Virus record (IMG/VR): IMGVR_UViG_3300048929_000150 | Coordinates: 1-28,438 of that record | From: a virus | DNA length: 28,438 nt | Reading direction: 5' to 3' (one strand) | Shown here: positions 1 through 28,438 of the stretch, in pieces | Layout: each line of letters starts with the position of its first letter | How positions within the stretch are numbered: the first letter of the stretch is position 1 | Made by a program: the position numbers and the translations under genes | Notes under the pieces: model-generated | Seen by the model: the letters and a program-made list of their open reading frames with translations, nothing else | Told to the model about the DNA's origin: nothing | Database searches by the model: none

Positions 1-12
1 CCCTACTCGTGC

Positions 13-57
13 AACCGTGCAGGGCGGTGTGCTGGCTGCACGGTTATTGAGTTTTTT
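13..57 (+). terminator. 10-bp perfect inverted repeat, probable terminator
   Basis: AACCGTGCAG (13-22) pairs perfectly with CTGCACGGTT (36-45) across a 13-nt loop. A run of six T follows at 52-57, six nt beyond the stem. It could end a transcript entering from the left, but the offset T run is imperfect and an operator is also possible. Confidence 0.45.
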
Positions 58-152
58 ATTCGGGCAACGGGCACTGTGCAAATGGGCAGGTGAAATACAA
101 CTTGGAACAAGCGCTGGCCCAATCGCATTTGCTGATCTTAAGGAGAATGCAA

Positions 153-332
153 ATGCCCGATAACAAGATTGAGCCTTACACCGTCGAACAGCTACAACAG
201 CAATATGCTGTTAGCCTGCAGGTGGCAGTGGGTGTGATGGAGCAGTTCAGTGGTGACAGGTCCAGAATTGACAAGTTCCTCAAGCGGTGGCCGCAAAAAA
301 GAGCAAAGCCAGTTTCCGCTTCAAAGAACTGA
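153..332 (+). CDS. small DUF3606-like protein
   Basis: This 59-residue protein begins MPDNKIEPYTVEQLQQQYAV. The start at 153 is chosen because TAAGGAG (139-145) lies 7 nt upstream; in-frame starts at 147 and 90 are less well placed. The MPDNK opening, the central helix and the final segment (residues 29-42) resemble the short DUF3606 proteins common in Rhizobiales. Their function is unknown, and the match is made by eye. The gene is closed by a strong terminator at 361 and is probably the last gene of a short leftward-entering unit. No DNA-binding motif is clear. Confidence 0.6.
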   Translation: MPDNKIEPYTVEQLQQQYAVSLQVAVGVMEQFSGDRSRIDKFLKRWPQKRAKPVSASKN

Positions 333-360
333 CATATCGCTCCACAGACGAGTATTTGGA

Positions 361-388
361 AGCCCTGCATCTCGCGGGGCTTTTTTTG
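361..388 (+). terminator. rho-independent terminator
   Basis: AGCCCTGC (361-368) pairs with GCGGGGCT (374-381) with one G-U wobble and a 5-nt loop, followed directly by a run of seven T. It separates the DUF3606-like gene from the nuclease gene. Confidence 0.85.
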
Positions 389-468
389 TGTCGCCAAATT
401 TATTTCGCTACACCACAAGACGTTTTGCTCCAGTTTCCTAATATTACCCTCATGACCAAGGAGGGTTC

Positions 469-942
469 ATGCGCAAGTCACAGCAGACCACCCGCATTGA
501 CGGAAAGCGTGTCGTTATTCGCACCAGCACTAGCGGCAAGGTTACGGTCGCTGACGCACCGATCAAGGAAAGCGAAGGGCAGGCCGCCCAAGTAAGAGCG
601 CTGCGGGCACTTCCAGAATACGGCCGCCAGTTCTTGTTGGCTGGAGATATGAACAGCGCCAAACGCGGACCACGCGCACAAGCCGAAGCAGCGGCCACCG
701 GTCTCACACCTGGCGAGGCGGATCTCCGCATTTACATCAACGGCGGCAAGCTGCGGATGATTGAGAACAAGGTCGGCAAAGGCCGGTTGTCTCCGGCTCA
801 AGTTGTGCGTCATGCATCTCTCGCAAGACTAGGCCATCCCGTTGAAGTCGTGCGCTTCACCTCGACACATGAGGCCGCGTCAAAGGCCGTGTCACTCGTC
901 AGGCAGTGGCTGGCCGATAACGACAATCGGCATGGAGGGTGA
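469..942 (+). CDS. VRR-NUC domain nuclease
   Basis: This 157-residue protein carries a VRR-NUC (virus-type replication-repair nuclease, PD-(D/E)XK superfamily) domain at about residues 67-135. The visible catalytic pattern is GEADLRIY (D85), then IENK (E99, K101), then a GRLSPAQ segment with the conserved Q111. Family members cut branched or recombining DNA and in phages often stand alone at the end of a replication module. The start has a near-ideal AAGGAGGG (458-465). The gene is followed after 6 nt by an unrelated small gene, suggesting one transcript down to the terminator at 2218. Metal-dependent nuclease activity is expected from the intact motif; its substrate here is unknown. Confidence 0.88.
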   Translation: MRKSQQTTRIDGKRVVIRTSTSGKVTVADAPIKESEGQAAQVRALRALPEYGRQFLLAGDMNSAKRGPRAQAEAAATGLTPGEADLRIYINGGKLRMIENKVGKGRLSPAQVVRHASLARLGHPVEVVRFTSTHEAASKAVSLVRQWLADNDNRHGG

Positions 943-948
943 GGGCGA

Positions 949-1398
949 ATGAAGCCATTGCTGCACCGGGTAGCACGCGGAAAGCGAGAGCGCCTTGATG
1001 AGTACTGCACCCGTGTTATTACGCATCATTGTCAATCAGACATACCTGGCGCGCGGGAAGATATGATTGGCGAGGTCCTTCAATACCACCGTGACTGCAT
1101 CAGTGATTACGTAGAGCAAAAGGAACGCGATACGGCGGAAAGTGCCAGTCGCCATTTGGAGGCGAGGCTAACAGCGGGACTAGCCGAACTCGAGAAATAC
1201 AAGGCCGCATACCTTTCCATAAAAGCCAACATGCCGACGTCCATACCGCTTCGCCAAGCGGAAGAAGGGTGCCTCAAGTCTTTCAATCTAGCTCGTGAGA
1301 AAGCGGCAATGCTTATGGAGGACGAGGGCGGCCAGCCCACGTCAGCGAGCGAAGCGATTAGAGCACTTCCAGACCCCAAGCCACGATGGAGCAAGTGA
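949..1398 (+). CDS. helical protein of unknown function
   Basis: I do not recognise this 149-residue protein. It is almost entirely predicted helix, rich in Glu, Lys and Arg, with a likely coiled-coil stretch around residues 55-90, and a Pro-containing C-terminal tail (PDPKPRWSK). It begins 6 nt after the nuclease gene, with GAGGG just upstream, and its TGA overlaps the ATG of the next gene (TGATG at 1396-1400). The order nuclease, helical protein, HTH-like protein, tRNAs, packaging genes suggests a middle-phase function such as regulation or a cofactor of its neighbours, but nothing in the sequence fixes this. Confidence 0.75.
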   Translation: MKPLLHRVARGKRERLDEYCTRVITHHCQSDIPGAREDMIGEVLQYHRDCISDYVEQKERDTAESASRHLEARLTAGLAELEKYKAAYLSIKANMPTSIPLRQAEEGCLKSFNLAREKAAMLMEDEGGQPTSASEAIRALPDPKPRWSK

Positions 1399-2165
1399 TG
1401 AAAGCAACGAAAACTAAGGTCGTCTTGAGCGCAACAACAGGTCGACCAGTTGAGAGCATTGGGCAAATGATCCGGGATGCGAAGCCCGTCGTTGATGATC
1501 GGAAGAAAGCGGAGGCCAGAGCGATGAAAATTCAGACGAGCCGGATCGGCAAACGTCAATCGAAAGGCGAGGACTGGAGTGGCGCAGCGAACGACAATGT
1601 CTCGATGCCAGCGATCCGTTGGTTGCTGACGCAGAAGAAAGACGAACTCCTAAAGCCATTGCTCGCATATATTCGGCTGGACCGGGAAGCAAACAGCGGA
1701 GCGGAGATCATTGGAAACACATACACAACCCAAGATCTTTTGCAGGTGGACCAAAATACGTGGATCGATCCGAAGACTGGTGAACTCAAGTACAAAGGAG
1801 AGCGCAGGCTGACAGGAATTGATTTCACGGGCCGCGAACACGCAGGAAAAGCGAAGACGGATCCCATGCAGGTCAAGAAGGCGCCAGCAGCGGTCCCCAA
1901 GCCATTCATGGGCGATAAACCCGTGATTGAACGGTTGGATGCCAAGCCGAAGCTCGAGCGCCTGCGGGCTGCGCTGGGACCACTACTAGAGCCATTCGAG
2001 GAATTGGCGTTATACGGAAAGAAGCTTGAAGCCGTGGGTTGGACTGCGGGTGCGTCAAATGAACGAGCGGCAATGTCAATCGGCGGCTCAATCCTGCTGA
2101 TGGGACTATCTTGTGTGGCTGGGGAACTGATCGCCATGAGGCGTCAAGAACGGATAGCCGCTTAG
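1398..2165 (+). CDS. candidate HTH late-gene regulator
   Basis: This 255-residue protein is most likely translated from the ATG at 1398, which overlaps the previous stop and has GGAG (1388-1391) 6 nt upstream. An in-frame ATG at 1386 is less well placed. The N-terminal half is basic and low in recognisable structure and includes the AANDN sequence at 63-67. The C-terminal part (about 190-240, containing LYGKKLEAVGWTAGASNERA) has the spacing of a helix-turn-helix, as in many alphaproteobacterial phage regulators placed just before the packaging genes. A role in switching on late transcription is inference. The gene ends 52 nt before a strong terminator. Confidence 0.72.
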   Translation: MKATKTKVVLSATTGRPVESIGQMIRDAKPVVDDRKKAEARAMKIQTSRIGKRQSKGEDWSGAANDNVSMPAIRWLLTQKKDELLKPLLAYIRLDREANSGAEIIGNTYTTQDLLQVDQNTWIDPKTGELKYKGERRLTGIDFTGREHAGKAKTDPMQVKKAPAAVPKPFMGDKPVIERLDAKPKLERLRAALGPLLEPFEELALYGKKLEAVGWTAGASNERAAMSIGGSILLMGLSCVAGELIAMRRQERIAA

Positions 2166-2217
2166 CTGTACAGCAAAATTCAGTGCGAACCGGTACTTGT
2201 ATAAGGTTCCTTTTGAA

Positions 2218-2243
2218 AGGTCGCCAAGGCGGCCTCTTTTTTT
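2218..2243 (+). terminator. rho-independent terminator
   Basis: AGGTCGCC and GGCGGCCT (within 2218-2235) form a GC-rich stem with one G-U pair and a tight loop, followed after a C by seven T (2237-2243). It ends the nuclease-to-regulator unit and isolates it from the RNA genes. Confidence 0.85.
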
Positions 2244-2412
2244 GTCGCCCCAGCCTCAGGTTATCCAGGCGAAGGACGCGCGACAGAGCCTCGGCCAGCG
2301 ATGAGCCGGGGCTAACTATCCAAATGGCCGACCCAATCCTCTGCTTGCAAGCTTGGCCCTGAATTAACAGGCATGCACCACGGACGCGTGGTTGCTGGTC
2401 GGGATCCTTTAT
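2244..2412 (+). other. non-coding spacer with two hairpins
   Basis: No credible gene lies here. Two hairpins are visible. AGCCTCGGC (2287-2295) pairs with GCCGGGGCT (2305-2313) with one wobble and a 9-nt loop. ACCACG (2377-2382) pairs perfectly with CGTGGT (2387-2392) around GACG. Neither has a T run. The segment presumably holds the promoter and leader of the tRNA cluster, but I found no convincing -35/-10 pair. Confidence 0.4.
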
Positions 2413-2489
2413 CGTGGAGTAGAGCAGTCCGGTAGCTCGCCAGCCTCATAAGCTGGAGGCCGTGAGTTCAAATCTCACCTCCGCAACCA
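2413..2489 (+). tRNA. initiator tRNA-fMet (anticodon CAT)
   Basis: This is a complete 77-nt cloverleaf with an encoded CCA (2487-2489). The acceptor stem CGTGGAG/CTCCGCA starts with an unpaired C1 x A72, the hallmark of bacterial initiator tRNA. The D stem has A11-T24, another initiator feature. The anticodon CAT is at 2447-2449 within CTCATAA, and the T arm is GTGAG-TTCAAAT-CTCAC. The anticodon stem is CCAGC/GCTGG, giving pairs A29-U41, G30-C40 and C31-G39 instead of the usual three G-C pairs. It lies between phage genes, so it is phage-borne. It could supply or modulate translation initiation in the infected cell. Confidence 0.92.
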
Positions 2490-2527
2490 ATCCCATGCGC
2501 GTTCTCCTCCGCTTGCATGGTGATCGT

Positions 2528-2600
2528 GCGGCTGGTTGTAGTGTGACCCTGTTAGCCAACGCTCGACAGGTAGTGCACGCTCCCAGCCGCTTTTGCTTTT
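2528..2600 (+). terminator. structured element with terminator-like tail
   Basis: GCGGCTGG (2528-2535) pairs perfectly with CCAGCCGC (2583-2590), and TTTTGCTTTT follows. The enclosed 47 nt can fold further, with ACCCTGT pairing with ACAGGT around a 13-nt loop and GTG facing CAC. It may be a bulky terminator after the initiator tRNA or a small structured RNA; the next tRNA starts 3 nt after the T-rich tail. Confidence 0.45.
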
Positions 2601-2603
2601 AAT

Positions 2604-2691
2604 GGATAGTTGGCAGAGCGGTAATGCAGCAGTTTGCTAAACTGTAGAGCCTTCCTAGGTTCCGTTGGTTCAATCCCAACACTATCCGCCA
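2604..2691 (+). tRNA. tRNA-Ser (anticodon GCT)
   Basis: This is an 88-nt class II tRNA. The acceptor is GGATAGT/ACTATCC, followed by G and an encoded CCA (2689-2691). The anticodon GCT (2636-2638) lies in the loop TTGCTAA on stem GCAGT/ACTGT, with one G-U pair. A long variable arm follows, and the T arm is GTTGG-TTCAATC-CCAAC. GCT reads AGC and AGU serine codons. The long variable arm supports the serine call. Confidence 0.9.
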
Positions 2692-2696
2692 ATTCT

Positions 2697-2782
2697 GGAA
2701 GGCGCCGCTAAATGGTTGGCAATCGGTCTTGAAAACCGAGGGGGCCGCAAGGTCAGGGGTTCGATTCCTCAGTCTTCCGCCA
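2697..2782 (+). tRNA. tRNA-Ser (anticodon TGA)
   Basis: This 86-nt class II tRNA lies only 5 nt after the first serine tRNA. The acceptor is GGAAGGC/GTCTTCC with one G-U pair, and CCA is encoded (2780-2782). Stem TCGGT/ACCGA carries the loop CTTGAAA with anticodon TGA (2730-2732), reading UCA and other UCN codons. A long GC-rich variable arm is present. The T stem has one A x A mismatch at its base, so it is slightly degenerate but probably functional. Confidence 0.88.
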
Positions 2783-2801
2783 TACACATAAGGCAACACC
2801 A

Positions 2802-3119
2802 ATGCCCAAGCCATACGGTCGCTCAGCCGAGGCGGCGCAATATCGTCGCCTATACAAAACTTCGCGTTGGCAGAGCATGCGTGCCGTGCAGCTTGCTGCT
2901 GAACCGTTGTGTCGTTTCTGCCTGGCTATCGAGGATGTCACCGAGGCGACGGTGTGCGACCACGTCAGGCCACATAAGGGCGACGAAGCTTTGTTCTTCG
3001 ACCCTAACAATCTGCAATCACTCTGTGCTCCATGTCACGACACATTGAAGGCACGCATTGAGCGAGGCCAGCAGGCTGTTGTGATTGGGGTGGATGGGTA
3101 TCCGATAGAGATAATGTAA
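2802..3119 (+). CDS. HNH endonuclease (packaging-associated)
   Basis: This 105-residue protein has the HNH fold built on two zinc knuckles, CRFC (C37, C40) and CAPC (C75, C78). The catalytic motif is CDHVRPHKGD (D53, H54), then N70 and the final H79. The length and the pattern match the single-domain HNH proteins encoded next to phage terminases. In HK97-type phages such a protein (gp74) works with the terminase in cutting DNA at cos. Its position between the tRNAs and the small terminase fits that role. A basic N-terminus and a short C-terminal beta tail are the only other features. The motif is intact, so activity is expected. Confidence 0.9.
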   Translation: MPKPYGRSAEAAQYRRLYKTSRWQSMRAVQLAAEPLCRFCLAIEDVTEATVCDHVRPHKGDEALFFDPNNLQSLCAPCHDTLKARIERGQQAVVIGVDGYPIEIM

Positions 3120-3176
3120 AGCTTCAAGAAACATCGAAAAATCATTGATTTAATTTGATTTTGTTTTGTTTTGCGC

Positions 3177-3205
3177 TTGACTTTCGCATCTATATTTGAT
3201 ATTCT
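3177..3205 (+). promoter_or_regulatory. candidate sigma70-type promoter for the late operon
   Basis: TTGACT (3177-3182) and TATTCT (3200-3205) are separated by exactly 17 bp inside an AT-rich stretch. This lies about 140 bp upstream of the small terminase start. It is the best promoter-like sequence seen in the window and could start the packaging/head transcript. Confidence 0.6.
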
Positions 3206-3214
3206 GGATGATTT

Positions 3215-3330
3215 TGCCGACCTAGAGGGGTGGGTCGAATCTCTGGGGCGGCCGGTCGCAGGACCGCCGGGGTAACACAACGAAATCGCTAACACAGATT
3301 TTTGCCTAGCGTGTGCGCAAGCGCGCGTGC
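3215..3330 (+). other. candidate cos / packaging-initiation region
   Basis: This non-coding stretch lies between the HNH and small-terminase genes. It has a G-rich segment with GAGGGGTGGGTCGAATCTCT, a hairpin CGGTC-GCAG-GACCG with flanking GC, and then an alternating purine-pyrimidine run (about 3310-3332). In HK97-type phages with an HNH partner the cos site lies here. The exact nick positions cannot be read from sequence alone. Confidence 0.4.
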
Positions 3331-3344
3331 GCGAGAGGTTTTGC

Positions 3345-3800
3345 ATGCCTAGAAAGAAAAACCGCGTTGATAGCGTGGCCGAGGCCGTGCGAATTGCTTC
3401 TGTTGCGACGGAGGAGTTCGCGCTCCCTGAAAACGTGCCACTCGATGACACGGACATCCCATTCTTCAACAACGTCATTGCTGAATATGCCCGTGCCGAG
3501 TGGTCAGCACACCAGCTTGAAATCGCCGCGATGCTGGCAAGAACGATGGCTGACCTAGTGAGGGAGCAAGGCCTGCTCCGGACCGAGGGCGCCGTTTCCT
3601 ACAGCGAAAAAGGCACGCCGGTTGCAAACCCGCGCAAAGCAATCGTGCAGATGCACGCATCATCCATCCTTTCGTTTCGTCGATCTTTGGCGCTGCATGC
3701 GCGCGCCGTTCAGGGCGAGGCACGCGATGCCGTGAAGCGACGTGAGGCTGCAAAAGATATTGAGGCAGGTGCGACATCGGACGACGAACTGCTTGCCTGA
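3345..3800 (+). CDS. terS: terminase small subunit
   Basis: This 151-residue protein is translated from ATG 3345, which has GAGAGG (3333-3338) 6 nt upstream. An in-frame GTG at 3327 lies before the ribosome site and is rejected. It is mainly helical. The segment with KGTPVANPRKAIVQMHASSI (about residues 90-109) is typical of P27-like small terminases, and the C-terminus is acidic. The small subunit recognises the packaging start (here probably the cos region just upstream) and recruits the large subunit. It is followed after 14 nt by that subunit. Confidence 0.87.
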   Translation: MPRKKNRVDSVAEAVRIASVATEEFALPENVPLDDTDIPFFNNVIAEYARAEWSAHQLEIAAMLARTMADLVREQGLLRTEGAVSYSEKGTPVANPRKAIVQMHASSILSFRRSLALHARAVQGEARDAVKRREAAKDIEAGATSDDELLA

Positions 3801-3814
3801 TTGGAGCTTAGTGC

Positions 3815-5470
3815 ATGACCGGCCAAATCCTAAGTTGGCCGCCCAATGTGCTGGAGGCCATAAAGAGCGGTCCGATACCAGTCAGGAGAGACTGGCGTAA
3901 CCTTCCTGTCGCTGAGCTAACTCGCGGCGAAAAGGTCTGCCGATTTATCGAGACGTTTCTGGTTGTGCCTGAGGGTGATCTGGTCGGCCAGCCGATACGT
4001 CTGTTGGCATTCCAAGAGTGCTTCATCCTTGCGGTCTACGATAATCCGCATGGGACGGGCAGGGCGTACCTGTCTATCGCACGTAAGAATTCGAAGACGG
4101 CAACAATCGCATGTCTTTTGCTGGCCCACATTGTAGGGCCGGAAGCGTTCCCAAACAGCCGCATGATGTCTGGTGCTCGGTCACGCAAGCAAGCGGCTGA
4201 GGTATACAACTACGCCAGCAAAATGCTGTTGTTGTCACAGCAACTGAACAAGAAATATCGCCTGGTCCCGTCCAGCAAGACCATTGTTGGTTTGAGCAAG
4301 GCGGTTGAATATCAGGCCAGTTCGGCCGAAGCCAAAAGCGCGCACGGTGGATCTCCATTGGTCGCCATCCTCGACGAGGTTGGCCAGATCAAAGGTCCGC
4401 ACGACGACTTCGTAGAAGCGATTGTCACTTCGCAAGGCGCCTACGGCGACAAAGCGATGATCTTCGCTATTTCGACACAGGCTGCCACCGACGGTGATTT
4501 GTTTTCCCGCTGGCTGGATGACGCTGAAGCATCCAAAGCCCCGCGCACAGTGTCGCATCTCTATACGGCTGAGGCCGATTGCGACGTGATGGATGAGGAA
4601 GCTTGGAAGGCAGCCAATCCGGCGCTTGGATATTTCAAGTCTGTTTCATCGGTTCGCGATGACGCTGAACGCGCATCGCGCATGCCGACCGAAGAAGCCA
4701 GTTTTCGCTGGCTACATCTCAATCAAAGGATTGACGCCAATGCACCGTTTGTGTCGCCGGCTATTTGGCGAGCGTGTAACGCTGGAGTTGTGGACTTTGA
4801 TGGTCTCCCTGTCTTTGGTGGGCTCGACCTTTCTGAGGTAAGCGACTTGACTGCTCTGGTGTTGATGGCGCCAAAAGAGCAGGAAGGCAAAACAGTCTGG
4901 CACGTGAAGCCGACGTTCTGGTTGCCGGGTGACAATATTCGCGCCAAGGCCAAAGCAGATCGTGTTCCTTACGACATCTGGCACAAGAGCGAACTGCTAG
5001 ACGCGGCGCCTGGCAAGACAGTCGATTACGAATTCGTCGCCAATTACCTGCGCGATGTGTTCGAGGATATGGACATCCGCAAGATCGCGTTTGACCGGTG
5101 GAACTTCAGACATCTCAAGCCATGGCTTCAAAAGGCTGGCTTCACAGACGAACAGCTCGAAGGTGACGACGCTGTATTCCAGCCATTCGGGCAGGGGTTC
5201 GCGTCGATGTCACCGGCCTTGCGAGAGCTTGAGGGTATCATCCTCAACGGCAATCTTGCGCACGGCGATCACCCGGTTCTGACGATGTGCATGATGAATG
5301 CTACGGTCAAATCGGATCCTGCAGGCAACAGAAAACTGATCAAGCATAACCGAGAACGCCGCATCGACGGCGCGGTTGCGCTGACAATGGCAACGGCTAT
5401 GGCCGGTAGTTACGAAAGCGGCAATTCAGGCCCGTCGATCTATAAAACCCGAGGTTTCGTCGAGATATGA
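3815..5470 (+). CDS. terL: terminase large subunit
   Basis: This 551-residue protein is of the HK97/Terminase_1 type. The ATPase part has a Walker A-like ARKNSKTA (89-96, lacking the classical Gly pattern, as is usual in this family), Walker B VAILDE (183-188, D187 and E188) and a coupling motif ISTQA (219-223). The RNase H-like nuclease part shows D338 (GGLDLS), D427 (FDRWN) and D518 (RIDGA). It drives ATP-dependent DNA translocation into the prohead and cuts the concatemer. GGAG at 3803-3806 serves as ribosome site. Its TGA overlaps the ATG of the next gene. Length and motifs are normal. Confidence 0.97.
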   Translation: MTGQILSWPPNVLEAIKSGPIPVRRDWRNLPVAELTRGEKVCRFIETFLVVPEGDLVGQPIRLLAFQECFILAVYDNPHGTGRAYLSIARKNSKTATIACLLLAHIVGPEAFPNSRMMSGARSRKQAAEVYNYASKMLLLSQQLNKKYRLVPSSKTIVGLSKAVEYQASSAEAKSAHGGSPLVAILDEVGQIKGPHDDFVEAIVTSQGAYGDKAMIFAISTQAATDGDLFSRWLDDAEASKAPRTVSHLYTAEADCDVMDEEAWKAANPALGYFKSVSSVRDDAERASRMPTEEASFRWLHLNQRIDANAPFVSPAIWRACNAGVVDFDGLPVFGGLDLSEVSDLTALVLMAPKEQEGKTVWHVKPTFWLPGDNIRAKAKADRVPYDIWHKSELLDAAPGKTVDYEFVANYLRDVFEDMDIRKIAFDRWNFRHLKPWLQKAGFTDEQLEGDDAVFQPFGQGFASMSPALRELEGIILNGNLAHGDHPVLTMCMMNATVKSDPAGNRKLIKHNRERRIDGAVALTMATAMAGSYESGNSGPSIYKTRGFVEI

Positions 5471-5640
5471 TCATATCGAACATGGCACGAGCTGCCGTGA
5501 TCGTTAGGGACGCGCTCGGCGTTTCCGCGGTTGCTTCAATTGCTTACGGCGCTTGGCTTATCTACCCGCCTGCAGGTTTTATCGTCGGCGGTGTTCTGAT
5601 CCTGGCAGGTGTTATCGCATCGGCACGAGGCGGCAACTGA
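5467..5640 (+). CDS. small two-helix membrane protein
   Basis: This 57-residue protein starts at ATG 5467 overlapping the large-terminase stop, and its TGA overlaps the portal ATG (TGATG). Two hydrophobic stretches are visible, around residues 17-33 (VASIAYGAWLIY) and 37-52 (AGFIVGGVLILAGVIAS), so it is probably an inner-membrane hairpin. Translational coupling on both sides argues that it is real. Small membrane proteins between large terminase and portal recur in related phages, but no function is known to me. Confidence 0.75.
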   Translation: MIISNMARAAVIVRDALGVSAVASIAYGAWLIYPPAGFIVGGVLILAGVIASARGGN

Positions 5641-6875
5641 TGGCGGGATTGTTTGGCGCTTTAGCGCGGCCCAAGGCCGCTACCAATGAGCATCGCAGCT
5701 TGACGATGGAAGAGTGGAGCCGACTTGCAGGAGGCGGCACACTGTCCAAAACGGGTGTTTATGTCTCGGCCGAAACGGCACTGAAATACACTACGGTTCT
5801 GATCTGCGTGCGTGTGCTTGCGGAGAGTGTCGCGAGTTTGCCTTGTATTCTCTACAAGCGCAGGGCAGACGGCGGCAAAGACCGCGCGACCGAGCATCCA
5901 CTATACAAAGTGCTCCACGATCAGGCGAACAGCTGGAACACGGCGTTTGAGTACACCGAAGGCACGATGACCAACCTCGCGACGCGGGGTAACGGTTATG
6001 CCTACGTGGAGCGCAACCGAAAAGGCCAGACGATTGGTCTTGTGCCGCTTAATCCGGATGGCGTGACTATCAGTCAGGCTTTCGATTGGTCGCCGAAATA
6101 CGAAGTGACTATGCCCGACAACAAGCGGGCAAAGCTATCCTTGAAGGACATGCACCATATCCGCGGCCCTTTGCCAAAGGGGTATGTCGGTCAGTCGATG
6201 ATTTCTCTGGCGCGCGAGGCGATCGGCCTTGGCATGGCGGCGGAATCGTTCGGCTCCAACATGTATCGCAATGGCGTGAAGCCCACAGGCGTGCTGAGGC
6301 ATCCGAAACAGATCGGCGTAGAAGCGACCGAGAACCTACGACAGCAATTCGCCGACAGATATGCAGGCCTTGAGAACAGCGGCAAGCCATTGCTGCTCGA
6401 GGAGGGCATGGACTGGGTGTCGATGAACATCGCGCCCAAAGACGCCGAGTTCATTGCCGGCCGAAAGTTCCAGCGATCAGAGATCGCCGGTATTTTCCGA
6501 GTGCCAGCGCATCTGGTGAATGATCTTGAGAAGGCGACATTCTCGAATATCGAGCATCAGTCGCTAGATTTCGTCATCTACAGCTTGCGGCCGTGGCTCG
6601 TCAGATGGGAACAAGCTGCCAATCGAGATCTGCTTACCGAGCAGGATAGGGCGGATGGCTACTTCTGCGAGTTCTTAATGGACGCGATGCTGCGTGGTGA
6701 CACCAAGGCACGTTACGAAGCCTACAGCTCGGCAATCCAGAACAAATGGATGAACGCTAACGAAGCGCGCATCAAGGAAAACATGAACCCGCGCGAAGGC
6801 GGCGACGTGTTCGAAAATCCAGCCATTCAAGTCGACGCGGTGCCTTCGCCAGCTAACGACAACGCTGCGAAATAG
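5640..6875 (+). CDS. portal protein (HK97 family)
   Basis: This 411-residue portal protein starts at ATG 5640, coupled to the preceding stop; an earlier in-frame start at 5553 would overlap the small membrane gene. HK97-portal features include the N-terminal VSAETALKYTTVLICVRVLA, the stem region with FHHIR-like MHHIRGP and the GRKFQRSEIAGIFRVPAHLV segment before the crown. The length is normal for the family (about 400). It forms the dodecameric DNA gate at one prohead vertex and docks the terminase. The C-terminal tail ends in ANDNAAK, an ending common in Rhizobiales proteins. Confidence 0.96.
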   Translation: MAGLFGALARPKAATNEHRSLTMEEWSRLAGGGTLSKTGVYVSAETALKYTTVLICVRVLAESVASLPCILYKRRADGGKDRATEHPLYKVLHDQANSWNTAFEYTEGTMTNLATRGNGYAYVERNRKGQTIGLVPLNPDGVTISQAFDWSPKYEVTMPDNKRAKLSLKDMHHIRGPLPKGYVGQSMISLAREAIGLGMAAESFGSNMYRNGVKPTGVLRHPKQIGVEATENLRQQFADRYAGLENSGKPLLLEEGMDWVSMNIAPKDAEFIAGRKFQRSEIAGIFRVPAHLVNDLEKATFSNIEHQSLDFVIYSLRPWLVRWEQAANRDLLTEQDRADGYFCEFLMDAMLRGDTKARYEAYSSAIQNKWMNANEARIKENMNPREGGDVFENPAIQVDAVPSPANDNAAK

Positions 6876-6886
6876 AAAGCTCCATA

Positions 6887-7753
6887 ATGGATAAAATTGA
6901 CGTCGGTTCGCCACTCGCTGGCGAGCGTCGCGATCGCTTTTTTGCGCGCGCCGTCGGGACAAAGTTTGAAGCTAAAACTGAGGGCAATGGCACCATTATC
7001 GATCTCTACGACGAGATTGGATACTGGGGCACCAACGCCCGATCATTCCGCAGCCGCTTGCGAGAGGCGACTGGAGACATCACGCTCCGCATCAACTCAC
7101 CGGGCGGCGATGTGTTTGATGGGATTGCGATTTACAACGACCTGCTTGCCTACGATGGCAAGGTGAAGGTCGAGGTCGTCGGCCTGGCGGCATCAATTGC
7201 ATCAATCATTGCGATGGCTGGTGACGAAATCACTATCGCTGAAAACGCGTTTTTCATGATCCACAACGCGTGGACCATCGGAGTGGGCAACCGACACGAC
7301 TTTTCTGATGTCGTCGGCACGCTCACCAAGATCGATGACGCATTGGCCCGCACTTACGCGGCCCGCACGAATACCGGTATCCGCCAGATCAAGACGTGGA
7401 TGGATGACGAAACATGGCTCACCGCAAAGGAAGCTGTTGATGCTGGTTTTGCCACTGCAGAAGCGGCCACGGCCGATCCTAAGGCCCGGTTTGATTTATC
7501 CGTCTTCGGTTCCGTCCCAGACGCGCTGAAATGGCGTGATGACGGCAACGACGAAGCGCCAACCAAACGAGACATGGAACGAGCACTCACGCAGGACGCT
7601 GGGTGGTCACGATCCAAGGCCCGCGCAGCTTTGCGCGAGGTTGAAACAAGCGACGAACCGACCAAGCAGGACGCTGGCGACAAAGTCGATTTCACAGCAC
7701 TTGCCGAGGCCGTTCGTGCCGTATCGGCTTCATTCAATCAGGAGGTCAAATGA
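6887..7753 (+). CDS. ClpP-like prohead maturation protease
   Basis: This 288-residue protein has an S14 (ClpP-like) fold at about residues 33-200. Visible landmarks are INSPGGDVFDG (70-79), the nucleophile S103 in GLAASIASIIAMAG, and H126 in MIHNAW. The third catalytic residue is probably the acidic one at D174/E175 before TWLTAKEAVDAG. In HK97-type heads this enzyme removes the scaffold domain of the capsid protein and then leaves. The C-terminal 85 residues are charged and may tether it inside the prohead. The ribosome site is weak. Its stop overlaps the capsid start by ATGA, linking their synthesis. Confidence 0.95.
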   Translation: MDKIDVGSPLAGERRDRFFARAVGTKFEAKTEGNGTIIDLYDEIGYWGTNARSFRSRLREATGDITLRINSPGGDVFDGIAIYNDLLAYDGKVKVEVVGLAASIASIIAMAGDEITIAENAFFMIHNAWTIGVGNRHDFSDVVGTLTKIDDALARTYAARTNTGIRQIKTWMDDETWLTAKEAVDAGFATAEAATADPKARFDLSVFGSVPDALKWRDDGNDEAPTKRDMERALTQDAGWSRSKARAALREVETSDEPTKQDAGDKVDFTALAEAVRAVSASFNQEVK

Positions 7754-9102
7754 CCATCACTGCACAGGTCGCCGAACAGATTACGGCTGACATCAAGAAG
7801 TTTGGCGACGACGTAAAGGCGCTGAACGACAATACACAGCGCGAGCTCAAGGCGATGCGCGACGAAATTGACGCATCCGGCAAGAAGGTTGATCCACTCG
7901 TCGCCGAAAAGATCGAAAAGTACGCAGCATCGGTCGAGACGAAGCACCTCGCTCTCGAGAAAGGTCTGCAGGCCGTCAACGACAACATCGAGAAGATCGA
8001 TGCAGTCCTCAAGCGTCCAAACGCTGGCGGTTGGTCTGGTGACGAAGGTGCCGCCGATGCAAAGGCCGCATTCGAGTTTGCCAAGGCGAAGCTGGCCAAT
8101 GCTGGTAAGCTTGGCATCAATACCGAGATCGTTGCCGACGAAGAAGCATACGCCGCTTACGCAGCGTCGTTTGCCCCTTACATGCGCGCTCGTTCTGACG
8201 CTGCTATGCCAGCCTCTGTTCAGGCTGCAATGCAGACCGGTTCTGACCCTGACGGCGGCTACCTTGTACCGAAGACCGTATCGAGCCGCATCATCACTCG
8301 CGTCTACGAAACTTCGAACCTTCGCGCACTGGCGACTGTCGAATCCATCGGCGGCAAGGAGCTCGAAATTCCGCGCGATGAAGGCGAGTTCGGCTATGGT
8401 GGCTGGGTAGGCGAAACTCAGGCTCCGTCTGAGACATCGACTTCGCAGGTCGGCGTGTCAAAGATCTTCGCTCACGAGATGTTTGCGGAACCTCGCGTTA
8501 CCCAGAACATGCTGGAAGATGCCGGTCTCGATATCGAGGCATGGGTCGCCAACAAGGTCGGCGAACGCATGGGTCGCATCGAAGCAACTGCATTCTTCAC
8601 TGGTACCGGTGTGAACCAGCCACGCGGTCTTTTGACATATGGCGCAGGTACTTCCAACGGCCAGATTGAGCAGGTTGTTTCTGGTGGCGCGACCACGATC
8701 ACGTCGGACGCGCTGTACAATCTCGTATTCCAGCTCAAGGATTACTACACCCAGAACGCCAACTTCCTGATGAAGCGCACCACTGTTCGCGACATCATGA
8801 AGCTCAAGGATGGTCAGGGCAACTACCTCTGGCAGATGGGCGACATCAAGGGCGGCCAGCCGGCTACTATCCTCGGTTATGCGGTCAATCGTTGCGAAGA
8901 CATGCCTACTGTTGCTGCCAGCTCGCTGTCTGTTGCATTCGGTGACTTCAAGGCAGCTTACACGATTGTCGATCGCCTCGGCCTCACGCTGCTTCGCGAC
9001 AACCTGACCGCTAAGCCTTGGGTTAAGTTCTACACTCGTCGTCGCGTTGGCGGTGATGTCGTGAACTTCGAGGCAGTCAAGCTGCTGGTCACTTCGGCCT
9101 AA
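7750..9102 (+). CDS. major capsid protein with N-terminal scaffold domain
   Basis: This 450-residue protein is HK97 gp5-like. Residues 1-90 are a charged coiled coil, the delta/scaffold domain. A linker precedes the capsid core starting near SDPDGGYLVP (165-174), the usual mature N-terminal region. The core contains the P-domain and A-domain pattern through GLTLLRDNLT near the end. The likely protease cut is between the coiled coil and residue 165; the exact bond is not determined. GGAGG just upstream gives strong translation. Codon choice is noticeably more uniform than in neighbours, as expected for a highly expressed gene. A hairpin follows immediately. Confidence 0.97.
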   Translation: MTITAQVAEQITADIKKFGDDVKALNDNTQRELKAMRDEIDASGKKVDPLVAEKIEKYAASVETKHLALEKGLQAVNDNIEKIDAVLKRPNAGGWSGDEGAADAKAAFEFAKAKLANAGKLGINTEIVADEEAYAAYAASFAPYMRARSDAAMPASVQAAMQTGSDPDGGYLVPKTVSSRIITRVYETSNLRALATVESIGGKELEIPRDEGEFGYGGWVGETQAPSETSTSQVGVSKIFAHEMFAEPRVTQNMLEDAGLDIEAWVANKVGERMGRIEATAFFTGTGVNQPRGLLTYGAGTSNGQIEQVVSGGATTITSDALYNLVFQLKDYYTQNANFLMKRTTVRDIMKLKDGQGNYLWQMGDIKGGQPATILGYAVNRCEDMPTVAASSLSVAFGDFKAAYTIVDRLGLTLLRDNLTAKPWVKFYTRRRVGGDVVNFEAVKLLVTSA

Positions 9103-9108
9103 TCATCA

Positions 9109-9134
9109 GGGGCGCCAAAAGCGCCCCGTTTCCC
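9109..9134 (+). terminator. hairpin after capsid gene, partial terminator/attenuator
   Basis: GGGGCGC (9109-9115) pairs perfectly with GCGCCCC (9121-9127) around CAAAA. The tail GTTTCCCT is a weak T run, so partial read-through or mRNA 3' protection is likely. It would let capsid mRNA exceed the downstream messages. Confidence 0.6.
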
Positions 9135-9156
9135 TCTACGATAGGAGTTAGGCCAT

Positions 9157-9543
9157 ATGGCTAAACGCGATCTCTTTTCAAATATCGGCGTTATTGCGTC
9201 GATTGCTCCCGCCGTCCTTACGGCAACTACCAATGGCACCGGTGCTGACCTCCGCCCATACAATTCCGCCACAGTGGTAATCAACACCGGCGCGATTGCA
9301 GGTTCTGGCAACTTCACACCGAAGCTGCAGGAATCCGACGACAACGCAGCTTGGACTGATGTTGCTGCTGGTGACCTGCTCGGCACGTTCCCAACTGCAC
9401 TCGTCGCGAGTTCTGCGATCAAGGTCGGCTATAAGGGTACGAAGCGATACATTCGCCCAGTGCTGACGCTGAACTCTGGCACGTCCATCGCGGCTGACGC
9501 TGTCGTCATCGGCGGCCACGCGAACCTCGTGCCGGTAGCCTAA
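9157..9543 (+). CDS. capsid-associated accessory protein (putative decoration)
   Basis: This 128-residue protein is predicted to be all-beta, with repeated Thr/Ala/Gly-rich strands such as NSATVVINTGAI and a WTDVAAGDLLGTF segment. I know similar proteins directly after the capsid gene in other alphaproteobacterial siphophages, without a proved role. A head-decoration or stabilising protein is the natural guess from position and fold. The ribosome site is AGGAG at 9143-9147. Its TAA overlaps the ATG of the next gene. The function is unproven. Confidence 0.75.
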   Translation: MAKRDLFSNIGVIASIAPAVLTATTNGTGADLRPYNSATVVINTGAIAGSGNFTPKLQESDDNAAWTDVAAGDLLGTFPTALVASSAIKVGYKGTKRYIRPVLTLNSGTSIAADAVVIGGHANLVPVA

Positions 9544-9866
9544 TGCCGGTCGTTCTCAAGCCGTTCTACTTCGCGTCGGACGGCTTCACGGTTGAGAGCT
9601 TGGTTCCAGGTGACAACCGTGACTTTGGCGCATCGACTGACGGACTGGTGACTGAGGGGTTTGTGGATCTCGATCCAGTGGAACCTCCAGCAGAACCTAG
9701 CCCAGAGCCTGAGCCGACACCAGAGCCAACACCGGAACCAGAACCAGAGCCGGTGATTGAGGCAGTCCCTGAGCCGGTTGTCGAGCCAGAGCCAGAAACT
9801 CTCCCGGTTGAGTCTGTGACACAGGATCTTCTGCCGGTCGAACCTGTCAAAAAGCGGGGCAAGTAA
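9543..9866 (+). CDS. Pro-Glu repeat protein
   Basis: This 107-residue protein starts at ATG 9543 in a TAATG overlap. Residues 1-45 look folded (KPFYFASDGFTVESLVPGD). Residues 46-86 are a low-complexity Pro/Glu tract with repeated PEPEP and TPEP units, and the end is basic (KKRGK). The tract should form a stiff, acidic, extended rod. The place between the decoration-like protein and the connector suggests a virion-linked fibre or spacer, for example a head appendage, but this is inference. No enzymatic motif is present. Confidence 0.7.
   Translation: MPVVLKPFYFASDGFTVESLVPGDNRDFGASTDGLVTEGFVDLDPVEPPAEPSPEPEPTPEPTPEPEPEPVIEAVPEPVVEPEPETLPVESVTQDLLPVEPVKKRGK
9678..9800 (+). repeat. Pro-Glu coding microrepeat
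   Basis: A degenerate 6-nt repeat (CCNGAR, encoding Pro-Glu) with occasional ACA insertions runs through codons 46-86 of the gene. Such tracts vary in length by slippage, so copy number may differ between related phages. Confidence 0.7.
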
Positions 9867-9868
9867 CC

Positions 9869-10456
9869 ATGCTTAAGCTAGTGACGCCTCCGGCCGAGCC
9901 AGTCGTGTCACTGGCTGAAGCGAAGTCTCATCTGCGTGTGTTTCACGACGACGAAGACGCTTACATCGAAGCTTTGGTTTCGACAGCGACTGGCCTTATT
10001 GACGGCGCCGACGGATGGCTCGGAAGGGCCATCTGCGAGCAAGAATGGCAATTCAATCTGGATCGCTTTCCATGCTCCGACGAGTACGGCCATGCAGGTC
10101 GAATTTACATTCCGCTAGCGCCATTGAAATCTGTTGATAGCGTCGAGTTTACGGCCAGCGATGGCACGGTGACGAACCTATCAGGTTTTCGTACTTTTGG
10201 TGTGGGGTCGACCCAGCCGGCCTACATTGTGCCCGCTGTTGGAAACTCCTGGCCAAGCGTAGTTCGCGAGCCGGAGAGTGTTCGGATCAAGTTCACAGCT
10301 GGATACGCAACAGTACCGCCAGGCATCAAGCACGCCATACTTTTGATGATCGGCCACTGGTACGAGCATCGCGAAGATGTTTCAGAGGGCAATCTTGTGG
10401 AAGTGCCGCTGGCTTCGCAATCGCTGCTGATGCCTCACCGGAACTGGCGAGGCTGA
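9869..10456 (+). CDS. head-tail connector (gp6-like / phiE125 gp8 family)
   Basis: This 195-residue protein opens with VSLAEAKSHLRV and a helical gp6-like bundle (residues 13-50). A beta insert follows (RIYIPLAPLKSVDSVEF), then the helix KHAILLMIGHWYEHREDV near the C-terminus. This order is characteristic of the phiE125 gp8 / HK97 gp6-like connector family, whose dodecameric ring attaches beneath the portal. The length is typical. It stands 2 nt after the Pro-Glu protein gene and 2 nt before the next gene. Confidence 0.88.
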   Translation: MLKLVTPPAEPVVSLAEAKSHLRVFHDDEDAYIEALVSTATGLIDGADGWLGRAICEQEWQFNLDRFPCSDEYGHAGRIYIPLAPLKSVDSVEFTASDGTVTNLSGFRTFGVGSTQPAYIVPAVGNSWPSVVREPESVRIKFTAGYATVPPGIKHAILLMIGHWYEHREDVSEGNLVEVPLASQSLLMPHRNWRG

Positions 10457-10458
10457 TC

Positions 10459-10644
10459 ATGTGGTTGCGCTTTGAAAAGCCATTCGATTGGCGCCAGCCG
10501 GGTTTCACTGTGGCGTATCAACCGGGCGTCTTCAACGTAACACGCGCGTGTGCGGCGGAAGCTGTTGCCGCAAAGGCTGCTACTCCCACGAAGGAAAGAC
10601 CGAATGCCACCACGCAAAAGAGCGGGCGCAGGCGCGCTCACTGA
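10459..10644 (+). CDS. small phage protein of unknown function
   Basis: This 61-residue protein opens MWLRFEKPFDWRQPGFTVAY, a pattern I recognise from short proteins in the same place in other alphaproteobacterial phages, where it is likewise uncharacterised. It overlaps the next gene by 41 nt in another frame. A conserved aromatic/Arg N-terminal half is followed by an Ala-rich helix and a basic, likely disordered tail. It may assist connector assembly, but this rests only on position. Confidence 0.6.
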   Translation: MWLRFEKPFDWRQPGFTVAYQPGVFNVTRACAAEAVAAKAATPTKERPNATTQKSGRRRAH

Positions 10645-10960
10645 GCGCATCGGCTTCGAGAGTGAAGTTGAGGGCGATGACGGTTACGGCGGCGTGATTA
10701 TCGGTTTTGCTGAGCAGTTCATTGAGCCAGCTAGGTTGCAGCCACGTACTGGCAGTGAACCTGTTATTGCCAGTCGTCTCCAAGGCATCCAGCCGTTCAC
10801 TATGACCATTCGGAGCAATGAGCGCACACGCTCGATTACCTCGGCTTGGCGGGCTCGCAATAAACGCACCGGCGCCGTGTATGCCATCAAGACTGCCGTG
10901 AATATCGATGAGCGAAACCAGTGGATTGAGCTCATGGTGGTGGAAGGTGAGGCAGGATGA
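10604..10960 (+). CDS. head-tail adaptor (SPP1 gp16-like)
   Basis: This 118-residue protein is translated from ATG 10604, with AAGGAA 8 nt upstream; an in-frame upstream start at 10550 is rejected. It has the beta-barrel layout of the Phage_H_T_join family: a basic N-terminal arm (MPPRKRAGAGALTER), strands around residues 33-110, and a C-terminal WIELMVVEGE. It is the stopper or adaptor ring closing the connector. Its TGA overlaps the ATG of the following tail-completion gene (ATGA at 10957). Confidence 0.82.
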   Translation: MPPRKRAGAGALTERIGFESEVEGDDGYGGVIIGFAEQFIEPARLQPRTGSEPVIASRLQGIQPFTMTIRSNERTRSITSAWRARNKRTGAVYAIKTAVNIDERNQWIELMVVEGEAG

Positions 10961-11415
10961 AAATTCTAGGCCTCGAAAAGCTAAACCGAAAATTGGCGAA
11001 ACTTCCTGCCGCCGCTGAGAAGCGCATCAAGGAAGCGATGGGGCAGGGCGCCGACGAGATTGTCGCGCTCATGAAGTCGTTGGTTGCAGTGGAGAGCGGA
11101 GATCTTCGCGAATCCATCGGTTGGACTTGGGGCGACGCTCCGAAGTACAGCCAGAAAATCGCCACGGTAAAGTCAGGCGACGGCAAGCTGATTATCACGA
11201 TCTACGCCGGCAACAACAAGGTTCGATACGCTCACCTAGTCGAGTTTGCTACCAAGGCACACCAGAACGGCGGTCAGTTTCCAGGCACCCAACATCCTGG
11301 CACGCAGGCCCAGCCTTTTTTCTTCGTTTCGTACCGCGCGCTGCGCCGACGCACCAAGTCGCGCATTACACGCGCCATCAACAAGTCAGCGAAAGAGGTG
11401 GCGGCAGGTGGCTGA
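10957..11415 (+). CDS. HK97 gp10-like tail completion protein
   Basis: This 152-residue protein has the family layout: an N-terminal helix (LEKLNRKLAKLPAAAEKRI), a core with VESGDLRESIGW, the YAHLVEFAT motif (about residues 89-97) and a QPFFFVSYRAL segment near the end. These match the HK97 gp10-like family that finishes the tail end facing the connector. The overlap with the upstream gene is 4 nt and with the downstream gene 8 nt, so translation is coupled on both sides. Confidence 0.9.
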   Translation: MKILGLEKLNRKLAKLPAAAEKRIKEAMGQGADEIVALMKSLVAVESGDLRESIGWTWGDAPKYSQKIATVKSGDGKLIITIYAGNNKVRYAHLVEFATKAHQNGGQFPGTQHPGTQAQPFFFVSYRALRRRTKSRITRAINKSAKEVAAGG

Positions 11416-11806
11416 TCCAGTTCTAGAGCTACAAGGCGCTATCATCGCGCGACTGAGGGCGACATCAGGCGTTACCGCGCTTGTGGCTAATCGCATCGCC
11501 GATATTCCGCAATCCACATGGGTCAAACCGTACATCAACATTGGTCCGTCCAACTACGTCGCAGAACTAATTGACTGCGTCGACGGCGGCGAAGTGATGA
11601 TCCAAATCGATTGCTGGTCAGAATCTACGACTATGAAGGAAATTCGCGACGTCGCCGATGCGGTTCGTCGCGCACTCCGCAATTGGGAACCAACGTTGGC
11701 AACAAATGCCATCGTGACCTTCGATCCATGGCGCACCGATTACATCAGGGACGGCGCTATCAAGCAGGCTTCCCTGCGCTACACGGCCATCGTCGAAGAG
11801 CCTTAG
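11408..11806 (+). CDS. DUF3168 tail terminator-like protein
   Basis: This 132-residue protein most likely starts at GTG 11408, inside the end of the previous gene, with AGAGG about 10 nt upstream. An earlier in-frame ATG at 11246 would overlap deeply. It begins VADPVLELQGAIIARLRA, followed by VTALVANRIADIPQ, a VMIQIDCWS strand and a C-terminal ASLRYTAIVEEP. This is the DUF3168 pattern, which corresponds structurally to tail terminator proteins that cap tail-tube growth. A terminator hairpin follows. Confidence 0.88.
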   Translation: MADPVLELQGAIIARLRATSGVTALVANRIADIPQSTWVKPYINIGPSNYVAELIDCVDGGEVMIQIDCWSESTTMKEIRDVADAVRRALRNWEPTLATNAIVTFDPWRTDYIRDGAIKQASLRYTAIVEEP

Positions 11807-11830
11807 CGCCGCCAGCATTTCCCCAACACC

Positions 11831-11856
11831 AGCCGCCATTGAGCGGCTTTTTCTTT
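11831..11856 (+). terminator. rho-independent terminator
   Basis: AGCCGC (11831-11836) and GCGGCT (11843-11848) form a perfect 6-bp stem with a CATTGA loop and the tail TTTTTCTTT. It sits 15 nt before the tail-tube ribosome site and may reduce connector read-through or stabilise message ends. Confidence 0.75.
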
Positions 11857-11870
11857 ATCAGGAGGCCGTT

Positions 11871-12320
11871 ATGGCTCAGGCTACCACCATCAAGGGCGGT
11901 AAAATCCGTGTGCTGCTCGGCAACGGCGCTGACCCTGTGGTTTACAGTTCACCGTGCGGCTTTACGCAGCGATCGATCACCCTCAGCAAATCGCTCGAGG
12001 AGGTAAATATTCCCGACTGCCTTGATCCAGACAAAGTGGATTGGGTTGGTCGTGATGCGACATCCCTCTCCATGGCGATTTCTGGCGAAGGAGTGCTTGC
12101 TTCGGAAAGCGTTGATACATGGATCGAAGGTTTTGAAAGCATCGACAGCATCCCAGCTAAAGTTGAGTGGGAGTTCCCTGCGAAAACGATTACTTGGACC
12201 GGCCGCATGCACATCGAAAGCATGGAAGTCGGCGCAAACAACGGCCAGCGCGCAACTAATAACGTATCGCTCCAGAGCGACGGCGAGATGGTTCGCGTAA
12301 CCACTCCTGCGACCCCATAA
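11871..12320 (+). CDS. major tail tube protein
   Basis: This 149-residue protein has AGGAGG at 11860-11865 as a strong ribosome site. Its pattern fits the Phage_tail_2 tube family: an N-terminal strand pair (KIRVLLGNGADPVVY), a QRSITLSKSLEEVNIPDC segment, a central long loop and a C-terminal ATNNVSLQSDGEMV. Hexameric rings of this protein stack to form the tail. The length is normal for GTA-like/alphaproteobacterial siphophages. Its TAA overlaps the next ATG (TAATG). Confidence 0.88.
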   Translation: MAQATTIKGGKIRVLLGNGADPVVYSSPCGFTQRSITLSKSLEEVNIPDCLDPDKVDWVGRDATSLSMAISGEGVLASESVDTWIEGFESIDSIPAKVEWEFPAKTITWTGRMHIESMEVGANNGQRATNNVSLQSDGEMVRVTTPATP

Positions 12321-12700
12321 TGCGTGATGCTCGTATCGAATTGACCATCTGGGACGGAGACTATGAGTTCCGTCTTGGATGGGGAGAGATCGCACAGCTT
12401 CAGGAAAAGTGTGATGCGGGACCGCTCGTGATATTGCACCGTCTTGAGCACAAACTGTGGCGCTCAGAAGACATCGAAGCCACTCTGCGACTTGGTCTGA
12501 TTGGCGCTGGACGAAGGCCTGAAGATGCGACGAAAGTTATCAAAGAACACGTCAAGACCAGGCCGGTAGGCGAGTATGCATTGGCTGCGCATGCTGTTCT
12601 TGCTGCCGCTGTGTATGGCGCTCCGGATGAAACCGCGGGGGAGGTCGACGCAGCAAGTCAAATCGAACACAGCTTGATGAACTCCCTAACGGAAAGCTGA
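12320..12700 (+). CDS. GTA-type tail assembly chaperone, first frame
   Basis: This 126-residue protein begins MRDARIELTIWDGDYEFRLG and has the beta-hairpin start, GEIAQLQEKC helix, LRLGLIGAG segment and VLAAAVYGAP tail typical of the GTA TAC (Phage_TAC_11) family. Such proteins chaperone the tape measure before tube polymerisation. The last 23 codons overlap an open -1 frame that continues into the next chaperone segment. A G5 run at 12637-12641 is a possible slip site, so a longer fusion of about 184 residues may also be made. Gene position between tube and tape measure is canonical. Confidence 0.9.
   Translation: MRDARIELTIWDGDYEFRLGWGEIAQLQEKCDAGPLVILHRLEHKLWRSEDIEATLRLGLIGAGRRPEDATKVIKEHVKTRPVGEYALAAHAVLAAAVYGAPDETAGEVDAASQIEHSLMNSLTES
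12637..12641 (+). promoter_or_regulatory. candidate -1 ribosomal frameshift site
   Basis: Codons GCG GGG GAG contain GGGGG. A ribosome decoding GGG at 12638-12640 can slip back one base onto another GGG. The -1 frame is open only from 12631 (after TGA 12628-12630) to 12873, and the G run lies just inside that start. This is analogous to the lambda G/GT arrangement. No strong downstream pseudoknot was identified. Confidence 0.4.
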
Positions 12701-12732
12701 GATTTGCTGCGATCTACGGCACAGGGGCTGTA

Positions 12733-12873
12733 ATGGGCTTCACGCCTCAGCAGGTCAATGAAATGTCCATGTGGCAGTTCATGGCGGCAGTAGACGGGTA
12801 TGTCGAGGCAAACACTGCTGACGACAGATCCCTTACCACCAAAGAAATAGATGAACTGTGGGACTGGCTTTAA
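12733..12873 (+). CDS. tail assembly chaperone, second frame
   Basis: From ATG 12733 this encodes 46 residues, MGFTPQQVNEMSMWQFMAAV onward, a pattern found in the second tail chaperone of related phages. AGGGG (12723-12727) could serve as ribosome site. However, the frame stays open back to 12631. The upstream codons read GKLRFAAIYGTGAV, which looks like genuine protein, and no ATG, GTG or TTG lies among them. The full product may therefore come from -1 frameshifting out of the first chaperone gene. Its TAA is overlapped by the stop of a minus-strand gene. Confidence 0.72.
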   Translation: MGFTPQQVNEMSMWQFMAAVDGYVEANTADDRSLTTKEIDELWDWL

Positions 12874-13091
12874 CGGCCAGTTTTGTGAAGTTCATCATAC
12901 ATACAGTCTGCCCGCGACTTTCCGGGCTCCGCAACCGCACATTTTTCCGCCTTGAGATTATCTTTTGCTTCAAGGCATTTTTGCATTTCTGCCGAATCCT
13001 TGATCGCCAAGCATTTCGCGTCCCGGTCTGACTGAGCCGCACCAACCGTTGCGACCAATAAAATACAGGCCGAAAAAATCAGGGTTCTCAT
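12870..13091 (-). CDS. secreted protein with 12-residue cysteine repeat (moron)
   Basis: This 73-residue protein is on the opposite strand to the tail operon. The start at 13091 is set by GGGAGG, 6 nt upstream on the minus strand; a longer version from 13145 has no ribosome site and would enter the tape-measure gene. Residues 1-20 are a signal peptide (MRTLIFSACILLVATVGAAQ). The mature part has Cys at 27, 39, 51 and 63, exactly 12 apart, in repeats KCLAIKDSAEMQ, KCLEAKDNLKAE and KCAVAEPGKSRA, followed by DC. Export to the periplasm and disulfides are expected. I know no family. It is probably expressed in the prophage state or as an envelope-modifying cargo gene. Confidence 0.8.
   Translation of the reverse strand: MRTLIFSACILLVATVGAAQSDRDAKCLAIKDSAEMQKCLEAKDNLKAEKCAVAEPGKSRADCMYDELHKTGR
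12903..13016 (-). repeat. three-unit 12-codon Cys repeat
   Basis: Codons 26-63 of the minus-strand gene consist of three 36-nt units each opening with Lys-Cys, then a fourth Cys. The first two units are the most alike (KCL-x2-KD), suggesting internal duplication; the third has diverged. Confidence 0.65.
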
Positions 13092-13136
13092 AAGAATCCT
13101 CCCATTGCGACACCCACTCAGTAAGGCATTTCCCAA

Positions 13137-15542
13137 ATGGCGCAAGATCTAGAGCGTCTTGTTGTACAGCTGTCGGCTGACATCAAGAAGTACGAAAATG
13201 CCATGGCTAAGGCGATGGGAACAACTCAGAAGCGCGCTAATGAGATAGAGCGCCGGTTCCTTTCGATGAATTCGAAAGTGGAGAAATCGTTCGCTGGGAT
13301 GGGTGGTCGGATCTCTTCGTCGCTAGACGCAGCGTTGAAGTCGGCTGTTGCGATCGCTGGCACAGCACTCAGCGTTCAGCAAATTTCACAGTACGCTGAC
13401 GCGTGGACGGAGGCCGGGAACAAAATCAACGCGGCCGCTACATCGGCTGGCGTACAGGCTAGGTCTCTCGATGAACTGAAAGACGGCGCCAACGAGGCCC
13501 GTATAGCTTTTGGCGACTACGTTGACCTGTATGCTCGACTGATCAGGTCTGCATCTGGAGTGGCGAAGTCCGAGCAGGAAATTGCAACGGCAACCTCCAT
13601 TGTGTCGAAAGCCTTCAAGGCCGGAGGCGCATCAGCGCAAGAGCAAGCGGCGGGCATTTTGCAGCTAGGTCAGGCGTTGGGATCCGGCGTTCTACAAGGC
13701 GATGAGCTTCGCTCTCTTCGTGAAAACGCACCGATCTTGGCGCAGGCAATCGCGAACGAATTCAAGACCACCATCGCAGGCCTGAAGCAACTTGGCGCTG
13801 AAGGTAAATTGACCTCTGACCGCGTTTTTGCTGCGATTATTAATGCACAAAAGCCCATCGAGGCCCAGTTTAAGGCGACGAACTCGACCATCCGAGACGC
13901 TGTAACTCGGATCAACAACGAGTTTACGGCGTACATCGGCAACGCCGATGCATCCGTTGGCGCTACTGGCAAACTCGTCGAGGCACTGAACTATCTCGCA
14001 GACAACTTTAAAGAAGTTGGCGATGTCGTTTTGCAATTTATTACGATCATCACTGGAGCACTGGTTGGGCGCGCGCTTGTAGGCGTGGTTGCTGGGCTTG
14101 GAAGTGCAGTAGCCGCCTTGGGAGCATTTATCACCGCAGTTCGCACTGGTGCACTTGTAGCCGGTGGCCTAGCTGCAGCATTAGGGCCTATCGGTCTTAT
14201 CGCTGGTGGCGCAGCAGCTGCTATTTACCTCATGGTCGACAGCGCCAATGCGACCGATACGGCGATTACGAACGCAAATGCTGCGATTTCTAGCCATGCG
14301 GCGGCACTTGATGAGGCAAAATCTTCATCGCAAGGTTACACGGGGGCCCTTCGCGACCAGATTAAGATGCAGTACGAGGCCGCAAAGGCGTCATTTGATC
14401 TTGCTTATGCTGAACTCAACGCGGCGCGCGCTCGTGCTGAAAACTTCCGCACCATGACCAAGGCGTTGACCGGCTATGAACTTAGTTTCGACCCTTTCGA
14501 TTACGCTGCAAGAACCGCAGACGACAAAGCTACTGCAATCGGCAACGCTGCCCTAAACCTTAGAGCGCAGCTTGAGCGGATAGATGCTGAACTCGCTAGT
14601 CAGCCAACTGGCTTCGGTAAAGGCATCGGGTCTACCGCCGACAAACCTAAAGTGCCCAAGAAAACAGCGGATGACAAATTTCGAGAGGATATCCAGGCTA
14701 TCAAAGACAGGACTGCGGCACTTGTGCAAGAGCAGTCTACGGTTAGTCTATCATACCAAGAACAAGAGAAGCGGCGTCTAGCGCTTGATCTTGAGCAGCG
14801 CGCACTTGAGGACCTTCGTGAGGAGGCACGCAAGAAGGGTCAAACGGACCTAGAGAGCATTCAGCTCTCAGCGCAGCAGAAGAAAACGATTGACGAAGTT
14901 TCTTCCGCGTATGCGAAACAGGCTGATGCACTAAGACAGGTGGAAGAAGCTCAGCAGCGCGCCGAGAGTTCAGCGCAGGAGTTTTACGATACGGCAAAAA
15001 CAGGCTTTGTCGATGTAATCAAGGGCGCTCAGAGTTTGGGTGATGCGCTCTCAGGGCTACTCAACAAACTTGCTGATCTGGTTTTGAACAGTGCTTTCGA
15101 TTCACTTTTGGGAGGGTCGAAAGCCACAAGCAGCGGAGGGTGGCTCACTAAGCTTTTCTCCGGTTTTGCAGACGGCGGATACACCGGTGATGGCGGCAAG
15201 TACCAACCAGCAGGCATTGTTCACAAAGGTGAGTACGTGTTCGACAAGGCCGCGGTTATAGCCGCAGGCGGCCCAGCCGCACTGGAAGCAATGCGGCGTA
15301 ATCTAAAAGGCTATGCGAACGGTGGTCCGGTTGGAGTATCCGTTCCAGCAATACCGAACATACGGCCAGCAAACGATAACGCTGTGAGAGTTAATTACGC
15401 GCCCGTCATCGACGCGCGAGGAGCTGACTCCGCTGCAGTTGCAAGGCTTGAGCAGGTTGTAGCCAAACAGGGCGCTGAGATGCAGGGTCGCGTCGAAGCG
15501 GCCGTTAGATCCGCACAAAAACGAAACGTGAAGTTGGGGTAG
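13137..15542 (+). CDS. tail tape measure protein
   Basis: This 801-residue protein has the tape-measure N-terminal domain at about residues 88-270, with QARSLDELKDGANEARIAFG, the ASAQEQAAGILQLGQALGSG core and LRSLRENAPILAQAIA. A hydrophobic stretch at about 300-366 is suited to membrane insertion during DNA entry. Long charged helices follow (about 500-640). The C-terminal segment ADGGYTGDGG...GIVHKGEYVFDK is the motif often found near the end of tape measures. The protein sets tail length; by the usual 0.15 nm per residue a tail of very roughly 120 nm is expected. It follows the chaperones and the minus-strand insertion. Confidence 0.95.
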   Translation: MAQDLERLVVQLSADIKKYENAMAKAMGTTQKRANEIERRFLSMNSKVEKSFAGMGGRISSSLDAALKSAVAIAGTALSVQQISQYADAWTEAGNKINAAATSAGVQARSLDELKDGANEARIAFGDYVDLYARLIRSASGVAKSEQEIATATSIVSKAFKAGGASAQEQAAGILQLGQALGSGVLQGDELRSLRENAPILAQAIANEFKTTIAGLKQLGAEGKLTSDRVFAAIINAQKPIEAQFKATNSTIRDAVTRINNEFTAYIGNADASVGATGKLVEALNYLADNFKEVGDVVLQFITIITGALVGRALVGVVAGLGSAVAALGAFITAVRTGALVAGGLAAALGPIGLIAGGAAAAIYLMVDSANATDTAITNANAAISSHAAALDEAKSSSQGYTGALRDQIKMQYEAAKASFDLAYAELNAARARAENFRTMTKALTGYELSFDPFDYAARTADDKATAIGNAALNLRAQLERIDAELASQPTGFGKGIGSTADKPKVPKKTADDKFREDIQAIKDRTAALVQEQSTVSLSYQEQEKRRLALDLEQRALEDLREEARKKGQTDLESIQLSAQQKKTIDEVSSAYAKQADALRQVEEAQQRAESSAQEFYDTAKTGFVDVIKGAQSLGDALSGLLNKLADLVLNSAFDSLLGGSKATSSGGWLTKLFSGFADGGYTGDGGKYQPAGIVHKGEYVFDKAAVIAAGGPAALEAMRRNLKGYANGGPVGVSVPAIPNIRPANDNAVRVNYAPVIDARGADSAAVARLEQVVAKQGAEMQGRVEAAVRSAQKRNVKLG

Positions 15543-15545
15543 GGC

Positions 15546-16190
15546 ATGACAATTACATATCCACTCCCAACTTCATTCTTTGACGAGTTTCCCGGTTGGA
15601 CCACTGAATTCGAGCCGATGTGGCGTCAAGAGTATTCGCGGACTGCTGGTGGACAAACGATTGCCAAGGATCTCGGGTCTCCACTCTGGAAAATGGCGGC
15701 CCAATCAAAGTCGTTGCGACCGAACGAACTGGACTATTGGCGCGCTCGGCTCATGAGTCTCGAAGGAGTGCTTAAGACATTCCGCGCATTCCCGAAATCC
15801 CGCTGTTATCCGATTGCCTACCCGAATGGTAGCTGGCCGACGGGCGACAATTTTGACGGCGTCGCCGAACTGACCACGATCAACGCAAATCGAAAGTCGA
15901 TTTCGTTGCACGACCTTCCAGTGGGGTATCGGGTGTCGGTCGGTGATTACATACAGATTGGTGCAAATGACCTTCACATGGTTATGGAGCAGGCAATTGC
16001 TGATGCCGCCGGCTACACAAGCCAGTTCGAGGTTCGTCCTCATCTGTGGCCAGGAGTAACGGCGCCTGTAGCTGCTACGCTCGTTAAGCCATCCTGCGTC
16101 ATGGCTGTTGTGCCGGGATCCGTCTCGACGACGGCAGATCTCGCAGCAGGGCGCGGGTCGATCTCATTTCAGGCAATAGAGGCCCGATAA
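15546..16190 (+). CDS. distal tail / tail-tip protein
   Basis: This 214-residue protein begins MTITYPLPTSFFDEFPGWTT. It is predicted to be beta-rich, with a central helix-containing part (LDYWRARLMSLEGVLKTFRA) and a C-terminal strand block with SFQAIEA. In related siphophages a protein of this kind directly follows the tape measure and forms the first ring of the tail tip (the role of lambda gpM or Dit). I assign that role by position and predicted fold only. It starts 3 nt after the tape measure stop and overlaps the next gene in TAATG. Confidence 0.72.
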   Translation: MTITYPLPTSFFDEFPGWTTEFEPMWRQEYSRTAGGQTIAKDLGSPLWKMAAQSKSLRPNELDYWRARLMSLEGVLKTFRAFPKSRCYPIAYPNGSWPTGDNFDGVAELTTINANRKSISLHDLPVGYRVSVGDYIQIGANDLHMVMEQAIADAAGYTSQFEVRPHLWPGVTAPVAATLVKPSCVMAVVPGSVSTTADLAAGRGSISFQAIEAR

Positions 16191-16855
16191 TGCGTAACAT
16201 TTCTGCCGACAACCTTGCTGCGCTTGAGGCGCGGCAACTGGTGGCGCGCGACTTTCTATGGCTTGTTGTTCGTAACCGCACCACAGGTGTGCCGGTGACT
16301 GACGGCATGTGGTCGGATGTCGGGAATATTTCGGCGGCCGTCATTCATCCGGATACAGGTTTACCTGTTACCCGGGATTGGTATGGGTCAGGCACGCTTG
16401 TGCAAATCGATGACATTCCTTTGGTCAACAATCTCTCTGTCCAGAATGTCAATATCCGGATGTCACACGTCAGTGACCATGTCGAACAGCTGGTACGGGA
16501 ATATGATTGCCGACAGGCTCGTGTCGAGATTTACCGTGGCCTCTTTGATCCGGATAGCCGCCAAATGGTGGCGCCAGCGGAATGCCGGTTTGTTGGCTTC
16601 GTAGACAATATTAACATCACAACTCCGACTGAAAATGCCGAGGGTTCCGTGACGCTGATATGCGCTAGCCACACGCAGGAAATGACGCGCGCCAACCCTT
16701 CGACGCGTAGTCATGCGACACAGATCCTGCGGAGTCCAACCGACACGTTTTTTCAGGATGCAGCGACGGTGCAGGAATGGGAATTCTTCTGGGGTAGCGA
16801 AAAGGGCAAGGTCGCAACACAAAAGAAGCGCAAAAAGTTTCTCGGGATATTCTGA
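16190..16855 (+). CDS. tail-tip hub-like protein
   Basis: This 221-residue protein contains beta segments such as VNIRMSHVSDHVEQLV and the C-terminal pattern RSHATQ, RSPTDTFFQDAATVQEWEF, WG. I recognise the latter from tail-hub proteins (lambda gpL/hub position) in related phages. The extreme C-terminus is strongly basic (KKRKKFLGIF). It probably forms the ring between the distal tail protein and the gpJ-like protein. The TGATG overlap with the acetyltransferase gene couples them. The specific DUF is not certain. Confidence 0.7.
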   Translation: MRNISADNLAALEARQLVARDFLWLVVRNRTTGVPVTDGMWSDVGNISAAVIHPDTGLPVTRDWYGSGTLVQIDDIPLVNNLSVQNVNIRMSHVSDHVEQLVREYDCRQARVEIYRGLFDPDSRQMVAPAECRFVGFVDNINITTPTENAEGSVTLICASHTQEMTRANPSTRSHATQILRSPTDTFFQDAATVQEWEFFWGSEKGKVATQKKRKKFLGIF

Positions 16856-17283
16856 TGGACGTGCGTTTTGCTGAACCCGGCGATCGTGATCGGGTCATAG
16901 CATTGCTCAAGGAAAGTCACGCCGCAGCTGGTTTCACTTTTCCATTCGAAGCAGCACGCGCAGATCAATTGTTTCAGCAGCATTTAGCATCTCCGCTCGC
17001 GTGCGTCCTCGTCGTCGGCAAGCCAGCGCAAGGTGTCCTCATGGCTGTTGCTTTTGAACATCCATTTGGCGCCGGTCGTATCGCGAAAGAAACAGTCTGG
17101 TTTGTGACGCAGGTAGCGCGCGGTCGCGGCTCAATTAGTATGCTCGATGCATATGAGGCTTGGGCACGATCAGTTGGTTGCGTGTCAGCCGGAATGGCCT
17201 CGCTCGCTACCAATGACGTTTCCCAGATCTATGAGCGGCGCGGATACAGCGCAGTCGAATCGCACTTCATGAAGCCGCTCTGA
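16855..17283 (+). CDS. GNAT-family N-acetyltransferase
   Basis: This 142-residue protein fits a single GNAT domain. It opens with FAEPGDRDRVIALLKESH. Motif A lies near 81-101 with ARGRGSISMLDAYEAWAR, where R89-G90-R91-G92 is the acetyl-CoA pyrophosphate loop. Motif B has MASLATNDVSQIYERRGY. It transfers acetyl from acetyl-CoA to an unknown amine. It sits inside the tail-tip operon, coupled to the hub gene, in the place where lambda-like phages usually encode the NlpC/P60-type peptidase gpK. Its target may be a virion protein or a host factor; sequence does not say. Confidence 0.88.
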   Translation: MDVRFAEPGDRDRVIALLKESHAAAGFTFPFEAARADQLFQQHLASPLACVLVVGKPAQGVLMAVAFEHPFGAGRIAKETVWFVTQVARGRGSISMLDAYEAWARSVGCVSAGMASLATNDVSQIYERRGYSAVESHFMKPL

Positions 17284-17318
17284 CGGTACTTTGCGCATAG
17301 CGCATTCAAGGAAAATCG

Positions 17319-19802
17319 ATGGCTCTTTTCACGTCAGGAGGCATTGCCGCTGCGCTAAGCACTACGGCTGGCTTTTTCACGGCGGCAACCGCTTTTGTGC
17401 TCAACACAGCCGTCGGTATTGGGGTCAGCCTGCTCGGCCAGGCTCTAGCCGGCAAGCAGAGTTCCGCTCAAAACTTCGCCATCAATGGCACCATGCAGGG
17501 TGGCGGTGACTTGGCGCGATCGTTCATCGTTGGGCGATACGCCACGGCCGGATCGTTGGTATGGGTGAACACGTGGGGCAAGGACGGCGATACGCCAAAC
17601 GCTTATCTCACGCAGGTTATTGCGCTTGCTGACTTGCCGGTCGCGTCACTTTCCGAAATCTGGGTCAATGGCGAGCGTGTAGCGCTCGGAGGCAATGGCG
17701 CATACGGACTGAATTGCGGTGGTGTCTACGCAGATAGCTTATGGGTTCGGTTCTATGACGGAACGCAGACTGCAGCTGATGGCGTGGCCATGGGCGCGTC
17801 AAACGCTTCGCGGTCGTGGAATTCCACCCGGGTTGGTCGAGGCGTAGCTTATGCCGTAGTGACAGCTCGCGTGTCGAACAATGTGTTTTCAGGCGTTCCA
17901 TCGTTCAAGTTCGTCCTGCAAGGCCGCAAACTCTACGACATCACAAAAGACAGCACGGCTGGCGGCGTCGGTTCGCACCGGTGGTCTGATCCTTCGACGT
18001 GGGGCGGTGACGGCGACAACCTACCAGCTGTCCAGCTTTACAACATCATTCGCGGCGTCGATTACAATGGCGAATGGTTTTACGGACTACAGAACCTCGC
18101 TGCAGCCCGATTGCCTGCGGCGAACTGGATCGCGCAGATCAATAAGTGTCGTGCCACTATCCTCGGTGCGTCGGGATTAGAGCCGACTTATCGCAGTGGC
18201 GGCGAGATACATGTCGACGCGCAGATTTCGACTGCTGTTGAGGCGCTTCTGACGGCCTGCCAAGGCAAGATTTCAGAAGTTGGTGGAGTTTATACTCTGC
18301 ATTGCGGCACGCCTGATGGACCGGTTGTTTCCTTCACGGATGCCGATATTCTGTCAACTGAAGAGCAGGAATTCACTCCTTTCCTTGGTCTGGCGGATAC
18401 CATCAACGGCGTCTCTGCGACCTATCCATCACAGAGTGATGGCTGGGTAACCAAAACTGCGCCACCACTCTACAGACCTGACCTTGAAGCCGAGGACGGC
18501 AACCGCCGTTTGATGGCTGACGTTCCTCTGGACTTCGTGCCATACGCCGAACAAGTGCAGCGTCTGATGAAATCGGCACTGGAAGAGGCGCGCCGGTTCC
18601 GCCGACACACGCTTGTTCTGCCGCCAAAATTTTGGCCGTACGTCACGCCTGGTGAAGTCATCGAGTGGACGTCCGTTCGCAATGGTTACGTCAACAAGCT
18701 GATGCGTGTGGACGGTGTTGCAGACCGTGCGAACCTTGATGTGATGATCGATATCACTGAGGTCGATCCAGCCGACTACGACTGGGACAGCGACGCTGAC
18801 TTCCAGCCTCCAGTAGATGGCGCTATTGGCGTTATCAGGCCTCAGCCGCAGCCGATTGTCGACTGGTTCGCTGAACCTGCGACGGTCAAAGATAATCTTG
18901 GTGTCGACCGGCGACCTGCTATTCGGCTGTCGTGGGATAATTCTGACGGCCGCCTCGATGACGTTATCGGCATTGAATACGAAGTGCGTCTATTCGCGAC
19001 ACTTGAGAAAGTGACAGAAGGGCGCACGGACCAGCCACAAGCCGGTTCGATGTTGATTTCGCAGAGCCTGCTGCCAAACGAAAGTTATGGTGTTCGTGGC
19101 CGATACATTCCGGATGGAGACAGGGTCACGCTGTGGTCTGATTTCATCCCGGTCATCACGCCAAATGTGCTGCTGTCCGATAAAGACGTCTACGTCGATA
19201 TCGATTTGAGCGGCGTTGGCGACATGCTCGGCTGGTTGTCAAATAACAGCCGTAATGCACTCGAAGCTGCGTTGGAGCTGATAGGCGATGTGCAGGAAAA
19301 CGCCAACGTCGGATTCCTAGACAAGCAGGAATTGCGGCGCGAACTAACGGCAAGGGCAGGGGCTCTCGAAGCATCCTACACTGAAGTTGTGGAGGTTGCC
19401 GTCACGCAGATTTCTGCTGTGGCAGGGAAAGTGGAAACACTATCCGCTGCAATGGGTGGCAATGCTGCGACGGTCAACATTCGATGGGCGGTTGCAGCTG
19501 CTCCAGAAGGAATTGCGGCACGTTACGGGATTGAGGCGGCGGTTAACGATGGTGAGTATCGTGCGGCTTCGTTCCTCATGGATGTGCCGGTTGATCCTGA
19601 GGATCCAACGCGCATCGTCCTGCGGGCCGATCAGATCCTGATGATCAGCAATGACGATCAGGACATTCAGCAACCGTTTGTGTTTGAAGATGGCGAGTTG
19701 ACGCTTGCTGTTGCCAACATCGGCACGGTGCTGGCCGGTACAATCAATTTCGGCAATGGCCGCGTCATCATCGACGAGAACGGAATTCTTGTAACGTCAT
19801 GA
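17319..19802 (+). CDS. central tail-tip protein (gpJ-like)
   Basis: This 827-residue protein begins with hydrophobic helices (about residues 1-45, AAALSTTAGFFTAATAFVLN), probably used in membrane penetration, followed by the phage tail domain (about 150-500). An Ig/FnIII-like part follows (about 530-620), then a coiled coil (about 640-700). A C-terminal DUF1983-like module is at about 720-827 with IRWAVAAAPEGIAARYGIEA and ending in GRVIIDENGILVTS. This is the layout of lambda gpJ-type host-specificity proteins that join the tail tip to the fibres. AAGGAAAA precedes the ATG. The last 4 nt overlap the following gene. Confidence 0.9.
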   Translation: MALFTSGGIAAALSTTAGFFTAATAFVLNTAVGIGVSLLGQALAGKQSSAQNFAINGTMQGGGDLARSFIVGRYATAGSLVWVNTWGKDGDTPNAYLTQVIALADLPVASLSEIWVNGERVALGGNGAYGLNCGGVYADSLWVRFYDGTQTAADGVAMGASNASRSWNSTRVGRGVAYAVVTARVSNNVFSGVPSFKFVLQGRKLYDITKDSTAGGVGSHRWSDPSTWGGDGDNLPAVQLYNIIRGVDYNGEWFYGLQNLAAARLPAANWIAQINKCRATILGASGLEPTYRSGGEIHVDAQISTAVEALLTACQGKISEVGGVYTLHCGTPDGPVVSFTDADILSTEEQEFTPFLGLADTINGVSATYPSQSDGWVTKTAPPLYRPDLEAEDGNRRLMADVPLDFVPYAEQVQRLMKSALEEARRFRRHTLVLPPKFWPYVTPGEVIEWTSVRNGYVNKLMRVDGVADRANLDVMIDITEVDPADYDWDSDADFQPPVDGAIGVIRPQPQPIVDWFAEPATVKDNLGVDRRPAIRLSWDNSDGRLDDVIGIEYEVRLFATLEKVTEGRTDQPQAGSMLISQSLLPNESYGVRGRYIPDGDRVTLWSDFIPVITPNVLLSDKDVYVDIDLSGVGDMLGWLSNNSRNALEAALELIGDVQENANVGFLDKQELRRELTARAGALEASYTEVVEVAVTQISAVAGKVETLSAAMGGNAATVNIRWAVAAAPEGIAARYGIEAAVNDGEYRAASFLMDVPVDPEDPTRIVLRADQILMISNDDQDIQQPFVFEDGELTLAVANIGTVLAGTINFGNGRVIIDENGILVTS

Positions 19803-21343
19803 CAGTCAGAACGCTGATCGGCATCGATTATGCGGGTGTCTCTTGCGTGAAAATTACCAAGGGCACCCGCAATCCGAAGGACATTTTGGATAACGAGTAC
19901 GGAGCCTTTTACTACAACAGCAAATGGGCTGCCGATGTGCGGGTGCTGTATTCAGGTGTGAATAGCTCTTTAGGACTTGGATCGTTCTCGACATACTATT
20001 GGCCTCCTGGTTCCGGCCCGAGCAATTACCAATGGTGTGCTGACAACTACTCCAATCAGACAAATTCGGCGGCGCAAAAGAACTATTATAGGAACTCGGC
20101 CTTTCCAAACCTGGTCTATTCATTGCCTCTGCATGAGGTGAAGCCAATCCGAAAAACCAATGGTCGATTTGTGCAAAACAGCATGATCGTGTCCTACCGT
20201 GGTTATGAGGATCGTGGTACGCGCCGCTCACCGCCAAATAGTGCTGAATATGGCTGGTGCCAGAACTACAATAATTCTCTCAGGCTTCAGGTTGGTACGG
20301 TAAATGGCATTCCTGAAATGCTTTGCTCGCCTTCCACACCTTCAGGATCTGATGAGACGTTCGGGTCTGCTTTGGCGGTTTGGAACTTGCCGGGTGACGA
20401 AACGCCGGTCCAGAACGGGACACCGTTACCGCCTGTACCCGGTCAGCATACGATCATCATCAACAAGGATAGCCTGAAGGTTGCCAAGCCGGGATTTGAT
20501 GCTCGCACGGCGACGGGCACGCAGCTGGCATTCGACAGCGCCAATCGGCCGGCAAAGGTGGTTGCTGCTGACGACATTGCCCTGAGTGCTGGCGTCACCG
20601 AATACGATATCGGCTTTGCAGTGCCAGCATCAACGCTGGTTGATGTGCACTATTATGTCGGCAGTGACATCTATTATCCCGCGTCGCCAACGGATCTGTC
20701 GTTCGGTGGAGAGCACTGGATCAGCGGCGGCAAACTGTATTTCAATGCAGGGGCTGCATGCCGTGCCCGCTTCATTGTCTATGCGTTCGATAATACTCCT
20801 GCGACATCGGGCAACAATGATGTCTTTAGGCAGATCGAGATCGGCGGCCAACCGGTCATGCAGCTGTTGCGACCTGGTGCTGGTGCTAATCCATCATTCG
20901 CAGACATCGTGCTTGATAGCCGCTGGCCTTGCTTGCAGATCATCAAGGAAGGTTTCATTTCGGTGACTGACGGGTCTCAGGCGTACACTGTGACCCATAA
21001 TGCGGGTAACGATGTCTTCCCCATGGTGAAATACACCACCGTTCATGGCGCCACATCAGGCTCCAGCATCACGATATCCAAGTCCGTCCGGCAACCGCGT
21101 GTTGCCCTCGGTCGCCTGACCAAAGGCGGCGGCATCACAATACCGCTCTTCAACTGTGGTGACAGCACTTACTGCAGGCTGACCAACAATGACGCGACAT
21201 TCTACACGCATCGCGGCGCGCCGACATTCGCTCTGTGGAGTACGGCGAACGATTACAACAACAACACGATAACCCGCGAATACGACCCGGCGCCGCTCTA
21301 CGGCATTCGCTACTACATTTTCGGGCTTCCCAAAAAGGACTGA
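19799..21343 (+). CDS. large tail-associated protein, putative fibre
   Basis: This 514-residue protein is coupled to the gpJ-like gene by ATGA. The N-terminal half is rich in Tyr, Asn and Ser (for example YYNSKWAADVRVLYSGVNSS), suggesting an extended virion part. The region 210-330 contains beta strands with VTEYDIGFAVPASTLVDVHY, and 350-514 has repeated beta segments. No enzymatic motif is visible. Similar proteins follow gpJ in related Rhizobiales phages without known role; a side fibre or tail-tip collar is likely. Its end (IFGLPKKD) overlaps nothing; 4 nt separate it from the next ATG. Confidence 0.7.
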   Translation: MTVRTLIGIDYAGVSCVKITKGTRNPKDILDNEYGAFYYNSKWAADVRVLYSGVNSSLGLGSFSTYYWPPGSGPSNYQWCADNYSNQTNSAAQKNYYRNSAFPNLVYSLPLHEVKPIRKTNGRFVQNSMIVSYRGYEDRGTRRSPPNSAEYGWCQNYNNSLRLQVGTVNGIPEMLCSPSTPSGSDETFGSALAVWNLPGDETPVQNGTPLPPVPGQHTIIINKDSLKVAKPGFDARTATGTQLAFDSANRPAKVVAADDIALSAGVTEYDIGFAVPASTLVDVHYYVGSDIYYPASPTDLSFGGEHWISGGKLYFNAGAACRARFIVYAFDNTPATSGNNDVFRQIEIGGQPVMQLLRPGAGANPSFADIVLDSRWPCLQIIKEGFISVTDGSQAYTVTHNAGNDVFPMVKYTTVHGATSGSSITISKSVRQPRVALGRLTKGGGITIPLFNCGDSTYCRLTNNDATFYTHRGAPTFALWSTANDYNNNTITREYDPAPLYGIRYYIFGLPKKD

Positions 21344-21347
21344 CCTT

Positions 21348-21542
21348 ATGTCAACCACAACGAACATTGACCTCGATGTGGCGCTGAATGAAGCGCTCAC
21401 GCGAGAAAAGATGCTGCGAGATCGCTGCCTGATTTTGGCGCAGGCGAACAAAACGCTGAACGCACAGAATGAAGCCCTGAGAGAAGAGATATCCGAATTG
21501 AAGATGGAAGCAAAGGTCAGTGCGGAGCGCAACGATGGCTGA
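21348..21542 (+). CDS. short coiled-coil protein
   Basis: This 64-residue protein is almost wholly a charged coiled coil (about residues 8-60, with REKMLRDRCLILAQANKTLN and REEISELKMEAKVS). AAAAGGAC lies 8-15 nt upstream, and its end overlaps the next start by 8 nt. It stands between two fibre-type genes and may be a trimerisation or attachment helper, but that is inferred from its position. Confidence 0.72.
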   Translation: MSTTTNIDLDVALNEALTREKMLRDRCLILAQANKTLNAQNEALREEISELKMEAKVSAERNDG

Positions 21543-23409
21543 TTATACTTTCCCAACCAGCTACGGCGTTGGTACGGCGACCGTCAGCAATGGTTCTGTG
21601 ACGGTCGCCGGGCAGGGCACTTCTTGGATGTCCGATGACCCGAAACTGTCGCCGTTACGCGCTGGCGATCTGTTTGGCACGCATGTCGGCATCGCTATTC
21701 GCATTGATGCCGTTGTCAGTGATACCGAACTTACACTTGCGCATGAGTGGCCGGGTGACAGCCAGACAGCTGCTCCCTACGAAATTCAATTGACACCCCG
21801 CATCGTCGGTGCGCAGGAGGCGACTCGTCGCCTGTTAATGTCGTTGGCGAATGGTAACATTGAGGCCTTTGCAGCGCTTGCTGGCGGATCTGATCTTATC
21901 CCGATCTTCACCGGCGTAGGCACTATGTCGACCGTCACGCGCACATCGCTAATCAATGGCGTGGATTATGATGTCCTGGTCGATGATCTTGCCGGTCGCG
22001 CAGCTTACGATGCAGAGGAAGCTGGTTTTGCGGTTCTCGTCGCCGATATCGGCGATGGGCGTTCGGCGCTCTACACCAAGCGGACAAACGACACCGGTGA
22101 CTGGACGGATCCTGCTTACATCACCGGCGCAACCGGTGAAACCGGACCTTACACAGATATAACGTTTGCTCCGGTTCAGACGCTTCCGCCTGGCTCTGAC
22201 GTCACGATGAATGTCACGCCGAACGGGGATGGCGCCGTCACTATAACCTTTGGGTTGCCAGTAGGTGTGCCCGGAGACATGGAGGGACCAAACGGCGCGA
22301 CGGATGGTGGCCGACCTGCTTTTGATGGTCCTTCCGGCAAGAAGTTAAAACAGGCGGTAATCACCGCATTGGAGACTACGTTCAACAACACTGTTGCTGG
22401 ACTGAAAGACAATCCTGCCAATGTACAGGATGCCATTGATGTGCTCGCCACATCGCCATCTGGTGGTGCGAACGATGCAATCTTTGCAATCGAGATTGCA
22501 GACTTGAAAGGCCAGCGGCTCGGCATGGTTGGTGGCGTCGCGGACGCTTTTGATGATGAGACGGGCGTCTTGAATAAGACGAATGCTGTTTATGATGCCG
22601 CTAACGATTGGTATTTGCCAACCACGACCGGTGGATCGAATCAAATACCCGCTATGACGGCAGCAACGACAGCGGGCGTCACGATGACCGCCAGCAACAC
22701 CAACACCGGTGCTGGCTTCCAGGTGTGGTATGCTGGTGACAGAAACAACGCCACCTCGTGGATCACGAACAACAACGTAACGTCGGGTTGGCTGCAAGTT
22801 AACTTTGGCGCGTCTCCAAAGATAATCGGAAGCTATACGCTCCTAGGTCGATCTGGGTCAGTAAACCAATCGCCAAGGTCATGGGTTCTCGAAGGGTCAA
22901 ATGACGCTTCTTCATGGACACCATTGGATTCTAGAGCGGATGTAACCAATTGGATTGACGGTCAGGCGCAAACCTTCCTTATTCTAAGCCCCGCATCCTA
23001 CCAGTATTACCGCGTAAATGTTTCCGCCGTTCAAAGTGGCGGCATCGCTATTGGCATTGGTGAACTCACGCTGAACACCGTGGGAACGCCAGACAACATG
23101 ACGCTCGTATCGGTGGCTTATCCATCAACTGCGCAACCATCATCAGGAAGGTTGGCACTCCAGATACAAGGCGCAGATGCGTTCACAATCAACGTTGATT
23201 TGATCGGCGAGTTCTCCCGAGACAATGGCACGACTTGGACAGCAGCGGTCCTTTCCTTGTCGAATAGCTTCTCAGGCATTCGAATGTTTGAGGCTAGTGA
23301 GATTGACATATCTGCGCAGCCGTCTGGCTCAAACGTGAAATGGCGCGTCCGGACTGCAAACAACAAGAACATTACCGTTTCGGGTGTCGTCGCCCAGTGG
23401 AAGGATTGA
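21535..23409 (+). CDS. tail fibre with F5/8-type C (discoidin) domain
   Basis: This 624-residue protein starts at ATG 21535, with GGAG 7 nt upstream; an in-frame start at 21520 is rejected. Residues 1-90 are a typical fibre attachment module (DYTFPTSYGVGTATVSNGSV). A short collagen-like triplet run, GATGETGP, is at 198-205. Residues 265-305 resemble a helical neck. Residues 372-515 form an F5/8-type C/discoidin fold with SWITNNNVTSGWLQVNFG, SPRSWVLEGSNDASSW and YYRVNVSA. Such domains bind glycans. The last 100 residues are another beta domain. It is likely the receptor-binding fibre, with lipopolysaccharide or capsule as plausible ligand. Confidence 0.85.
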   Translation: MADYTFPTSYGVGTATVSNGSVTVAGQGTSWMSDDPKLSPLRAGDLFGTHVGIAIRIDAVVSDTELTLAHEWPGDSQTAAPYEIQLTPRIVGAQEATRRLLMSLANGNIEAFAALAGGSDLIPIFTGVGTMSTVTRTSLINGVDYDVLVDDLAGRAAYDAEEAGFAVLVADIGDGRSALYTKRTNDTGDWTDPAYITGATGETGPYTDITFAPVQTLPPGSDVTMNVTPNGDGAVTITFGLPVGVPGDMEGPNGATDGGRPAFDGPSGKKLKQAVITALETTFNNTVAGLKDNPANVQDAIDVLATSPSGGANDAIFAIEIADLKGQRLGMVGGVADAFDDETGVLNKTNAVYDAANDWYLPTTTGGSNQIPAMTAATTAGVTMTASNTNTGAGFQVWYAGDRNNATSWITNNNVTSGWLQVNFGASPKIIGSYTLLGRSGSVNQSPRSWVLEGSNDASSWTPLDSRADVTNWIDGQAQTFLILSPASYQYYRVNVSAVQSGGIAIGIGELTLNTVGTPDNMTLVSVAYPSTAQPSSGRLALQIQGADAFTINVDLIGEFSRDNGTTWTAAVLSLSNSFSGIRMFEASEIDISAQPSGSNVKWRVRTANNKNITVSGVVAQWKD

Positions 23410-23411
23410 CC

Positions 23412-23723
23412 ATGGCTCCAAGAACATTTGGTGTTCGTGCCGAAACGCCGACTGAAACCGACTACGAAGCAGCCATTCAGGCGATGGTGGATACCACAGC
23501 AACTGAAAGGAAGTTTCGCGACGGCGTAACAATGGCTTCATATGTCAATTCGACCAACCCGCAATGGGCGGCAGAAGCGATTGCCTTCGTTGCGTGGCGC
23601 GATGGGGTGTGGGCCTACGCTTATGCAGAGCTCGAACAGGTCAAGACCGGGCAACGGCCGCAGCCAACCGTCGAAGATTTTTTGGCTGAGATAGAGCCTA
23701 TCGACTGGCCAGCCGAAATCTAA
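23412..23723 (+). CDS. small fibre-associated protein (XkdW-like region)
   Basis: This 103-residue protein begins at ATG 23412 with AAGGA 7 nt upstream; a start at 23340 would overlap the fibre gene. It contains AIAFVAWRDGVWAYAYAELEQV and the ending PTVEDFLAEIEPIDWPAEI, as in small proteins that follow phage fibre genes (XkdW-like or fibre assembly). It probably helps fold or attach the fibre encoded just upstream. Its TAA overlaps the stop of a minus-strand gene by 4 nt in all. Confidence 0.7.
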   Translation: MAPRTFGVRAETPTETDYEAAIQAMVDTTATERKFRDGVTMASYVNSTNPQWAAEAIAFVAWRDGVWAYAYAELEQVKTGQRPQPTVEDFLAEIEPIDWPAEI

Positions 23724-24064
23724 TCGCATGGAAAGGCATCTATGAGAGCCTTGAGCACAACGTAGCCTATTTCGTTGGGTTTCCGGTCTGCATCCGCTGG
23801 GTGGTTTTCTACGTACTTACGAAGAATTGAAACATGCTGATCGGGAGTGATACCCAACTTCGAGGGAGCGCAATACGCCTTGGTGCCATGTCGCACCGAA
23901 AAGTAAGTGTTAGACCAACCTATTCCTTCGGCAATTGAAGCTACTCGGATTCTGACTAGCTCTTCATCGTAGTCGCCAGTCAGCATACTGCCAACGGTGT
24001 CTGCGTGACTTTGATTTGGCAGTGTGATGAGTAACGCTGCGAAAATCCATCCAAAACGTTGCAA
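23720..24064 (-). CDS. Rap1a/Tai-like periplasmic immunity protein (moron)
   Basis: This 114-residue protein is encoded against the direction of the tail genes. I choose the TTG at 24064 because AGGGGG lies 5 nt upstream and the product then begins with a clean signal peptide (residues 1-21, QRFGWIFAALLITLPNQSHA). The mature part ends in the Rap1a/Tai pattern: YCAPSKLGITPDQHVSILRK, YVENHP, then VVLKALIDAFPC, with C65 and C113 likely disulfide-bonded. Characterised members neutralise type VI secretion peptidoglycan amidases in the periplasm. Here it lies next to the lysis genes. It may protect the lysogen's cell wall or block rival phages, which is inference. Confidence 0.82.
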   Translation of the reverse strand: MQRFGWIFAALLITLPNQSHADTVGSMLTGDYDEELVRIRVASIAEGIGWSNTYFSVRHGTKAYCAPSKLGITPDQHVSILRKYVENHPADADRKPNEIGYVVLKALIDAFPCD

Positions 24065-24087
24065 GCTAGCCCCCTGAGCATTCTGGC

Positions 24088-24116
24088 AACATAGATTACA
24101 GGACTTCAAAACACAA
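24088..24116 (-). promoter_or_regulatory. possible promoter of the immunity-like gene
   Basis: On the minus strand, TTGTGT (24116-24111) and TATGTT (24093-24088) are 17 bp apart in an AT-rich stretch, placing a start site just before the AGGGGG ribosome site. The -35 match is weak, so this is only a candidate, but independent expression would suit a moron. Confidence 0.35.
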
Positions 24117-24182
24117 AAATAGTCCGCTGAGAACACCGCGCTTATCGCAGCAATTCCACTTCATCCAAAAACTAGGAAACCA

Positions 24183-24398
24183 ATGCTCATCCACAACTGG
24201 CGGCAGGTGCTTAAGCGCGCCTGGTCTGTCCGCCTCATTGTGCTTGCCGCGGTACTCACCGGCGTCGAGGCAATGCTTCCATTTATCGCGCTACCGGTTC
24301 CTCCCGGGCTGTTTGCCTGGCTCACGCTTGCCGTGACCGCAGGGGCATTCGTGGCGCGCTTCCTTGCTCAAAAGGAGGGCAGTGATGCCAATCAATAA
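24183..24398 (+). CDS. holin-like membrane protein
   Basis: This 71-residue protein has two transmembrane segments, about residues 17-37 (RLIVLAAVLTGVEAMLPFIA) and 42-63 (GLFAWLTLAVTAGAFVARFL), with a basic N-terminus and a polar C-terminus. It is followed by an SAR-type endolysin gene that it overlaps by 14 nt. With an SAR endolysin a small pore that collapses membrane potential is sufficient. Proteins like this are found directly before the endolysin in related Rhizobiales phages. AGGAAA serves as ribosome site. Confidence 0.78.
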   Translation: MLIHNWRQVLKRAWSVRLIVLAAVLTGVEAMLPFIALPVPPGLFAWLTLAVTAGAFVARFLAQKEGSDANQ

Positions 24399-25014
24399 AA
24401 TCGTCGCCACGAAGCGCGGGAAGGCGGCTATTGCAGCTGCTCTAATCGCTGCAGCAGCTGGCGGCTGGCAGTCCCACAAGGACACAAGCGAACGCGTGCT
24501 GCCACCTGCCGTCATTCTCGCGACGGATGCACTGATCCTTCCTTGGGAGGGTATGGTGTTGACATCTCACTGGGACAGGTTCGCGAAGATCTACGACATC
24601 TGCGCTGGCATCACTCGGATCAATGGCAAGCCTGTTGGTCCGAACATGCGTTTTACCCGCACTCAGTGCGAGGAAATGACACGCGAGCAGATCTACAACG
24701 ACTATTACCTGCCGCTTGTGAAAGCCGTTCCTGGCTACACAAGTTTCCCGATCGGTGTGCAGGCAGCAATGCTGTCTGGCGCTTATAATTTCGGGGTTGG
24801 ATCTATTGCATCCCGAAAGGGCATGGCTGGCTCGACCGCGACCAGATTGCACATGGCTGGCCAGCACTGGAAGGGCTGCGAAGCCCAGACGGCTTGGAAC
24901 AAAGCTGGCGGGCAGGTCGTGCAGGGTTTGGTGAAGCGCCGCGAGATGGGCGACGCGCAGCGCAAGGGCGAGGCAGAAATCTGCGTTTCTGGCCTCAAGG
25001 ATGGCCAGCGATGA
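24385..25014 (+). CDS. SAR endolysin, GH24-type lysozyme
   Basis: This 209-residue protein is translated from ATG 24385, with AAGGAGG (24372-24378) upstream. Residues 12-28 (GKAAIAAALIAAAAGGW) are a weakly hydrophobic, Ala/Gly-rich signal-anchor-release segment. The lysozyme core shows E55 in PWEGM and D64 in HWDRF, matching the GH24 Glu-x8-Asp spacing. Cysteines at 73 and 95 are typical of the rhizobial subgroup. The residue aligned with T4 Thr26 appears to be D71 (IYDICAGIT). It cuts peptidoglycan glycan strands after release from the membrane. It overlaps the spanin gene by ATGA. Confidence 0.88.
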   Translation: MPINKIVATKRGKAAIAAALIAAAAGGWQSHKDTSERVLPPAVILATDALILPWEGMVLTSHWDRFAKIYDICAGITRINGKPVGPNMRFTRTQCEEMTREQIYNDYYLPLVKAVPGYTSFPIGVQAAMLSGAYNFGVGSIASRKGMAGSTATRLHMAGQHWKGCEAQTAWNKAGGQVVQGLVKRREMGDAQRKGEAEICVSGLKDGQR

Positions 25015-25379
25015 GCATCTTCCTCAGCAAGCCAGCCTTTTATCTCTACGGCGTGATCGCCGCTGCGGTGCTTCTGTGGGCCGTGCATACGCACATCTAC
25101 AACAGCGGCTATGACGACGCCGTTCTGGTGAAGGACGCAGAGATAGCCGAACTGAAGAGGGCGGTCACAGAAGCCCGCAACGCCGAGGTTGAGCGGCAAG
25201 ACGCCGCCAACAATGCCGCCAAGCTCCGCGAGGCGCAACGCATCGCCGAGATGCAGGCCGAAAACGAACTACTTCAATCTCAAATCGAGGAGCTGGGGCG
25301 TGAAGCTGACCAAGATCCTGATGCTGGTCGCGTTGTGCTTGGTGCTCCCAGCGTGCAGCGCATTAACAAGATCCGATAA
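25011..25379 (+). CDS. Rz: inner-membrane spanin (Rz-like)
   Basis: This 122-residue protein starts at ATG 25011, overlapping the endolysin stop. A single N-terminal membrane anchor at residues 9-24 (FYLYGVIAAAVLLWAV) is followed by a long charged coiled coil (about 38-105). This is the i-spanin layout, bridging the periplasm with its outer-membrane partner to fuse membranes at the end of lysis. The partner gene starts inside it in another frame. Confidence 0.85.
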   Translation: MSIFLSKPAFYLYGVIAAAVLLWAVHTHIYNSGYDDAVLVKDAEIAELKRAVTEARNAEVERQDAANNAAKLREAQRIAEMQAENELLQSQIEELGREADQDPDAGRVVLGAPSVQRINKIR

Positions 25380-25602
25380 GGTAGCGGTCCCGCCACCTCC
25401 ACCACGTCTGACAAAGCCAGACACCATTCTGCTGGAGCAATGCAAAGGCCCGACGGACTTGGGCAACGACCCACTTTCGCAGACCCGTCTGGAAAAGCTT
25501 TGGATCACTGATCGTGAGCGGTTGGTGTCATGCCTACGAAAGCACCTGGCGCTGCGTGATTTTTACGAACAACGCGACAATGGCCTGCGAGGTACGAAAT
25601 GA
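25300..25602 (+). CDS. Rz1: outer-membrane spanin lipoprotein (Rz1-like)
   Basis: This 100-residue lipoprotein most likely starts at GTG 25300, with GAGGAG (25287-25292) 7 nt upstream; an in-frame ATG at 25321 is a weaker alternative. The signal peptide ends in the lipobox LPAC, putting the lipidated Cys at 19. A proline run (VPPPPPRLTKP) follows, as in other Rz1 proteins. The start lies in the i-spanin gene in another frame and the rest extends beyond it, the nested/extended arrangement known from lambda-type spanins. Mature size (about 80 residues) is longer than lambda Rz1. Its TGA is part of an 11-bp repeat. Confidence 0.85.
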   Translation: MKLTKILMLVALCLVLPACSALTRSDKVAVPPPPPRLTKPDTILLEQCKGPTDLGNDPLSQTRLEKLWITDRERLVSCLRKHLALRDFYEQRDNGLRGTK

Positions 25603-25608
25603 CCGGCC
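25598..25608 (+). repeat. direct repeat, left copy (AATGACCGGCC)
   Basis: AATGACCGGCC here includes the Rz1 stop and an ATG. The same 11 bp recur at 25918-25928, exactly 320 bp away, flanking the minus-strand zinc-ribbon gene. Confidence 0.8.
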
Positions 25609-25649
25609 TGACACTAAGGGTTGACGCCAACCAAGCCCATGAGACTATT

Positions 25650-25865
25650 TCAGCGCTTGCCGATGCGACTGAGCTTTTTCCTCAACTTGGCGATGCTATC
25701 CTCCGCCTGCTTGATGCCGGAGAGGAGCTTTTCCTTCTCCATCCTGACGACACTGTTGCAGCCTTCGCAGGTGAAGTCGTCGTGAGCCTTTATCCAAGCG
25801 ACCGTTTTCTCAGTCTTGTGTCCGCATTTCGGGCACGGGAGCCCAAGTGTTTGCTTTTCGAACAT
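25650..25865 (-). CDS. zinc-ribbon protein (moron)
   Basis: This 71-residue protein is encoded on the minus strand. It begins MFEKQTLGLPCPKCGHKTEK and has two Cys pairs, C11/C14 (CPKCG) and C33/C36 (CEGC), that bind zinc. A charged helix with coiled-coil tendency follows (about 42-68). The start at 25865 has a G-rich ribosome region (GGGGGG). Similar small zinc-ribbon proteins are frequent, uncharacterised, in alphaproteobacteria. It occupies the insertion between two 11-bp repeats. The overlapping + strand frame (25599-25922) lacks any recognisable domain and is considered a by-product. A nucleic-acid or protein-binding role is inferred only from the fold. Confidence 0.78.
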   Translation of the reverse strand: MFEKQTLGLPCPKCGHKTEKTVAWIKAHDDFTCEGCNSVVRMEKEKLLSGIKQAEDSIAKLRKKLSRIGKR

Positions 25866-25917
25866 TTCATCCCCCCGGTTGAATTGCAGCATAGCAACAC
25901 AACTCGGGATCATGTGC

Positions 25918-25928
25918 AATGACCGGCC
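25918..25928 (+). repeat. direct repeat, right copy (AATGACCGGCC)
   Basis: This is the second copy of the 11-bp repeat. It carries the ATG of the following membrane gene. If the 320 bp between equivalent points of the two copies were removed, the Rz1 stop would overlap this start in the ATGA manner seen throughout the operon. Confidence 0.8.
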
Positions 25929-26263
25929 CAGAAATCATGGCGGTCATCGGTTGTTTCGTGACGCTGTTCGGCTTTCTGTTCGGCCTTTGGAAGTATGTGG
26001 ACGCCAAGATCAACACCGCCAAGTCAGAAGCTGCTGGCGCCGCAGCCGCTGCATCAGCAATGGCCGCACTGTCTCGTGAAGAGCTTGCCGCGCACAGGCT
26101 GCATGTAGCCGAGCATTATGTCTCCAAGCAGGGACACCGCGAAAGCACCGAGCAAATCATGGAGGCGATTGGCGGCGTGAAAAGTGCCGTTGAGGCCATG
26201 ACGCTGCGCATTGATCGCGTCGTTGAAGGCCAGCCCAAGGCGCGAACAACCCGCGCAAACTAA
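25919..26263 (+). CDS. membrane-anchored coiled-coil protein (XhlA-like)
   Basis: This 114-residue protein has one membrane segment at residues 6-25 (IMAVIGCFVTLFGFLFGLWK). An Ala-rich helix and a C-terminal helix (REELAAHRLHVAEHYVSKQG to MTLRIDRVVE) follow. The order resembles XhlA/BhlA-type accessory lysis proteins, and the location after the spanins agrees. It may assist the holin. It ends in a disordered basic tail (KARTTRAN). The start lies in the right copy of the 11-bp repeat. Confidence 0.72.
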   Translation: MTGPEIMAVIGCFVTLFGFLFGLWKYVDAKINTAKSEAAGAAAAASAMAALSREELAAHRLHVAEHYVSKQGHRESTEQIMEAIGGVKSAVEAMTLRIDRVVEGQPKARTTRAN

Positions 26264-26288
26264 CCCTAAAAATCTCCGGAGTATTCCC

Positions 26289-26603
26289 ATGGCTTTTCCA
26301 GCCTTCACAGTTACCGCTGCTTATGCCGGCTCGCTCGTTGCACGTGACAAATCCCAGTCTATCCTTGGCAAGCTTGTTTGGCAGGAGGCGCCATCGTCTG
26401 GCGTGGCATCCACAAACGTCGCGCCGCCAATCAGCGACGGCGCTGGGCAGGCGGTGTTCCGCGTTCGCGCGTCTGCGGATTCTTGGCTGTCGTATGGCCG
26501 TAATCCAAACTCTGCCGGTCCTGTACGCGTACCAATACCAGCAAACACCGACGTCGACGTTTATCCGGATGCTGGCGACTCCTTCATGTGGCAGGCCGCG
26601 TAA
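26289..26603 (+). CDS. small beta-rich phage protein of unknown function
   Basis: This 104-residue protein starts at ATG 26289 with GGAG (26278-26281) 7 nt upstream; a start at 26211 lies inside the previous gene. It is predicted to be all-beta, with ASADSWLSYGRNPNSAGPVR and the ending DVDVYPDAGDSFMWQAA, a pattern I know from small structural proteins of Rhizobiales phages. Its TAA overlaps the next ATG (TAATG), so it is probably made together with the deacetylase-like protein, perhaps as its virion adaptor. Confidence 0.68.
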   Translation: MAFPAFTVTAAYAGSLVARDKSQSILGKLVWQEAPSSGVASTNVAPPISDGAGQAVFRVRASADSWLSYGRNPNSAGPVRVPIPANTDVDVYPDAGDSFMWQAA

Positions 26604-28111
26604 TGGCAGGCCTTAAGACAAGTTTGAGAATGGGGGTGGCTTTGCCGCCCCTTATTTCTTTGGGTGGCACCCAAGATAAGGGCGGTGGGGTAGCGCCACA
26701 AGAGCCAACAGTCGGCAAGCTATTGGGCGGCTTCGCCAGTGTTGATGAGTGGGAAAACATCAGCAGCCATCAACGCTCATTGGGGAATGCGGTTTCACCT
26801 GGGCTGCATATGGTGAAGTTCGCAGGAACGGCAACTCGCACCAATGCCGGGACCAGAAAGACATTCAACGGCTACAACATGTCCGAGGTTGGAACTGTTG
26901 CTTTCCTTACTGACCTCGGTGATGACTTCGACAAGCAGTCATACGCGTCTGTTTCAATGAAGGCGCAGATCAACGGTAGCGGCTCGCAGTACACGATCGC
27001 TTCCAAGACAGGATTGGCGACAGATACCAGCAACCCCATAACTAAACGAACTGGAAGGTTTTGGACCTCCGGGCGTACCAGCACACAGGCAGTAATCGAC
27101 GCGGGAGTTGGCAACCACCGTTTCATCGTTGATAGCACGCAACAGAATGGACCTAAGACCGGGGATATCAGCTTTGGCCGTATCTATTCCGGAGTAGGCG
27201 GCAAAGGCGCGCACCTCTTCCGATTTGATGACGCGAAGGTTGAAGCATACACAATCTTTTTCCCTATCATGCAGGCAAGGGGTATTGTCGGAGAGTTGCA
27301 TCTGGTTCCTGAGAACGTAGGAACTGCGGGTCATCTTACCGTAGCGATGATACTTGAAATGATCGCGGCTGGCTGGTCCGTGCAGATGAACGGCACTACT
27401 AACGATCAGGCGATGACATCTCGCAATTCAATTGATGACTGCATTCTTGAGTTGAAAGATATCCGGCAGTGGATTGTTCAGACATTCAACGTTCCTGAGC
27501 CTATTGCCTTCAATTACCCATTTGGCTCCAAATGCTCTGTCGGCGCGCAGGTAAACCTTATCGTGACGACCCTTGGCAACGCCGTCTCTGTACCGTCAAC
27601 GGCGGGCATCGTTCAGGGCATGAGGTTCCTTTGCTACGGCGTTGAAGATGTGACGCGGGTTCTCGCCGTTGATGCGGGCAACAACACCGTAACCTTGGAT
27701 AAGCCGGTGCTCACTCCGGTTACCGGTATTGATGGTAGGTTCATCAACGATAGCGGAACGTTCCACGGGGCCAAACTTCAAAACAGGCTTCTGTCGGAAG
27801 GGTTTAATTGGGGTTGGACAACCGCTCCCGGTGCGCTCTTCCTGCAGTACGGCATCGAGAACTATGACACGATCCAAGCGAACTGCAACACTTGGACGCA
27901 AACCCAGTCATATGCGGCTTTCGCTACTACAGCTACCGGCGTATTGGCTGGCAACGTGGTAGCTTGGTATATCCACCAGTACTCCGGCCCAGAACTACCT
28001 GCGATAATGGATCATGTGAAGGCAGACGTCGATGCCGGTCGCGCTTATGTAGCTACCACGCCAATACTTGAGCGTCTTCACAGGAACGCTAGACCGCCGT
28101 TGGCGGCGTAG
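26603..28111 (+). CDS. polysaccharide-deacetylase-like (NodB fold) protein, probably degenerate
   Basis: This 502-residue protein starts at ATG 26603. Residues 35-195 look like a beta-sandwich (binding or attachment). From 203 it follows the NodB homology order: HLFRFDDAKVEAY (D209, D210), a motif-2 position reading QMNGTTND (N263, N267 where the metal-binding His-x3-His is expected) and a motif-3 FNYPFG (303-308). It ends with the family's C-terminal VVAWYIHQYS and RAYVATTPILERL. About residues 322-385 are an inserted beta module (AVSVPSTAGIVQGM). Active enzymes remove N- or O-acetyl groups from glycans. The His loss suggests glycan binding without normal catalysis. It is probably a spike or receptor-related protein. 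Confidence 0.8.
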   Translation: MAGLKTSLRMGVALPPLISLGGTQDKGGGVAPQEPTVGKLLGGFASVDEWENISSHQRSLGNAVSPGLHMVKFAGTATRTNAGTRKTFNGYNMSEVGTVAFLTDLGDDFDKQSYASVSMKAQINGSGSQYTIASKTGLATDTSNPITKRTGRFWTSGRTSTQAVIDAGVGNHRFIVDSTQQNGPKTGDISFGRIYSGVGGKGAHLFRFDDAKVEAYTIFFPIMQARGIVGELHLVPENVGTAGHLTVAMILEMIAAGWSVQMNGTTNDQAMTSRNSIDDCILELKDIRQWIVQTFNVPEPIAFNYPFGSKCSVGAQVNLIVTTLGNAVSVPSTAGIVQGMRFLCYGVEDVTRVLAVDAGNNTVTLDKPVLTPVTGIDGRFINDSGTFHGAKLQNRLLSEGFNWGWTTAPGALFLQYGIENYDTIQANCNTWTQTQSYAAFATTATGVLAGNVVAWYIHQYSGPELPAIMDHVKADVDAGRAYVATTPILERLHRNARPPLAA

Positions 28112-28202
28112 TGGCTTCATCACTAACTTGGGGTTATCATCATTGCCGGTAGCATTTTGTCAGGTCATATCTCTATGAGTCTCATTTTTGGGAGCAAATT
28201 AA

Positions 28203-28438
28203 ATGGCGCAGCTGGATGCTAATGAGGTGGCGGTGCGTATGTACCGAATTATTGGGGAACTAAGTAACCAGTTGCCGCACTTAGATGAGCCATTTGCGTC
28301 GGATAACAGCCTCGCTCAAGAGCTAACTGTTTTTCGGTCGCTGGTTTCCTTGATTGACGTGGAGATGCATACGTCACCTAATCACGATACGGGTCGTATT
28401 GATGGTTTTGTGAGGCATGGAAATTACTTCAAGGAACT
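28203..28438 (+). CDS. partial gene of unknown function, open at right edge
   Basis: A frame opens at ATG 28203, with GGGAG (28190-28194) 8 nt upstream, and continues without stop to the window end, giving 78 codons (MAQLDANEVAVRMYRIIGEL onward). I recognise no family; the visible part is mostly helical and acidic. The 91 nt before it are AT-richer than the late genes and hold a small palindrome ATGAGTCTCAT (28175-28185), possibly an operator. This may be the first gene beyond the phage late operon. Confidence 0.6.
   Translation, partial: MAQLDANEVAVRMYRIIGELSNQLPHLDEPFASDNSLAQELTVFRSLVSLIDVEMHTSPNHDTGRIDGFVRHGNYFKE

Follow-up and report, generated by a model that had tools for sequence, protein, structure and literature searches.

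The locus between the tail and lysis genes

The window, i.e., the whole 28,438-nucleotide stretch of viral DNA analyzed here (IMG/VR record IMGVR_UViG_3300048929_000150), codes for a terminase that is 74% identical to the terminases of phage 16-3, which is temperate, and of the related AP-16-3, and the phage origin originally proposed for its Rap1a-like gene is borne out. The predicted position beside the lysis genes is also correct, in that the gene adjoins the holin, which is followed by the lysozyme and the Rz-like spanins. The features of the locus are as follows.

23412..23723, plus strand: left flank, gene for a small tail-associated protein (86% identity to its L007 counterpart)
23711..24164: inserted cassette of 454 bp, GC 0.482, replacing 14 bp of the empty-site phage L007
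23720..24064, minus strand: gene for the Rap1a-like secreted protein (114 aa), starting with TTG, PF18602 at 29.8 bits
23723..24001, minus strand: mature part, 93 aa, with Cys65 and Cys113
24002..24064, minus strand: putative signal peptide, residues 1-21, cleavage between SHA and DTV as judged by eye
24070..24075, minus strand: Shine-Dalgarno sequence AGGGGG, 5 nt 5′ of the TTG, read directly from the sequence
24183..24398, plus strand: right flank, holin (PF25612, phrog_1356)
24385..25014, plus strand: lysozyme with an N-terminal hydrophobic segment (PF00959, phrog_7 endolysin)
25011..25602, plus strand: Rz-like and Rz1-like spanins, overlapping

The Rap1a-like open reading frame (ORF), whose product is designated P0001, runs on the minus strand from a TTG at 24064 to a stop at 23720, and its 3′ end overlaps that of the plus-strand tail-associated gene, which extends to 23723. 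The coordinates given in the original prediction (23720-24064) thus stand, with the strand being minus. There is an alternative GTG start at 24136, which would give a longer form with the signal peptide buried. The frame has the top codon score among the six, though weakly positive; no consensus promoter was found upstream of the gene and no terminator was found for it. The N-terminus of P0001 (MQRFGWIFAALLITLPNQSHA-D) has, by eye, the look of a Sec signal peptide, in keeping with the secretion signal proposed for it, and the mature 93-residue protein has a pI of 5.5 and a Rap1a-like FPC-D ending. The two cysteines that were part of the same proposal are present at residues 65 and 113.

An inserted cassette in a turnover slot

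Comparison with phage L007 places the gene within an insertion. The BLASTN match of the window to L007 stops at 23710 and restarts at 24165, corresponding to L007 coordinates 45341 and 45356, and there are thus 454 bp where L007 has 14 bp. One tail protein (98%), the holin (100%), and the lysozyme (94%) are closely similar in the two phages, and in L007 the tail-side gene and the holin are only a few bases apart with the Rap1a-like gene absent. The GC content of the cassette compares with 0.55 for the window and is in the lowest 0.25% of same-size windows. Two properties expected of a moron are thus seen here, with presence and absence between conserved genes, and with GC content and strand that differ from those of the flanks. 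From these sequence comparisons, the Rap1a-like gene is probably a cassette that was acquired whole.

The slot between the tail genes and the holin is variously occupied in related phages, with nearly all of the occupants on the minus strand. It contains genes for Acyl_transf_3 proteins in L010, L096, L100, and L101 (minus strand) and in L102 (plus strand), a methyltransferase in L021, an unrelated 81-aa protein in L020, a lipoprotein with weak RcsF/YbjQ similarity in L016, and proteins with no Pfam match in L008 (392 aa) and RHph_TM3_3_14B (694 aa). A prophage of Mesorhizobium sp. AR07 (L033, 4884-7051) has a glycosyltransferase gene on the minus strand, and GtrA and a methyltransferase-like ORF on the plus strand, likely a serotype-conversion cassette. 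The slot is empty in L007, L103, L104, and RHph_N1_10. In phage 16-3 the tail fibre gene is followed by immXL, a minus-strand gene coding for a GNAT acetyltransferase that overlaps immXU, and the immX region is described as responsible for immunity (PMC10460002); in AP-16-3 the gene after the tail fibre gene codes for an FkbM methyltransferase, also on the minus strand. These two positions are analogous to the tail-holin slot rather than strictly the same.

The slot occupants are chiefly envelope modifiers, which suggests lysogenic conversion directed at the envelope, and by analogy the Rap1a-like gene may serve the same broad purpose. The empty site, together with a slot held chiefly by envelope modifiers in relatives, therefore argues for a moron inserted where lysogenic-conversion genes are found. 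It resembles other phage morons and lysogenic-conversion loci (O-antigen acetylases, gtr sets, and the 16-3 immX position) in being a single reverse-oriented cassette of lower GC content, placed between conserved late genes and subject to turnover among relatives, but it differs from them in that its product is a secreted protein and not a surface-modifying enzyme.

A Rap1a branch with kin on mobile elements

P0001 matches a single Pfam family by hmmscan, PF18602 (Rap1a; E 8.6e-7), and its score exceeds the curated cut-off of 27.7 bits, in agreement with the family assignment of the original prediction. The match spans profile positions 40-90 of 90, i.e., the C-terminal half only. A profile of the P0001 subfamily aligns at full length (110 columns, 97.9%) with orphan Rap1a proteins, and Cys65 and Cys113 are aligned and invariant. 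These residues correspond to the disulfides Cys78-Cys122 of Serratia marcescens Rap1a (PMC3852654) and Cys80-Cys124 of AtTai4 (PMC6277958); Rap1a and AtTai4 are disulfide-held helical dimers that obstruct the Tae4 active-site entrance (PMC3852654; PMC6277958). With these structural references (Rap1a, or Tai4a, of S. marcescens and AtTai4 of Agrobacterium; PF18602; PDB 3ZFI, 4BI8, 6IJE, and 6IJF) P0001 shares small size, secretion, acidity, the FPC ending, and an equally placed cysteine pair; unlike them, it is without a Tae4 partner, is in another clade, and differs in its N-terminal half, which has a W-x-N motif and more residues ahead of the first cysteine.

The subfamily profile without Tae4-linked rows fails to retrieve the Rap1a and AtTai4 PDB structures, and a match of profile A5 to 6IJE (E 1.3e-4) was discounted, as A5 held a Tae4-linked row and the match was gone without such rows. 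The single-sequence AlphaFold model of P0001, made without an alignment, has a pLDDT of 47, below use for fold comparison, and an alignment of five relatives is too divergent for a pattern search. P0001 has no match in PHROGs, NCBIfam, or the catalogued anti-phage defense families of PADLOC-DB, and no close relatives of it or of its subfamily were found in 50,697 phage records, in viral contigs, or in genome contigs.

Among 200 Rhizobiaceae genomes, PF18602 proteins are present in 16 and Tae4 in eight, and four have adjacent Tae4 and Rap1a genes (within ∼160 bp), a positive control in which the pairs are ∼5 to 6 kb from the T6SS gene VipA. The Rap1a proteins of these four genomes form one clade with AtTai4-like sequence, and P0001 is on the opposite side of a split from them in two trees (support 99/95 and 98/99), although the forks within the P0001 side are weak. 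By hhalign, the P0001 subfamily and Tae4-linked profiles match with a probability of 40% and over 49 C-terminal columns only. Relatives in the P0001 subfamily (E 0.001) were found in 10 of 397 genomes of the order and 13 of 385 of the class, and inspection revealed no Tae4 beside these genes; in 12 subfamily genomes checked there is no adjacent Tae4, and one has Tae4 elsewhere. No Tae4 was found in the phage neighborhood of the Rap1a-like gene. Many of the chromosomal subfamily members are solitary, with no toxin or mobile gene close by.

From a match to a Serratia plasmid we arrived at a group of F-type plasmids from Serratia, E. albertii, Salmonella, and Erwinia. In all five plasmid types examined, a Rap1a-like gene is located between the post-traG ORF and traD, an interval occupied by traT in the tra order of F. 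The Rap1a-like genes at this position in the F-type plasmids of Enterobacterales are as follows.

L006, 5827-6240
L115, 4992-5387
L116, 4995-5390
L117, 4908-5318
L118, 4806-5222

TraT (PF05818) is absent from all five types, and in three the post-traG ORF weakly resembles TraS. The profile of the plasmid proteins matches the P0001 subfamily at full length (98.4% probability, E 4e-15) and the Tae4-linked clade at 1.7%, with reversed-profile controls at 0.1 to 0.8%. The plasmid proteins fall within the P0001 side of the tree; the Serratia protein has a long branch, and its placement was checked together with four further plasmid types. The traT-position proteins (e.g., WP_204620339.1 and WP_157783295.1) are thus like P0001 in tree position, secretion, carriage by mobile elements, and full-length profile match, and unlike it in having a longer N-terminus, in being co-directional within a conjugation operon, and in being at best ∼27% identical. 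It is possible that the plasmid protein is an unrecognized exclusion protein. We note, however, that a location in the tra operon does not prove exclusion, and that in the Erwinia plasmid a lytic transglycosylase gene adjoins the Rap1a-like gene, an arrangement that would fit a regulator of a wall hydrolase equally well.

Pararhizobium qamdonense plasmid p5 (115.7 kb) codes for terminase, capsid, tape measure, tail, and lysozyme proteins as well as ParA/ParB, and is thus a phage-plasmid. Its two Rap1a family members are coded antiparallel to the structural genes, ∼45 kb from the lysozyme gene. One of these (WP_276122691.1) is like P0001 in being phage-borne, in its opposing strand, and in belonging to the same subfamily (30% identity), but unlike P0001 it is outside the tail-lysis slot and is adjoined by the second, more typical Rap1a. 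The p5 gene order near the lysozyme (L110, NZ_CP119570.1 40000-89900; PhoH and DnaB-like genes) resembles that of RHph_N1_10, a Rhizobium phage of 116 kb.

Possible roles of P0001

The observation behind the original prediction is confirmed and its interpretation is partly supported, with the locus carrying a moron of the Rap1a family whose branch is linked with mobile elements. We tentatively favor, with a probability of about 0.4, a moron whose exported product shields the envelope of the lysogen, with an exclusion role against a competing phage or mobile element. A single-gene cassette would have been gained whole and in reverse orientation in the tail-lysis turnover slot, which related rhizobial phages appear to use for envelope-directed genes of lysogenic conversion. 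The gene would be expressed in the lysogen and P0001 exported to the periplasm, where it would fold as a small disulfide-held helical protein, presumably dimeric as in Rap1a. It could then bind and sterically hinder a protein attacking or penetrating the envelope and so protect the lysogen, the likeliest opponents being proteins of a competing phage or of another mobile element, either its entry machinery or its wall hydrolase. In this reading P0001 would shield the lysogen from within the periplasm and could be an exclusion factor. Inhibition of the wall-degrading proteins of incoming phages, another of the original suggestions, may also apply. Counting against this reading are the low identity of the plasmid proteins to P0001, the weak forks within its side of the tree, the Erwinia transglycosylase gene, the failure to find a promoter, the poor AlphaFold model, and the fact that just one phage-like element with the subfamily is known besides the window.

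A wider proposal, unlikely at present, is that the P0001 clade as a whole is a mobile-element exclusion family. Its members would act in surface or entry exclusion from the traT position in F-type plasmids without TraT, and in periplasmic superinfection exclusion when carried by phages or phage-plasmids of rhizobia, and T6SS immunity would be a sister use to which the fold is put. We found no description of Rap1a-like proteins as exclusion factors in the open-access papers searched. If the proposal is true, the label "Rap1a immunity protein" would be misleading for an entire branch, and plasmids and phages would have in common an exclusion factor of a new kind.

The foremost alternative is that P0001 is an acquired T6SS immunity protein that blocks a Tae4-type or other wall-targeting effector from neighboring cells, such that the prophage raises the competitiveness of its host. 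Membership in PF18602, the Rap1a-type cysteine pair, a pI within the range of 5.1 to 6.3 reported for Rap proteins (PMC3852654), and the Tae4-Rap1a pairs near T6SS genes in 4 of the 200 Rhizobiaceae genomes are all consistent with this. However, P0001 is separated from the Tae4-linked proteins with a support of 98/99, the two profiles share little beyond their C-terminal columns, and Tae4 is present, nonadjacent, in only 1 of 12 subfamily genomes. The Pfam model also leaves the N-terminal half of P0001 unmatched, and it is the counterpart of this half in AtTai4 that adds further Tae4 contacts (PMC6277958). The immunity to type VI amidases that was originally suggested is thus not supported, as the Tae4-linked Rap1a proteins form a separate clade and the P0001 subfamily is without Tae4 linkage. 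Although unlikely, this alternative retains a real share of the probability because Ralstonia prophages carry T6SS toxin/immunity clusters (PMC11481896). Judged by its slot, its clade, and the position of the plasmid genes, P0001 seems likelier to oppose a rival phage or mobile element than a T6SS amidase, without the data deciding the matter, and with either opponent the protein bound could be a wall hydrolase.

Alternatively, the gene may contribute to lysogen fitness through some other envelope role unrelated to attack or entry, for example as a periplasmic chaperone-like or surface factor in plant or soil life. The varied roles of the slot occupants and the solitary chromosomal members would suit such a function, but those structural relatives that are known inhibit wall enzymes, and carriage by mobile elements recurs within the P0001 clade, and we consider this rather improbable. 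It is very improbable that P0001 is a periplasmic inhibitor of the neighboring lysozyme that sets the time of lysis, as in the control of wall cutting that was also originally suggested; the gene adjoins the holin-lysozyme-spanin cassette, and P0001 is acidic and the lysozyme basic (pI 9.3 to 9.6), but the cassette is complete without the gene in L007, L020 has an unrelated gene in its place, the gene is an insertion antiparallel to the lysis genes, and the p5 family members are distant from the lysozyme.

If the moron reading alone holds, without the wider exclusion family, there is still a variable envelope-gene slot adjoining the lysis cassette of rhizobial phages, and this could be searched for new anti-phage and host-fitness genes.

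Other variable sites are present in the window. A third insertion relative to L007 (∼309 bp, 25609-25917) is located 3′ of the Rz1 gene and contains a zinc-ribbon ORF on the minus strand (25650-25919). A second small secreted protein, with four cysteines, is coded on the minus strand at 12870-13145, just ahead of the tape measure gene, and this site is another moron slot because in relatives it is occupied by other minus-strand genes, for a YbjQ protein in G001 and a lipoprotein in G014. Two adjacent tRNA genes (Met and Ser) precede the packaging genes (2413-2691), and parts of this region are 97 to 99% conserved in the L007 and L020 phages.
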